64,000 bases of DNA, taken from NCBI GenBank assembly GCA_017848965.1, contig JAFIHA010000049.1, positions 37,563-101,562 of the forward strand, written 5' to 3'. A model generated the notes under the pieces. It had not been told where the DNA came from and made no database searches. It worked only from the letters and a program-made list of their open reading frames with translations. The first letter of the stretch is position 1; every line of letters starts with the position of its first letter. Shown here one piece after another: positions 1 to 64,000 of the stretch. This DNA comes from Dechloromonas aromatica (nom. nud.) (lineage in GTDB: Bacteria > Pseudomonadota > Gammaproteobacteria > Burkholderiales > Rhodocyclaceae). The translations under genes and the position numbers were made by a program.

Positions 1-353
1 ATCTCGTCGGAAAGATCGGTATGCTCGCGCAACGGAAAGGCCACGTTCTCGAACACCGACAGATCGGTGAACAAGGCACCGAACTGGAACAGCATCCCCA
101 TGCGTCGACGCAGTCGATAAAGCTCGGCCTCCGACATCTTGCTGACCACGGCATCGGCCAGCCGAACCGTTCCGCCACTGGGCCGCAATTGGCCGCCGAT
201 ACAGCGCAGGAGGGTGGTCTTGCCGCAGCCGGAGCCGCCCATGATGGCCACCACCTTGCCGCGCGGGATGCGCATGTTGATCCCCTGCAGCACCGGCCGC
301 CCATCATAGGTGAAATGTAGGTCTTCGATATTGACCAGGATGTTTTCCGACAA
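1..353 (-). CDS. mlaF: MlaF-like phospholipid ABC transporter ATP-binding protein, N-terminal part
   Basis: ATPase of an Mla-type (phospholipid/retrograde lipid) ABC importer, cut by the window edge; the N-terminal ~117 residues are visible. The reverse strand reads SENILVNIEDLHFTYDG, then a Walker A GGSGCGKTTLL, then the Q-loop region GMLFQFGALFTDLSVFENV. The FQ-GALF-DL-VFENV wording is typical of MlaF. No ATG fits the start; I place a TTG at 351-353 behind a GGGGAAG Shine-Dalgarno. Permease and MCE-domain genes are expected to the left, outside the window. It is divergent from the pilus operon. The assignment rests on motif wording; another MCE-system ATPase is possible. Confidence 0.8.
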   Translation of the reverse strand, partial: MSENILVNIEDLHFTYDGRPVLQGINMRIPRGKVVAIMGGSGCGKTTLLRCIGGQLRPSGGTVRLADAVVSKMSEAELYRLRRRMGMLFQFGALFTDLSVFENVAFPLREHTDLSDE

Positions 354-498
354 CGCCTGCTTCCCCGCAAAAGATTGGCGGCATTCTAGCAGAACTCGCT
401 ATCGTCATTTCCTTGAAACAAAGACAAGGCGACCAAAAACAAGATGACAAATAGATAATTTGCATCTAGCATCACGCAATCACCCCGTCCGGACTGCC

Positions 499-2073
499 AT
501 GCTCAAATTCATGTCGCTCCTGTTCGCCATGGTTCCGCTGCTCTCCGCGTGCAGTGCGCCCGTTCCCCGGCAAGCGTTGGCCGGGCATCTGCATGCGCGC
601 CCCAGCCCCAACAGCGGAGACATTCCCCCGATCATCGAACAGATGAGTCCGCCACCGACAGGTCCCCAGACAGCGGCACAGCCCGCCCAGTACAGCGTCA
701 CGGTCGACCGCATCCCGGTACGCGACCTGCTGTTCGCGCTGGCCCGCGACGCCCACATCGACATCGATGTCGCCACAGAAATCGAAGGCAGGGTCACCCT
801 CAACGCCCTGCACCAACCGTTGCCGGTGATCCTCGACCGGATCGCCCGACAGATTCCGCTCAATTTCGAATTTTCCGGCGACAGCCTGCTGATCCTGCCG
901 GACAAGCCCTACCTCGCTCATTACCCGGTGGATTACGTGAACCTGGAGCGTAGCGTCACGACATCCGTCGCCAACAACATGCAGATCGGCGCATCGACCG
1001 GCAGCACCAATGCCGGCAATCTGTCCGCGACGCGCATCGAGAACGTCACTCGCCATCATTTCTGGGGTGCACTGAAAGCGGGCCTCGAACAATTGCTTGC
1101 CCAGACCGCCCCTGGCAGCGACAAACCCACCGCCACCCACCAGTTGATCGTCAATGCCGAGGCCGGCATCGTTTCGGCAATCGCCACCCGCCGCCAGCAC
1201 CGCCAGATTCGCAGCCTGATCGACCGGCTCGCCAACGCCGTAAGACGCCAGGTCCTGATCGAAGCGACCATCGTCGAAGTCGCCCTCAACGAAGGGCACG
1301 AACAAGGCATTGACTGGAGTTCGCTGGTCAGTGGCGGCATCTTCGAACTTGCCGGCAATCCGTTGAAGACCGGCGTCAACCTGCGCTACGACCGCAACGG
1401 CAATCCGAAGGCTATGATCAGCCTGCTCGACCGCTTCGGCGACAGCCGGGTGCTGTCCAGTCCCCGCCTCTCCGTCCTCAACAACCAGACCGCCCTGCTC
1501 AAGGTCGTCGAAAACTACGTCTATTTCACCGTCAAGGCCGACACCACCACCACCGCCAACGTCGGCACCAGCGTCACCTACACGACCACACCACAGACGG
1601 TATCGGTCGGCCTGGTGATGGGCGTCACGCCGCAGGTGGCGGCCGACGACTCGGTGATCCTCAACATCCGCCCGACCATCACCAGTGTCGGCCGGGAAAT
1701 CCCCGACCCCAACCCCGACCTGCGACGCAACGGGATAGAGAACCTGGTGCCGGTGATCCGCACCCGCGAGATCGAGTCGGTGATGCGCGTCGCCAACGGC
1801 CAGATCGCCGTCCTCGGCGGCCTGATGGAAGACGGCATCGACCACCGCAACCAGCGTATACCGCTACTCGGCGAAATCCCCGGCGCCGGAGAGCTCTTCA
1901 GCAATCGCGACAACCGGGCGCACAAAACCGAACTGGTCATTTTCCTGCGCCCCATTGTCATCCGGGAAACCAGCCTGAGCGGCGATTATTCCCGACAAGC
2001 CGACACCCTGCCGGACACCGGTTTCTTTCCATCGCCGCGACAGATTTCGCCAGCCGCGGGAGCGCCCCAGTGA
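499..2073 (+). CDS. mshL: MSHA-type pilus secretin MshL
   Basis: Outer-membrane secretin through which the MSHA-type pilus is extruded; 524 aa. A lipoprotein signal (hydrophobic stretch ending LLSAC) starts the protein. An STN-like domain follows (about residues 75-150, VRDLLFALARDAHIDI...), then the secretin domain (about 240-490), with the conserved IPLLGEIPGAGELF motif and the C-terminal ELVIFLRPIVI strand. I chose the ATG at 499 because it puts the signal peptide at the N-terminus; a TTG at 460 would add a non-signal extension. It is the first gene of an operon whose members overlap by a few bases. Confidence 0.88.
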   Translation: MLKFMSLLFAMVPLLSACSAPVPRQALAGHLHARPSPNSGDIPPIIEQMSPPPTGPQTAAQPAQYSVTVDRIPVRDLLFALARDAHIDIDVATEIEGRVTLNALHQPLPVILDRIARQIPLNFEFSGDSLLILPDKPYLAHYPVDYVNLERSVTTSVANNMQIGASTGSTNAGNLSATRIENVTRHHFWGALKAGLEQLLAQTAPGSDKPTATHQLIVNAEAGIVSAIATRRQHRQIRSLIDRLANAVRRQVLIEATIVEVALNEGHEQGIDWSSLVSGGIFELAGNPLKTGVNLRYDRNGNPKAMISLLDRFGDSRVLSSPRLSVLNNQTALLKVVENYVYFTVKADTTTTANVGTSVTYTTTPQTVSVGLVMGVTPQVAADDSVILNIRPTITSVGREIPDPNPDLRRNGIENLVPVIRTREIESVMRVANGQIAVLGGLMEDGIDHRNQRIPLLGEIPGAGELFSNRDNRAHKTELVIFLRPIVIRETSLSGDYSRQADTLPDTGFFPSPRQISPAAGAPQ

Positions 2074-2510
2074 AAACCCTCGCCACCCTCTTCCTCACGC
2101 TACTCTCGATACACGGCGTCCGTGCTGGTGAGCCAATTCACCTCGGCTTCGTCGAGCACGCCAATCGACAACTGACGCAGTTGCCCCTGAGCGAACGTGA
2201 AAGCCATTTGCGCACGATGATCGCCGAGTTTCCCGGTGAAGCCGCATTGCACTTTCGACTCGGCAATCTGCTGGCCGAACAGCGCCGCTGGCCGGAAGCC
2301 CGCTTCGCCTATGCCCAGGCGAACCAGCTCGACCCCGGGCATCCGGATATCCACCACAACCTGGCGATAGCCCTGGATCATCTCGAACAGTTCGCCGACG
2401 CCAGCCGCCACTACCGCGCCGCGCTCGACGCCGCAGCCCGGAGCCAGCACCGGTTCCGTGCCGCACCGCTGCAACAGCGCCTGCACAAACTGGAGGCGTA
2501 CCGGCAATGA
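2070..2510 (+). CDS. TPR protein of the MSHA pilus locus (MshN-like)
   Basis: A 146-aa exported protein with an N-terminal signal peptide (LATLFLTLLSIHGVRA) and about two tetratricopeptide repeats (residues ~50-125; AALHFRLGNLLAEQRRWPEA and the following DIHHNLAIALDHLEQF). It is translationally coupled to mshL through a GTGA overlap and to mshE by a 4-bp overlap. In Vibrio-type msh loci the TPR protein beside the secretin and ATPase is MshN, which is longer, so this may be a reduced MshN analogue. Role: probably a periplasmic scaffold for the secretin or assembly platform (inference). Confidence 0.7.
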   Translation: MKTLATLFLTLLSIHGVRAGEPIHLGFVEHANRQLTQLPLSERESHLRTMIAEFPGEAALHFRLGNLLAEQRRWPEARFAYAQANQLDPGHPDIHHNLAIALDHLEQFADASRHYRAALDAAARSQHRFRAAPLQQRLHKLEAYRQ

Positions 2511-4111
2511 CCGCCCAGCCGATCGGCAAACAACTGCTCAAGGCCGGCCTGATCAACGAGGATCAGTTACGCATCGCCCTCCTTGAGCAGCGCAAAAGTG
2601 GCTGCCGTCTGGGCAAGCAACTGGCCAAGCTGGGATTCGCCGCCGACAACGCCATTCACGACATACTGGCACGCCACCTCGGCGTCGAACGTTACGACCC
2701 GGGCCGACATACGATCAGCCGCGAAGCGATTCTTCTCGTCCCTTCCGAGACCGCCAGGCAGCACCGCCTGCTGCCGATCGCCATTGAGCGGGAGCAGCGA
2801 CGCTGGCGCCTGGCGCTGGCCTCGCCGCAAGACCCCGGCGCGCTCGAAAGCGTGCGCCGCCACACGCCCGCCGGCCTCTCGGCGGAAATCCTGCTCGCCA
2901 GCGAGGGCGAAATCGAAAGCGCCCTCGACCTGCATTACGGCCATGCGCTGGCCATCGAAAACCTCCTCGGCGAATTCGAAGGCAGCGGCAAGATCGCTTC
3001 GCTGCACGGCGACTCGCCGGCAGTCCGGCTGATCGACGCACTGCTCGGCGACGCCGTCCGCCGTCATGCCTCGGACCTCCACTTCGCCCCCGAGCTGGCC
3101 TGCCTGCGTATACGCTACCGCATCGATGGCATCCTGCGGACGATCCGCATCCTGCACAAATCGACCTGGCCGCCGCTGGCCAGCCGCCTGAAAATCCTTG
3201 CCGGCATGAACATCGCGGAAACCCGCGCGGCACAGGACGGACACTTCTGCCGGCCGATCGGCGGTCGGGAGATCGACTTCCGGGTTGCCGCCCAACCGAC
3301 CATCCACGGGGAAAACATCGTCCTGCGCATCCTCGACCGGCAAAAAGGCATCGTCCCGCTCGAATCCCTCGGCATCGGCGAGAACGAACTGCAACGCATC
3401 GAAACCATGCTGGCCCGCCCGGAAGGACTGCTTCTCGTCACCGGTCCGACCGGCAGTGGCAAGACGACCACGCTTTACTCGCTGATCAACCGGCTCAACC
3501 ACGATGGCGTCAATATCATGACGCTCGAGGACCCGGTCGAATACCCTTTGCCCCTGCTGCGCCAGACCTCGCTCTCCGACAACATCAAACTGGATTTTGC
3601 CGGCGGCATCCGTTCCATGCTCCGCCAGGACCCGGACATCGTCCTGATCGGCGAAATCCGCGATGCCGAAACCGCCGCCATGGCGCTACGCGCCACCCTG
3701 ACCGGCCACCGTGTCTTCGCCACCCTGCACGCCGGTAGTGCAATATCAGCACTCTCCCGCCTGCGCGAACTCGGCATCGACCCCCGCCAGTTGCACGGCA
3801 ACCTTTCCGGCATCATTGCCCAGCGCCTGCTTCGTCGCCGCTGCCCGTCCTGCACGACAGCCACGCCGGAGCGGGATTGCCCGCGCTGCGGCGGCAGCGG
3901 CTACAACGGCCGTCTCGCCCTCCTGGAAATTCTCCGCATCGATGCCGGACTCGACCTGTTGCTCGCCGACGCTGCCAGTCCGGCGCAACTGCTGGCCGAA
4001 GCCCGGCGCCGCGGCTTTGCCAGCCTGGCCGAGAACGGACTGCAACTGGTCGATGCCGGTGTGACGACGCGCGCCGAAGTGGCTCGGGTCGTCGACCTGA
4101 GCGAATATTAA
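2507..4111 (+). CDS. mshE: MshE/GspE-family pilus extension ATPase
   Basis: Cytoplasmic hexameric ATPase that powers pilus assembly; 534 aa. The N-terminus (residues ~5-60) has two MshEN-type repeats, IGKQLLKAGLINEDQL and RLGKQLAKLGF, the fold that binds c-di-GMP in V. cholerae MshE. The C-terminal motor has Walker A GPTGSGKTTTLY, an Asp box ending LEDPVEY, Walker B DIVLIGEIRD, and a tetracysteine zinc site (CPSC...CPRC). It overlaps its neighbours on both sides. c-di-GMP control is inferred from the N-terminal motif; the window also encodes three GGDEF/EAL proteins, one of them close downstream. Confidence 0.9.
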   Translation: MTAQPIGKQLLKAGLINEDQLRIALLEQRKSGCRLGKQLAKLGFAADNAIHDILARHLGVERYDPGRHTISREAILLVPSETARQHRLLPIAIEREQRRWRLALASPQDPGALESVRRHTPAGLSAEILLASEGEIESALDLHYGHALAIENLLGEFEGSGKIASLHGDSPAVRLIDALLGDAVRRHASDLHFAPELACLRIRYRIDGILRTIRILHKSTWPPLASRLKILAGMNIAETRAAQDGHFCRPIGGREIDFRVAAQPTIHGENIVLRILDRQKGIVPLESLGIGENELQRIETMLARPEGLLLVTGPTGSGKTTTLYSLINRLNHDGVNIMTLEDPVEYPLPLLRQTSLSDNIKLDFAGGIRSMLRQDPDIVLIGEIRDAETAAMALRATLTGHRVFATLHAGSAISALSRLRELGIDPRQLHGNLSGIIAQRLLRRRCPSCTTATPERDCPRCGGSGYNGRLALLEILRIDAGLDLLLADAASPAQLLAEARRRGFASLAENGLQLVDAGVTTRAEVARVVDLSEY

Positions 4112-5307
4112 TGACGCGCCGCTACCGCTTCCAGGCACTGGATGCCAACCAGCAACTGGTACACGGGCAGATGAACGCCACAGACCCGGACGAACTGGCG
4201 CGGCTGTTGCGCCAGCATGATCTGGACCTGCTCCTGGCCCGCCGGATTCCAGCCTTGAACCAGCGCAAGCTGGCGCGCCGGGAACTGATCGATTTCTGCT
4301 TCCATCTCGAACAGCTACTGACGGCGGGCATTTCACTGCTCGACGCACTCGACGACCTGGCCGCGGGTGGTTCAAGCAAGCCACTGCGCCATCTCTACCG
4401 CGGGATTGCCGATGAACTACGCAGCGGCAAATCCTTTTCTGCCGCACTGCCAGGAGAAATCACCCGCAGCGACGCGAGTTTCGCCGGTATCGTCCGCGCC
4501 GGCGAACTCAGCGGCCGGCTCGCCGAAACCCTCGGCCGCCTCGGCAGCAGCCTGCGCCAGGCAGAGGCCCTGGCCAGCGCCACTCGCAAGCTCCTCACCT
4601 ACCCCTTGCTCGCCGCAACGCTCGTTCTCACGGCCTGCCTCTTCCTGATGTTCTTCCTGGTGCCACAGATTCGCAGTTTCCTCGGTAATGCAGTGACCGA
4701 TCTGCCGTGGTACACCCGCTTGCTGTTCTCGCTGTCGACACTGCTGCAGGAGCACTGGGCAATCCTCCTGGCAACGCCGCCGCTGCTCGCACTCGCCGCC
4801 ATCATCGCCATCCGGCAGCACCCTGCCTGGCACGAAGCCTGGCACCGACTGTTGCTGCACATCCCCCTGCTCGGCGAAATCCAGCGCAAACTGCTGGTCG
4901 CCCGCCTCGCCGATCTGCTGGCCATGCTCTACGCCAGCGGCGTTCCCCTCCTCGAAGCCCTCGAACTGCTGCCTCAGTCGATCAGCAATCGCGCTGTCGC
5001 CCGGGCGGTGACACAGGTCCATCATCTGGTCGAACAGGGCGAAGCATTGTCCGGCGCCTTTTCCCGACACGACATTTTCCCCGGCCTGTTGACCCGGATG
5101 CTCGAAACCGGCGAACGCACAGGCCGCCTCGACGCCTCGCTGAACAATCTCGCCGGCATCTACGAGCAGGAAGCCCGCGCCACCATCGGCACCCTGCAGG
5201 CGCTGATCGAACCCGCCCTGACCCTGAGCATCGGCATCCTCCTCGGCTGGATGATGCTGGCCACCCTGCAGCCGATTTACGACATCGTCGAACAGGTGGC
5301 ACGGTGA
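4111..5307 (+). CDS. mshG: MshG/GspF-family inner-membrane platform protein
   Basis: Polytopic inner-membrane platform of the pilus machine; 398 aa with two GspF domains (residues ~65-185 and ~265-390). Each carries the GL/AGI-SLLDAL and E-TGRL signatures (LTAGISLLDALDDL; ASGVPLLEALELL; METGERTGRL type). Membrane segments lie around residues 165-190, 220-240 and 365-390. The ATG at 4111 shares one base with the mshE stop codon, which decides the start over an upstream in-frame extension. It works with MshE to assemble pilins. Confidence 0.9.
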   Translation: MTRRYRFQALDANQQLVHGQMNATDPDELARLLRQHDLDLLLARRIPALNQRKLARRELIDFCFHLEQLLTAGISLLDALDDLAAGGSSKPLRHLYRGIADELRSGKSFSAALPGEITRSDASFAGIVRAGELSGRLAETLGRLGSSLRQAEALASATRKLLTYPLLAATLVLTACLFLMFFLVPQIRSFLGNAVTDLPWYTRLLFSLSTLLQEHWAILLATPPLLALAAIIAIRQHPAWHEAWHRLLLHIPLLGEIQRKLLVARLADLLAMLYASGVPLLEALELLPQSISNRAVARAVTQVHHLVEQGEALSGAFSRHDIFPGLLTRMLETGERTGRLDASLNNLAGIYEQEARATIGTLQALIEPALTLSIGILLGWMMLATLQPIYDIVEQVAR

Positions 5308-6638
5308 AGCCAATGCTCCGCCTCCACCTCGGCGATCAGGCGCTTGGCGCCTGGATCGTGCGGCGAGGCGAACCACACCAGATCGGCGAGTTCCCGGAAA
5401 CGCCATCCGGGCATGACGAATTTTCCCGTTTTCTAAACCGGCAACCGGCGGCCGGCCATCTCCTGCTGCTCGACCACGCCGCCCCACGCCTGATTGCCGA
5501 AACCCTCCCGACGGCGGGTTTCCTCGCCAATCGCCGGATGCTCGCGCTGCGCCTCGAACGTCTTTACCCCGACACCCGTTGGCGTTGTGCCATTCGCTTG
5601 CCGGCGCCTGCCGCTACCAGCCGCTCGATCGCCTTCCTCGCCTTGCCGGAAACCCCTGCCCTGCAAGGCTGGCTGGACGACCTCGCCGCGGCGTCGATCA
5701 GTCCACGGGGAATCCATTGCGCGCCACTGCTGCTGGCGCCGTTCCTTGCCCGCCGTCAGCAACTGACAGCCCGCCTGCTGGTGGTCAGCCAGCACGACCA
5801 GGCCATCCGGCTCTGCCTCCTGCAGCAAGGCCGACCCGCCGCACTCGCTCAGGAAGCGCATGTGCAACCCGAACGCATCCCGGAAGCGATTGCCCACTTC
5901 CACCACCACATTTGCCTTTCCGGCACGACAAAAGCCCCCACCATCCCCCTCTGCCTGCTCGGCACCGCCGAATGGCAGGAGCAGATCGAAGTCCCGGGCA
6001 AACCGCTACGCATCGTCACCCGATACGCCGACAGCAACATTGACCTGCTGGCCCTGCCAGCCTGGCGCTGGCCGCGCCGCCGGTTTCCACCGCCCGCGTT
6101 GCCGCACCCAAACCACCGGCGAATCGCTCGCGCCCTGTGGCTGGCCGGTAGTGTCGCCAGCATCGGTGGCCTGGCGCTTACGCTGGCCACGCAATCGACG
6201 CTGGAAACGCGGAATGCCGAAATCGACCGTACCCGCTCCCGCCTGCGGTCGCTCGAACAGGCAAGCCGGGAACTGGAGAGCAAGGCCAGGCAGCTTGGCC
6301 TGACAACTGCGCAGATGCCACACCTGGCGGGCGAGCGGAAGCACCTCGGCGCCCGGCGTGATGACTTCGCCAACAGCCTTCGGCAACTCGCCGCCGCACT
6401 CGACGAAACACCCGGGATCGATCTTGACGCGCTCGAATGGAGCGCAGCCGATCTGGAGGCAGCGGGCGAAGCCTGGCAGATGCAACTCGGTGGGCGGCTG
6501 TCGGCGGACACCGCAGCAACGCCGGCCAGCCTGCAGGGGCTAAGCGAGCGCTTGCGCAGCCGCGGCATGCGGGCTGTTGTCAGCACAGCCCCCGGCTCCG
6601 CCAACTTCTCGCTACGCCTGACGGCGGATCGGAAGTGA
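5304..6638 (+). CDS. MshI/PilM-PilN-like pilus assembly protein
   Basis: A 444-aa protein with a GTG start overlapping the mshG stop (GTGA). Residues 1-~260 resemble the actin-like cytoplasmic domain of MshI/PilM/GspL proteins. A single membrane segment (LWLAGSVASIGGLALTL, ~276-295) is followed by a coiled coil (~300-345) and a small periplasmic domain, as in PilN or the GspL C-terminus. It therefore looks like a GspL-type fusion of the cytoplasmic and membrane halves of the alignment complex. The family call comes from architecture and position; sequence motifs are weak. Confidence 0.65.
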   Translation: MKPMLRLHLGDQALGAWIVRRGEPHQIGEFPETPSGHDEFSRFLNRQPAAGHLLLLDHAAPRLIAETLPTAGFLANRRMLALRLERLYPDTRWRCAIRLPAPAATSRSIAFLALPETPALQGWLDDLAAASISPRGIHCAPLLLAPFLARRQQLTARLLVVSQHDQAIRLCLLQQGRPAALAQEAHVQPERIPEAIAHFHHHICLSGTTKAPTIPLCLLGTAEWQEQIEVPGKPLRIVTRYADSNIDLLALPAWRWPRRRFPPPALPHPNHRRIARALWLAGSVASIGGLALTLATQSTLETRNAEIDRTRSRLRSLEQASRELESKARQLGLTTAQMPHLAGERKHLGARRDDFANSLRQLAAALDETPGIDLDALEWSAADLEAAGEAWQMQLGGRLSADTAATPASLQGLSERLRSRGMRAVVSTAPGSANFSLRLTADRK

Positions 6639-7138
6639 AGCACTGGCTCGCCATCGCCTTCGTCTACCGCCAGCCGCTGCTCTTCTGCGGCGGGGCCTTG
6701 CTGGCCGGCGCGACGGCCGTGCTCTACGCCGAACAACAGCTTGACGCCGCCAGCAGCAGACTCGCCGCACTCCAGCAGCAGGCCGCCCAAACGACGCAAC
6801 GCCTCGCCGAATTGCGCGGTGCCGCCGCCGCATTCGACGGGCTGGCGCTCGCTGCTACGGCACCGAATGACCTTTTGGCCGCTATCGCATCAGCCCAGGA
6901 CCTTGCAATCGAAACCCGCCCCCAACGAGAAACTTTAGCCGGAGACTGGCGCACCAGCGAATTTCGCCTGCACGGCCCACTGTTGCACGAAGAAATCCTG
7001 CTCGACATCGTCGATCGCTGGAGCCGGCTGTCGGCGTTCCAGCACCAGCTTCATCACTGCGCGCTCCACCGGCAAGCGGCACGCCTGTTTGCCGATTGCC
7101 AGTTCGTGCAGCTCCTGCCGAGCGGCTCGACCCGATGA
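6635..7138 (+). CDS. MshJ/PilO/GspM-like protein
   Basis: A 167-aa bitopic protein with a GTG start overlapping the previous stop. A membrane segment lies near the N-terminus (PLLFCGGALLAGATAVLYA), then a coiled coil (~40-75), then a ferredoxin-like periplasmic region. This architecture is that of PilO/GspM/MshJ, partner of the preceding MshI-like protein in the inner-membrane alignment complex. Assignment rests on topology and gene order. Confidence 0.6.
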   Translation: MKHWLAIAFVYRQPLLFCGGALLAGATAVLYAEQQLDAASSRLAALQQQAAQTTQRLAELRGAAAAFDGLALAATAPNDLLAAIASAQDLAIETRPQRETLAGDWRTSEFRLHGPLLHEEILLDIVDRWSRLSAFQHQLHHCALHRQAARLFADCQFVQLLPSGSTR

Positions 7139-7446
7139 TAAGGCTGCTTTGCCTGCTCCTGCTGGGGGCCGCGCAGAACTGCCGGGCCGAGCCACTGGGG
7201 CGGCTGTTCTTCACCCCCGAACAACGCCGTCTGCTGGAGCAGGCCCCGGTAGCAGCGCCAGCACTGGCGCCCGGCCGTCTCGACGGCATCGTCGTCGGCA
7301 GCACGGGCCTGAATCTGCGCTGGGTCGACGGCCAACTCGACACCGACGCAAACAGCGGCCGGAAGGTCGGCGACAGCATGCGGCAGCCCCTGCTGCCACC
7401 CGGCAACCTGCATGTCGGCACCGCCGCGGAGGAAGGCATGAAATGA
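7135..7446 (+). CDS. Small exported MshK-like protein
   Basis: A 103-aa protein with a signal peptide (LLCLLLLGAAQNCRA) and the sequence GRLFFTPEQRRLLEQ just after it, a wording common in small exported proteins of type IV pilus and MSHA loci. The rest has the character of a GspC/PilP-like HR domain (VVGSTGLNLRWVDGQ). It overlaps both neighbours. By position it matches MshK, a poorly characterised periplasmic accessory; the direct sequence evidence is limited. Confidence 0.55.
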   Translation: MIRLLCLLLLGAAQNCRAEPLGRLFFTPEQRRLLEQAPVAAPALAPGRLDGIVVGSTGLNLRWVDGQLDTDANSGRKVGDSMRQPLLPPGNLHVGTAAEEGMK

Positions 7447-9356
7447 GACACCAGTCCGGCTTCGCGCTGTTCGCCCCACTGCTGCTGGGCGCTTTCGCCG
7501 CAGCGGGCTGGCTGCAGCACAAACCGCCGCCGCGACAGGCCGAGCAAGCCCGCCAGGCCCGTGCCCTGGCTGCCGCGCGCGAGGCCCTGATCGCCCGCGC
7601 CGCGAACGACGCCAACCGTCCCGGCAGCCTCCCCTGCCCCGACCAGAGCACCGACAGTACCGGCTTTGCCAACCACCCTGGCGATGGCAAGGCCGACATG
7701 CTGGTCGGCAATCACTGCCCGAGCTATCTTGGGCGCCTGCCCTGGATCACGCTGGACATGCCGCCCCCCCGCGATCGGGCGCAGGAGATCCTCTGGTACG
7801 TGCTCGCCCCGGGCCTGCGCGACGACGACAGCGCCGAACCGATCAACAGCAGCACTGCCACCGAACTGATCCATGCCGGGCACAGCGAGGTCGCCGCCCT
7901 GCTCATCGCAGCGGGGCCACCGCTGGCGCGGCAGGAGCGGCCTTCGCACACGCCGGGTGATTACCTCGAAGGCTGGCTCGAAAACTCGCCGACGCGAACC
8001 TATTGGGCTAACACCAGCCCGAGCAACGATCAGATTTTGATCATCCACCGAGACGAAGTGATGGCAATGGTCATGCGCCGGGTCGCCCAGTCGCTTCGCC
8101 ACTGCCTGCAAGCCCACGCTGCCAGCAGCGGGCGCTTTCCCTGGCCGTCCCCGTTTGCCGCGGCGAACGGGGACGGCTGGCAGGGTGCGCGCTTCGGACG
8201 TATCCCGCTGAGCCAGCCGGAGGACAGTGCGGAAAAACGCCTGGCCGAGATTCGGGCGCACTATCAGGAAAGCATCGCCGCGCTTGCCGCGGCCGGCGAC
8301 CCGGCACACCGCCAGGAAGCACTGAACCGCCTGGCGACAGCGAGCGCCTGGAGCGCCAACTGGCTGCGCAGCCAGCGCCTGGTCGGCGAAACGTTCAAGC
8401 GCCTGAGCGACGCTACCACCACCCCGCTCGCGGACCTCGCCCAGAAAATCGCCAATGCCCTGAACGCCGGCAAACTTCCTGCCAGCGACGGCGCGGCGAT
8501 CCGTCTGGCAAGCACACAAGCCCTGCCGCCGCTTGCCGCGCTGGGCGAAGCCCTGCCGCGCTACGGGCTCGACGCCCTCGCCTGGAACGCACTGCACACG
8601 GGGAACCCGCCTCCGCCGGAAACGCTGCTACCAACGCTGGCCGGTGCGGTGACCGACCTGCAAGCGCGCAGCACAGAGTTCGCCGGGCTCGACACGGCAC
8701 AGCCCCGCCCGAGCACTGAACGCCTGCTGGCCGCGCTGGCGGCCATCCAGCCGGCACTCGGCGCCAACCTCGAGTTGGCCCGCCTGATCGACACACAGGG
8801 CCACGCCCTGGGCGACGAATCCGCCCCGATCGAAGCGCTGCTCGACACGCTACGCCGCCAGGCCATCGCCGATACGGTCAAGAACCTGGCGACGTTTAAC
8901 GAACTGCCGACCGAGAAAAACCGGCAAATCGCCGATCGATCGCTTGCCGACACGCTCTCCCTGGCCAGGCAGGTAGCGAGCGCTCTCGACAACATGACGA
9001 GCCTGAGCGGTGCCCAGCCAGCCACCGCCTGGCCGATGGTCTGGGCGGCGGGCGAATGCGATTTTCTGACGGAGCCGACCGGCTGGTGGAACAACAATGC
9101 CTGGCACGACAGTCTCTTTTACCAGGTCAGCGACCCGCTCGCCCCGCACCTTGGAAACCTGACCATCCCGGGCAGGCAAGGTCTGCCACTGCTGGTGATC
9201 GCCGCCGGCCGGCCGCTGCAAGGGCAACACCGCCCCAGCGCCAGGATCGAGGACTATCTCGAAGGCAGCAATGCCGACGCCAGCCGCAACGGCTTAGCAC
9301 TGACCCCGTCTCCCACTTTCTCGATCGACCAGGGCAATGACCGGATCGCTTACTGA
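7443..9356 (+). CDS. Large pseudopilin-like protein of the MSHA locus
   Basis: A 637-aa protein of unknown exact function. The N-terminus (SGFALFAPLLLGAFAAAGWL) looks like a prepilin leader plus hydrophobic helix: Gly before Phe, but no Glu at mature position 5, as in GspK/PilX-type tip pseudopilins. A cysteine-containing element follows (SLPCPD...NHCPSYLGRLPW), close to the LPCPAE...PWRTLG element of the prepilin encoded next. A long, helix-rich insertion (~190-500) separates it from a C-terminal pilin-like part with CDFLTEPTGWW. The ATG overlaps the previous stop, and the end overlaps the next gene by 20 bp. I infer a large minor pilin or tip subunit. Confidence 0.5.
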   Translation: MRHQSGFALFAPLLLGAFAAAGWLQHKPPPRQAEQARQARALAAAREALIARAANDANRPGSLPCPDQSTDSTGFANHPGDGKADMLVGNHCPSYLGRLPWITLDMPPPRDRAQEILWYVLAPGLRDDDSAEPINSSTATELIHAGHSEVAALLIAAGPPLARQERPSHTPGDYLEGWLENSPTRTYWANTSPSNDQILIIHRDEVMAMVMRRVAQSLRHCLQAHAASSGRFPWPSPFAAANGDGWQGARFGRIPLSQPEDSAEKRLAEIRAHYQESIAALAAAGDPAHRQEALNRLATASAWSANWLRSQRLVGETFKRLSDATTTPLADLAQKIANALNAGKLPASDGAAIRLASTQALPPLAALGEALPRYGLDALAWNALHTGNPPPPETLLPTLAGAVTDLQARSTEFAGLDTAQPRPSTERLLAALAAIQPALGANLELARLIDTQGHALGDESAPIEALLDTLRRQAIADTVKNLATFNELPTEKNRQIADRSLADTLSLARQVASALDNMTSLSGAQPATAWPMVWAAGECDFLTEPTGWWNNNAWHDSLFYQVSDPLAPHLGNLTIPGRQGLPLLVIAAGRPLQGQHRPSARIEDYLEGSNADASRNGLALTPSPTFSIDQGNDRIAY

Positions 9357-10026
9357 ACGCCTGGCCCAGCGCGGGTTTTCGCTGATCGAGCTGAGCATCG
9401 TCCTGATCGTCTTCGGCCTGCTCGCCAGCGGCATGGTCGGCTCGCTGAGCGGCCAGCGTCGGCTGGCTGACGAACGCAGGGCACAGCAGCAACTCGACGA
9501 GGCGCTCGAAGCCCTTTACGGCTTTGCCATCACCAACGGCCGCCTGCCCTGCCCGGCCGAAGCGCCGCTGGCCAGCAGTGAAGAAGCCGCTGGCCGCGAA
9601 GCCTGCCCGCTCGAACATGGCGTCCTGCCCTGGCGAACGCTGGGAGTCGCCGAACTCGATCCCTGGGGACAACGCCTGAGCTATTACGCCGCCAGCGCCT
9701 TCAGCGCCAGCGTGCCGAGCGGCGCCCGAGCCGCCTTCACCCTGGAAAGCAAAGGCGGCGCCAGCGTCCGCATCACACTCGACAGCGGCGCCGCGCTTGC
9801 CAACGAGCTGCCGGCCGTCGTCGTCAGCCACGGCGCCAACGGCCGTCTCGGCCATCGCAGCAGCGGCGGCAAGCTGGCCGGCGGCTCGGCCGATGAAGCG
9901 GAAAACGCCGACCAAGACAGCGTCTTCGTCAGCCACCTGGCGGACGCCGACTACGACGACCTGGTGTGCTGGCTGCCGCCCGCCATCCTCGCCACGCGGA
10001 TGCTCGCCGCCGGCCGTCTGCCCTGA
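9337..10026 (+). CDS. Type IV prepilin-like protein (minor pilin)
   Basis: A 229-aa prepilin. A 13-residue leader ends in Gly, followed by FSLIELSIVLIVFGLL, a full class III prepilin signal with Glu at mature position 5. The globular part has paired cysteines (LPCPAE ... ACPLEHG) and a C-terminal CWLPP. It starts inside the end of the preceding gene (20-bp overlap), so it is cotranslated with it. Likely a minor pilin processed by a prepilin peptidase encoded elsewhere. Confidence 0.8.
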   Translation: MTGSLTERLAQRGFSLIELSIVLIVFGLLASGMVGSLSGQRRLADERRAQQQLDEALEALYGFAITNGRLPCPAEAPLASSEEAAGREACPLEHGVLPWRTLGVAELDPWGQRLSYYAASAFSASVPSGARAAFTLESKGGASVRITLDSGAALANELPAVVVSHGANGRLGHRSSGGKLAGGSADEAENADQDSVFVSHLADADYDDLVCWLPPAILATRMLAAGRLP

Positions 10027-10055
10027 TTTCTCAACCCACCACCACGGAGTCAAGC

Positions 10056-10688
10056 ATGAAAACCTCGCAGAAAGGCTTCACCCTGATCGAAATCGCCATC
10101 GTCCTCGTCATCATCGGCCTCCTGCTCGGCGGCGTCATGAAGGGGCAGGAGCTGATCACGCAGAGCAAGATCCGCAGTATCGAGAAGGAATTCGACGGTG
10201 TCACCGTCGCCGTCCTCAGCTATCGCGAGCGCTACAAGGCACTGCCCGGCGACGATGGGCAAACGGAAGGACGCTGGGTCAGTTCGGCAAAAGGGGATGG
10301 CGACGGCCGGATCGACGGCAACTTCAATTCCGATACAGCCACCGACGAAAGCCGCCTGCTCTGGCAACACCTGCGCGCCGCCGGCCTGGTCACCGGCCAC
10401 ACCGTGCCGACGCAGCAACCGGCCAACGCCGCCGGCGGCATCATCGGCGTGCAGACGGACATCAGCGATGGCGCAGCGAAAATCCTGGAAGGCACCTTGG
10501 TGTGCACCACCAACCTGCCGGCGGCGGTGGCCAACGCCATCGACGCGGCACAGGACGAAGGTCTGCCGGAGCAGGGCAGCGTGCGCGGATTCAAGCAGAG
10601 CGCCAGCAATACCCCGGACTATGCCGAGCAGATCACGGCTTACGTCGACGACGGCAAAACGCTCTACACCCTGTGCAAGCAGATCTGA
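10056..10688 (+). CDS. Type IV prepilin-like protein
   Basis: A 210-aa prepilin with a short leader (MKTSQKG) and FTLIEIAIVLVIIGLLLGG; Glu at position 5 is present. A CGGAG Shine-Dalgarno precedes the ATG at 10056, which favours this start over an upstream in-frame extension. The body resembles prepilins with LPGDDG and a G/D-rich calcium-loop-like segment (GDGDGRIDGNFN), with cysteines at VCTT and LCKQ forming a probable C-terminal disulfide. Last gene of the pilus operon; it could be the major or a minor pilin. Confidence 0.82.
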   Translation: MKTSQKGFTLIEIAIVLVIIGLLLGGVMKGQELITQSKIRSIEKEFDGVTVAVLSYRERYKALPGDDGQTEGRWVSSAKGDGDGRIDGNFNSDTATDESRLLWQHLRAAGLVTGHTVPTQQPANAAGGIIGVQTDISDGAAKILEGTLVCTTNLPAAVANAIDAAQDEGLPEQGSVRGFKQSASNTPDYAEQITAYVDDGKTLYTLCKQI

Positions 10689-10694
10689 GCCCCG

Positions 10695-12512
10695 TCAATT
10701 GAGCTGGTTCGCCGCCAGTTCGGCAGCACCGCGCCGCTCGACGAAGACATTCCCGCCACCGGGCGTGCCCGGTTCGCGGGCACGCTTCTTGGCCTGTTTC
10801 TTCGCCACCGAGGCGGCCGCGGCAACCTCGCGATGCGATTCGAAGCTGCCGGACTTGATCCTGACCGCACCGACCGACAGCGTCGGCAGCGCGTGGAAGA
10901 CCATTTCGCCGCGCCGATTCTCCGCCAGGTAACCCTGTCGCCCCGGATCATCCGGGCCAATCAGGGCATCGATGCGCTCGGTGAAAGCGCTGACCAGTTG
11001 CCAGCAACGCATCTCCCAGTCCGGGCTCTGGAAGACCACGAAGAAGTCGTCGCCGCCGATATGGCCGACGAAATCCTGACGCGTTTCGACCACTTCACCG
11101 ATCAAGCGGCCGAGCATCTGGATCACGTCGTCGCCCCGGCGGTAGCCGAAGTTGTCGTTGAAAGGCTTGAAATTGTCGATGTCGATGTAGGCTGCGACGA
11201 AGTCGATGCCGGCGAGCAGCATGCGATCGATGTGCTCGTTGATCGGCACATTGCCCGGCAACTGGGTCAGCGGATTGGCGTAGCGCGCGGCGCTGATCTG
11301 CATCTCGGTGATCTTCGCCATCAGATCCTGGCTGTTGCCGACGCCGAGGTAACGCCCCTCGCCGGTGACGATGAAGCCGTCGTACAGGTAATGCTTGGGT
11401 GCCAGCGCCAGCATCATTGCCAGTTCCTGGATGCTCGCCGCCTGGTCGACGATCAACGGCGCGTGGTCCATGAACATCTCGCAACTCTTGCTGCCGTAGA
11501 GTTCGCGCCGGAACGGCCGGGCGAAACGGTCGATCAGGCTGTGCCGGTTGATCATGCCGACCGGATGTACGCCATTGACCACCGGCAGCACATAGAGCGC
11601 CGGATCGGCCTCGAAACGGGCAATCGCCTGATCATTGGTGGCCCCGCAGGGCAGCGGTTCGATCACCCGCAGCAGGGTGCGCGCGCTCTGCGGACGGCTG
11701 GCGCCGGCCAATGCAGGAGCCAGGGAAATCTGCTGCCGATCGAGCGCCTGCACCACCATCGGTGGCAGGTAACGCGGCGGTTCAAGCACCGGCCGCGCAA
11801 TGAAATACCCCTGGCCGCAGGCAATCCCCATGTCACGGACGCACTCGAAGTCTTCGCGTCGTTCGATACCCTCAGCGACCAGCGAGGCATTGCAGATTTC
11901 CGCCAGGTCCTGCATCGCCCGCACGAAGTGGTACTTGATCCGATCATCGGCGATGCCATGCACGAAGTGCTTGTCGATCTTGACAAATTCCGGACGCAAA
12001 TCCGACCACATGCGCAGGTTGGCGAAGCCCTCGCCAAGGTCGTCGATGGCGATCTGGAAACCGCGCCCACGATAGTGCTGCAGCGCCTCGTAGATACCGG
12101 GCAGGTTGGTCACCCGCTGGTTTTCCGTCAGTTCGAGCACCAGCCGATTGGCCGGCAGGCCCAGTTCGCGCAGCAACGACTGGGTCTGCCCGTTCATCAG
12201 TTGCGGATCGAGCAAGCAGCTTGGCGTGACGTTGAGGAACAGCCGACCGATCAGCCCGAGCCCGGCAAAACGGCGCAGGCTGGCTTCCCGGCAGGCGCGT
12301 TCCAGCTCCAGCGCCAGGCCGGCCGCCTTGGCCGCGGCGAACAGGCGATCCGGCAGATGCAAGCCGCTGTCGCGCGGACCGCGAATCAATGCTTCGTAGC
12401 CGTGGATCGCCCGCGCCCGCAAATCGACAATCGGCTGAAAGACGGGCAGCAACAGGCCTTCGTCCAGGACTCGCCTCAATTCAGATACTTCTTCGTCGGT
12501 CACGGGCAGCAT
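10695..12512 (-). CDS. EAL-CBS-GGDEF c-di-GMP signalling protein
   Basis: A 605-aa cytoplasmic protein. The EAL domain (residues ~1-245) keeps YEALIRG, the ELTE motif (LVLELTENQ), a DDLGEGFANL variant of DDFGTG, KIDKHF and AEGIE, so phosphodiesterase activity is plausible. A CBS pair (~270-400; GMINRHSLIDRFA) follows. The GGDEF domain (~415-575) has GHIGGDDFFVVF, that is GGDDF rather than GGDEF, so cyclase activity is uncertain. It converges on the last pilin gene with only 6 bp between stops. It is a candidate to set the c-di-GMP level sensed by MshE (inference). Confidence 0.88.
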   Translation of the reverse strand: MLPVTDEEVSELRRVLDEGLLLPVFQPIVDLRARAIHGYEALIRGPRDSGLHLPDRLFAAAKAAGLALELERACREASLRRFAGLGLIGRLFLNVTPSCLLDPQLMNGQTQSLLRELGLPANRLVLELTENQRVTNLPGIYEALQHYRGRGFQIAIDDLGEGFANLRMWSDLRPEFVKIDKHFVHGIADDRIKYHFVRAMQDLAEICNASLVAEGIERREDFECVRDMGIACGQGYFIARPVLEPPRYLPPMVVQALDRQQISLAPALAGASRPQSARTLLRVIEPLPCGATNDQAIARFEADPALYVLPVVNGVHPVGMINRHSLIDRFARPFRRELYGSKSCEMFMDHAPLIVDQAASIQELAMMLALAPKHYLYDGFIVTGEGRYLGVGNSQDLMAKITEMQISAARYANPLTQLPGNVPINEHIDRMLLAGIDFVAAYIDIDNFKPFNDNFGYRRGDDVIQMLGRLIGEVVETRQDFVGHIGGDDFFVVFQSPDWEMRCWQLVSAFTERIDALIGPDDPGRQGYLAENRRGEMVFHALPTLSVGAVRIKSGSFESHREVAAAASVAKKQAKKRAREPGTPGGGNVFVERRGAAELAANQLN

Positions 12513-12656
12513 AAACGGGCTAGCGGGATAGTCGGGGCAGCCAGTCTAGGGGGCGCTTGTTGCAGTTCGGTGAAACAATGCAACGGCGTTTCGCGTCATC
12601 CGCCTGTAATCTAGGCGGGTCATCCTCGCCGCAACGCTCACCGAGGAATGCGCCCC

Positions 12657-12794
12657 ATGAACCGCCCCGCCGACATCGCCAGCTTCCCCCCGTTGTTCGA
12701 CGATCTGGAAGCCTTCTGCACGGAGCAACTGAGCCGGGTCCGCTGGCTGGCCGGCATTGCCGCAGCCCTGGCGATCGCTTTCGTCCTGATTTAG
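12657..12794 (+). CDS. Small single-membrane-span protein
   Basis: A 45-aa open frame (MNRPADIASFPPLF...) with a GAGGAA Shine-Dalgarno 7 bp before the ATG, a hydrophilic N-terminus of ~28 residues and a C-terminal membrane helix (WLAGIAAALAIAFVLI). It is immediately followed by a bidirectional terminator. The Shine-Dalgarno, helix and terminator support a real gene; I recognise no family. Confidence 0.5.
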   Translation: MNRPADIASFPPLFDDLEAFCTEQLSRVRWLAGIAAALAIAFVLI

Positions 12795-12797
12795 GAA

Positions 12798-12826
12798 CAA
12801 AAAACCCCGCCGCAGCGGGGTTGCTC
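12798..12826. terminator. Bidirectional rho-independent terminator
   Basis: An ACCCCGC/GCGGGGT stem with a short CGCA loop, flanked by an A-run on the left. The U-run is best for - strand transcription from the yggX side; it also lies right after the small + strand ORF. Confidence 0.7.
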
Positions 12827-12839
12827 ATTGCGTACCGGC

Positions 12840-13112
12840 TCAGGCCGGCGGCGGCACATAGCCCTGGATCTGGTCGGCACCGTCGCCGAAGAAATGCTTC
12901 TCGACCTGCTCCGACAGATACTTGCGATGCCGCGCATCGACCAGGTTGAGACGGTTCTCGTTGATGATCATCGTCTGCAGCCGAATCCACTGCTGCCAGG
13001 CTTCCTTCGAGACGTTCTCGAAAATCCGCTTGCCCAGCTCGCCCGGGTAGGGCGGCATATCGAGACCTTCGGCTTCGCGACCGAGTTTGATGCAATTGAC
13101 CATCCTTGCCAT
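12840..13112 (-). CDS. yggX: YggX, Fe(II) trafficking / oxidative damage protection protein
   Basis: A 90-aa protein matching the YggX family over its whole length: [21 protein letters not shown] with the single conserved Cys, then the helical [18 protein letters not shown] and a QVEKHFFG tail. The family protects iron-sulfur enzymes and handles labile iron in the cytoplasm. It lies downstream of argA on the same strand with a 30-bp gap, so it is probably cotranscribed. Confidence 0.93.
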
Positions 13113-13142
13113 GCCATTCTCCTTGGGGATTGATGCAGCGGA

Positions 13143-14462
13143 TTATAAGGTCTTGAACAGAACCTTCGAACGCCGCTGGTAGTTGTACATTTCCTTTTTC
13201 GCCGCCGGCAGGTCGTCGACCGTGCCGAGCTTGAAGCCGCGTTCGACGAACCAGTGTTCGGTACGCGTGGTCAGCACGAACAGGCGCTTGATGCCGGCCT
13301 TCTTCGCCCGGCGCACGATGCGCTCCATCAGTTGCTCGCCGTAACCCCATTCGCGGTGATCGGGATTGACCGCCAGACAGGCCAGTTCGGCCTCGTCGTC
13401 AGAGTGCGGGTAGAGCGCCGCGCAGCCGACGATGATGCCGTCGTGCAGCATGATCGAGAAGCGCTCGATCTCGCGTTCGAGCAGTTCGCGCGGCCGGTGC
13501 ACGAGGATGCCTTCCTGCTCCATCGGCTCGATCAGCGCGATCAGCGCGGCGATGTCGTCGGGCTTCGCTTCGCGGATGTTTTCCAGCGATTCGCGGGTGA
13601 CCACGGTACCGACGCCGTCGTGGGTGAACAATTCGCGCAGCAGCGCACCGTCCTGCTCGTAACCGATCAGGTGCACCCGGCCGACACCGGCGCGGCTGGC
13701 CCGCACCGCGCAGGGCAGGTAGCGGACCATGTCGTTGGTCAGCCAGTCGGCATCACGCAGCAACTGCGAGGCTTCGTCGGCAGTCATTGCGTCGAGCAGT
13801 TCGCCGGACTGGTCGGTGACGCCGCGGCTGTCGGTGAGATAGACCAGCTTGTCGGCCTTGATCGCATGGGCGACCGCCTCGGCGACTTCCTCCATCTGCA
13901 GGTTGAAGATCTCGCCGGTCGGCGACGGACCTTCGCAGTTGAGCAGCAGGATGTTGCCGAGGCCGAGCTGGGCGTTGATACCCTCGGCGTCGACCTTGCG
14001 CACCTTGCCGGCGTAATGCATGTCGATGCCGTCGAGGACGCCGATCGGCTGACCGGTGATGAAATTGCCGCCGATCACGCGAATCCGGCTGTTGGCCATC
14101 GGCGTATTAGGCAGCCCCTGCGAAAGCAGCGCCTCGATTTCCAGATAGACGCTGCCGACGGCGTCGAGCACGCAGTCGAGCGCCGCTGCGTCGGTGACCC
14201 GGTAGCCGCGGTGGTACTTCGATTCGATGTTCTTCTCGCGCAGTTCTTCCTCGATCTGCGGCCGCGCCCCATGCACCAGCACCAGGCGGATGCCGAGACT
14301 GGCCAGCAGGTTGACGTCGTAGGCCAGGGTACGGATGAACTCGCTGGCAATCGCCTTGCCGCCGAAGGCAAGGACGAAGGTCTTGCCGCGGAAGGCGTTG
14401 ATGTAGGGCGTGACGGCCCGGAACCAGGAGACGAAATTCTCGTCGTAGGCGGTGTCGCTCAT
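13143..14462 (-). CDS. argA: N-acetylglutamate synthase
   Basis: First enzyme of arginine biosynthesis (acetyl-CoA + glutamate to N-acetylglutamate); 439 aa. An amino-acid-kinase domain (residues ~20-290; TFVLAFGGKAI, RLVLVHGARPQI) is fused to a GNAT acetyltransferase domain (~295-435; ELACLAVNPDHREWGYGEQLM, TTRTEHWFVERGF). The start (MSDTAYDENFVSWF) is the ATG at 14460-14462; it overlaps the stop of the upstream phosphotransferase gene by 4 bp, so the two are translationally coupled. Confidence 0.95.
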   Translation of the reverse strand: MSDTAYDENFVSWFRAVTPYINAFRGKTFVLAFGGKAIASEFIRTLAYDVNLLASLGIRLVLVHGARPQIEEELREKNIESKYHRGYRVTDAAALDCVLDAVGSVYLEIEALLSQGLPNTPMANSRIRVIGGNFITGQPIGVLDGIDMHYAGKVRKVDAEGINAQLGLGNILLLNCEGPSPTGEIFNLQMEEVAEAVAHAIKADKLVYLTDSRGVTDQSGELLDAMTADEASQLLRDADWLTNDMVRYLPCAVRASRAGVGRVHLIGYEQDGALLRELFTHDGVGTVVTRESLENIREAKPDDIAALIALIEPMEQEGILVHRPRELLEREIERFSIMLHDGIIVGCAALYPHSDDEAELACLAVNPDHREWGYGEQLMERIVRRAKKAGIKRLFVLTTRTEHWFVERGFKLGTVDDLPAAKKEMYNYQRRSKVLFKTL

Positions 14463-15961
14463 CTTGTTTCGGATTTTCCTTCGCCCTTGAGGGCGGTTTC
14501 GATACGCTCGCAGACGGTCTTCAGGACCTTGACGCGGGCAAAATTCTTGTCGTTGGCTTCGACCAGCGTCCACGGCGCCAGCCCAGTCGAGGTGCGATCG
14601 ACCATGTCGCAGACCGCCGCCACGTAGGCATCCCATTTTTCGCGGTTGCGCCAGTCCTCGTCGGTGATCTTGAAGCGCTTGAACTCGGTGTCCTGGCGCT
14701 CCTTGAACCGGCGCAACTGCTCCTCGGCGGAAATCTGCAGCCAGAACTTGACGACGATCGTTCCCGAGGCCACCAGCTGGTGCTCGAAATCGTTGATCTC
14801 GGCGTAGGCGCGCAGCCAGTCGGCCTCGCTGCAGAAGCCCTCGACCCGCTCGACCAGCACGCGGCCGTACCATGAGCGGTCGAAGATGACCGCCCGACCG
14901 ATGCGCGGCAGATGCCGCCAGAAACGCCAGAGGTAGGGCTGGGCGCGCTCTTCCTCGGTCGGCGCGGCAATCGGCACGATCTGGTACTGACGAGCGTCCA
15001 TCGCCGCGCCGACGCGGCGGATGCTGCCACCCTTGCCGGCCGCGTCCGAGCCTTCGAAAACCAGCACCAGCGAATGCTTGCCGACGAAGCGCGGTTCGCG
15101 CACCAGCTCGGACAGGCGCGACTGGTATTTGGCGAGCTGGCTCTCGTAATCCTTCTTGCCCAGCTTCTGCGTCAGATCAAGCGTGGACAGCACGTTCTTC
15201 TGGTCGATCGGATGGACGATCGGCGGCGCCACCGGCACCTGCTGCAGCGGCTGCTGCAGGCGGCGGCGCATGGCGTCGAGGACGATGCGGCCGACGGTCA
15301 GCGAACGGTAGGCGTCGTCGGTGCCCTCGACGATGATCCACGGCGCCTTGGCGGTATTGGTCACGCGCAGCACGTGGCCGGCGACTTCCTGCAACTTGTC
15401 GTAGGTCTTCAGGCGGTCGTAGCTTTCCGGCGTCACCCGCCAGGCGGTGCGCGGGTCCTTTTCCAGTGCCTTCAGGCGCTTCTTCTGGGCGTCCTTGGAC
15501 AGGTGAAACCAGAACTTGAGGACCAGCGCGCCTTCGTTGACCAGCATCGCCTCGAAACGGTTGATATCGTCGAGTCGCTCGTCGAGTTCGGCGCGCCGCA
15601 TGTCGCCGGTGATGCGGTCGGTGATCGGCTGCGAATACCAGGAGCCGGCGAAGATGCCGACCTTGCCCTTGGCCGGCAGCGCGCGCCAGTAGCGCCACAT
15701 GTAGGGGCGCGCCGCCTCTTCGTCGCTCGGCGCCGAAAATGCCAGCGTCGAGATGTGGCGCGGGTCCATCCACGAGTAGAGCAGGTTGATGGTTTCACCC
15801 TTGCCGCTGCCGTCCACCCCGGAAATCAGGATGACGACCGGGAACTCCTTCTTCTGCAGCACGTCGTACTGGACGTCGAGCAACTCCGCGCGCAGCTTCG
15901 GCACTTCCTGCTTGAAAACTTCCTTGTCGATCTTGTGACCGAGTTCCGCCGATTCGAACAT
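14459..15961 (-). CDS. pap: Polyphosphate:AMP phosphotransferase (two-domain PPK2 class II)
   Basis: Transfers phosphate from polyphosphate to AMP to give ADP; 500 aa. It contains two PPK2 domains, each with a Walker A: GVDGSGKGETIN (~50) and GSDAAGKGGSIR (~305). Both carry the lid motif W-R...LP..G (YMWRYWRALPAKGK; YLWRFWRHLPRIGR) and the SWY element (AGSWYSQP; DRSWYGR). The fused two-domain form is typical of class II PPK2. It forms an overlapping operon with argA. The neighbouring rsmE stop is 3 bp away on the other side. Confidence 0.93.
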   Translation of the reverse strand: MFESAELGHKIDKEVFKQEVPKLRAELLDVQYDVLQKKEFPVVILISGVDGSGKGETINLLYSWMDPRHISTLAFSAPSDEEAARPYMWRYWRALPAKGKVGIFAGSWYSQPITDRITGDMRRAELDERLDDINRFEAMLVNEGALVLKFWFHLSKDAQKKRLKALEKDPRTAWRVTPESYDRLKTYDKLQEVAGHVLRVTNTAKAPWIIVEGTDDAYRSLTVGRIVLDAMRRRLQQPLQQVPVAPPIVHPIDQKNVLSTLDLTQKLGKKDYESQLAKYQSRLSELVREPRFVGKHSLVLVFEGSDAAGKGGSIRRVGAAMDARQYQIVPIAAPTEEERAQPYLWRFWRHLPRIGRAVIFDRSWYGRVLVERVEGFCSEADWLRAYAEINDFEHQLVASGTIVVKFWLQISAEEQLRRFKERQDTEFKRFKITDEDWRNREKWDAYVAAVCDMVDRTSTGLAPWTLVEANDKNFARVKVLKTVCERIETALKGEGKSETR

Positions 15962-15964
15962 CGC

Positions 15965-16702
15965 CTACCCCTCCCTGAAATCCCCCCAAAGGGCCTGCAG
16001 CGCAGCGAGCGCCGCCAACCCTGCCGTTTCCGTGCGCAACACCCGTGGCCCCAGGCGTACCGCCTGGAAACCCGCCTGGCGGGCGGCGATCACTTCCTGC
16101 GGATCGAGCCCCCCTTCGGCACCGATCAGCAACTGCACGTGTTTCGCCGGCGCCAATCCGGCCAGCGTCGTTTCGGCATCGGGCGCCAGCATCAGGCGCA
16201 AGGCCCCGTCGGCCGGCCGCGCCAGCCATTGATCGAGGCGCTCCAGCGGCGCGACGATCGGCACCTGGTTGCGCCCGCACTGCTCGCAAGCCGAAGCAGC
16301 CACGCCCTGCCAGTGAGCGACGCGCCTGGCGGCGCGCTCGCCGGCCAGTTTCAGCACGCTGCGCCGGCTGTCCACCGGGACGATGGCGCTGACGCCCAAC
16401 TCGACCGCCTTCTGGATCGTGAAATCCATCTTGTCGCCGGCCTGCAGCGCCTGCACCAAGGTCACCTGCAACGGCGATTCGCGCTCGACCTCGGTCCATG
16501 ACGCCAGCTCGGCCACCACCCGGTCGCGCTCGATGCGCTGGATATGGGCCAGATATTCGCCGCCGCGGCCATCGAACAGTACCATCGGCGCCCCCGGCGG
16601 CAAGCGCAGGACGCGCACGGCGTGGCGGGCCACCGGCTCGGGTAGATCGACGTGGGCGCCCGGCGACAGGGCCTCCCGGCAGTAAAAACGGGGCAGATTC
16701 AT
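15965..16702 (-). CDS. rsmE: 16S rRNA m3U1498 methyltransferase RsmE
   Basis: SPOUT-class methyltransferase acting on U1498 of 16S rRNA in the 30S subunit; 245 aa. It starts MNLPRFYC and has RHAVRVLRLPPG, the conserved Q-A-GDKMDFTIQKAVELGV block, the C-terminal LLIGAEGGLDPQE and LGPRVLRTETA (SAM-binding knot). The ATG at 16700-16702 matches the usual RsmE start; an upstream extension is not supported. First gene of the rsmE-pap-argA-yggX run on the - strand. Confidence 0.94.
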   Translation of the reverse strand: MNLPRFYCREALSPGAHVDLPEPVARHAVRVLRLPPGAPMVLFDGRGGEYLAHIQRIERDRVVAELASWTEVERESPLQVTLVQALQAGDKMDFTIQKAVELGVSAIVPVDSRRSVLKLAGERAARRVAHWQGVAASACEQCGRNQVPIVAPLERLDQWLARPADGALRLMLAPDAETTLAGLAPAKHVQLLIGAEGGLDPQEVIAARQAGFQAVRLGPRVLRTETAGLAALAALQALWGDFREG

Positions 16703-16882
16703 CGCCGCTATTATGCGGTGAAACCGCGCGACGAAGGGAGCGTCATGCTTGCCGGCGAAGCATCGCCCGGCGAATTCCGACGCGCCACCACCCAACGACC
16801 ACCGCCATCGGGTAAATGCAGGCGCGACGGGGGCAAGGCATGGGGTATCATCCCGCAATACTGTGCAGCTTCCGCCCACGCC

Positions 16883-19363
16883 TTGAACATCGATACCCCG
16901 ACCGCTTCCGCCGAAGACTCACGGCTGCGCCTCGCCTACCTGCAGGCGGTGGTTTCCAGCCTGCCGCAGGGCATCAGCGTCTTCGACGAGCACCTGCAGT
17001 TGCGCGTCTGGAACCAGGGTTTCATCGACCTGCTCGCCTTGCCGCCGGATCTGGTCAAGGAAGGGGCGCACTTCTCCGACCTCGTCCGCATCCCCGCCCA
17101 GCGCGGTGAATACGGCCCCGGCGACGCCGAGGAGCATGTCCGGCGGATCACCGAGCAGGCCAGCCTGTTCAACCCGCAACGTTTGGAACGGACGCGCCCG
17201 GACGGCCGCACCCGCCTGGTCGACAGCGAACCACTGCTGATCAACGGCAAACTGGCCGGCTTCATCACCACCTATACCGACATCACCGAACGCAAGCAGG
17301 CCGAGGAAGAACTACGTCACCAGCACGCGCTGCTGGAAACCGTCGTCGAGGCAATTCCCAGCGCCGTCACGATGTTCGACAAGAACCTCAACCTGCTGCT
17401 GCACAACCGGGAGTTCCAGCGCCTGCTCGAACTGCCGGACAGCCTGTTCGCCGAACAGCCGGTGCCGATCGAACGCATCTACCGCTTCAACGCCGAGCGC
17501 GGCGAATACGGCCCCGGCGAACCGGAATCGATCGTCCGCGCGCTGATGGCACGCGCCCGCCACCCGGTGCCACACCACTTCGAACGCACCCGGCCAAACG
17601 GCACAACCATCGACGTGCGCGGCGTCCCGCTAGCCGATGGCAGCTTCGTCACCATCTATGCCGACGTCAGCGAACGACTCGCCTCCGCCGAACGGGAAAA
17701 GCTGGCGCAGGTCGTGTTCGACCACACACCGGCCGGCATCGCCGTTACCGACGAGGCGCACCGCCTGCTGTCGGTGAACCCGGCAGTCTCGGCGATGACC
17801 GGGCTGACCCCGGACGCCTTGCTCCAAACCAGCGTCTTCGACCTGATCCGCGCCGACGACAACTGGTCGCGCGAGCAATTGCACGCCAGCCTCGGCCTGC
17901 ATGGCGCCTGGCGCGGCGAAGTCCTGGTGCGGCGCGGCGAGCAGGGCAGTTTCCCGGCCAGCCTGCGCATCAACCGGGTCGAGGAAAACACCGGCAACCT
18001 GCCCTGCCACTACATCTGGATCTTCGCCGACATCACCGAGCGCAAGGAAGCCGAGGCGCGCATGCGCCACATCGCCCAGCACGATTCGCTGACCGGCCTG
18101 CCCAACCGCCTGTCGCTGCTCATGCGCCTCGGCCAGTTGCTGCCGGAAGCGCGCCGTCACGGCTGGAAGGTCGGCATGATGTTCATCGACCTCGACCGCT
18201 TCAAGATCATCAACGACACGCTCGGCCACCAGGTCGGCGACGAGATGCTGCGCGAAGTCGCCTGCCGCCTGTCCAGCGTCGTCCGCGAGACCGATTTTGT
18301 CGCCCGCCTGGGCGGCGACGAGTTCGTCGTCATCCTGCCCGGCATCAATTCGCCGGCCGACGCGGCGCTGGTCGCCAGCAAGATCGTCAATGCGCTGGCG
18401 ACGCCGATCGAAGCCGAAGGTCACGAACTGCACACCAGCCCGTCGATCGGCATCAGTCTCTTCCCGGATGACGGCCCGGACGGCGACGCCATCCTGAAGA
18501 ACGCCGACACCGCGATGTATCACGCCAAATCGGCTGGTCGCAACAACTACCAGTTCTTCGCCGCCGACATGAACCAGCAGGCGACCGAGCGCCTCGACAT
18601 CGAACGCAAGCTGCGTCACGCCATCGGCCGCAACGAACTGGCCCTGGTCTACCAGCCGCAGTTCGGCGCCGACAACCGGGCGACCGGCGTCGAAGCGCTG
18701 CTGCGCTGGCACCATCCGGTCGACGGCATGATCTCGCCCGACCGCTTCATCCCGATCGCCGAGGAAACCGGCATGATCGTCGAGATCGGCGATTGGGTCA
18801 TGCTCACCGCCTGCCGCGACATGAAACACTGGATCGACAGCGGCCTCGTCCCCTTGCGCGTCGCCGTCAACGTCTCGGCCCGCCAGTTGCGCCGGCGCGA
18901 TTTCTGCGAGACGGTCGCCGGCGCGCTCGCCGAATCCGGCCTGCCGGCCGAATTGCTGGAGCTGGAAATCACCGAAAGCTCGGTGATGGAAAACCCGCAG
19001 GAAGCCATCCACATCCTCGAACGTCTCGGCCGCATGGGCGTCAGCCTGGCGATCGACGATTTCGGCACCGGCTATTCCTCGCTCGCCTACCTCAAGCTGT
19101 TCCCGATCGACCACCTGAAGATCGACCGCTCTTTCGTCCGCGACATCGAGCACGACCTCAACGACCGGGCGATCGCCTTCGGCACCATCGCCCTCGCCCA
19201 TTCGCTCGGTCTCAACGTCATCGCCGAAGGCGTCGAGACCGAAGACCAGCTCGAACTGCTGCGCAGCAACGGCTGCGACGAGGTGCAAGGTTTCCTGTTC
19301 AGCAAGCCGCTGTCGAGCGCCGCCGCCTTCGCCTTCCTGCACGCGATGGACCGCCAGGCGTAA
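16883..19363 (+). CDS. PAS-PAS-PAS-GGDEF-EAL c-di-GMP signalling protein
   Basis: About 826 aa, cytoplasmic, with no membrane segments. Two PAS-7-type repeats (residues ~12-125 and ~140-260) share QRGEYGPGD/ERGEYGPGE. A third PAS (~265-390), a GGDEF domain with intact ARLGGDEFVVIL (~400-560) and an EAL domain (~575-820) follow; the EAL has GVEALLRW, ITESSVM, DDFGTGYSSL, KIDRSF and AEGVE. Both catalytic domains look intact. The start is uncertain: I use a TTG at 16883 where homology-like sequence begins; an ATG at 16745 is in frame but the intervening residues look non-coding. Confidence 0.88.
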   Translation: MNIDTPTASAEDSRLRLAYLQAVVSSLPQGISVFDEHLQLRVWNQGFIDLLALPPDLVKEGAHFSDLVRIPAQRGEYGPGDAEEHVRRITEQASLFNPQRLERTRPDGRTRLVDSEPLLINGKLAGFITTYTDITERKQAEEELRHQHALLETVVEAIPSAVTMFDKNLNLLLHNREFQRLLELPDSLFAEQPVPIERIYRFNAERGEYGPGEPESIVRALMARARHPVPHHFERTRPNGTTIDVRGVPLADGSFVTIYADVSERLASAEREKLAQVVFDHTPAGIAVTDEAHRLLSVNPAVSAMTGLTPDALLQTSVFDLIRADDNWSREQLHASLGLHGAWRGEVLVRRGEQGSFPASLRINRVEENTGNLPCHYIWIFADITERKEAEARMRHIAQHDSLTGLPNRLSLLMRLGQLLPEARRHGWKVGMMFIDLDRFKIINDTLGHQVGDEMLREVACRLSSVVRETDFVARLGGDEFVVILPGINSPADAALVASKIVNALATPIEAEGHELHTSPSIGISLFPDDGPDGDAILKNADTAMYHAKSAGRNNYQFFAADMNQQATERLDIERKLRHAIGRNELALVYQPQFGADNRATGVEALLRWHHPVDGMISPDRFIPIAEETGMIVEIGDWVMLTACRDMKHWIDSGLVPLRVAVNVSARQLRRRDFCETVAGALAESGLPAELLELEITESSVMENPQEAIHILERLGRMGVSLAIDDFGTGYSSLAYLKLFPIDHLKIDRSFVRDIEHDLNDRAIAFGTIALAHSLGLNVIAEGVETEDQLELLRSNGCDEVQGFLFSKPLSSAAAFAFLHAMDRQA

Positions 19364-19396
19364 AATCCGGGTTTTTCCTTTTTCTCGGAATTTCCC

Positions 19397-20410
<1,014 letters not shown>

Positions 20411-20424
20411 ATCGCCAGACGGCG

Positions 20425-20451
20425 GCCGATTAGGGAATCTCCTAATTCGGC
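20425..20451. other. Inverted repeat after fbp
   Basis: GCCGATTAGG and CCTAATTCGGC form a ~10-bp stem with one bulge and a 6-nt loop, 15 bp after the fbp stop. There is no U-run, so it is not a classical terminator; it may stabilise the transcript end or bind a regulator. Confidence 0.5.
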
Positions 20452-20479
20452 ATTGCGGCGAATCGGCAGACCATGACGG

Positions 20480-20533
20480 CTATCGACCCCGAATAGATCG
20501 ATAGTGCATCCATCCGCCCCGCTTCGGCGGGGC
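20480..20533. promoter_or_regulatory. Dyad and UUCG hairpin in the dctP leader
   Basis: A perfect 7-bp dyad CTATCGA...TCGATAG (20480-20504, 11-nt centre) looks like an operator. Next comes a perfect 7-bp hairpin GCCCCGC-TTCG-GCGGGGC (20516-20533) with a stable UUCG loop, ending 21 bp before the dctP start codon. The hairpin probably sits in the 5' UTR and could protect the mRNA; no U-run follows. Confidence 0.5.
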
Positions 20534-20554
20534 ACCAAAACGAGGAGACCATTC

Positions 20555-21694
20555 ATGGAAAGACGCAAGTTTCTGACCACCGCTTCGCTGGGCGCCGCCG
20601 CCGGCGCCGGCATGTTGCTGAGCGCCTGCGGCAAGAAGGAAGAAGCCGCCCCGCAGACCGCCGCCCCGGCCGCCCCCGCCATCGTCACCGGCGGCGAGAC
20701 CATCCGCTGGCGCCTCGCTTCCAGCTTCCCGAAAGCGCTCGACACCATCTACGGCGCGGCCGACACCTTTTCGGCCAAGGTCAAGGAACTGTCCGGCGGC
20801 AAGTTCGAAATCTCCGTCCACCCCGGCGGCGAACTGGTCCCGCCGTTCGGCGTGCTCGATGCGGTCCAGCAGGGCACCGTCGAATGCGCGCACACCGCGC
20901 CGTATTACTTTTTCGGCAAGGACGAGAGCTTCGCGATGGACTGCACCATCCCGTTCGGCCTCAACTCCCGCCAGACCACCGCCTGGATGTTCCAGGGCAA
21001 CGGCTTGAAGCTGCTGCGCGAACTCTACGCCCAGTACAACATCGTCAATTTCCCGATGGGCAACACCGGCGCCCAGATGGGCGGCTGGTACCGCAAGGAA
21101 ATCAAGTCGCTGGCCGACATCAATGGCCTGAAGATGCGCATCGGCGGCTTCGGCGGGCGCATCCTCGCCGGCATCGGCGGCGTGCCGCAGAACATCCCGG
21201 CCGGCGAAATCTACCAGTCGCTGGAAAAGGGCACGATCGACGCCACCGAATGGATCGGCCCCTACGACGACCAGAAGCTCGGCCTCAACAAGGTCGCCGG
21301 CTACTACGCCTACCCGGCCTGGTGGGAAGGCGGCCCGCAACTGACGCTGTACGTCAGCGACAAGGCCTACAACAGCCTGTCCAAGGAATACAAGGCGATC
21401 ATCGAGTGCGCCTCGGCCTACGCCCACGTCGACATGCAAGCCAAGTACGACGCCCGCAACCCGACCGCGCTGAAGGAACTGGTCGCCGGCGGCACCAAGC
21501 TGTTCCGTCTGCCGAAGGACGTCATGGACGCCGCCTTCAAGTTCTCGCAGGAACACTACGCCGAGCTGTCGGCGAAGAACCCGAACTGGAAGAAGATCTA
21601 CGCCGACTACGAAGTCTTCCGCCGCGACCAGCACCAGTGGTTCCGCTTCTCGGAAGCCGGCTTCGACAGCTACATGCAGTCGCAGAAACTCTGA
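20555..21694 (+). CDS. dctP: TRAP transporter substrate-binding lipoprotein DctP
   Basis: Periplasmic solute receptor of a TRAP transporter; 379 aa. The N-terminus combines a twin-arginine-like MERRKFLTTASLG with a lipobox LLSAC, so it is probably Tat-exported and lipid-anchored. The mature part has the DctP fold wording (TIRWRLASSFPK, LKMRIGGFGGRIL, GTIDATEWIGPYDD), closest in style to TakP-like receptors for organic/keto acids. The ATG at 20555 follows a strong GAGGAG. The permease genes lie convergently just downstream, an unusual split arrangement for a TRAP system. Substrate unknown. Confidence 0.88.
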   Translation: MERRKFLTTASLGAAAGAGMLLSACGKKEEAAPQTAAPAAPAIVTGGETIRWRLASSFPKALDTIYGAADTFSAKVKELSGGKFEISVHPGGELVPPFGVLDAVQQGTVECAHTAPYYFFGKDESFAMDCTIPFGLNSRQTTAWMFQGNGLKLLRELYAQYNIVNFPMGNTGAQMGGWYRKEIKSLADINGLKMRIGGFGGRILAGIGGVPQNIPAGEIYQSLEKGTIDATEWIGPYDDQKLGLNKVAGYYAYPAWWEGGPQLTLYVSDKAYNSLSKEYKAIIECASAYAHVDMQAKYDARNPTALKELVAGGTKLFRLPKDVMDAAFKFSQEHYAELSAKNPNWKKIYADYEVFRRDQHQWFRFSEAGFDSYMQSQKL

Positions 21695-21714
21695 GGCAGG
21701 CACCTCGCCCGTAC

Positions 21715-21742
21715 AACCCGCAGCCGGTCTGCGGGTTTTTTG
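21715..21742 (+). terminator. Rho-independent terminator of dctP
   Basis: Stem AACCCGCAG/CTGCGGGTT with a short CCGGT loop, followed by TTTTTTG. It lies 20 bp after the dctP stop. Confidence 0.85.
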
Positions 21743-21761
21743 TGGGCGGAAAACCCAGTGC

Positions 21762-21797
21762 ACAAAAAAAACGCCCGGTCATTACATCCGGGCGGTT
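21762..21797 (-). terminator. Rho-independent terminator of dctQM
   Basis: On the - strand, CCGCCCGG/CCGGGCG arms surround an ~11-nt loop and are followed by a run of eight U (A-run at 21764-21771 on +). It closes the dctQ-dctM transcript. Confidence 0.85.
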
Positions 21798-21819
21798 TTC
21801 GTTGCCGGGAGAAAAGGCC

Positions 21820-23568
21820 TCAGCGCTTGGCGTCCTGGCGCATTTCCTCCATCAGGGCTGCCGCCGGGTCGGCCGCGGGATCGCTCGGTGGCGCAATCGG
21901 GTCCGGCAGGGCGGGCTGATCGCCCCAGGAACTGCTGCCGGCGTCGAGCTCGATGGTGTTGAGATCGACCTTGACCTTTTCGTCCAGACTGCCGGTCACC
22001 AGGCCGGGGTACATGATCAGCACCGCCACCATGATCAGTTGCAGGATGATGAAGGCAATCGCCCCCTTGTAGATCTGCGGCGTCGTCAGCGGATCGATCT
22101 GCTTGCCGGTCACCGCATCCTTGTAAGCGGTGCGGGCGGCGACGCTGCGCAGGTAGAACAGGGCGAAGCCGAAAGGCGGGGTGAGGAAGGAGGTCTGCAG
22201 GTTCATCGCGATCAACACGCCGAACCAGATCAGGTTGATGTCCATCTTCTCCGCCACCGGCGCCAGCAGCGGGACGACGATGAAGGCAATCTCGAAGAAG
22301 TCGATGAACATGCCGAGAACGAAGACCAGCAGGTTCACGAACACCAGGAAACCGATCTGCCCGCCTGGCAGCTTGTCGAACAGGTGCTCAACCCAGATGT
22401 GCCCGTCGGCGGCGTTGAAGGTGAAGGAAAACACCGTCGAGCCGATCAGGATGAAGAGTACGAAACAGGACAGGCGGGCGCTGTTGTCGAGCGCCTCCTT
22501 GAGCAAGGTCAGCGACAGCTGACGGCGGCTCAGCGCCATGATCAGCGCCCCCACCGCCCCCATCGCGCCGCCTTCGGTCGGCGTGGCGATGCCGAGGAAG
22601 ATCGTGCCGAGCACCAGGAAGATCAGCACCAGCGGCGGGATCAATGCAAAGGTGACGCGCTCGGCGAGCACCGAAAGCAGGCCGAGCTTCAGTTGCTTGT
22701 TGATGATCGCCAGCAGCAGGGCGACGATACCGATCACCGACAGGGTGAAGATGGCGCGCTCGTCGAACGGCGCCAGCCCCTTTCTGCCAAACAGGCTATC
22801 GGCAACCGCGTCGTAATTGAAGAAGAGCAGCAGGCCGATCGCCCAGGAACCGGCCGACAGCAGCCACAGCGATAGCTGCCCGCTGCGCCCGTTCGGTTCG
22901 CGGTAAATCCGTGCCTCGGGGGGCAGCGCCGGCACCCAGTCCGGCTTGAAAATCGCCAGACCGACGATGAAGATCACGTACAACCCAACCAGCATGAAGG
23001 CCGGAATCATCGCCCCGGCATACATGTCGCCGACCGAGCGACCGAGTTGGTCGGCCATCACGATGAGCACCAGCGAGGGCGGAATTGCCTGCGCCAAGGT
23101 GCCGGAGGCGGTGATCGTCCCGGCGGCGATGGCGCGGTTGTAACCGTAGCGCAGCATGATTGGCAGCGAGATCAGCCCCATTGCAATCACCGACGCGGCA
23201 ACCACCCCGGTGGTCGCCGCCAGCAGGGCGCCGACGATGATCACGGCCAGCGCCAGCCCGCCGCGCAACGGGCCGAAGACCTGGCCGATCGACTCCAGCA
23301 GATCCTCGGCCATGCCGCTCTTCTGCAGGATGATGCCCATCAGCGTGAAGAAGGGAATGGCCAGCAGGGTATCGTTCTGCATGATGCCGAACAGGCGTAA
23401 CGGCAAAGCCTGGAACAAGGTGGCCGGGAACAGCCCGGCCTCCATGCCGACGGTACCGAACAGCAGGCCGGTGGCGGCCAGCGCGAAGGCCACCGGAAAA
23501 CCGGAGAGGAGGAAGAAAATCAAGCCCACGAACATCAGGGGGACAAAGTATTCGGCGATGAAGGCCAT
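21820..23568 (-). CDS. dctM: TRAP transporter large permease DctM
   Basis: A 582-aa inner-membrane protein with about 12-14 membrane segments; the ion-coupled transport subunit. Family wording: [60 protein letters not shown] and [16 protein letters not shown]. It is longer than the usual ~430 aa because of a central insertion (~210-300) with extra membrane segments and a hydrophilic C-terminal tail (~50 aa, proline/aspartate-rich). The start overlaps the dctQ stop. Confidence 0.93.
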
Positions 23569-24170
23569 CAGCGCTTCTCCTCACGGGCACGACCGGCGTG
23601 CTCTTCGATTTCGTAGGACAGGACATCCTCCTCGGGGGCGTGCGGGTTGTGGCCGATAGGATCGGGGATCATTCCGGCGAGGAAGGCAAAACGCTTGATC
23701 AGTTCGGAGAGCGATTGCAGCATGAGCAAGGCAAACCCGACCGGCATCATCAGGTATACCGGCCAACGGATCAGCCCCCCGGCGTTTTGCGACATTTCCC
23801 CGCTAGCCCAGGCGCCAGTGAACAGCGGCCAGGAAAGGTCGATGAAAACCACGCAGAAAGGCCAGAGGATGAGCAGGATGCCGATGATGTCAATGAGATT
23901 GCGCACCTTGGGCGAGAAACGGTTGGACAGGAAATCGATGCGGACGTGGGCGTTCTTCATGAACACGAAGCCCGCGCCGAGCAGGAAGACCGCCGAGAAC
24001 AGGTACCACTGGATTTCCAGGAAGGCATTGGAACCGATATTGAGCGTCTTGCGCACGACCGCGTTGCCGGCAGAAATCAGCACGGCAAGCAGGACCAGCC
24101 AGTAAATCAATTTCCCGAGACGTTCGCTGAACGCATCGATCAAACGCGACAGCACGAGCAGATACTGCAT
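23568..24170 (-). CDS. dctQ: TRAP transporter small permease DctQ
   Basis: A 200-aa membrane protein with four predicted helices ([69 protein letters not shown]) and the family signature [15 protein letters not shown]. Two starts compete: ATG at 24176 lies directly against AGGAGG, while ATG at 24170 has 6-bp spacing, so I use 24170. Partner of DctM; long C-terminal cytoplasmic tail. Confidence 0.9.
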
Positions 24171-24377
24171 TGTCATCCTCCTCTGCCGCACGAAGGGCGG
24201 CATCTCTGCGTTGCAGTCTACCCACCGGCCAGTCGCACAAAAATTAGGGATAGCCCTGAGAGGCTGGAAGATGATTGGCGAACAGCCCCCACAAGCACCG
24301 GCAAACCGCTGGCCAGCTATCCAAAAGCCGGCTTTTCGCCGATAATTACGGCTTTTCAGCAGGCTGGATCCCGGATC

Positions 24378-26381
24378 ATGAGCGTGAGCATTCCTCCCAA
24401 GTTCAACCCCCTGACCGGCGCCATCCGCGCGCTAGCCATGGACGCCGTCCAGCAAGCCAACTCCGGTCACCCGGGCGCGCCGATGGGCATGGCCGAGATC
24501 GCCGAAGTCCTGTGGCGGCGCCACCTGCGCCACAACCCGGCCAATCCGGCATGGCCCGACCGCGACCGCTTCGTGCTGTCAAACGGCCACGGTTCGATGC
24601 TGATCTACGCGCTGCTGCACCTGACCGGCTACGACGTCAGCATCGACGACCTGAAGAACTTCCGCCAGCTCCACGCCAAGACCCCGGGCCACCCGGAATA
24701 CGGCTACACGCCGGGCGTCGAGACGACCACCGGGCCGCTCGGCCAGGGCATCACCAACGCCGTCGGCTTCGCGCTGGCCGAGAAGGTGCTGGCTGCCGAG
24801 TTCAACCGCCCCGGCCACGACATCGTCAACCACCACACCTACACCTTCCTCGGCGACGGCTGCCTGATGGAAGGCGTCTCGCATGAAGCCTGCTCGCTCG
24901 CCGGCACGCTTGGCCTGGGCAAGCTGATCGCCTTCTGGGACGACAACGGCATCTCGATCGACGGTCACGTCGAAGGCTGGTTCACTGACGACACGCCGAA
25001 ACGCTTCGAGGCCTACGGCTGGCACGTCGTACCCAAAGTCGACGGCCACGACCCGGAAGCCATCGAACGCGCCCTGCTCGCCGCCAAGGCGGTGCATGAC
25101 AAACCGAGCCTGATCTGCTGCCGCACCGTGATCGGCGCCGGCTCGCCGAACAAGCAGGGTAGCCACGACTGTCACGGCGCGCCGCTCGGCAAGGACGAGA
25201 TCGCCGCCGCCCGCGCCTACATCGGCTGGAATTTCCCGCCCTTCGAAGTCCCCGGTGACGTCTATGCCGCCTGGAACGGCAAAGTCCGCGGCGCCGCCTT
25301 CCAGGAAAACTGGGAACGCCGTTTCGCCAAGTACCAGACCGAGTTCCCGGAACTCGCCGCCGAGTTCGAACGCCGCGTGATGCAGCGCCAACTGCCGGCC
25401 AGCTGGGAAGAAACCAAGGCCGCCTACCTCGCCACCTGCCGCGCCAAGGCCGAGAACATCGCCACGCGCAAGGCTTCGCAGAACGCCATCGCCGCGCTGG
25501 TCCCGGCGGTGCCGGAAATCTTCGGCGGCTCGGCCGACCTGGCCGGTTCCAACCTGACCTTCGTCAAAGGCAGCAAAGGCGTCACCAAGACTGAGGGCGG
25601 CAACTACTGCTACTACGGCGTGCGTGAATTCGGCATGACCGCCATCGCCAACGGCCTCGCGCTGCACGGCGGCCTGATTCCCTACACCGCGACCTTCCTG
25701 GTCTTCTCGGATTACGCGCGCAACGGCATCCGCATGGCGGCGCTGATGAAGCAGCGCCAGATCATGGTCTATACCCATGACTCCATCGGTCTCGGCGAGG
25801 ACGGCCCGACCCACCAGCCGGTCGAGCACATCCCGTCGATGCGCATCATCCCGAACCTGGATGTCTGGCGCCCGGCCGACGCCACCGAAACCGCCATCGC
25901 CTGGATCTCGGGCGTCGAACGCCAGGACGGCCCGAGCCTGCTCGCCCTGTCGCGCCAGAACCTGCCGACCGTGACGCAGAACGCCGCCGACGCCGACATC
26001 GCCCGCGGCGGCTACGTACTGGCCGAAAACGCCGACGCGCAGATCACGCTGATCGCCACCGGCTCCGAGGTCAAGCTGGCGCTCGACGCGCAGGCCGCGC
26101 TGGCCGGCGAAGGCATCGCCGCGCGCGTCGTGTCGATGCCCTGCACCAATGTCTTCGACCGCCAGAGCGACGACTACAGGGCTTCGGTGCTTGGCACCTG
26201 CAAGAAGCGCATCGCCATCGAAGCGGCACATCCGGATTTCTGGCGCAAGTACGTCGGCCTGCACGGCGCGGTCATCGGTATCGACCGCTTCGGCGAATCG
26301 GCACCGGCCGGCCAGCTCTTCGAACAGTTCGGCTTCACCGTCGGCAACGTCGTCGCCACGGCGAAAAGCCTGTTGTCCTGA
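24378..26381 (+). CDS. tkt: Transketolase (housekeeping copy)
   Basis: Thiamine-diphosphate enzyme of the pentose phosphate and Calvin pathways; 667 aa. Motifs: [23 protein letters not shown], the TPP-binding [13 protein letters not shown]...[10 protein letters not shown], and the C-terminal [19 protein letters not shown]. The ATG at 24378 is preceded by GGAT only, but matches the family start. gap follows 35 bp downstream. A paralogue (cbbT) is encoded at 41792-43825. Confidence 0.95.
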
Positions 26382-26416
26382 TTTCAATACATCCAACGCA
26401 GAGAGGAAATAGATCC

Positions 26417-27445
<1,029 letters not shown>

Positions 27446-27462
27446 ACGAAGCAGGCTCAAGG

Positions 27463-27490
27463 AAACCGCCGGCAAGCCGGCGGTTTTTTT
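27463..27490 (+). terminator. Rho-independent terminator after gap
   Basis: Perfect stem AAACCGCCGGC/GCCGGCGGTTT around a short loop, followed by a run of T. Confidence 0.92.
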
Positions 27491-27513
27491 TCGCCCGGTT
27501 AATGCCAAGTGCT

Positions 27514-27519
27514 TATAAT
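27514..27519 (+). promoter_or_regulatory. Perfect sigma-70 -10 box upstream of the chemoreceptor gene
   Basis: TATAAT at 27514-27519, 129 bp before the chemoreceptor ATG. The sequence 17 bp upstream (TCGCCC) is a poor -35, so recognition of the -35 is uncertain. I see no clear FliA-type motif. Confidence 0.4.
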
Positions 27520-27647
27520 CGATTAAGCCAGATTTAATCCATTTACTGCACTATCAGTCTGCAAATCCATCGTCCCCTCGCATTGCCCAAAAATAGAGCA
27601 ATTGCAATGCAGCAAGCTGACAATAATTTCACATTCCGGGAGGCGTC

Positions 27648-29276
27648 ATGAGCTGGTTCGACAATCTTTCACTGCGTTACAAGCTGCTGATCAACTTTCT
27701 TGCCAGCGGCGGCATCCTGATCGCGGCGATCGTCTTCTCCGTCGTCGAATTGCGTTCGGCAGGCAGGGATATGGCCGAGCTTGCCGGCAACAGCCTGCCC
27801 TCGATCCAGGCGATCGGGGAAATCAGCCAGCTCCGACTGCGTTATCGCGTACGCAGCCTGGAATACATGTTGCCCGACACCCCGGAAGCCAAGGCCAAGC
27901 TGGCCAAGGATATGGGGAAGCTCGACGGTATGTTGCGCGAGGCCTTCGCCAGGTACGAAAAACTGATTTCCAGCGACAAGGAAAGGGAAGTCTACAAGGC
28001 CGCCATAGCTGCCGCCGACGACTACAAGGCCAGCGTCGAGAAGGCGGTTGCGCTGACCGTGGCGGGTGATGAAGCCGGCGCCCAGCAACTGCGCAAAACC
28101 GAGTGGGTGAAAAACGCCAACAAGCTGCGCGACCGCACCGACGAGTTGACCGACATCAACCGCCAGGCGGCCGACGCGCTGTCCGAACAGACCCAGAAGG
28201 ACCTGGCCAGCGGACTGACCGGCGCCATCACCGCGCTGATCGGCGGCACCTTGATGGCCCTCCTCGTTTCCTATGTCGTCGCCCAGCGCATGGGCCATCA
28301 GCTTGACCAGGCCGTCGCCGCCACCGAGCGCATCGCCGAGGGCAACCTGACCGGCGACGTACCGGGCGGCGGCGCCGACGAAATCGGCAAGCTGCTGCGC
28401 GCGGTCGCCCACATGCAGCTCTCGCTGCGCAGCACCATCGGCGAATCGCTACGCGGGGCCGGCCAGGTGCTCGAAGCCTCCAAAGCCCTCAACCACTCGG
28501 TGCAGATGATCGACGAATCGGCGTCGATCCAGAGCTCCGCCGCCTCGGCAATCGCCGCCAACGTCGAGGAACTGACGGTGTCGATCAACCACGTTTCCGA
28601 CAGCACCGGCGAAGCCGCCCGCCTCGCCGGGGAATCGGACAAGCAAGCCAGCCATGGTCGGCAGGCCATCGACGCACTGGTCGACCGCATCAATCAGGTG
28701 GCCGATGTCGTACGCGAGGCATCCGAGCAGATCACCAATCTCAAAAACGAATCCGAGAAGATCTCCAGCATCGTCTCGGTGATCCGCGACATTGCCGACC
28801 AGACCAACCTGCTCGCCCTGAACGCCGCCATCGAAGCCGCCCGCGCCGGCGAAAGCGGGCGTGGCTTTGCCGTCGTCGCCGATGAAGTGCGCAAGCTGGC
28901 CGAGCGCACCTCGGTGTCCACCGGAGAAATCGGCAAGATGGTCAATGCCATCCAGCAATCGACCGGCCAGGTGGTCAGCGGCGTCGCCCAGGGCGTCCAG
29001 CTCGCCGACAGCAGCGTTGAGCTGGCGCAGCAGGCCGGATCGGCGATCGCCGAGATGCGTGCGATGGCGCAGCAGGTCGCCGAGGTCATTAGCGATGTCG
29101 ATAGCGGCCTGCGCGAACAATCGACCGCATCCACCGATGTCGCCGTCAAGATCGAACAGATCGCGACCCAGGCGGAAGAAGCCAGCGCCATCGCGCACGA
29201 GACTTCGCAAGCCTCGACCTCTCTCGACAGCACCGCCCGCCAGTTGCAGGCCGCGGTGTCCCGCTTCCGTATCTGA
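27648..29276 (+). CDS. Methyl-accepting chemotaxis protein
   Basis: A 542-aa transmembrane chemoreceptor. TM1 ~12-34, a periplasmic four-helix-bundle ligand domain (~35-185; 4HB_MCP type), TM2 ~187-210 ([17 protein letters not shown]), a HAMP domain (~212-265) and the cytoplasmic signalling hairpin. The hairpin tip reads [36 protein letters not shown] in overlapping order, strictly conserved in MCPs. A GGGAGG Shine-Dalgarno precedes the ATG. No NWETF-type pentapeptide at the C-terminus. Ligand unknown. Confidence 0.93.
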
Positions 29277-29291
29277 TGGCGGCGATGCCCG

Positions 29292-29987
29292 ATGGCTCAA
29301 ATCGCATCCGCCAGCCAAACGGCCAAAGCCCGGCGGCGGCCCGTCGTCGCCAGCACTGACGAAACCGCCGCCTCGCTCTCCCCGGCGATGCAGCGGATCG
29401 TTTCGCTGCTGCGAGCAAAAACCCCCCTCTCTCCCAAGGAGATCGCGCGCGACGCCTTCATCGCCCTGACCACCCTCGAAGGCGGCGGATACCTCAAAAA
29501 GATGAAAGGCCTTGGGCTGATTCGCATCGAAGGCTGGCTGAAAAACCACAACGGTTTTACCACGCCGCTTTATGCGTTGGGCCGAGGAACGGATTGCCCC
29601 CGTCCGAAATTCGCGTCGATTGACCGGGACTCCCGCGGCATGGCGAAAATCGTCGCCATCCTCAATACCCGAAGCAAGCTGGACTACCGGGAAATCGCCA
29701 AGCTGGCCGGCATCTCCGCCAACACGATCAAGAACGCCAAATACATGGATTCGCTCCTGGAACAAGGAAGAGTCCATGTGGCAGCTTGGCGGCGCGGCCG
29801 CAACGGCCACCTCTACCCGCTCTTCAACGCCGGCGCCGGCGAAAGCGCAGTCAGGCCGGAACAACTGAGCCGGCAGGAAATCATGCAGCGCCATCGAACC
29901 CGCCAAAAAATCCTCTCCGGAAAAGCGACTGCCTTTGATTGCCAACTGAAATCCCTGCCCCTGGCTGGCCCGCCAGTTACTCCATGA
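29292..29987 (+). CDS. Protein with two tandem winged-helix-like repeats
   Basis: A 231-aa protein of unrecognised family. Residues ~35-105 and ~117-188 look like tandem copies of one winged-helix unit: PLSPKEIARDAFIALTTLEGG...GFTTPLYALGRG and LDYREIAKLAGISANTIKNAK...GHLYPLFNAGAG. Each ends in an aromatic beta-wing and a G-rich turn. The basic N-terminus (AKARRR) and HTH character suggest DNA binding. It starts 15 bp after the chemoreceptor stop and may be cotranscribed. No catalytic motif seen. Confidence 0.55.
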   Translation: MAQIASASQTAKARRRPVVASTDETAASLSPAMQRIVSLLRAKTPLSPKEIARDAFIALTTLEGGGYLKKMKGLGLIRIEGWLKNHNGFTTPLYALGRGTDCPRPKFASIDRDSRGMAKIVAILNTRSKLDYREIAKLAGISANTIKNAKYMDSLLEQGRVHVAAWRRGRNGHLYPLFNAGAGESAVRPEQLSRQEIMQRHRTRQKILSGKATAFDCQLKSLPLAGPPVTP

Positions 29988-30115
29988 GGCAGCTCGGACA
30001 GCCAGGCGCCTCCATTTGTCACGCGTACCCGGAATCCATGCCGTGCTGGTAAAATTGCGGCTTGACCATCCGCGTCGCACCACCGTACTTGCCTGCCAAC
30101 TTTCCGTCCCCTGAA

Positions 30116-31150
30116 GTGCTGCGTCTCGCCATCAATGGCTACGGCCGGATCGGTCGCTGCTTCCTGCGTGCGCTGCACGAATCTTCGGCCAACCGGCGTT
30201 TCGAGGTCGTCGCCATCAATGAGCCGGCCAACCTCGACAGCATCGCCTACCTCACCCGCTACGACTCGACGCACGGCCGTTTCCCGGCCGAAATCGGGCT
30301 CGGCGAGGGACGCCTGTTCATCGATGGTCGGCCGATCGCCCTCAGCCATGCGCGCACGCCGGAGGAGGTCGACTGGGGCGAGCATGGCATCGACCTGCTG
30401 GTCGAATGCTCCGGCGCCTACGGCCGGCGCAACGAGCTGACGCGCTTCCTCGCCGCCGGCTGCCCGCGCCTGCTCCTCTCGCACCCCGGCCACAGCGCCG
30501 ATGACGTCGATGCCACCATCGTCGCCGGCATCAACCAGCACGCGCTGGACGGCGAGCAGCGCCTGGTTTCCGCCGCCTCGTGCACGACCAACGCGATCGT
30601 CCCGGTGCTCGACCTGCTCGACCGCGAAATCGGCGTCGACCAGGCGCTGCTCACCACGCTGCACTCGGTGATGAACGACCAGCCGCTGATCGACGGCTAT
30701 CACCACGACGACCTGCGCCGCACCCGTTCGGCGATGCAGTCGATCATCCCGGTGTCGACCGGTCTGGCGCGCGGCATCGAGCGCCTGCTGCCGCAACTGG
30801 CCGGCCGCGTGCACGCCAAGGCGATCCGGGTGCCGACGCTGAACGTCTCGGCGATCGACCTCACCGTGCACACCCGTCAGGCGGTTTCGGTCAAGCTCAT
30901 CAACCGGCTGCTCGGCGACGCCGCCGCCGGCCCGCTGCGCGGCCGCCTGGCCTGCTCCGACCAGGCGCACGCGTCGATCGACTTCAACCACGACCCGCAC
31001 TCGGCGATCGTCGACGGCAGCCAGACGCGCACCGCCGGCAGCCACCTGCTGAATCTCTTCGTCTGGTTCGACAACGAATGGGGATTCGCCAACCGCATGC
31101 TCGAAGTGGCCGACCACTGGTCGCACCACTGGACCGATCACCAACAATAA
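30116..31150 (+). CDS. epd: Erythrose-4-phosphate dehydrogenase-like GAPDH paralogue
   Basis: NAD-dependent aldehyde dehydrogenase of the GapA family; about 344 aa. It has [16 protein letters not shown], catalytic Cys in [15 protein letters not shown], and the Epd-style segment [27 protein letters not shown], where true GAPDHs have TVHAYT; this points to erythrose-4-phosphate dehydrogenase (vitamin B6 route). I use the GTG at 30116 because family members begin just before the Rossmann strand; a TTG at 30062 is also in frame. Placed directly before pgk, as epd-pgk are in many proteobacteria. Confidence 0.78.
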
Positions 31151-31166
31151 CCCCTTGGAGAAGACC

Positions 31167-32351
31167 ATGAACGTCATCAAGCTGACCGACCTCGATGTTT
31201 CCGGCAAGCGCGTATTCATCCGTGCCGACCTCAACGTGCCGCAGGACGAAGCCGGCAACATCACCGAGGACACGCGCATCCGCGCCTCGCTGCCGTCGAT
31301 CCGCTACTGCCTGGAAAAGGGCGCCGCGGTGATGGTCACCTCACACCTCGGTCGCCCGACCGAAGGCCAGCTCAACCCGGAAGACAGCCTGATGCCGGTC
31401 GCCGTGCGTCTCGGCCAGATGCTGCACCTGCCGGTGCGCCTGGTCGCCGACTGGGTCGATGGCGGTTTCGAGGTCAAGCCGGGCGAGGTCGTGCTGCTTG
31501 AGAACTGCCGCGTCAACAAGGGCGAGAAGAAGAACAACGACGAGCTGGCGCAGAAGATGGCCAAGCTCTGCGACATCTACGTCAATGACGCCTGCGGCAC
31601 CGCCCACCGCGCCGAAGCCACCACCCACGGCATGGCCAAGTACGCGCCGGTCGCCTGCGCCGGCGTGCTGATGGGCGCCGAGATCGATGCCCTGTCCAAG
31701 GCGCTGCACGAACCGAAGCGGCCGCTGGTGGCGATCGTCGGCGGCTCCAAGGTTTCGTCCAAACTGACCATCCTGCGTTCGCTGGCCGACAAGGTCGACC
31801 AGTTGATCGTCGGCGGCGGCATCGCCAACACCTTCCTGCTCGCCTCCGGCAAGCGCATCGGCGAATCGCTGGCCGAGCCCGACCTGGTCAAGGAAGCGCA
31901 CGCCATCATGGACATCATGAAAGCCCGCGGCGCCGAAGTACCGCTGCCGACCGACGTTGTCGTCGCCGACGAAGTCTCCGCCCTGGCCCGCGCCAACAAG
32001 ATCTGCATCGACGATGTCAGCGCCCACGACCGCATCCTCGACGTCGGCCCGAAGAGCGCCGTCAAGCTCGCCGAAATCGTCGCCAACGCCGGCACCATCG
32101 TCTGGAACGGCCCGGTCGGCGTCTTCGAACTGCCGCAGTTTGCCGGCGGCACCAAGATGCTGGCTTCGGCCATCGCCCACTCGGAAGCCTTCTCGATCGC
32201 CGGCGGCGGCGATACGCTGGCCGCCATCGCCAAGTTCAACATCGCCGACGACGTCGGCTACATCTCGACCGGCGGCGGCGCCTTCCTGGAATTCCTCGAA
32301 GGCAAGACGCTGCCGGCGATTGCCGTCCTCGAACAACGCGCCGCCGGCTGA
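31167..32351 (+). CDS. pgk: Phosphoglycerate kinase (housekeeping copy)
   Basis: Interconverts 1,3-bisphosphoglycerate and 3-phosphoglycerate; 394 aa. Motifs: [50 protein letters not shown], and the nucleotide-binding [12 protein letters not shown] and GGGDTLAAI. The ATG at 31167 has a TTGGAG Shine-Dalgarno. It is 16 bp after epd and 5 bp before the REC-GGDEF gene. Confidence 0.95.
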
Positions 32352-32356
32352 GCGCG

Positions 32357-33448
32357 ATGAGCGACAAGCGCCGAATCCTGATCGCCGATCCTTCGCGGGT
32401 AGCCAGGACGGCGCTCGTCAGGCTACTGCGCGAGGACTTCGACATCCGCGAGGAAGGCGACGGCGAATCGGCCTGGCAGACGCTGGTGCTCGACGCTTCG
32501 ATCGTCGCCGTCGTCTCCAGCATCAGCCTGCCACGCCTGAGCGGTTACGAGCTGTTGTCGCGCCTGCGCCAGAACCGCCTGCGTCGGCTCGCCGACCTGC
32601 CCTTCTTCCTCCTCATCTCGAAGGACGAAACCGCCCCCAACCGCGAGGAGGCCAAGGAGCGCGGCGTCAGTGACTTCATCGTGCGCGGCGGCAGTGCCGA
32701 TGACATCCGCCGCCGCATCTGCCGCTTGGTCAATTGGGATATCGAAGCCGTCCCCGACGACGCCGACAGCCAGGCAGCCTTCGGCAACCGCACCCAGGCC
32801 TGCCGCCATCTATGCAACCAGATGGCGGAAATTGCCGATCCGGAAACGTGGTCGGCCAGCGTGCTGGCTTTCGGGCTGGAGAGCGAAGCGGCGATCAGCG
32901 AACGCTTCGGCGCGGCGATCATGCAGGACATCGGCCAGCGTTTCGCGCGGGTGATCCGCGCCAAGCTCGGCCCGCGCGACCTGATTGCCCACCTCGGCGG
33001 CTCGACCTATGTCGTCGCCTCGCCCGGCACCAGCCCGGCGACGGCGACCGCCTTCGCCCAGCGCGTGTGCAGCGCCCTCGGCGAGAGCCGCATCCGGATC
33101 GCCGAAACAACGGTACAGGTCGCCGTCAGCGCCGGTCTCGCCGCCCTGCCGGCGGAACGCGGCAAATCGGCTGCGCAGTTGATCGAAATGGCGGTCAGCC
33201 GCCTCGAACTCGCCCGCCAGACCCCTGGCGGCCATGTCATCAGCAGCGACCCGCCGGCCGACGACCCCTTCGCCCGCATCCAGGCCCTGCTGCGCCAGGA
33301 AAACACCCGCGAGCAACTGGGCGAAACCGGCCAGCAACTGCTGCCCATCCTGCGCCTGCTCGAACAGCAGTTCCATTTCGGCCTCCCCCTGGCACAAATG
33401 GAGGAACAGCTCCGGAAATACGCCAGTCATCAGCCTGACCCAGAATGA
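32357..33448 (+). CDS. Degenerate receiver-GGDEF protein
   Basis: A 363-aa protein with a receiver-like domain (residues ~5-125) and a GGDEF-like domain (~150-290), plus a helical tail. Both look catalytically dead. In the receiver the phospho-acceptor Asp position (four residues before the conserved Pro) is Ser55 in VVSSISLPRLSG, and only one acidic residue (Asp11) remains. In the GGDEF domain the signature is AHLGGSTYVVA. It may act as a c-di-GMP- or protein-binding adaptor rather than an enzyme. It sits between pgk and pyk, 5 bp from pgk. Confidence 0.75.
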   Translation: MSDKRRILIADPSRVARTALVRLLREDFDIREEGDGESAWQTLVLDASIVAVVSSISLPRLSGYELLSRLRQNRLRRLADLPFFLLISKDETAPNREEAKERGVSDFIVRGGSADDIRRRICRLVNWDIEAVPDDADSQAAFGNRTQACRHLCNQMAEIADPETWSASVLAFGLESEAAISERFGAAIMQDIGQRFARVIRAKLGPRDLIAHLGGSTYVVASPGTSPATATAFAQRVCSALGESRIRIAETTVQVAVSAGLAALPAERGKSAAQLIEMAVSRLELARQTPGGHVISSDPPADDPFARIQALLRQENTREQLGETGQQLLPILRLLEQQFHFGLPLAQMEEQLRKYASHQPDPE

Positions 33449-33496
33449 ATCGTCGTAGCAAGACAGAATAACCACACCTATAGACAGGAAGAGACA

Positions 33497-34936
33497 ATGT
33501 CCCGCCATACCAAGATCGTCGCCACCCTCGGCCCCGCCTCGTCGTCTCCGGAAGTCCTGGAGCGCATGGTGCAGGCCGGCATCGATGTCGTCCGCATGAA
33601 CTTCTCGCACGGCACCGCCGCCGACCACAAGGCCAGGGCCGAAGGCATCCGCGCCGCCGCCGCCAAACACGGCCGCGTCGTCGGCATCCTCGGCGACCTG
33701 CAGGGGCCGAAGATCCGTGTCGGCAAGTTCGAGAACAACCGCATCACGCTCACCGCCGATGCCCATTTCATCCTCGACGCCGCCTGCCCGCTCGGCAATC
33801 AGGAACGGGTCGGCCTCGACTACAAGGACCTGCCGAAGGACGTCGTCCCCGGCGACATCCTGCTGCTCGACGACGGCCGTCTCAAGCTCACGGTCGAAGC
33901 CGTGCGCGGCACCGAAATCCACACCCGCGTGCTGGTCGGCGGTGAGCTGTCGAACAACAAGGGGATCAACCGCCAGGGCGGCGGCCTGACCGCGCCGGCG
34001 CTGACCGCCAAGGACATGGACGACATCAAGACCGCCGCCGAGATCGGCGTCGATTTCGTCGCCGTCTCCTTCCCCAAGAGCGCCGCCGACATGTACATGG
34101 CGCGCCAGTTGCTGCGCGCCGCCGGCAGCGAAGCCGTGCTGATCGCCAAGATCGAACGCGTCGAAGCCGTCGACAACATGGCCGAGATCCTCGATGCCTC
34201 GGACGGCGTCATGGTCGCCCGCGGCGACCTCGCGGTCGAAGTCGGCGATGCCGCCGTGCCGGCGCTGCAGAAGAAGATGATCCGCATGGCGCGCGACAAG
34301 AACAAGCTGGCGATCACCGCGACGCAGATGATGGAATCGATGATCCATTCGCCGGTGCCGACCCGCGCCGAAGTCTCCGACGTCGCCAACGCCGTCCTCG
34401 ACGGTACCGACGCCGTGATGCTGTCGGCCGAAACCGCCGCCGGCAAGTACCCGGTCGAGACCGTCGAATCGATGGCGCGCATCTGCGTCGAAGCCGAACG
34501 CTCGGCCGAAGTCACGCTCGACCGCGAATTCCTCGACCGCGTGTTCACCCGCATCGACCAGTCGATTGCCATGGCCGCGATCTGGACCGCGCATCACCTC
34601 AAGGTCAAGGCGATTGCCGCGCTGACCCAATCCGGTTCGACCGCGCTGTGGATGAGCCGCCTCAACTGCGGCGTGCCGATCTACGCGCTGACCCCGGATG
34701 CCGCCGCGATCGGCCGCATGGCGCTGTACCGCGAAGTCCGCCCGCTGCTCATGCAACAGCAGCACACCGAGCGCGACCAGTTGCTGGCCGAAGCCGAAGC
34801 CCTGCTCATCGAGCGCGGCATCGTCGAGCGCGGCGACCTGATCGTGCTCACCATCGGCGAACCGATCGGCAGCATCGGCGGTACCAACACGCTGAAGATC
34901 GTGCGCGTCGGCGAGCATCTGCCGACCCGTCCGTAA
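33497..34936 (+). CDS. pyk: Pyruvate kinase
   Basis: Converts phosphoenolpyruvate + ADP to pyruvate + ATP; 479 aa. Motifs: TKIVATLGPASSSPE, VVRMNFSHG, LGDLQGPKIRVGKF, the catalytic IAKIERVEAVDNM, MVARGDLAVEVG and VMLSAETAAGKYP. An AGGAAGAG Shine-Dalgarno precedes the ATG. Lower-glycolysis member of the pgk-pyk-fba run. Confidence 0.96.
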   Translation: MSRHTKIVATLGPASSSPEVLERMVQAGIDVVRMNFSHGTAADHKARAEGIRAAAAKHGRVVGILGDLQGPKIRVGKFENNRITLTADAHFILDAACPLGNQERVGLDYKDLPKDVVPGDILLLDDGRLKLTVEAVRGTEIHTRVLVGGELSNNKGINRQGGGLTAPALTAKDMDDIKTAAEIGVDFVAVSFPKSAADMYMARQLLRAAGSEAVLIAKIERVEAVDNMAEILDASDGVMVARGDLAVEVGDAAVPALQKKMIRMARDKNKLAITATQMMESMIHSPVPTRAEVSDVANAVLDGTDAVMLSAETAAGKYPVETVESMARICVEAERSAEVTLDREFLDRVFTRIDQSIAMAAIWTAHHLKVKAIAALTQSGSTALWMSRLNCGVPIYALTPDAAAIGRMALYREVRPLLMQQQHTERDQLLAEAEALLIERGIVERGDLIVLTIGEPIGSIGGTNTLKIVRVGEHLPTRP

Positions 34937-34981
34937 TAAAATAGCCGGTTAATTCAGCGACCCAACTTTCCAGGAGTTCCC

Positions 34982-36046
34982 ATGCCGCTCGTCTCCCTGC
35001 GCCAACTGCTCGACCACGCCGCCGAACACGACTACGGTCTACCCGCCTTCAACGTCAATAACATGGAGCAGGTCTGGGCCATCATGGAAGCTGCCGCCCA
35101 GCTCGACGCCCCGGTGATCATGCAGGCCTCGGCCGGTGCCCGCAAATACGCCGGCGAACCCTTCCTGCGCCACCAGATCCTGGCCGCGCTCGAAGCCTAC
35201 CCGCACATCCCCATCGTCATGCACCAGGACCACGGGCAAAGCCCGGCCGTCTGCATGGCGGCAATCAAGTCCGGCTTCTCGTCGGTGATGATGGACGGCT
35301 CGCTGGAAGCCGACGGCAAGACCGTCGCCAGCTTCGAATACAACGTCGAAGTGACCCGCAAGGTGACCGAACTGGCGCACAGCATCGGCGTCTCCGTCGA
35401 AGGGGAACTGGGCGTGCTCGGCTCGCTGGAAACCATGAAGGGCGACAAGGAAGACGGCCACGGCGCCGAAGGCACGATGACCCGCGAACAACTGCTGACC
35501 GACGTCGAGCAGGCCGCCGACTTCGTCCGCCAGACCAACTGCGACGCCCTCGCCATCGCCATCGGCACCAGCCACGGCGCCTACAAGTTCACCAAGAAGC
35601 CGACCGGCGACATCCTCGCCATCGACCGCATCGCCGAAATCCACGCCCGCATCCCGAACACCCACCTGGTCATGCACGGCTCCTCCAGCGTGCCGCAGGA
35701 ACTGCTCGCCGAAATCCGCGAATTCGGCGGCGACATGAAGGAAACCTACGGCGTGCCGGTCGAGGAGATCGTCAAGGGCATCAAGCACGGCGTGCGCAAG
35801 GTCAACATCGACACCGACATCCGCCTCGCGATGACCGGCGCCATCCGCCGCTACATGGCCGAGAATCCGGGCAAGTTCGACCCGCGCGACTACCTCAAGC
35901 CGGCCCGCGAAGCCGCCAAGAAGATCTGCCTCGCCCGTTTCGAAGCCTTCGGCTGCGCCGGCCAGGCGAGCACGATCAAGCCGGTATCGCTGGACAAGAT
36001 GGCCGACCGCTACGCCAAGGGCGAGCTGAACCAGATCGTCAGGTAA
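34982..36046 (+). CDS. fba: Class II fructose-bisphosphate aldolase (housekeeping copy)
   Basis: Zinc-dependent aldolase; 354 aa of the CbbA-type subgroup. It has [11 protein letters not shown], zinc ligand His in [42 protein letters not shown] and [12 protein letters not shown]. It is a close paralogue of the cbb-operon copy at 38485-39522. Followed by a terminator. Confidence 0.95.
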
Positions 36047-36065
36047 GCTGTTTTCCCCCGTTTGA

Positions 36066-36098
36066 CCATAACAGCCGCCTGCGGGCGGCTGTTTTTCT
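36066..36098 (+). terminator. Rho-independent terminator after fba
   Basis: Stem AACAGCCGCC/GGCGGCTGTT with a TGCG loop followed by TTT. It separates the + strand glycolytic run from the - strand genes beyond. Confidence 0.88.
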
Positions 36099-36107
36099 GA
36101 GCTGGAC

Positions 36108-36953
36108 TCACTCCGTCATTTTCGCGATTGCCTTGACGGCCAGACCGCCACCGGGAACCACGCCGCCGGCCACTTCCGCCCCAAGCTCGAAGAGCATTTC
36201 CCGGGTCATCACGCGATCGAGCCGATCCTTGAACCACTGGCCGTTCTCCACGGTTTCCCCAGTCAGACCGTCAACCTCGATCACGCCTCGCCGGTCGGCT
36301 GAACTCCAGACGAATTCAAACGCGAAAACCGGTCGAAAATAGAGGTGCAGCTTCTCGAACGCCAGCCGGTCGGAAAAAATGGCGTGCGCATTCATCGCCT
36401 CGCCAGTCAGTTTCGCCTGTGCCATCTGTGCCACGGCAGCAAGCGGCACAAGGGGCGTCAGCGCCTCCGGCTTGTCTACAGCGTCGACTTCCTGAAATTT
36501 GTATTTACGGATGTAGGCATCAAGCATCGACGGCTTGATATCGCGGCTCAGGCCATCGACATGGCTTTCGAAGTCCAGTTTCCGGTGGCACTTCTCCTGA
36601 ACATGCAGGTCAATCCTCGCTTTCTCGCCCTGGCGAGTGACCTCGTAATCCTGCTCCAGGATAGTGATCGCCTTGGCATAGGGATTGTGCACTGCCACCG
36701 GATAAACCAGTTCGCAGGCATAGTCCACCGCGCGTTGCGCCACCACGTGCCAGAAGGGCTCGTAACGGAGCACCTCCTTCGCCAGCATCACCGTTTCTTC
36801 CCGCGGTCGGTTGAGAGGATTGAGTCGGGCCAACATACCGAAAGCACCGAGCTTCTTTTTTTCCGCCTGTTCCTGAGCTGCCCGTAACGGGTAGACCTCG
36901 TCGAAGACGAATACCCGGTAAGCGCCTTGCGCTATTTCGATCCTGTTATCCAA
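36108..36953 (-). CDS. Hypothetical protein at the junction of the two carbon clusters
   Basis: A 281-aa protein I do not recognise. It starts with TTG behind a GGGGGCGG purine run. There is no signal peptide; the middle is charged and mixed alpha/beta (KARIDLHVQEKCHRKLDFESHVDGL). The C-terminus is hydrophobic and glycine-rich (AEVAGGVVPGGGLAVKAI), which could be membrane-associating. Its codon choice is visibly less GC-rich than the flanking enzymes, suggesting transfer. It separates fba from the cbb operon. Confidence 0.6.
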   Translation of the reverse strand: MDNRIEIAQGAYRVFVFDEVYPLRAAQEQAEKKKLGAFGMLARLNPLNRPREETVMLAKEVLRYEPFWHVVAQRAVDYACELVYPVAVHNPYAKAITILEQDYEVTRQGEKARIDLHVQEKCHRKLDFESHVDGLSRDIKPSMLDAYIRKYKFQEVDAVDKPEALTPLVPLAAVAQMAQAKLTGEAMNAHAIFSDRLAFEKLHLYFRPVFAFEFVWSSADRRGVIEVDGLTGETVENGQWFKDRLDRVMTREMLFELGAEVAGGVVPGGGLAVKAIAKMTE

Positions 36954-37031
36954 ATCCGCCCCCTAGCTAGCAATCCTGCGGAAATATTGCATGGATTGGC
37001 AAAAAAATACAGGCGAATGCTGGCGCTCGCG

Positions 37032-37694
37032 CTACTCGCTTTCCGCCAGGCGCAAGGCAACCCGCAAATCAGCAACCAGCGCGTCGCAGTCGGCGGCGCG
37101 CAGCGGTTCGCCCTCGTTGTAGCCGTAGGGCACGCAGTACACCGCACAACCGGCGTTGCGGGCGGTTTCGATATCGTGTTTCGAGTCGCCGATGTGCAGG
37201 TTGCTCGCCGGTTCGCAGCCGAGCGCCGCGCAAGCATGGAGCAGCGGCGCCGGATGCGGCTTGCGCTGCGGGGTGGTGTCGCCGGAGACGACGACCTGGA
37301 AGTAATGGGCGATACCGGTGCGTTCGAGCAGGACTTCGGTGAACGCCGCCGGTTTGTTGGTCACCACGGCGAGCGGCAGGCCGGTGGCGTGCCAGGCGGC
37401 GAGGCCTTCGCGGACGCCGGGGAAGAACTGCGCCTGGCGCCCGTTGACCGCCGCGTAGTGGCGCTGGAAGGCGGCAATGCCCTGCGCCTGCAGCGCCGGA
37501 TCGGGCGCCGCTTCCCAGGTCAGGCAGCGTTCGACCAGCACCGCCATGCCACGCCCGACGAAACGCCGGATTTCTTCTTCACTGCGCGGCGGCTGGCCGA
37601 GTTCGGCGAGCATCAGGCGGCAGGCTTCGGCGAGGTCGGCAACGGTGTCGAGCAGGGTGCCGTCGAGGTCGAAGGTGATCGAGCGGAATTTCAT
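37032..37694 (-). CDS. gph: Phosphoglycolate phosphatase (CbbZ)
   Basis: HAD-superfamily phosphatase that removes the 2-phosphoglycolate made by RuBisCO oxygenation; 220 aa. Motif [15 protein letters not shown], motif [11 protein letters not shown], and motif [22 protein letters not shown]. Last gene of the - strand cbb operon, overlapping rpe by 4 bp, the order (E-Z) found in other autotroph cbb operons. Confidence 0.93.
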
Positions 37695-38395
37695 GGGCGG
37701 TCCTTGAGCGCCGCGCGCAGCGCGGCAATGATCGTATCGTAGCGGTGCGGGTCGTCGTCGCGACCGGCGCCGAATACCGCCGAGCCGGCGACGAAGGCAT
37801 CGACGCCGGCACTGGCGATCTGCGCAATATTACCCGGATTGACCCCGCCGTCGATTTCGAGGCGGATGCGCCGGCCGCTGTCGCGCTCGTAGGCATCGAG
37901 TTTGGCCCTGGCCTGGCGCGCCTTGGCCAGCGTGCCGGGGATGAACTTCTGGCCGCCGAAGCCGGGGTTGACGCTCATCAGCAGGACGACGTCGATCTTG
38001 TCGAGGACGTAGTCGAGATGGTCGAGCGGCGTCGCCGGGTTGAACACCAGGCCGGCCTGGCAGCCGCCGTCGCGGATCAGCGACAGCGTGCGGTCGATGT
38101 GTTCGGAGGCTTCCGGGTGGAAGGTGATGAGGTTGGCGCCGGCCTTCACGAAATCGGGGACGATGCGGTCGACCGGCTTGACCATCAGATGCACGTCGAT
38201 CGGCGCGTCGGTACAGGGGCGGATCGCCTCGCAGACCAGCGGGCCGATGGTCAGGTTGGGGACGTAGTGGTTGTCCATCACGTCGAAGTGGATCCAGTCG
38301 GCGCCGGCGGCGATGACGTTGGCCACTTCCTCGCCCAGGCGGGCGAAATTGGCGGAAAGTAGGCTGGGGGCGATGATGAAATCACGGGCGGACAT
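37691..38395 (-). CDS. rpe: Ribulose-phosphate 3-epimerase (CbbE)
   Basis: Interconverts xylulose 5-phosphate and ribulose 5-phosphate; 234 aa. Motifs: [55 protein letters not shown] and [11 protein letters not shown]. The start is the ATG at 38393-38395 ([11 protein letters not shown]). It lies after a terminator-like hairpin following the aldolase gene, so its transcription may be partly uncoupled from upstream genes. Confidence 0.95.
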
Positions 38396-38420
38396 GGTTG
38401 CGCTCCAGAAAAACAGGGGA

Positions 38421-38446
38421 AAAAAAGACCCCGACGAGCGGGGTCG
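38421..38446 (-). terminator. Hairpin with U-run between cbbA and rpe
   Basis: On the - strand GACCCCG/CGGGGTC (7 bp, 5-nt loop) is followed by six U. It has the form of a rho-independent terminator inside the cbb operon, and may attenuate expression of rpe and gph. Confidence 0.8.
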
Positions 38447-38484
38447 AAACGACGCAAGGGCCGTGCAGAGTTCGGTAATGCGGT

Positions 38485-39522
38485 TCAGCGATAGGCGGCG
38501 GCCATCCTTTCCAGCGACAGCGGCTTGATCTTGCTCGCCTGCCCGGACGAACCGAAGGCTTCGAAACGCAAGCGACAGATGTCGCGGGCGGCCACGACGG
38601 CAGCCTTGAGGAAGGCGCGCGGGTCGAATTCTTCCGGTCTTTCGGCCATCGCCTGGCGCATCGCGCCGGTCATCGCCAGCCGGATGTCGGTGTCGATATT
38701 GACCTTGCGCACACCATGGCGGATGCCCTCGACGATTTCCTCGACCGGCACGCCGTAGGTTTCCTTGATCGCCCCGCCGTAGCGGCGGATCACCGCCAGC
38801 CATTCCTGCGGCACGCTGCTCGATCCGTGCATCACCAGGTGGGTGTTGGGAATGCGCGCGTGGATCGCCTTGATGCGGTCGATAGCAAGGATCTCGCCGG
38901 TCGGCGGCCGGGTAAACTTGTAGGCGCCGTGGCTGGTGCCGATGGCGATGGCCAGGGCATCGACGCCGGTCTTGGCGACGAAGTCGGCCGCCTCTTCCGG
39001 GTCGGTCAGCATTTGCGAATGATCGAGCTTGCCGGCGGCGCCGACGCCGTCTTCCTCGCCGGCCTCGCCGGTTTCCAGCGAGCCCAGGCACCCCAGTTCG
39101 CCTTCGACCGAGACGCCGATGGCGTGCGCCATCTCGACCACCTTGCGCGTGGTTTCGACGTTGTAGGCATAGGTGGTCGGCGTCTTGCCGTCCTCACCCA
39201 GCGAACCATCCATCATCACGCTGGAGAAACCGCTGCGCATCGACTGCTGGCAGACCGCCGGCGAGGTGCCGTGATCCTGGTGCAGGCAGACCGGAATTTC
39301 CGGGTACTGCTCGATCGCCGCTTCGACCAGCTTCCTCAGGAAAGGCTCGCCTGCATATTTGCGGGCGCCGGCCGAAGCCTGCAGGATCACCGGGCTGTCG
39401 CAGGCCGCCGCCGCCTGCATGATGGCGTGGATCTGCTCCATGTTGTTGACGTTGAAGGCCGGCAGGCCGTAATCGTGCTCGGCCGCGTGGTCGAGCAATT
39501 GACGAAGCGAGATCAGTGCCAT
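38485..39522 (-). CDS. cbbA: Class II fructose-bisphosphate/sedoheptulose-bisphosphate aldolase, cbb copy
   Basis: A 345-aa Calvin-cycle aldolase, close paralogue of the protein at 34982-36046: [26 protein letters not shown] zinc ligands, [35 protein letters not shown]. The start at 39520-39522 overlaps the end of cbbK by 10 bp. Sixth gene of the cbb operon. Confidence 0.94.
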
Positions 39523-40730
39523 GCGTTTTCCTTTTGCGGATGGTGGCGGGTCGCCGCCGCTTCGAGCGCGGCGACGGCGGGCAGCGGCTTGCCTTCGAGG
39601 AATTCGAGGAAGGCGCCACCGCCGGTGGAGATGTAGTCGATACGTTCGCCGACGCCGAACTGGCCGATCGCGGCCAGGGTGTCGCCACCGCCGGCCACCG
39701 AGAAGGCCGGCGAATCGGCGATGGCGCGGGCCAGCGCCGCGGTGCCGGCAGCGAATTGCGGGAACTCGAAGACGCCGAGCGGCCCGTTCCAGACGATGGT
39801 AGCGGCACCCTGCAGGATGCCGGCAATCTCGCACGCGCTGCGCGGGCCGACGTCGAAGATCATGTCGTCGGCACCGACCGCGTCGACCGGGCGCAAGCTT
39901 GCCTCGGCATTGGCCGAGAACTCCCCGGCGACGACGACGTCCTCGGGCAGCGGAACGGACGCGCCGCGCGCCGCCATCATGGCCATGATCGCCCGCGCTT
40001 CGTCGACCAGGTCGGGTTCGGCCAGCGACTTGCCGATCGGCTTGCCGGCGGCGAGCAGGAAGGTGTTGGCGATGCCGCCGCCGACGATCAGGCGGTCGAC
40101 GCGGGCGGCGAGCGAACGCAGGATGGACAGCTTGGTGGACACCTTGGAACCGCCGACGATCGCCACCAGCGGCCGGCGCGGCGCCTCGAAGGCCTGGCCG
40201 AGGGCATCGAGTTCGGCGGCCAGCAGCGGACCGGCGCAGGCCAGCGGCGCGTAGCGGGCGACGCCGCAGATGCTTGCCTCGGCACGGTGGGCGGCGCCGA
40301 AGGCGTCGTTGACATAGACGTCGCAGAGCGCGGCGATGCGTTCGGCGAGCGCCGGATCGTCGGCCTTCTCGCCGACGTTGCCGCGGCAGTTCTCGAGCAG
40401 GACGATCTGCCCGGGCTTGACGCTCCAGCCGTCGGCCAGCCAGTTCCTGACCAGCGGCACCGGCCGGCCGAGCGCTTCGGCCAGGCGTTCGGCGACCGGC
40501 GCCAGCGTGTCGCCCGGTTGCAGCGCGCCCTCCTTCGGACGGCCGAAATGCGAGGTCACCATCACCGCCGCGCCGGCGTCGAGCGCCAGCCGCATCGCTG
40601 CCAGCGAGGCGACGATGCGCGTCTCGTCGGTGATCCGCCCGGCGTCGTCGGTCGGCACGTTGAGGTCGGCGCGGATCAGCACTCGCTTGCCGGCAAGGTC
40701 GACCTCGGTCATGCGCAGAAAAGTCGTCAT
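39513..40730 (-). CDS. cbbK: Phosphoglycerate kinase, cbb copy
   Basis: A 405-aa [71 protein letters not shown]. It produces 1,3-bisphosphoglycerate from RuBisCO-derived 3-phosphoglycerate. Paralogue of the 31167-32351 gene. The ATG at 40730 precedes a second in-frame ATG (40712) that is nearer the usual family start. Confidence 0.94.
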
Positions 40731-40740
40731 CGCCGCCCCC

Positions 40741-41745
<1,005 letters not shown>

Positions 41746-41791
41746 GGGTTGTCTCCTGATTTTGAATGAAAATCGGTGGCTGCCGGGGCGC

Positions 41792-43825
41792 TCAGAAGTC
41801 GCCGTCGCTGCCGCTCTCGCGGGCGATGGTTTCGACGACGACGCTCGCCAGATGCGCGGCGGTCAGCTTGAAATGTTCGTAGAGGACGGGGGCCGGGGCG
41901 GAGGCGCCGAAGCTGTCGATGCCGACCACTTCGCCGACCAGGCCGACGTACTTGCGCCAGGGATCGGGATGCGCCGCCTCGATGGCGATGCGCACCACGT
42001 CCGGCGGCAGCACTGCCTTCTTCCACGCCGTTTTCTGGCGGTCGAAGCGCTCGCAACAGGGCATCGAGACGACGCGCACGGCAACGCCGTGGGCAGCCAG
42101 CTCGCGCTGCGCGGCCAGCGCGATGCCGACCTCCGAGCCGGTGGCGAGGATCACCGCCTGCAGCGGGCCGTCCGCTTCGCGCAGGACGTAGCCGCCGCGG
42201 GCAATCTCATCGGCCCGGCCGGGGCGGTCGCCGCATTGGTCGAGATTCTGCCGCGACAGGAACAGGGCGCTCGGCCCATCGCGGCGCTCCAGCGCTTCGG
42301 CCCAGGCGACCGCCGTTTCCAGTTCGTCGCAGGGGCGCCAGACATCGAGACCGGGAATCAGGCGCAGGCTGCCGACATGCTCGATCGGCTGGTGCGTCGG
42401 GCCGTCCTCGCCGAGGCCGATGGAATCGTGGGTCAGCACATGGACGACGCGCTGCTGCATCAGCGCACTCATGCGGATGGCGTTGCGCGAGTAATCGGAG
42501 AAGACGGCGAAGGTGCCGCCATAGGGAATCAACCCGCCGTGCAGGGCGACGCCGTTCATGATCGCCGCCATGCCGAATTCGCGCACGCCGTAGGACAGGT
42601 AGTTCGCCGTCTTGTCGCCGGCCGCGTGCCAGGCGACGCTGCCTTTGCCGGCGGTCAGGTTGGAGCCGGTGAGGTCGGCCGAACCGCCGAGCAGTTCGGG
42701 AACGCGCTCGATCAGGAAATCGAGGCAGTTCTGCGACGACTTGCGGCTGGCGATGCCGCCGGTCTTGGCTGCCGCCTGGGCGAGCAGTTCGGCCCGGATT
42801 TCCGGCCAGGCTTCCGGCAGGCCGCCGGCCTGGGTGCGCTCGAATTCGGCGGCCAGCGCCGGATAGGCGGCGCGGTAGGCGGCGAAGCGCTGTTGCCATG
42901 CGGCCTCCGCCGCCGCGCCGCTGGCGCGGGCGTCCCAGGCGGCGCGCAGCGCCTCGGGAATCTCGAACGGCGCGTGTGGCCAGCCGAGCGCGGCGCGGGT
43001 GGCGGCGACTTCCGCGGCGCCGAGCGGCGCGCCATGCACGTCGTGCGTGCCGGCCTTGTTCGGCGAGCCCCAGCCGATCTGCGTGCGGCAGACGATCAGC
43101 GTCGGCCGGCCGCGCGACTGGCGGGCCTCGGCTGTCGCCGCGGCGATGGCAACCGGATCGTGGCCGTCGAGCGGGCCGATGACGTCCCAGCCGTAAGCGC
43201 GGAAGCGGGCAACGGTGTCGTCGCGGAACCAGCCTTCGACGTGGCCGTCGATGGAAATCCCGTTGTCGTCGTAAAAGGCGACCAGCTTGTCCAGCCCCCA
43301 GACGCCGGCCAGGGCGCAGGCTTCGTGGCTGATCCCTTCCATCAGGCAGCCGTCGCCAAGGAAGACCCAGGTGCGGTGATCGACGATGCTGTGGCCGGGG
43401 CGGTTGTAACGCTGCGCCAGCAGCTTCTCGGCGAGCGCCATGCCGACCGCGTTGCTGATGCCCTGGCCGAGCGGCCCGGTGGTCGTCTCGACGCCCGGCG
43501 TGTGGTGGACTTCCGGATGGCCGGCGGTCTTGCTGCCGAACTGGCGGAAGCGCTTGAGTTCATCGAGCGGCAGGTCGTAGCCGCTCAGGTGCAATAGCGC
43601 GTAGAGCAGCATCGAGCCGTGGCCGTTCGACAGCACGAAGCGGTCGCGGTCGGCCCACTGCGGGTTGGCAGGGTTGTGGCGCAGATGGTCGCGCCACAGG
43701 ACTTCGGCGATGTCCGCCATGCCCATCGGCGCGCCGGGGTGGCCGGATTTGGCCTGCTCGACGGCGTCGATGGCGAGGAAACGCAGGGCGTTCGCCAGGT
43801 CGCGGCGGAAGGTGGTGGTCGTCAT
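41792..43825 (-). CDS. cbbT: Transketolase, cbb copy
   Basis: A 677-aa transketolase: [75 protein letters not shown]. The start is the ATG at 43823-43825 with GGAGAG 6 bp upstream; an ATG 12 bp earlier lacks a Shine-Dalgarno. Regenerates pentose phosphates in the Calvin cycle. Confidence 0.95.
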
Positions 43826-43857
43826 GTCTCTCTCCATGGCTGAAATATCCGTCCGTC

Positions 43858-44730
43858 TCAGGCGCGCCGCTTCTGGTCCATCAGACGCAGGATCATCGGC
43901 GTGAAGATCATCTGCATCGCCAGCCCCATCTTGCCGCCGGGCACGACCAGGGTGTTCGGGCGGGTCATCATCGAACCGTGCAGCATGTTGATCAGGTACT
44001 GGAAGTCGATCCCCTTCGGGTTGGCGAAGCGGATCACCACCATGCTTTCGTCGGCCGACGGGATGTCGCGGGCGATGAAGGGGTTAGAGGTATCGACGAT
44101 GGGCACGCGCTGGAAATTGACGTGGGTGCGGCCGAACTGCGAGCAGATGTGGTTCACGTAGTCGGGCATCCGGCGCAGGATGGTATCGACCACCGCTTCC
44201 TGCGAGTAGCCGCGCATCTTCTGGTCGCGGTGCAGTTTCTGGATCCACTCCAGGTTGATGATCGGCACGACGCCGACGCAGAGATCGACCTGGGCGGCGA
44301 TGTCGATGCCGTCGCCGCTCCAGGCGCCGTGCAGGCCTTCGTAGAACATCAGGTCGGTGGCGGCCGGGATGTCCTGCCAGGGCGTGAAGGTGCCGGGCTC
44401 CTGCTGCCAGGGCGCGGCCTCGGCGGCGTCGTGCAGGTACTTGCGCACCTTGCCGCTGCCGTTTTTGCCGTAGCTCATGAAGAGGTCCTGCAGCTCCTCG
44501 AGCAGGTTGGCTTCCGGGCCGAAGTGGCTGAAATTGACGTTGCCCTGTTCCCCCTGCGCCTTCATCTCGGCGCGCATCGACAGCCGGTCGTAGCGATGGA
44601 AGGAATCGCCCTCGACGATCTGGGCGTTGATCTTCTCGCGCCGGAAGATGTGCTGGAAACTCTGCATCACCGTGCTGGTGCCGGCGCCGGACGAACCGGT
44701 GATGGCGATGATCGGATGTTTGACGGACAT
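43858..44730 (-). CDS. cbbP: Phosphoribulokinase
   Basis: Makes the RuBisCO substrate ribulose 1,5-bisphosphate from ribulose 5-phosphate and ATP; 290 aa, class I proteobacterial type. Walker-type P-loop [13 protein letters not shown], then [19 protein letters not shown] and [19 protein letters not shown]. Signature enzyme of the Calvin cycle, between cbbF and cbbT. Confidence 0.97.
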
Positions 44731-44763
44731 GGCGGGAACTCCGGGAATGAGGAAGACGGTGGG

Positions 44764-45825
44764 CTAGTCGCGGAACAGCGAGCGTTCGGCGAACAGCGGC
44801 GAGGCGTAGGGACGGTCGGTACCGGCGTCGAACTCCTGGTGGTAGCGTTCGAGCCGTTCGACTTCCTCGCGCGAACCGAGGATCACCGGCACGCGCTGGT
44901 GCAGCGCTTCCGGCGCGACGTCGAGGATGCGCTCGCGGCCGGTGCTGGCGGCGCCGCCCGCTTGCTCGATCAGCATCGCCATCGGGTTGGCTTCGTAGAG
45001 CAGACGCAGGCGCCCCGGCTTGCCCGGGTCCTTGCTGTCCTTGGGATACATGAAGATGCCGCCGCGCATCAGGATGCGATGCACTTCGGCAACCATCGAG
45101 GCGATCCAGCGCATGTTGAAATCGGCCCCGCGCACGCCAGTCTTGCCCGCCTTGCACTCGGCGACGTAACGCTGCACCGGCGGCTCCCAGAAGCGCTCGT
45201 TGGAGGTGTTGATGGCGAACTCGCGGGTCGCTGCCGGCACGCGGATGTCGGCATGGGTGAGGATGAAGTTGCCGCTCTCGCGGTCCAGCGTGAAGGCGTG
45301 GGTACCGGTGCCGACGCTCAGCACCAGCATGGTCGCCGGCCCGTAGATGGCGTAGCCGGCGGCCACCTGTTCGGCGCCAGGACGCAGGAAATCGGCCGGC
45401 GTCGCGTCACCGGCCTGCGGCCGCTGCAGGATCGAGAAAATGGTGCCGACCGAGACGTTCACGTCGCTGTTCGACGAGCCGTCGAGTGGGTCGAAAACCA
45501 GCAGGTAGCGGCCGCGCGGGTAGGCATCGGGGATAGCGTAGGGTTCGTCCATCTCCTCCGACGCCATGCCGGCGAGCTGGCCGCCCCATTCGCAGTGGCG
45601 CAGGATGGCCTCGTTGGCGAGGACGTCGATCTTCTTCTGCTCTTCGCCCTGCACGTTGGTCGACGCGGCGGAACCGGAAAAGCCGGACAGCGCCCCCTTG
45701 CCGACCAGCGCCGAGATGCCCTTGACCGCCGCTGCGACGTCGATCAGCAGGGCGCCCATGTCGCTGTGCTGGCCGCGGGTGTGCTCGATGACGAACTTCG
45801 ACAGCGTGGTGCGTCCGAATAGCAT
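44764..45825 (-). CDS. cbbF: Fructose-1,6-/sedoheptulose-1,7-bisphosphatase, cbb copy
   Basis: A 353-aa class I bisphosphatase: [63 protein letters not shown] chose the ATG at 45825 ([11 protein letters not shown]), which has TGGAG 6 bp upstream and the family-like start; an ATG at 45840 is also in frame. First gene of the - strand cbb operon, facing the regulatory region shared with cbbY. Confidence 0.94.
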
Positions 45826-45883
45826 GATGTCTCCAGTCATTGGTTTGTTACCGTGTTGGAGCTCAAGATAAGTTACTTGTGAA

Positions 45884-45932
45884 TTAAGGCCTAGTCAGTA
45901 TTTTTTAATTTATTCATAAATCATTGCTGATT
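45884..45932. promoter_or_regulatory. AT-rich divergent cbbF/cbbY control region with LysR-type dyads
   Basis: An AT-rich patch in GC-rich surroundings between divergent cbbF and cbbY. TTACTTGTGAATTAA fits the T-N11-A dyad form of LysR-type operators. TTTATTCATAAA is a near-perfect palindrome, and AATCA-TTGC-TGATT (45919-45932) is a perfect one. The stretch CATAAATCATTGCTGA (45915-45930) recurs, 13 of 16 bases, upstream of cbbM. CbbR binding is an inference. Confidence 0.6.
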
Positions 45933-46003
45933 AAACAACCCTGAGTCCTGGGTTCAGGATTCTTGACTGGCGATCGCGCGGCCGCCGCACTATCTTGGCG
46001 AGC

Positions 46004-46711
46004 ATGCACACCACGCCCGCCCTGATCTTCGATGTCGATGGCACGCTCGCCGAAACCGAGCGCGACGGCCACCTGCCCGCATTCAACGCCGCCTTTGCCG
46101 AATTCGGCCTGCCCTGGGTCTGGGACGCCCGCCTTTATGGCGAGCTGCTGGCAGTCACCGGCGGCAAGGAGCGCATCCGGCATTTCGCCGGACGCTACGA
46201 TCCGGCGCGGGCGGCGGCGGCGGATTTCGGCGAACTGGTGCAGGCGCTGCACCGGGCGAAGACCGCGCACTATGTGCGGCGCGTCGCCGCCAGCGCCATC
46301 CCGCTGCGCCCCGGCGTCGCCGAACTGATCGGTGCGGCTCGGGCCGCCGGCCTGCGCCTGGCGATTGCGACGACGACCGCGCCGGAGAATGTGCACGCGC
46401 TGTTGCGTGCCAGTCTGGCGCCGGACGCTGCCGGCTGGTTCGAGGTGATCGGTGCCGGCGACATCGTGCCGGCCAAGAAGCCGGCGCCCGACATCTACAA
46501 CTGGGTGCGCGAGCGCCTGGGCCTGCCGGCCGCCGCCTGTCTCGCCATCGAGGATTCGGCCAACGGCCTGGACGCGGCGCGCGCCGCCGGCCTGCGCAGC
46601 CTGGTCTGCCGTGGCGAATACTCGCGCGACCAGGACTTCAGCGCTGCCTGGCGGGTGGTCGATAGCCTGGAAGGCATCGCCCCGAAGGACCTCTTTCCCC
46701 CTGCACCATGA
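46004..46711 (+). CDS. cbbY: CbbY-type HAD phosphatase
   Basis: A 235-aa HAD hydrolase with motif I IFDVDGTLAETERDGH, motif II ATTTAPENV, motif III AKKPAPDIYNWV and motif IV CLAIEDSANGLDAA. The TERDGHLPAFN wording is specific to CbbY, the phosphatase of xylulose 1,5-bisphosphate, a misfire inhibitor of RuBisCO. I chose the ATG at 46004; a TTG 9 bp upstream is also in frame. Divergent from cbbF across the shared control region. Confidence 0.9.
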   Translation: MHTTPALIFDVDGTLAETERDGHLPAFNAAFAEFGLPWVWDARLYGELLAVTGGKERIRHFAGRYDPARAAAADFGELVQALHRAKTAHYVRRVAASAIPLRPGVAELIGAARAAGLRLAIATTTAPENVHALLRASLAPDAAGWFEVIGAGDIVPAKKPAPDIYNWVRERLGLPAAACLAIEDSANGLDAARAAGLRSLVCRGEYSRDQDFSAAWRVVDSLEGIAPKDLFPPAP

Positions 46712-46741
46712 AAAACGCCGGGAAATCCCGGCGCCGGCAGA

Positions 46742-46843
46742 TCAGTGATACGCCTTCTTCGAGGCCAGCTTCAAAGCCATGAAGCAGGCCAGGCCGAAGA
46801 TGGCGACGGCAAAGCCGACACCGATGAGGGACAGTTGGTCCAT
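46742..46843 (-). CDS. Small single-span membrane protein
   Basis: A 33-aa open frame: MDQLSLIGVGFAVAIFGLACF..., one membrane helix (~5-24) followed by a basic tail (KLASKKAYH), the inside-positive pattern of a real micro-membrane protein. No strong Shine-Dalgarno and no recognised family. It lies between cbbY and cbbM on the opposite strand. Confidence 0.4.
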   Translation of the reverse strand: MDQLSLIGVGFAVAIFGLACFMALKLASKKAYH

Positions 46844-46926
46844 GTGATACCCCGCAGTAGGTAATTTGATCGGAGCGTTTTTGTTTCCCGTCACGCCGAA
46901 AAGTTCCCTGGGCTCATCGACCTGAT

Positions 46927-46942
46927 CGTAAATTTTTGCTGA
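46927..46942 (+). promoter_or_regulatory. Putative CbbR operator upstream of cbbM
   Basis: CGTAAATTTTTGCTGA matches CATAAATCATTGCTGA in the cbbF/cbbY control region at 13 of 16 bases, in the same orientation, 102 bp before the cbbM ATG. No other long shared stretch is visible between the two intergenic regions. CbbR is encoded downstream at 51650-52630. Confidence 0.5.
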
Positions 46943-47043
46943 ACCCCCCGGTAAAAATACGTGACTGTTATTTATCTTTCGCCCTTCCTAATATTCGCTC
47001 CATCGCCGCAGCAGACCGCACAACCACACACGGAGACAAGACG

Positions 47044-48423
47044 ATGGACCAATCGAACCGCTACGCCGACCTCAGCCTCAGGGAAGACGACCTGATCGCC
47101 GGCGGCCGCCACATCCTCTGCGCCTACAAGATGAAGCCGAAAGCCGGTTACGGTTACCTGGAGGCCGCCGCACACTTCGCCGCCGAGTCGTCGACCGGCA
47201 CCAACGTCGAGGTATGCACCACTGACGAATTCACCAAGGGCGTCGATGCGCTGGTCTATCACATCGACGAGGCCGGCGAGGAGATGCGCATCGCCTATCC
47301 GCTCGACCTCTTCGACCGCAACGTGGTCGATGGCCGGATGATGATCGTCTCCTTCCTGACGCTGACCATCGGCAACAACCAGGGCATGGGCGACATCGAA
47401 TACGCCAAGATGTACGACTTCTACGTGCCGCGCCGCGCCATCGAACTGTTCGACGGCCCGGCCAGGGACATTTCCGACCTCTGGCGCATCCTCGGCCGGC
47501 CGCTGCAGGACGGCGGCTACATCGCCGGCACCATCATCAAGCCCAAGCTCGGCCTGCGCCCCGAACCGTTCGCCGCCGCCGCCTACCAGTTCTGGCTGGG
47601 CGGCGACTTCATCAAGAACGACGAACCGCAGGGCAACCAGGTCTTCGCGCCGATGAAGAAGGTCATGCCCCTGGTGTACGACGCGATGAAGCGGGCGATG
47701 GACGAAACCGGCGAGGCCAAGATCTTCTCCGCCAACATCACCGCCGACTACCACGGCGAAATGATCGCGCGCGGCGAGTACATCCTCGAAACCTTCGGCC
47801 CGGACGCCGACAAGGTCGCCTTCCTGGTCGACGGTTACGTCGGCGGCCCGGGCATGGTCACCACCGCCCGCCGCTATTTCCCGGGCCAGTACCTGCACTA
47901 CCACCGCGCCGGCCACGGCGCCGTCACCAGCCCGCAGAGCAAACGCGGCTACACCGCCTACGTGCTGGCCAAGATGAGCCGCCTGCAGGGGGCATCCGGC
48001 ATCCACGTCGGCACCATGGGCTACGGCAAGATGGAAGGCGACAAGGACGACCGCGCCATCGCCTACATCATCGAGCGCGACAGCTACAGTGGGCCCGCCT
48101 ACCACCAGGAGTGGTACGGCATGAAGCCGACGACGCCGATCATCTCCGGCGGCATGAACGCCTTGCGCCTGCCCGGCTTCTTCGAGAACCTCGGCCACGG
48201 CAACGTGATCAACACCGCCGGCGGCGGTTCCTACGGCCACATCGACAGCCCGGCCGCCGGCGCCAAGTCGCTGCGCCAGGCCTACGAATGCTGGAAGGCC
48301 AAGGCCGACCCGATCGAATGGGCGAAGGAACACCCGGAATTCGCCCGCGCCTTCGTCTCCTTCCCGAACGATGCCGACAAGATCTATCCCGGCTGGCGGG
48401 AGAAGCTCGGCGTCCATAAGTAA
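47044..48423 (+). CDS. cbbM: Form II ribulose-bisphosphate carboxylase/oxygenase
   Basis: CO2-fixing RuBisCO large-subunit-only form II; 459 aa. It starts [17 protein letters not shown]. Active-site sequence: [16 protein letters not shown] (catalytic Lys), [14 protein letters not shown] (carbamylated Lys followed by the Asp and Glu metal ligands), [13 protein letters not shown] (His), and the loop-6 Lys in [14 protein letters not shown]. The length and lack of a small-subunit gene identify form II. A GGAGAC Shine-Dalgarno precedes the ATG. Followed by a terminator and then cbbQO. Confidence 0.98.
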
Positions 48424-48431
48424 GCATTCAC

Positions 48432-48457
48432 CAACCCCGCTTTGGCGGGGTTTTTTC
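48432..48457 (+). terminator. Rho-independent terminator after cbbM
   Basis: Stem AACCCCGC/GCGGGGTT around TTTG, followed by TTTT. It separates cbbM from cbbQ and could lower cbbQO expression relative to RuBisCO. Confidence 0.9.
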
Positions 48458-48482
48458 ACCCCAGCCGCAAAGGAAGCCCGCC

Positions 48483-49286
48483 ATGCCCACCGCCGACGAC
48501 TTCCGGGTTCGCCAGGAACCCTTCTACCAGCCGCAAGACAAGGAAATCGAACTGTACGAAGCGGCCTACGCCGCCCGCCTGCCGGTCATGCTGAAGGGGC
48601 CGACCGGCTGCGGCAAGTCGCGCTGCGTCGAGCACATGGCCTGGAAGCTGGGCAAGCCGCTGATCACGGTGGCCTGCAACGAGGACATGACGGCCGCCGA
48701 CCTGGTCGGCCGCTTCCTGCTCGACGCCGGCGGCACCCGCTGGCAGGACGGCCCGCTGACGCTGGCGGCGCGCCTCGGCGCCATCTGCTACCTCGACGAG
48801 ATCGTCGAGGCGCGTCAGGACACGCTGGTCGTCATCCACCCGCTGACCGATCACCGGCGCACGCTGCCGCTCGACAAGAAGGGCGAGCTGGTGGCGGCGC
48901 ACCCCGACTTCCAGCTGGTGATTTCCTACAACCCGGGCTACCAGAGCCTGGTGAAGGACCTCAAGCAATCGACCAAGCAACGCTTTGCCGCCTTCCAGTT
49001 CGACTACCCGAACAGCGCGCTGGAAACCGCCATCGTCTGCAGCGAGACCGGCATTGCCGCCGACCTCGCCGGCCGTCTCGTCGAACTCGCTCAGGCCGGC
49101 CGGCGGCTGAAGGGACACGGCCTCGACGAAGGCATCTCGACCCGCCTGATCGTCTATGCGGCCAGGCTGATCGGCCAGGGCAGCGCGCCGGCCGAGGCTT
49201 GCCGGATGGCGATGGTGCGCCCGATCACCGACGACCCGGACATCATCGACAGTCTCGACCACGCCATCGGCGCGATTTTCGGTTGA
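48483..49286 (+). CDS. cbbQ: RuBisCO activase subunit CbbQ (AAA+)
   Basis: A 267-aa MoxR-family AAA+ ATPase. Walker A LKGPTGCGKSRCVEHM, Walker B ICYLDEIVEARQD, and the conserved YNPGYQSLVKDLKQSTKQRF segment. With CbbO it forms the Q2O2-type activase that removes inhibitory sugar phosphates from form II RuBisCO. Located directly after cbbM. Confidence 0.96.
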   Translation: MPTADDFRVRQEPFYQPQDKEIELYEAAYAARLPVMLKGPTGCGKSRCVEHMAWKLGKPLITVACNEDMTAADLVGRFLLDAGGTRWQDGPLTLAARLGAICYLDEIVEARQDTLVVIHPLTDHRRTLPLDKKGELVAAHPDFQLVISYNPGYQSLVKDLKQSTKQRFAAFQFDYPNSALETAIVCSETGIAADLAGRLVELAQAGRRLKGHGLDEGISTRLIVYAARLIGQGSAPAEACRMAMVRPITDDPDIIDSLDHAIGAIFG

Positions 49287-49291
49287 GCGCC

Positions 49292-51583
49292 ATGGCCGTC
49301 CCCGGCATCCGCCAAGTGGCCGACGCCCGCCAGCGGCTGATGGCCAACCCTGAAGCGCAGGCAGCCTGGGCCACGCTCGATTGCGGTTTTGCCAGCGTCG
49401 CCGACGTTTTCGACGACTGTTACGCGGCGGCGAAGCAAGCGCTCACCGACGACGAACTCCCCGCCTTTATTGAAACCACCCGCCGGCTCGGCAAGCTGGG
49501 CCGGGGCGCCGAACCGCCGCTCGCCTTTCTCGAAGGCTGGCCGCGCGTGGTGGCGACGATCCCCCAGAACGAGGCTTTGCCGCTGCTCCTCGAAACCATC
49601 GACGAGTTGCAGAAATCGCCCAACGGCCCAGCCCTGACGCCGCTGCTGCAAACCCTGGGCGGCGTCGCCGAACGCCTGCGCAGCGCACTCGCCCTCGAAC
49701 ATTACCTGCGCCTGGCGCGCGATCTGGCGGCACGCACCTCAGGCTCGATCCACGGCCGCCAGGTCACCCAGGCCAGTCCGGCGCTGCCCGAATTCCTGCG
49801 CGTCGCACCGCAGCTCCTCGCCCTGGTCCCGCTGGCCGGCGTCCGGCGCTGGCTGGAAGACGGCATCCGCCTGAGCGGCGATCACCCGGAGCGCCTGCGC
49901 GAGTATTTCGCGCTGCGCTCGCCGGAAAGCCGCGCCCTCCTCCAGCAACAGCGCGCCGGCACCCTGTTCGCCGACGTCGAGCGCCGCCTCGCCCTCAGCC
50001 AGCAGAGCCTGTGGCAGGACGACAGCCGGCTCATTCCGTACTCGACCGCCTTCGTTGACCAAGTCCAGCAGCCCTACCTGGCCGCCGACGGCATGCGCCT
50101 GCCGGACGTCCTCGAAAAGCGCGCCGGGGTTTCCGGCAGCGACCGCTACCGGGCGATGCTCGCCCACCTGAGCGGCCACCGCCGCTGGAGCACGCCGCTC
50201 GTCGCCGACAACTGGAGCCCGCTGCAGCGCCTGAGCGTCGAAGCTTTCGAGGATGCCCGTATCGACGCGTTGATCGTCCATCGCTATCCCGGCCTGCGCC
50301 GGATTCTGCTGGCGCTGCACCCGATACCGGCCGCCGGCGCCTGCGACCCGGCCCGCGAGAATACCTTGCGCCACCGTCTGACCCGCCTGTCGCGCGCCTG
50401 CATCGACCGCGATTACCGTGACCCGGCCCCGCTGATCGACGAGTTCGCCGGCCGTTTCGCCGCCCTGCAGGCGGGAGGCAACGCCTCGACCCGGGCGATG
50501 GCCGAGCTGGCGCTCGCCTACGCCACCCGCAGCCGGCTGCCCAGCGACCAGTTCGCCCAGGTGCACTTCGCCGAAACCGAGGTCGATTACCGCGACGACA
50601 ACCGCCATCTGTGGACCTTCATCGAAACCGGCGACGAGGAGGAATCCTTCACCCCGCCGCCGCGCGCCGCCGAGCCCGAAGCGAGCGGCCTGCCGCCGCG
50701 TCACTACCCGGAATGGGACGCCGCCAGCCAGAGCTACCGGCCTGACTGGGTAGCGGTCTACGAAGCCCTGCACCCGGCCGGGCGCGCCGCCGACATCGAC
50801 GCGCTGCTCGCCCGCCACGCCGTACTCGCCCGCCGCCTCAAGCGCCTGCTCGACCTGGTCAAGCCGCAGGCCAGGGTGCGCGAGCGCTACCGCGAAAACG
50901 GCAGCGAACTCGACCTCGACGTCGCCATCGACGCCCTCGTCGACTGGCAGAGCGGGCGGCTGCCTGAAGCCCGCATCGAAATCAGCCAGCGCACTGCCGG
51001 CCGCGACATCAGCGTGCTCCTGCTGCTCGACCTCTCGCAATCGCTCAACGCCACGCTGCCGGGCAGCGGGCAGCGCGTGCTCGACACCGCGCGCGAGGCG
51101 GTCGCCCTGCTCGCCTGGGCCATCGACCAGCTCGGCGACGCCTGCGCCATCGCCGGCTTCCACTCGAACACCCGGCACGAGGTCCGCTACCACCACCTCA
51201 AGGGCTTCTCGGAAGCCTGGGACGACACGGTCAAGGCGCGGCTGGCCGCCGTCGAGGCCGGCTGGTCGACGCGCATGGGCGCCGCCCTGCGCCACGGCGG
51301 CCGCCTGCTTGCCGCCCGGCGCAGCGAGAAACGCCTGCTGCTCGTCCTGACCGACGGCGAGCCGGCCGACATCGACGTCAGCGACCCCGACTACCTGCTC
51401 GCCGATACGCGCCAGGCGGTCTCCGAACTGGCCGCCAGCGGCATCGACTGCTTTTGCCTCAGCCTCGACCCCAAGGCCGACGCCTACGTGGCGCAAATAT
51501 TCGGCCGGCGCTGGCGTGTCCTCGACCGGATCGAGCAGTTGCCCGAGCAGTTGCCGCTGATCTACCTCAACCTGACCCGTTGA
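49292..51583 (+). CDS. cbbO: RuBisCO activase subunit CbbO (VWA domain)
   Basis: A 763-aa adaptor of the CbbQO activase. The N-terminal two thirds are helical; the C-terminal VWA domain (~570-763) has an intact MIDAS (LLDLSQSLNAT, the DxSxS form; TDGEPADIDV). In the known system the VWA domain docks on a RuBisCO acidic residue while CbbQ provides ATPase force. I use the ATG at 49292, 5 bp after the cbbQ stop; a TTG at 49283 overlaps it. Confidence 0.93.
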   Translation: MAVPGIRQVADARQRLMANPEAQAAWATLDCGFASVADVFDDCYAAAKQALTDDELPAFIETTRRLGKLGRGAEPPLAFLEGWPRVVATIPQNEALPLLLETIDELQKSPNGPALTPLLQTLGGVAERLRSALALEHYLRLARDLAARTSGSIHGRQVTQASPALPEFLRVAPQLLALVPLAGVRRWLEDGIRLSGDHPERLREYFALRSPESRALLQQQRAGTLFADVERRLALSQQSLWQDDSRLIPYSTAFVDQVQQPYLAADGMRLPDVLEKRAGVSGSDRYRAMLAHLSGHRRWSTPLVADNWSPLQRLSVEAFEDARIDALIVHRYPGLRRILLALHPIPAAGACDPARENTLRHRLTRLSRACIDRDYRDPAPLIDEFAGRFAALQAGGNASTRAMAELALAYATRSRLPSDQFAQVHFAETEVDYRDDNRHLWTFIETGDEEESFTPPPRAAEPEASGLPPRHYPEWDAASQSYRPDWVAVYEALHPAGRAADIDALLARHAVLARRLKRLLDLVKPQARVRERYRENGSELDLDVAIDALVDWQSGRLPEARIEISQRTAGRDISVLLLLDLSQSLNATLPGSGQRVLDTAREAVALLAWAIDQLGDACAIAGFHSNTRHEVRYHHLKGFSEAWDDTVKARLAAVEAGWSTRMGAALRHGGRLLAARRSEKRLLLVLTDGEPADIDVSDPDYLLADTRQAVSELAASGIDCFCLSLDPKADAYVAQIFGRRWRVLDRIEQLPEQLPLIYLNLTR

Positions 51584-51649
51584 CGCTGGCCGATGCGACG
51601 CCTAGAGTTAAGCGATTCCGAATTTTTCATCGCTCCAGTTCACAAAAAC

Positions 51650-52630
51650 ATGAACTTCGTCCGCAACCTGACCCTGCGCCAGCTCCAGATCTTCGTCGTC
51701 GCCGCGCGCCACCTCAGCTACGCCCGCGCCGCCGAGGAGCTGCACCTGACGCCGCCGGCGGTGTCGATGCAGTTGAAGCAGCTCGAAGACAACGTCGGCC
51801 TGCCGCTGTTCGAACGCATGGGACGCGGCGTCGCGCTGACCGGCGCCGGTGAGCTGCTGGTCCATCACGCGCTGCGCATCCTGGGCGAGATCAAGGACGC
51901 GGAAGCCAGCCTGCAGGCGCTGAATGGCGCCGAAAGCGGCCAGATTTCGGTCGGCCTGGTCAGCACCGCCAAGTATTTCATGCCGCGCCTGCTCGCCAAG
52001 TTCGCCCAGCAACACCCCGGGGTCGATGTCCAGTTCAGCGTCGGCAACCGCCAGGCGCTGCTGCAGAAGCTGCAGGACAACGCCATCGACCTGGCGATCA
52101 TGGGCCGCATTCCGCAGGAAATCGACGCGCACGGCGAGCCGATGGCCTGCCACCCCTACGTCCTGATCGCCCCGGCCGACCACCCGCTGCGCGACGCCCG
52201 CCGCTTCGAGATGCACGAACTGCGGCACGAGACCTTCCTGCTGCGCGAGGAAGGGTCGGGCTCGCGGCGCGTCGCCGAGGAAATGTTCAAGAACCACCTG
52301 TTCACCCCGGCGCGGACGATCAGCATGGGCAGCAACGAAACGATCAAGCAGGCGGTGATGGCCGGCATGGGCGTCAGCCTGCTGTCGCTGCACACCTTGC
52401 CGCTGGAACTCAAGACCCACGCCCTGTGCCTGCTCGACGCGGTGGGCACGCCGATCGAGCGCACCTGGTACGTGGTCAACATGAGCGCCAAGCGCCTGAT
52501 GCCCGCCGCCGCCAAATTCCGCGCTTTCCTGCTCGATGAAACGGCACCCGCCCTGATCCAGGAATTCGACCGTCACCTGCTGAATCTGGAACGCCAGCCC
52601 TGCCCGTATTCCATCGACGGCAAAAACTGA
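51650..52630 (+). CDS. cbbR: LysR-type regulator CbbR
   Basis: Transcription activator of cbb genes responding to Calvin-cycle metabolites; 326 aa. N-terminal winged HTH (LTLRQLQIFVVAARHLSYARAAEEL...PPAVSMQLKQLEDNVG), then the LysR effector domain (~95-300; VGLVSTAKYFMPRLLA, REEGSGSRR, SMGSNETIKQAV). The STAKYF and SNETIKQAV wording is characteristic of CbbR. The ATG at 51650 fits the family start better than 51593. Unusually, it lies downstream of cbbMQO in the same direction rather than divergent from a cbb promoter. Confidence 0.93.
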   Translation: MNFVRNLTLRQLQIFVVAARHLSYARAAEELHLTPPAVSMQLKQLEDNVGLPLFERMGRGVALTGAGELLVHHALRILGEIKDAEASLQALNGAESGQISVGLVSTAKYFMPRLLAKFAQQHPGVDVQFSVGNRQALLQKLQDNAIDLAIMGRIPQEIDAHGEPMACHPYVLIAPADHPLRDARRFEMHELRHETFLLREEGSGSRRVAEEMFKNHLFTPARTISMGSNETIKQAVMAGMGVSLLSLHTLPLELKTHALCLLDAVGTPIERTWYVVNMSAKRLMPAAAKFRAFLLDETAPALIQEFDRHLLNLERQPCPYSIDGKN

Positions 52631-52647
52631 TCCGGCCGGCAAGCAAC

Positions 52648-52678
52648 AAAAAAGCCCCGTCAAGACAGGGCTTTTTTG
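52648..52678. terminator. Bidirectional terminator between cbbR and the tRNA scar
   Basis: AAAAAAGCCC/GGGCTTTTTT around a 10-nt loop; it can end cbbR on + and originally the tRNA-Pro on -. Confidence 0.85.
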
Positions 52679-52684
52679 TGAATT

Positions 52685-52730
52685 TGGTCGGAGTGACATG
52701 ATTCGAACATGCGACCCCTGCGTCCCGAAC
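52685..52730 (-). tRNA. 3' half of a tRNA-Pro(CGG) gene: attachment-site scar
   Basis: The - strand reads GTTCGGGACGCAGGGGTCGC, then a T-arm (ATG-TTCGAATC-AT), then CACTCCGACCA with encoded CCA. The anticodon loop TTCGGGA (anticodon CGG), the 3' anticodon stem CGCAG, variable loop, T-arm and 3' acceptor strand are all present. The D-arm and 5' acceptor are missing: the sequence stops matching a tRNA immediately 5' of the anticodon loop. A precise 3' half is what integration of a tRNA-specific element leaves at one end, so I read it as an att site; the whole tRNA should be at the other end, outside the window. Confidence 0.78.
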
Positions 52731-52837
52731 CCGATTTGACCACCTTGGCGCCAAACAGCAACAAACAAAAAAACAAACGGTAACAACGACTTATTCTGCA
52801 ACAAGACGCAAGAGGACGCAAGAAAAAGCACCAATCC

Positions 52838-52870
52838 GGAGCTCGAATGGAGCAGGATTGGAGCACGAAT
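52838..52870. repeat. Short direct repeats between the att scar and the AlpA-like gene
   Basis: GGAGCTCGAAT (52838-52848) and GGAGCACGAAT (52860-52870), 10 of 11 identical and 22 bp apart. They partly overlap an inverted repeat CCAATCC/GGATTGG (52831-52861). Position and spacing (two helical turns) resemble arm-type or excisionase sites. The rest of 52731-52967 has no gene; a TATACT -10-like box lies at 52938-52943. Confidence 0.4.
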
Positions 52871-52967
52871 CCGGCCTGTTTTTTCCCATTGCCATAATGA
52901 TGTTGGCAACTCTCGGCATATTCTGGGCAGATCGCCTTATACTGCATTTTGGCCCATCGACCTAGCC

Positions 52968-53225
52968 GTGAACACCCCATACAAACCAATCACCAAGGAA
53001 GTCGCAGCGACGCTTCTCAGCGTTTCCAAGCGAACCATCGACAACTGGATTGCCAATGGCACGCTCCCCATGCCGACAAGCATCGGCCGCCGCGTTTATT
53101 GGCACCCGGATGCTTTCCGAAAGTGGCAAGACAGCATACTGGGCGCTCAAGCTCTCGTTAGCAGCCCGATGCATTCGCTGTCACGGCGCGGACGCCCCCG
53201 CAACGTCCTGTCGTCATCGCACTAA
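52968..53225 (+). CDS. AlpA/excisionase-like HTH protein
   Basis: An 85-aa protein (GTG start) with a MerR-like winged HTH of the HTH_17/AlpA type: ITKEVAATLLSVSKRTIDNW, then IANGTLPMPTSIGRRVYWHPDAFRKW. Such proteins are excisionases or regulators of integrases in prophages and genomic islands. Its position next to the tRNA-Pro scar supports an integrative element; no integrase gene is visible in this window. It might also regulate nearby cas genes. Confidence 0.7.
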   Translation: MNTPYKPITKEVAATLLSVSKRTIDNWIANGTLPMPTSIGRRVYWHPDAFRKWQDSILGAQALVSSPMHSLSRRGRPRNVLSSSH

Positions 53226-53384
53226 AAATGGCCCTCGTAGCCGAATTCACTACGAAGCCGTTCGCTCCGTTAATTTTGCGGGGCGGCAGAGAGCTATTGG
53301 GTAGCAGTTCGTTCAATCCCAGTAGACAACACACGTAACAAGGTCAATTCCCCAAGGGAAACACCCGTTTTCTACGGTTCACAG
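53226..53384. other. Gene-free spacer downstream of cas2-3
   Basis: About 160 bp of lower-GC DNA between the AlpA-like gene and the convergent end of cas2-3. It holds an imperfect hairpin CTCGTAG...CTACGAAG (53234-53257) without a U-run. I see no ORF or CRISPR repeat in it. Confidence 0.5.
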
Positions 53385-56300
53385 CTAAAGACTAGCTATT
53401 ACTCCCTTTGGCAGATACGAAAAACCAAAGGACCTGTCCCAGCACAAAGCAGGCGGATCATTAGAACAACGTACCTGTAACTCCAATCCTGCTTCAGGAA
53501 CAATTTCCATCCCAACACAGATGGAGGACAGTTCATCCAGCTCCCAGGCTAGCCAGTCGTTAACTAGGCGATGCACTTCCCCTGCCAAAGCACGGGTCAA
53601 CCAGGGTTCAGTCTCGCCAGCTCGCGCTTGGCGCCGGAAGACCCAGGCTCCATCCACGTTCTCGGCCCGCCAAGCTTCCAGGGGTACGCCATCGCGCAAG
53701 GCGTAGCGGCTGTAGAAGGACTGAGTCATCCATTGGGAGCGGGCGTCCTCTTTTGCTTCGAGGATGCTCAAGGGCTCCTTGAGGCGGGCCCGGACGATAC
53801 GATCTTCATCCTTCGCCATCCTACCCTGGCCCAGACGCAGACGTGCATCCAAGGCGTTCAGGTCGGCGTCGGCCAGCAGGGAGAACAAATCGTGGCTGGA
53901 ATAGCGGTGGGCCATAGACCTGGACTCCAGACCTGGCCAGACAAAGCAAGGCTCGCCAGTACGCCCCTCCAGCCAGCGCCGGTTGTACTGCAGGATCGCC
54001 ACGTTGGGCTCGCTCACCGAGCGCTGGCGGTGTCGGTTGATGCGACCGGCGGTCTGAACAATGGAATGAGCGCTGGAAGGCTCGATCACCCCCCAGTCGA
54101 AATCATGGTCGCGGCCGATTTCCTCCACCGGGGTCGCCACGACGATGAAGGGCACGTCGGGCGCGGCACTGGCCGCCAGCAACCCAGTGATTTCCGCGTC
54201 CTGCACGATGTGCCCGTCGCCCCGTTTGCGGTTCAAGAGGAAATCCAGTCGCCTTTCCTTCAGATAACGCTGGATGCGGAACTCCTGGGCGTGGTAGCAC
54301 GCGACCCGGGCCAGGGGGAAGGCCAGGGCCAGGGCCCGCGCCGTGGAGATGGCCGTACTGATGTTGGCTACCCGCACCAGACCGAAGGACAGGCGCTTGC
54401 CACCCGGCCCGTTCCAGGCATGGGCCTCGTGCAAGCGCGCCACTGCAGTGGCGATAGCTTCGTGGAAGGCCGCACCGCCGCGAGTGCAGACCGGCAGCAC
54501 CCAGGCCCGCCGCACCGCCGGGCGCGGCACGGCCAGCAGGCGCTGGACATGCTCGGCAAATTGCCCGGCCAGATCCGCGTCGCTGGTGCAGGTGGTGGGC
54601 GCCGTCTGGTCATCCACGATGGCGATGCCGAAACAGGCCTGCCGTTCTTCCAGGGCGCAACGCATCTCCACGCCGCTGCGAAAGGCCCGGCACACGGCCT
54701 CGGCCACCGGCTGGGGCAGGGTCGCCGAGGAGCAGATGACGCTGCGCCCCATCAACCCCGCCACCTGTACCAGCCGCAGCACGGCCACCAGGGCGCCGGG
54801 CTCGTAGGAATCCACCTCGTCCAGCACCAGGTCGCTGTCGGCCATGCGCAGCAGGGCCGAGACATGGTGGCCCTGGCGCCCGGGTTCCCCGGCATTGATC
54901 AGGTAGTCGATGGTAGACACCAGCACCGGGGCGCCGATCACGCTGCGCAGCAGCGGCCGCCGCTCGGTCAGCACCCGCATCCATTCCGGCAGTTCCACCT
55001 CACCGCCCCGAGCGTCGTATTCGGTCGCCGGTCCTTCGCTCTCGAAAGTGCCCGCATGGGCGGCATCGTCGTCCTTGCCCGCCGCGTGCAGCCGGCTGGC
55101 GGTGCGGTCGCCGATCACCGTGGCCAGTTCGTCTTCCCCCAGACCCAGATCGTCGGCCAGGGCATCGCCGGTCTGCAGGGTCAGGCTGCGCAGGTTGAGG
55201 GCGATGGCGAAGCGGGGCCGGGGCGACAGCGCGCAGGCCAGCTTGGCGTTGGCGATGGTCTTGCCGGCGCCGGTGGCCGCCATGTTGAAGATCAGCAGCC
55301 CGCCTTGCGAACGCTCCCGCAGGGCGCTCACTGCCGCCACCGCCCGGTTCTGCCAGGCGAAACGCCCCCCTTCGTCAGCGGGCGACAGAATGTGCTCGAC
55401 GCTCTCCGTCGCCAACCCGGGCAGGCGCAGGCTGGCCAGATGCCAGGCGAAGTCGGCGGCGCGACCACCCACGGTGCGCAGGTGCCAGTCCAGGGGCTGA
55501 TCGTAGGCGCCCTCCTTGGTGTTGGCGTACAGACCACAACCCTGCACGCCTCCCGGCCGGGGGCGGGCGGAAACCCCATGGTCGGCGAGGATCAGCGCCG
55601 CCCGGGCGAGGATTGCCGCCCCTCGCCAGAAGGCCGGGCTGCGCTCCCCGGCCTTGCGGACCAGACGGGCCTGGAGCCGCTCCAGCCTTTCGAGCAGTTC
55701 GTCGGGTAATGCCCCGGCAGGTTTCAGTTCCCGGGCCCGGCAGTCTTCCAGCACATGGTTGTCGCTGGTGGGGGTCGAATTACCCTTCACCGGGCCGAAC
55801 AGGCGGTGATGGGTGGCGATCAGGTAATCCAGGGCATGCTGGGGGCTGTCGATGCCCGTATCTTCCAGTCCGCCCGGTTCGCACAGAGGCAGCTTGTTCG
55901 CCAAGGCCGACCAGGCCTGGCCCCAGTCGCGCCCCCGGCGCCGTTCCTGCAGCAGGCGCATGGATATCCACTCGTGGCGGACCGGATCGGCTTCGGGAGG
56001 GCCGCCCGCTACCGCCCGGGCCAGCTTGTCGGCAAAGAAATTGCCGGACTTGCCCAGGTCGTGCCCCAGCCCCGCCGTATGGGCCAGCAGGCCGACGATG
56101 CTGAGCCAGAAAGGCGGCGGCGCCCGGCGCCGGGTGTGACCGGCGGGGAAATGCCCTTCCGGCCCGAAGCAGTCCCGGGCGCCCACCACCCACAACAACC
56201 GCATCCGCTCCCGCCCCTCGTTGCGGTAACAGGCCACCGCCGTCTGCCGGGTGGCCGAGGCCTTGAGCAGGCCGCGCAACTCCCGCAGCCCTTCGAGGGT

Positions 56301-56411
56301 GATCGGCGTCGCCCAGGAACGGACTCCGGTGCGGATCGCGTAACTGTCCAGAATCGCCCGGCTCCGCTTCACCGCCCGCCGCTCGCAGGCTGAAATCAGG
56401 GTGATGTGCAT
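53385..56411 (-). CDS. cas3f: Cas2-Cas3 fusion, type I-F
   Basis: A 1008-aa interference nuclease-helicase fused to the adaptation subunit. Residues 1-~95 are a Cas2 domain (MHITLISACERRAVKRSRAI...). An HD nuclease follows (LGHDLGKSGNFF ~115; VRHEWIS). The SF2 helicase has Walker A ATGAGKTIANAK, DEVDSYE box, SSATLPQP, the I-F-specific TPVEEIGRDHDFDW and motif VI QTAGRINRHRQR. Somewhat shorter than the usual ~1100 aa. It is transcribed away from cas8f, and its start lies 30 bp from a degenerate CRISPR repeat. Confidence 0.95.
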   Translation of the reverse strand: MHITLISACERRAVKRSRAILDSYAIRTGVRSWATPITLEGLRELRGLLKASATRQTAVACYRNEGRERMRLLWVVGARDCFGPEGHFPAGHTRRRAPPPFWLSIVGLLAHTAGLGHDLGKSGNFFADKLARAVAGGPPEADPVRHEWISMRLLQERRRGRDWGQAWSALANKLPLCEPGGLEDTGIDSPQHALDYLIATHHRLFGPVKGNSTPTSDNHVLEDCRARELKPAGALPDELLERLERLQARLVRKAGERSPAFWRGAAILARAALILADHGVSARPRPGGVQGCGLYANTKEGAYDQPLDWHLRTVGGRAADFAWHLASLRLPGLATESVEHILSPADEGGRFAWQNRAVAAVSALRERSQGGLLIFNMAATGAGKTIANAKLACALSPRPRFAIALNLRSLTLQTGDALADDLGLGEDELATVIGDRTASRLHAAGKDDDAAHAGTFESEGPATEYDARGGEVELPEWMRVLTERRPLLRSVIGAPVLVSTIDYLINAGEPGRQGHHVSALLRMADSDLVLDEVDSYEPGALVAVLRLVQVAGLMGRSVICSSATLPQPVAEAVCRAFRSGVEMRCALEERQACFGIAIVDDQTAPTTCTSDADLAGQFAEHVQRLLAVPRPAVRRAWVLPVCTRGGAAFHEAIATAVARLHEAHAWNGPGGKRLSFGLVRVANISTAISTARALALAFPLARVACYHAQEFRIQRYLKERRLDFLLNRKRGDGHIVQDAEITGLLAASAAPDVPFIVVATPVEEIGRDHDFDWGVIEPSSAHSIVQTAGRINRHRQRSVSEPNVAILQYNRRWLEGRTGEPCFVWPGLESRSMAHRYSSHDLFSLLADADLNALDARLRLGQGRMAKDEDRIVRARLKEPLSILEAKEDARSQWMTQSFYSRYALRDGVPLEAWRAENVDGAWVFRRQARAGETEPWLTRALAGEVHRLVNDWLAWELDELSSICVGMEIVPEAGLELQVRCSNDPPALCWDRSFGFSYLPKGVIASL

Positions 56412-56441
56412 GGTGTTTGCTCAGGTCCGTGGTAGCCTTGC

Positions 56442-56521
56442 GGCCGCCACCGGGAAGGTGGTTGAGAAGTAGTTTTTCGGTGAAATACCGACAGTGTGCC
56501 GCCGTGCAGGCGGTTAAGAGA
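56442..56521 (+). CRISPR. Degenerate two-repeat mini-CRISPR in the cas promoter region
   Basis: Two diverged copies of the array repeat: 56442-56469 and 56494-56521, each identical to the 61270 array repeat at 22 of 28 positions, separated by a 24-nt guide (56470-56493). Repeat 1 keeps the exact 8-nt 5' handle TTGAGAAG; its stem changes G8 to A and C18 to T together, preserving pairing. Repeat 2 keeps the CCGCC/GGCGG stem unchanged with a GTGCA loop. Cas6f could process both, giving a handle, a 24-nt guide and a 3' hairpin. I find no clear promoter upstream of it. Confidence 0.85.
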
Positions 56522-56545
56522 ACTGGCGAAGGCCGCAAATATGTC

Positions 56546-56571
56546 CCTAGTTAGTCGGAAAAATCGCGAGC
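56546..56571 (+). promoter_or_regulatory. Putative target (CC PAM + protospacer) of the mini-CRISPR guide
   Basis: CC at 56546-56547 (the type I-F PAM) followed by a 24-bp site matching the mini-CRISPR guide at 16 positions: TAGTT at 1-5, TCGG at 8-11, AAAT at 14-17 and CGA at 20-22. Mismatches are at 6, 7, 12, 13, 18, 19, 23 and 24. The seed is perfect. It ends 3 bp upstream of the candidate -35 box of the cas8f operon, so a Cascade bound here would block that promoter, and it also lies in the upstream region of cas2-3. Confidence 0.75.
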
Positions 56572-56574
56572 AAT

Positions 56575-56603
56575 TTGACTCCCAAGAAAAAGCGGCGTAG
56601 CGT
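56575..56603 (+). promoter_or_regulatory. Candidate promoter of the cas8f-cas1 operon
   Basis: TTGACT at 56575-56580 (5 of 6 to the -35 consensus), 17-bp spacer, TAGCGT at 56598-56603 (3 of 6 to -10). Transcription would begin near 56610, about 30 bp before the ATG; a GAGGAG Shine-Dalgarno sits at 56628-56633. Weak -10, so unproven. Confidence 0.5.
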
Positions 56604-56639
56604 GCCAACATCATAGCCATCCTAATCGAGGAGCATGAC

Positions 56640-57737
56640 ATGGCACGTTCCAAGAAGCCCGCCGCCCCCGAACCCCCAGCGTGGGTCAGCCTGCCCCACG
56701 AGCTCTACGCGGCCACCTGTGCCGAACTCGTCACCTTTTCCCACAAGACCGTCAATTCCAACGCCCCGGCCGGCGGCATCCGCCTGGAACCGGGGCAGGG
56801 GCTGAAGCTGCCTTATGTCTCCGCCCGCACCCTGCTTGGGGCAGGGGAGGCGCTAGCCCTGGATTACCCAGCCAATGCCGGCAAGACGGCCACTGCGGTC
56901 AAGCAGTTGAACCAGCTCAGGGAGGGCAGTGCCACGGCTCCGGCCGACGAGGCCGAACGCATCCTGGCAACCCTGGCGGAAGCCACCGCCCAGGGCACCC
57001 AGATCGGCACCGACAAGGTTTCCCTGCGCGCCCGGCAGTTGTTGCTGCCGAAAGAAGGCGGTTACGTGGCGGTCACGCCGCTCACCGCTGGCGGGTTGAA
57101 CCGCAAGCTCCGGGCCCGGGTACGCCAGCACAACGACCATTTGAAGGAAACGCCGGACGACAGCCGGCGGCGGATTCCCTTCGCGGTGTTCGGTCTGGGG
57201 GGCTCCAACCCCCAGAACGTGGGGTCCCTGGTACGCGACATGCAGCGCCCTCTGGTCTTCTTCGCTCCCCCGGAAAACCGCCAGGTGAAGGCCATCCTCG
57301 CCCTGCATTTCCAGGGGGTGCGCATCCGCCTGCCTCGCCCCCTGCTGCGCGCTTTCCGGGACTGGTGTGTTGACTGCCGGCGACGCCATGGGGGCTTGAT
57401 CCCCACCAACATGGCTACCCGGGACGAGGAAATCGTCCACATCCGCCGCATCGCCCGGATCGTCCTGGCCCAGGGCGAAGCCGCCCGGCAGCGCCTGCTG
57501 GCCCACCGGGAGCTGCTGCCGGCGGGCGGCTCGCCCCTGGTTGCCGCCGAGGCCACCCCTCTGAACCGGGGGCTGGTGGACCCCGAGCTGCGCGACAAGG
57601 ACTGGCCCCGGACCTTTGCCCTGCACCTGGCCGGGCTGATCGCCGACCACCGTTTCGGCGATGGCCAGGAGGAGTTCCAGTTCGAACAGGCCGACATCTT
57701 CGAACTGCAGGCCATGATCGAGGAGGTGGCGCGATGA
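56640..57737 (+). CDS. csy1: Divergent Cas8f (Csy1) large subunit
   Basis: PAM-recognising large subunit of the I-F Cascade; 365 aa, shorter than the usual ~430. Csy1-like landmarks: VTFSHKTVNSNAPAGGI (compare the KFTHPDAK region), PYVSARTL (compare YVSTSSL), and FGLGGSNPQNVGSLVRDM...FFAPP, equivalent to the GGTKPQNIS...LPP core of Csy1. The overall sequence is diverged, so automatic profiles may miss it. It starts after GAGGAG, and its stop overlaps the cas5f start (ATGA). Confidence 0.8.
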   Translation: MARSKKPAAPEPPAWVSLPHELYAATCAELVTFSHKTVNSNAPAGGIRLEPGQGLKLPYVSARTLLGAGEALALDYPANAGKTATAVKQLNQLREGSATAPADEAERILATLAEATAQGTQIGTDKVSLRARQLLLPKEGGYVAVTPLTAGGLNRKLRARVRQHNDHLKETPDDSRRRIPFAVFGLGGSNPQNVGSLVRDMQRPLVFFAPPENRQVKAILALHFQGVRIRLPRPLLRAFRDWCVDCRRRHGGLIPTNMATRDEEIVHIRRIARIVLAQGEAARQRLLAHRELLPAGGSPLVAAEATPLNRGLVDPELRDKDWPRTFALHLAGLIADHRFGDGQEEFQFEQADIFELQAMIEEVAR

Positions 57738-58576
57738 GTTACCTGCTCCTGCCCCGCCTGCGCATCCGCGCCGCCAACGCCCTGGCCGGCAATCTGGCGA
57801 TCAGCCCGGCTCAGGTCCTGGCCTGCGTGCTGTTCGGCCACAACCTGGGTCTCAAGACCGGCTGCAAGCCTTTGCGCGTCGCCATCCTGCACCACGACGC
57901 CCAACTGCTGGGCGAGTACGGCAGCGATGGCTTCTACGACTTCCATCCCCAACAGCGGCGGGGTGCCAGCTTTATCGACGGGGTGGACTACTCCTCCAAG
58001 AACCCCCACGCCCTGTCGCTACAGCCCACCGCCAGCTGCCACCTGACCCTGTCGCTGCTGATCCGGGTGCAAGGCAGCGTCAACGAGCAGCGGGTTGAAC
58101 GCTTCCTGCGCAGCGCCCGCATCGCGGGCGGCAACATCGACGGCCATGCCAAGATCGAGACAGGAAACGAACTGGACGAGCTGCATCTGCCCAAGGGCTT
58201 CTGGCTGATCGAACGCAGCGACCTGCTCCAGGGTGAAGGCTCCCCGGTGGATGCTCTGGTCGCCGCCATCGGCCGCAAGCCAGCCAGGGACACAGCGCCC
58301 CCGGCCCCGTCCGACGGCACGCCGCCGCCCCTGCCCGAATCCTGGCTCGCCGCCAGCGTGCTCGGCTATGCCATGACCACCCCTTTCGAAACCCGGGCCG
58401 GCGTGCGCCAGACCGACGCGGGCGACACCCCGCCCCATGCCTTCTGTGAGCCCCTGCTCGGCCTGGTCCAGTACGTCTCCACCCGGGACTACGGCCAGCG
58501 CCCGATTCCCTGGTGGGAACACGGCTGGCTCCAGGACGACGTGTTCGTGGTCCGCCAGCAGCAGGCCCCCCAGTAA
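57734..58576 (+). CDS. csy2: Cas5f (Csy2)
   Basis: Backbone subunit that caps the 5' handle of the crRNA; 280 aa against ~320 usual. Landmarks: YLLLPRLRIRAANALAGNLAI at the start (overlapping segments), RSARIAGGNI, LPKGFWLIERSDLL, and a C-terminal PWWEHGWL like the FWRHGW end of Csy2. Coupled to cas8f by ATGA; 39-bp gap with AAAGGAGC Shine-Dalgarno before cas7f. Confidence 0.82.
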   Translation: MSYLLLPRLRIRAANALAGNLAISPAQVLACVLFGHNLGLKTGCKPLRVAILHHDAQLLGEYGSDGFYDFHPQQRRGASFIDGVDYSSKNPHALSLQPTASCHLTLSLLIRVQGSVNEQRVERFLRSARIAGGNIDGHAKIETGNELDELHLPKGFWLIERSDLLQGEGSPVDALVAAIGRKPARDTAPPAPSDGTPPPLPESWLAASVLGYAMTTPFETRAGVRQTDAGDTPPHAFCEPLLGLVQYVSTRDYGQRPIPWWEHGWLQDDVFVVRQQQAPQ

Positions 58577-58615
58577 TCCATCCGCCCCATTTCTTCCCTG
58601 CAAAGGAGCTTTCCC

Positions 58616-59692
58616 ATGAATGCACCCGAATTCAAGAAACTGCCCGGCGTCCTCGCCTTCCAGCGCGGCCTGGTGATTACCGATGCCCTGTTTTTCAACG
58701 TGCTGCCCGAGGGCCAGAGCCCGGTCATGGTGGTGCGCCACGGCATCCGCGGCACCCAGAACGTGAACAAGGACGGGGACGCGGAGAAGAGCACGGCCGC
58801 CAACGCCAAGCGCCAGGAGGTCTCCAACATCCAGACCACCGACACCGCCAAGCTGGATGAAGAAGCCCAGGCCTTGGCCGTGCGCTTCAGCCTGCGCTTT
58901 CTCGATCTGAAGGACGTGCTGTTCGCCTGCGCCCCCGCCAGCACCGACGCCGACGACCTGGTGCGCAACTACCGGGACAGCGTCACCGGCTTCATCGAAC
59001 GGGCCAAGGCCTCCGGCGGCCTGGACGAAGTCGCCCAGCGCTTTGCCCGCAACATCGCCAACGGCCGCTGGCTGTGGCGCAACCGCACCATCGCCCGCAA
59101 GATCGAAGTCAGCGTCAACGTCGCCGGCAAACCCGTCGCCAGCTTCGACGCCCTGGCCACCCCCTTGAATCATTTCGACCAGATCAGCGACGCCGAGCGC
59201 CAGGTGGCCACCTACATTGCCGATGGACTGCGCGGCAGTGACGATAGCGGTCTCGACATCGAGGCGCGGCTGGATTTCGGCGTGCGCGGCGCCCTGGAAG
59301 TCTTCCCCTCCCAGAACTACGTGGAAGACAAGCCCCGCGGCTTCGCCCGTCCCCTCTACTGCCTGGGCACGCCGGAACGGGCCAGCAGCCGCAGCGGCAT
59401 GGAGTTCGAAAGCACCCGCACCATGGGCCACGCCGCCCTGCGCGACCAGAAGATCGGCAACGCCCTGCGCACCATCGACACCTGGTACCCGAAATACGCC
59501 GACCATGGCCGGCCGCTGCCGGTGGAACCCAACGGCGCCAGCCTGGAAGCCCAGGAATTCTTCCGCGACCGCAAGACCTCCGCCTTCGAGTTCGCCCGCC
59601 GCCTCAACACCCTGGACCCGGCCAGTCCCGAAGGCATGTTCATGATCGCCAGCCTGATCCGGGGCGGGGTCTTCTCCGGGGGCAAGGAGTGA
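58616..59692 (+). CDS. csy3: Cas7f (Csy3) backbone subunit
   Basis: Six-copy crRNA-binding backbone of I-F Cascade; 358 aa. Strong Csy3 identity: LPGVLAFQRGLVITDALF, VRHGIRGTQN, ARNIANGRWLWRNR, QEVFPSQ-equivalent LEVFPSQNYV, KIGNALRTIDTWYP and the C-terminal IASLIRGGVFSGG. It has good Shine-Dalgarno spacing and should be the most abundant subunit. Its stop shares a base with the cas6f ATG. Confidence 0.95.
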   Translation: MNAPEFKKLPGVLAFQRGLVITDALFFNVLPEGQSPVMVVRHGIRGTQNVNKDGDAEKSTAANAKRQEVSNIQTTDTAKLDEEAQALAVRFSLRFLDLKDVLFACAPASTDADDLVRNYRDSVTGFIERAKASGGLDEVAQRFARNIANGRWLWRNRTIARKIEVSVNVAGKPVASFDALATPLNHFDQISDAERQVATYIADGLRGSDDSGLDIEARLDFGVRGALEVFPSQNYVEDKPRGFARPLYCLGTPERASSRSGMEFESTRTMGHAALRDQKIGNALRTIDTWYPKYADHGRPLPVEPNGASLEAQEFFRDRKTSAFEFARRLNTLDPASPEGMFMIASLIRGGVFSGGKE

Positions 59693-60222
59693 TGGAAGCG
59701 CGCCATTACGTGGACTTCCAGCTCGGGCCGCGTCCCTCGCCGATAGGGGCGGCCCTGGCCCTGCGGGTGCTGCACGGGGTGTTCGCGCTCTACCCGGGGC
59801 AGTACGCCCTGGCGCTGCCCGACTACCCGCGCAGCTTTCCCCGCCTGCGGGTGTTCGCCGCCAGTCGGGAAAACCTGGACCGGCTGGTGGCGGCTGGCGA
59901 AGCCGCACTCCAGGAGATCGGCCGCTTCGCCTATCCCAAGGCCGTCCCCGAGGACTTCGCCGGCCCCTGGATCAGCTATCGCCGCTACCGCATCCCCAGC
60001 CGCAAGGCGGAACGCAAGCCCGACGGCAACCTGCGCCTGCGCCGCATCCAGGCCGCCGACACCGCCGAACTGCCCTACTTCGCCCTGCGCAGCCAGAGCA
60101 ACGGCCAGGCCTGGCGCCTCTACGTGGAAGCCCAGCCCGGCTCGACGCCGGGGCTGGCGGAACCGGACGCCTACGGGCTGGCCACCGCCTCCCGCCCCTT
60201 CGCCCTGCCCCGGCTGCCATGA
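59692..60222 (+). CDS. csy4: Cas6f (Csy4) crRNA endonuclease
   Basis: Cleaves the repeat hairpin and stays on the crRNA 3' end; 176 aa from the ATG at 59692 (a GTG one codon upstream is the alternative). His28 in RVLHGVF matches the catalytic His29 of P. aeruginosa Csy4. YFALRSQSNGQAWRLYVE matches the LRSQSTGQ-FRLF block with the catalytic Ser. YGLATASRPFALP matches the C-terminal YGLS segment. Overlaps cas1 (ATGA). Confidence 0.92.
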   Translation: MEARHYVDFQLGPRPSPIGAALALRVLHGVFALYPGQYALALPDYPRSFPRLRVFAASRENLDRLVAAGEAALQEIGRFAYPKAVPEDFAGPWISYRRYRIPSRKAERKPDGNLRLRRIQAADTAELPYFALRSQSNGQAWRLYVEAQPGSTPGLAEPDAYGLATASRPFALPRLP

Positions 60223-61172
60223 ACAAGGCCCGCCCCAAGCCCCGGCAGATCCTGCTCTCCAAGCGGGCCAACATCTTCTATCTGGAGCACGCCCGGGTGC
60301 TCCAGAAGGATGAGCGCATCGTCTGGCTCACCGAAACCGGAGAAGACGTGGAGCAGTACTTCAACCTGCCGGAACGCAACACCGCCCTGCTGCTGCTCGG
60401 CAAGGGCACCTCGGTCACCGACGCCGCCATGCGCCGGCTGGCCGAATCCAACGTGCTGGTGGGCTTCTGCGGCAGCGGCGGCTCGCCCCTGTTCGCCGCC
60501 GCCGAGCCGGTCTTTCTCACCCCCCAGAGCGAATACCGGCCCACCGAATACATGCAGGCCTGGGTGCGCCAGTGGATGGACGAAGCGCGGCGCCTGGAAC
60601 TGGCCAAGGCCCTGATCGCCGAACGCATCACCCTCACCGGCAAGGCCTGGGCCAGGAACAGCGAATTGCTGCAAAGAAAGATAGAACTCCCCGCCGCCGC
60701 CATCGACAAGCTCCGCCAGCGCAGCGCCACCGTGCCCGACACCCAGGCCCTGCTGCTGGCCGAAGCCGAATGGGCCCGGGCGCTCTACGCCAGCCTCTCG
60801 GCCGGCCACGGCCTCAACTTCACCCGCCAGGAAGGCATGGGCGCCAAGGGCAGCAAGGAAGAGCGGATCAACTCTTTCCTCGACCACGGCAACTACATCG
60901 CCTACGGCCTCGCCGCCGTCGCCCTCAATGGTCTAGGCATCAGCTACGCCTTCCCCCTGCTGCACGGCAAGACCCGGCGCGGCGCCCTGGTCTTCGACAT
61001 CGCCGACCTGATCAAGGACGCCTACGTGATGCCCCTGGCCTTCACCTGCGGCGCCGACCTCCGCGTCAAGGACAACCCCTACCGGGCCCTCCTCATCGAA
61101 ACCCTGCAGGACGCGGACGCCCTCGACTTCCTGTTTGGCTTCGTCAAACAGCTCTGCGAAAAACCCGTTTAA
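60219..61172 (+). CDS. cas1: Cas1, type I-F
   Basis: Spacer-integration nuclease; 317 aa of the Yersinia (I-F) subtype: ILLSKRANIFYLEHARVL, LLLGKGTSVTDAAM, GFCGSGGSPLF, ARALYASLSAGHGLNFTR (metal-binding Glu nearby), DHGNYIAYGLAA, FPLLHGKTRRGALVFDIADLIKD. It is last in the operon, next to the array; canonical I-F loci put cas1 first, next to cas2-3. Confidence 0.95.
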   Translation: MNKARPKPRQILLSKRANIFYLEHARVLQKDERIVWLTETGEDVEQYFNLPERNTALLLLGKGTSVTDAAMRRLAESNVLVGFCGSGGSPLFAAAEPVFLTPQSEYRPTEYMQAWVRQWMDEARRLELAKALIAERITLTGKAWARNSELLQRKIELPAAAIDKLRQRSATVPDTQALLLAEAEWARALYASLSAGHGLNFTRQEGMGAKGSKEERINSFLDHGNYIAYGLAAVALNGLGISYAFPLLHGKTRRGALVFDIADLIKDAYVMPLAFTCGADLRVKDNPYRALLIETLQDADALDFLFGFVKQLCEKPV

Positions 61173-61269
61173 TATCAATCCCATGGACGCCCTCCAAAAA
61201 AACGAAGCCTGAAACAGGTTTTGCGACGGAGATCCTTGTTTACTTGGGTGAATTCAGGAAAGTCATCCA
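61173..61269 (+). promoter_or_regulatory. CRISPR leader
   Basis: Non-coding 97 bp between the cas1 stop and the first repeat. It is more AT-rich than the flanks, with an A7 run and GTTTACTTGGGTGAATTC. A small CCTG-AAA-CAGG-TTTT hairpin (61209-61223) might end cas operon transcription. The array promoter is expected here, because repeat polarity (3' GTTGAGAAG) requires left-to-right transcription. I see no convincing consensus promoter. Confidence 0.7.
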
Positions 61270-64000
61270 GTTTGCCGCCGGGTAGGCGGTTGAGAAGATC
61301 GTCTCGCCAGTGCTTCGATCACACCAGGTGTTTGCCGCCGGGTAGGCGGTTGAGAAGTCGAACAGTCCGGTGCGGATGCCGCGGCTATCGTTTGCCGCCG
61401 GGTAGGCGGTTGAGAAGATGGAGCGAACGGCAGCGGTCTCGGATTGCGAGTTTGCCGCCGGGTAGGCGGTTGAGAAGTGGTCGGCGAAGCGGCTGTCGGC
61501 GTCCTTCTTGTTTGCCGCCGGGTAGGCGGTTGAGAAGTGGGCACGAACAGCCGGACGGCGCAGAGCTATGTTTGCCGCCGGGTAGGCGGTTGAGAAGAGT
61601 GCAATCGCGGTTGAAAGTAGCGTACTGACGTTTGCCGCCGGGTAGGCGGTTGAGAAGACGCGCCGGCCAACCCATCAGCATCGCCCAGAGTTTGCCGCCG
61701 GGTAGGCGGTTGAGAAGAGGGCAAGGCGAATGTCAGCGCCGAGGCCGTCGTTTGCCGCCGGGTAGGCGGTTGAGAAGTAGATGAAACAACGCCTATTGGT
61801 CATGAATGGGTTTGCCGCCGGGTAGGCGGTTGAGAAGACCAGGGCGGCGGCATCGACGTAGTCATTGTTGTTTGCCGCCGGGTAGGCGGTTGAGAAGACA
61901 GCCGCCGGCGACCGGGCACGATACTACTTGTTTGCCGCCGGGTAGGCGGTTGAGAAGTCCAGAACCCGGCCACCAAGGGCGCCGCCATCGTTTGCCGCCG
62001 GGTAGGCGGTTGAGAAGCGGACGCCGAAGTCATCCGCGCCGCATCCCTTGTTTGCCGCCGGGTAGGCGGTTGAGAAGACGAAAAAGGAAACCCGCATCGC
62101 CTTCGACGCGTTTGCCGCCGGGTAGGCGGTTGAGAAGTTCCCGGCGACCTTGGGCTGCGCGCCGAGCGCGTTTGCCGCCGGGTAGGCGGTTGAGAAGACT
62201 ACCACCACGCCGCCGCCGTCCCGGTACCAGTTTGCCGCCGGGTAGGCGGTTGAGAAGACCCAGGACACCCCGGTCGGCGGATTCGACATGTTTGCCGCCG
62301 GGTAGGCGGTTGAGAAGCTGAAGGAGAAAAAGCAGTGAAAACCCTCGCCGGTTTGCCGCCGGGTAGGCGGTTGAGAAGCGGGGCCGGCGCAATGCCGCAG
62401 GACTGGGAAGGTTTGCCGCCGGGTAGGCGGTTGAGAAGGTCAGCTCCGGGCGCCACAGGCCGCCGGTCAGGTTTGCCGCCGGGTAGGCGGTTGAGAAGGC
62501 CATCGCCCTGATAGTTGGACAGGGTGATTTGTTTGCCGCCGGGTAGGCGGTTGAGAAGCTGGTGGCGAGCGACATGCAGGGGCTGCAGCGCGTTTGCCGC
62601 CGGGTAGGCGGTTGAGAAGGCGAGCAACTGCCGATCGTCATTGATGAAGTCGTTTGCCGCCGGGTAGGCGGTTGAGAAGCTGAGATTGCCCGAGTATACG
62701 GACCACGCGCCGTTTGCCGCCGGGTAGGCGGTTGAGAAGTCTGTGATGGACGCCGCCAAGGAACGAATTGCGTTTGCCGCCGGGTAGGCGGTTGAGAAGC
62801 AGTACAGCCAGCGGCTGCGAGCAATGCCCGCGTTTGCCGCCGGGTAGGCGGTTGAGAAGGTTTTGCGGAAGCGGGCGGATTGGATGCCACTGTTTGCCGC
62901 CGGGTAGGCGGTTGAGAAGAAAGGCACCACAGGTTTCCGCATCGACACCAAGTTTGCCGCCGGGTAGGCGGTTGAGAAGTTGATGAGCTGGATGGGGTTG
63001 CGGGTGCTGGCGTTTGCCGCCGGGTAGGCGGTTGAGAAGTATTGGGCACATCGGATGACTAAGGCGATGCGGTTTGCCGCCGGGTAGGCGGTTGAGAAGT
63101 ATCGGGATCACGCAGTTGAGGCCGCAGCTCCGTTTGCCGCCGGGTAGGCGGTTGAGAAGTTGATGTTCCGCTCCTCCATGGTGAGCGGCGTGTTTGCCGC
63201 CGGGTAGGCGGTTGAGAAGTTACCGAGGGAGAGGTCCTTCAGCGCGCTCGCCGTTTGCCGCCGGGTAGGCGGTTGAGAAGCTGCCCGCCGTCGCCACCGT
63301 CAAAGCCGCCGCGTTTGCCGCCGGGTAGGCGGTTGAGAAGATGGAACTGGTGCGCGACCTGGGCGGCCAAGCGTTTGCCGCCGGGTAGGCGGTTGAGAAG
63401 ACTCACACCGATCAACCCTGATGTAGGAATGCGTTTGCCGCCGGGTAGGCGGTTGAGAAGGCCAGGCAGCATCTTGCCGTCGCGATCGTACTGTTTGCCG
63501 CCGGGTAGGCGGTTGAGAAGACTGGCTTGGTGTTGGAGCGCAAAGTCGGCACGTTTGCCGCCGGGTAGGCGGTTGAGAAGTGACGGCTAACGCTAGCTTG
63601 AGCGGCCTGCCGGTTTGCCGCCGGGTAGGCGGTTGAGAAGAAGGGGGCAGTGTCGCAGGCGGTGAGCCGCGTGTTTGCCGCCGGGTAGGCGGTTGAGAAG
63701 TTGATGTTGTAGATGTCGTCGCCGTGCTCGACGTTTGCCGCCGGGTAGGCGGTTGAGAAGAAGCTGGACGCCAAGAAAGGCTGCAATACCGGGTTTGCCG
63801 CCGGGTAGGCGGTTGAGAAGAAGGCCGAACTGCTGGACATGGTCATTGCTGCGTTTGCCGCCGGGTAGGCGGTTGAGAAGTGCGGCTCCGCGCCGCACAA
63901 CTTGAGCGTTAGGTTTGCCGCGGGGTAGGCGGCTGAGAAGATTGTGCCGGTCCAAAACACGGCGTCCGCCCGGTTTGCCGCCGGGTAGGCGGTTGAGAAG
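61270..64000 (+). CRISPR. Type I-F CRISPR array, at least 46 repeats / 45 spacers, open to the right
   Basis: 28-bp repeats beginning GTTTGCCGCC and ending GGCGGTTGAGAAG, with stem CCGCC-GGGTA-GGCGG, homologous to the I-F repeat (GTTCACTGCC...GCTAAGAAA). I count 46 repeats: 18 from 61270, 4 from 62351, 11 from 62592, 13 from 63253. Spacers are 32 bp, except three of 33 bp (starting 62318, 62559 and 63220). All repeats read as identical except 63913. No spacer is repeated. The last repeat ends exactly at the window edge, so the array probably continues. Confidence 0.98.
63913..63940 (+). repeat. Single variant repeat in the array
   Basis: Differs from the other repeats at position 10 (C to G, loop-closing base pair lost) and position 21 (T to C, first base of the 5' handle). 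A perfect repeat follows at 63973, so this is not the terminal repeat within the window. Confidence 0.9.

Follow-up and report, generated by a model that had tools for sequence, protein, structure and literature searches.

The closest described counterparts of the element analysed here are the cas-regulating RNAs (CreR; Liu et al. 2023 Cell Host Microbe, as presented in reviews), mini-CRISPR RNAs that exert autorepression through the effector. In reviews CreR is called widespread in type I and V-A, and one review gives I-B, I-E and V-A as the types for which it was reported; the statement of the earlier note on this DNA that CreR-type autorepressors are known at other cas operons is therefore in print for these three types. 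A second system is the type I-F CreTA of Acinetobacter (Wang et al. 2023, PMC10097628), whose CreA was tested and represses through CC-flanked partial pairing. The natural CreA guide departs from its target at positions 6, 11 and 18; of single mismatches, those at 2-5, 7-9 or 13-17 abolished function, those at 10, 12, 19 or 20 were harmless, and a canonical seed is lacking.

The window, by which we mean the whole stretch of 64,000 nucleotides analysed in this work, contains a type I-F CRISPR-Cas locus, and a mini-array of 80 bp (repeat R1, guide and repeat R2) lies between its divergent cas2-3 and cas8f genes. It resembles CreR in having a mini-CRISPR guide that partly matches the promoter region of its own cas operon, whereas the review mentioned reports CreR for I-B, I-E and V-A and the window belongs to type I-F, with the mini-array in the gap between the two divergent genes. 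With the Acinetobacter CreTA it shares two degenerate repeats, a short guide, the cas3-csy1 gap and a CC-flanked partial target; there, however, the target controls a toxin RNA and the gap measures about 400 bp, whereas in the window the target lies right next to the predicted promoter of cas8f and leaves no place for a toxin. Since CreR and a I-F mini-array in the same slot are already in print in these sources, novelty is limited to the individual locus: the remark in the earlier note that the locus had not been seen described can hold in this narrow sense, and not for CreR autorepression or for the slot. Mini-arrays partly complementary to cas8 promoters were reportedly noticed in many type I systems by Shmakov and co-workers (in NAR, in 2023), and one type I-F1 mini-array is said to have been tested there as a regulatory guide; for its part, the present analysis measured the co-change of guide and target and a 6-nt mismatch period. 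Judged from its sequence, the mini-array of the window belongs to a kind already known from other CRISPR systems and appears to be a new, unusually well supported example of it.

Organization of the locus, the mini-array and its target

The features of the locus, in window coordinates, are the following.
53385..56411, minus strand: cas2-3 fusion (TIGR02562 and I-F Cas2 domain), divergent from the effector operon
56430..56438, plus strand: candidate extended -10 of the mini-array (TGGTAGCCT), predicted, 3 bp before R1
56442..56469, plus strand: R1, first degenerate repeat, 22/28 matches to the array repeat
56462..56513, plus strand: predicted mature crRNA-like RNA of 52 nt, deduced from the repeat register
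56470..56493, plus strand: 24-nt guide, TAGTTTTTCGGTGAAATACCGACA
56494..56521, plus strand: R2, second degenerate repeat, 22/28 matches to the array repeat
56546..56547, plus strand: CC PAM
56548..56571, plus strand: target site, TAGTTAGTCGGAAAAATCGCGAGC, 16/24 matches to the guide, seed of 5
56575..56603, plus strand: predicted cas8f promoter, TTGACT-17-TAGCGT (-35 at 56575-56580, -10 at 56598-56603)
56640..57737, plus strand: cas8f/csy1-like gene, heading the operon presumed to be regulated
57734..58576, plus strand: cas5f/csy2
58616..59692, plus strand: cas7f/csy3
59689..60222, plus strand: cas6f/csy4
60219..61172, plus strand: cas1
61270..64000, plus strand: main CRISPR array, 28-nt repeat, spacers of about 32 nt, reaching the contig end

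The cas2-3/cas8f gap measures 228 bp, and R1 starts 30 nt from the cas2-3 start codon. The cas8f gene is short and its match to Csy1 is weak (21.8 bits vs. a cut-off of 22.7). When 100 genomes of relatives, 59 of them of the same genus, were searched for this cas8f, it was found in one, the window's own, and was absent from the other 99; for this reason the type I-F locus looks acquired by transfer. The contig ends where the window ends, so the main array (61270-64000) is cut by the contig edge. Genes for a RuBisCO large chain, a CbbQ-type AAA protein and a LysR regulator are found nearby, at 46936-52630.

The earlier note had read two degenerate copies of the array repeat around a 24-nt guide, and the repeat scan of the gap agrees with this reading. 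The scores of R1 and R2 exceed the best matches in 100 shuffled gaps (median 14, 17 at about 99%), and the third-best place of the real gap reaches 14. As with CreR, these degenerate repeats lie outside the array and near the cas genes. The R1 stem, CCACC/GGTGG, keeps its pairing through a two-sided change from CCGCC/GGCGG, and its 8-nt handle, TTGAGAAG, is identical to that of the array repeat; R2 has the stem of the array repeat and 5 of the 8 handle letters. In folding, both repeats adopt the array-repeat fold, the stability of R1 being not above that of 11 of 200 shuffles. The Rfam search of the mini-array gave nothing beyond one sub-threshold repeat match, that of R2 to CRISPR-DR4 (22.8 bits vs. 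a gathering value of 35). Cas6f/Csy4 cuts after the repeat stem in other I-F systems; assuming the same cut here, the predicted 52-nt RNA would consist of an 8-nt handle, the 24-nt guide and a 20-nt 3' hairpin. The motif CCGTGnTAnnCT, placed at the candidate -10 of the mini-array, is invariant in the window and in three of the related loci presented below (L009, L010 and L011). The guide contains a 5-bp inverted repeat at 56477-56491 (TCGGT-GAAAT-ACCGA), which can fold inside the guide RNA; by eye, the guides of L009-L011 have no such internal repeat.

The target starts 54 nt after the end of the guide, and the coordinates, sequences and counts given in the earlier note for the PAM, the seed and the site were all confirmed. 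Guide and target differ at positions 6, 7, 12, 13, 18, 19, 23 and 24. None of 3000 guide shuffles and none of 3000 target-region shuffles reached the score of 16/24, and among the 11,505 CC-flanked sites of the 64-kb window the target ranks first, the runner-up having 14 matches. The pattern of matched positions, searched in the whole genome, was found without mismatch at one site; further matches were the guide itself (2 mismatches) and then two sites with 3. A chance match between guide and target was ruled out by these shuffles together with the swap matrix and the 6-nt period described below. A tandem duplication of guide and target was also considered and rejected, since no similarity is visible in the 8 nt before them or in the 20 nt that follow. 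The derivation of the guide from one of the present spacers of the array was rejected as well: of up to 44 spacers, the closest matches the gap at 19/32, as a raw count.

Apart from the start of cas8f, the 68 bp that follow the target are occupied by the predicted promoter and a ribosome-binding site and by nothing else; as in CreR, no separate toxin unit is coupled, and the PAM-flanked partial match falls in the promoter region of the locus's own cas genes, this promoter being a predicted one. The earlier note had placed the target 3 bp before the best -35 box of cas8f. The spacing to the TTGACT hexamer is indeed 3 nt, and a weight-matrix score ranks TTGACT-17-TAGCGT first among the plus-strand sites of the gap, L009-L011 having counterparts of it, but a consensus promoter scan of 56250-56750 found no site at its threshold. 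On the minus strand of the window no convincing cas2-3 promoter was found, the best candidate scoring 6.7 and lying on the far side of the cas8f promoter.

Guides and targets across related loci

Eight further mini-array loci were tested together with the window: L009 (Rhodocyclus tenuis), L010 (a Comamonadaceae MAG), L011 (Zoogloea), L012 (Parachitinimonas), L013 (Thiobaca), L015 (Modicisalibacter), L033 (an Allochromatium plasmid) and L040 (a genome of the same order). Cas7 searches at given E-value limits returned 6 of 399 genomes in the order, 4 of 369 in the class and 1 of 398 in the phylum, each count including the window's genome; in the family of L009 the search returned 1 of 199 genomes, that one including L009's own. 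The plasmid search gave 4 records, and among viral contigs there was one locus; its gap and the L009 gap read the same. Dropped before the counts were L032 (gap equal to that of L009 by eye), L024 (no cas8f match), L027 and L030 (on contigs equal in length to those of L012 and L022, and taken as the same) and L048 (contig starting just before cas7). The limits of the gap are approximate in L015, L016, L021, L023 and L036, because there the cas2-3 match starts at residue 95-103.

Two loci, L035 (20-nt guide) and L020, were kept apart from the nine-locus tests, since what follows is a KilAC-domain gene in L035 and, by eye, a KilAC-like remnant in L020; the L035 guide matches a CC-flanked site at 16/20, and the match in L020 is 11/24. 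L035 (4058-4893, Acinetobacter sp. plasmid) has the mini-array, then the KilAC-domain gene, then cas8f, an arrangement which resembles the described CrePA, whose protein typically carries a KilA-N domain. L020 (7277-7852, Acinetobacter rathckeae) shows a single repeat, an unconvincing target and the remnant just mentioned.

The earlier note had proposed to look in relatives for independent drift of repeats and target. We found none: guides differ among the nine loci, and every locus has a CC-flanked target of its own guide in its own gap, so that matched guide and target are kept in relatives (9/9 loci tested), as in CreR. In the eight relatives these targets have 14 to 18 matches of 24 and a seed of 5 to 11. 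When guides and gaps were swapped, the own gap scored highest for all nine guides; the reverse comparison fails once, as the gap of L010 fits the L009 guide (17) better than its own (15). Of 3000 guide shuffles, the real score was reached by 0 in the window, 1 in L009, 1 in L010, 2 in L011, 18 in L012, 0 in L013, 25 in L033, 0 in L040 and 0 in L015; for target shuffles the numbers, in the same order, were 0, 0, 10, 0, 12, 0, 59, 0 and 0, the weakest single matches being those of L033, L012 and L010. Compared with L009, L010 and L011, the window shows paired changes of guide and target at 4, 3 and 5 positions, respectively; for example, at position 5 guide and target both have T in the window and both have A in the Zoogloea locus.

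In 8 of the 9 loci the targets are situated at the predicted promoter or leader of cas8f. They are beside or just over the -35 in the window, L009, L010 and L011, over the -35 in L015, and downstream of the predicted promoter in L013, L033 and L040. The exception is L012, where the gap measures 662 bp and the target lies about 430 bp from cas8f on the opposite strand. Guides are 20-27 nt long in 9 of 10 loci and 38 nt in L012, as compared to about 32 nt for the array spacers of the window. R1 falls below the shuffle limit in L015 (15 vs. 17) and is level with it in L040 (17 vs. 17).

In type I Cascade, every sixth guide base is flipped out and left unread. The mismatches of the window recur with a 6-nt period, on which the earlier note was silent, and across the nine loci positions 6, 12 and 18 are mismatched in 18 of 27 cells, as compared to 19 of 135 elsewhere in positions 1-18, a split that none of 200,000 within-block permutations reached. 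With one locus per group the counts were 12/15 vs. 9/75 or 11/15 vs. 9/75 (none of 200,000 in each case) and, with a third choice, 9/15 vs. 13/75 (P 0.001); without the first block they were 13/18 vs. 19/90 (P 0.0001), and the window alone gave P 0.018. The repeats of 10 loci have decayed unevenly. In R1, the letters kept were 75/80 in the handle, 29/50 in the lead, 80/100 in the stem and 34/50 in the loop, and in R2 they were 100/100 in the stem, 28/80 in the handle, 36/50 in the lead and 42/50 in the loop. This decay fits the predicted mature RNA, from which the R2 handle would be cut away, and together with the period it points to a Cascade-bound guide. The proposal of the earlier note that the mini-array guides Cascade thus draws support from the co-change, the mismatch period and the repeat decay; repeats, guide, target, co-change and read-out period can be read directly in the DNA.

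Rival readings of the mini-array and of the gap

If the mini-array were what remains of an old array and matched its surroundings by accident, it would have degenerate repeats, as found here, and in L015 and L040 R1 is no better than shuffles; however, decay has affected the R2 handle and spared the R1 handle and the R2 stem, and the co-change, the own-gap fit in 9/9 loci and the 6-nt period, with guide and target drifting apart in none of the nine, make a relic extremely improbable. Ordinary immune memory against a foreign element, with an accidental match to the host, would account for the repeat-spacer-repeat form. Immune arrays, however, have conserved repeats and 32-nt spacers against foreign DNA, whereas the window has degenerate repeats, a 24-nt guide and a local target; moreover, the relatives' guides differ and yet match the local gap, they are shorter than spacers in 9 of 10 loci, and the flanks of guide and target have no visible similarity, so that this reading is very unlikely. 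The guide might instead belong to a CreTA-type addiction module and repress a small toxin RNA in place of the cas genes. The published Acinetobacter I-F CreTA occupies the same cas3-csy1 gap and, as in the window, its mini-array has a CC-flanked target; L012, with its long gap and distant reversed target, could be such a module. On the other hand, no separate unit that would give a toxin RNA from a promoter at the target fits in the window, where the 68 bp between target and cas8f are taken up by promoter and ribosome-binding site and leave no room for a toxin transcript, unless this were the cas8f leader; spans are equally short elsewhere (about 70 bp in L009 and 62 bp in L011), and we consider an addiction module unlikely. 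Finally, Cascade at the target could activate transcription or merely buffer it, since activators also bind upstream of the -35. The known CreR and CreA cases repress, however, and in L013, L033, L040 and L015 the predicted promoter is overlain by the site or lies upstream of it, so that a complex bound there is hardly able to activate; activation or buffering has, in our opinion, a small probability.

A further reading extends control to both sides of the gap: the bound site would act on the cas8f-cas1 operon and on the divergent cas2-3, and the guide RNA would be antisense to the cas2-3 leader. We regard it as possible but rather doubtful. In 8 of the 9 mini-array loci with a clear start, R1 lies 13-31 nt from the cas2-3 start codon; therefore the cas2-3 promoter must be within or beyond the mini-array, which makes the guide antisense to the cas2-3 leader in those 8 loci. 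In L013 (3852-4005) the top minus-strand site, the near-consensus TTGAAA-17-TAAAAT, overlaps the target and is a candidate cas2-3 promoter. Against this reading, such a promoter is clear in L013 only and the window has no convincing one, and in L035 R1 lies 139 nt from the cas2-3 start. Control of cas2-3 as well would mean that a single small RNA keeps the surveillance complex in balance with its nuclease.

The contents of the gap were compared in 25 loci: 10 have a repeat pair, 1 a single repeat (L020), 3 an array in the gap (L023, L034 and L036, of which L023 and L036 by eye only), 8 are labelled WYL and 3 have nothing. Six of the eight WYL-labelled loci (L014, L017, L018, L019, L022 and L041) match the Pfam WYL model, and in these a WYL-domain gene on the strand of cas2-3 fills the cas2-3/cas8f gap, with no mini-array; L042 has no such match, and L050 is counted by its label only. 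A WYL gene is thus confirmed in 6 of the 11 loci that have no mini-array, single repeat or array, and therefore the gap appears to be a habitual place for a regulator. As judged by eye, the gap of the Pseudomonas loci L023 and L036 holds a long array whose repeats have strongly diverged and whose spacers are irregular in length. On the tree of the 25 loci (L020 labelled apart), the mini-array label needs 4 changes, 3 of them forced by well-supported branches; therefore the mini-array was probably gained or lost more than once. In the widest form of dual control, which we put forward tentatively, one guide RNA from one site might govern the Cascade operon and cas2-3, its own transcript being antisense to the cas2-3 leader with a promoter at or inside the cas2-3 start, and the gap might be an exchangeable socket holding a guide RNA or a WYL-domain protein according to the lineage.

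A likely CreR-type autorepressor

On the sequence evidence presented above, the mini-array is likely to be a CreR-type autorepressor that steers Cascade to the cas8f promoter. Its transcript would be a crRNA-like guide RNA of the CreR kind, which Cas6f would cleave at R1 and R2 and on which the Csy proteins would assemble. Cascade carrying this guide would bind the CC-flanked site at 56548-56571 via partial pairing and, because the pairing is partial and the guide is short (24 vs. 32 nt), would stay bound without triggering cutting by Cas3. Placed just upstream of the -35, it may hinder RNA polymerase at the promoter of cas8f-cas5f-cas7f-cas6f-cas1. Plentiful free Cascade would then lower the transcription of the Cascade operon and so limit its own supply, and the brake would be released once abundant crRNAs or anti-CRISPRs had taken up the free Cascade. 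Transcription, processing, binding, the sign of the regulation and its signal are steps that we infer, repression in particular by analogy with the known CreR and CreA cases.

Some observations speak against the autorepressor. The guide of the window is mismatched at positions 7 and 13, which in the Acinetobacter I-F CreA (PMC10097628) are sensitive and needed for function. The position of the target varies among loci, an internal hairpin of the guide RNA is possible, and the cas8f promoter is missed by the consensus scan. The weak single matches of L033, L012 and L010, the better fit of the L009 guide to the L010 gap, the low R1 scores of L015 and L040 and the fold stability of R1 in the window count on the same side. 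The 5-nt seed alone is not strong evidence, because the Acinetobacter CreA has no canonical seed.

As a CreR-type autorepressor, the mini-array would add a divergent type I-F lineage to the CRISPR systems with natural RNA-guided self-control, and the evolutionary evidence for it is strong. The 6-nt mismatch period may offer a simple way to separate true Cascade regulatory targets from chance matches, and the guides may represent natural, tuned templates for gene silencing without cutting.
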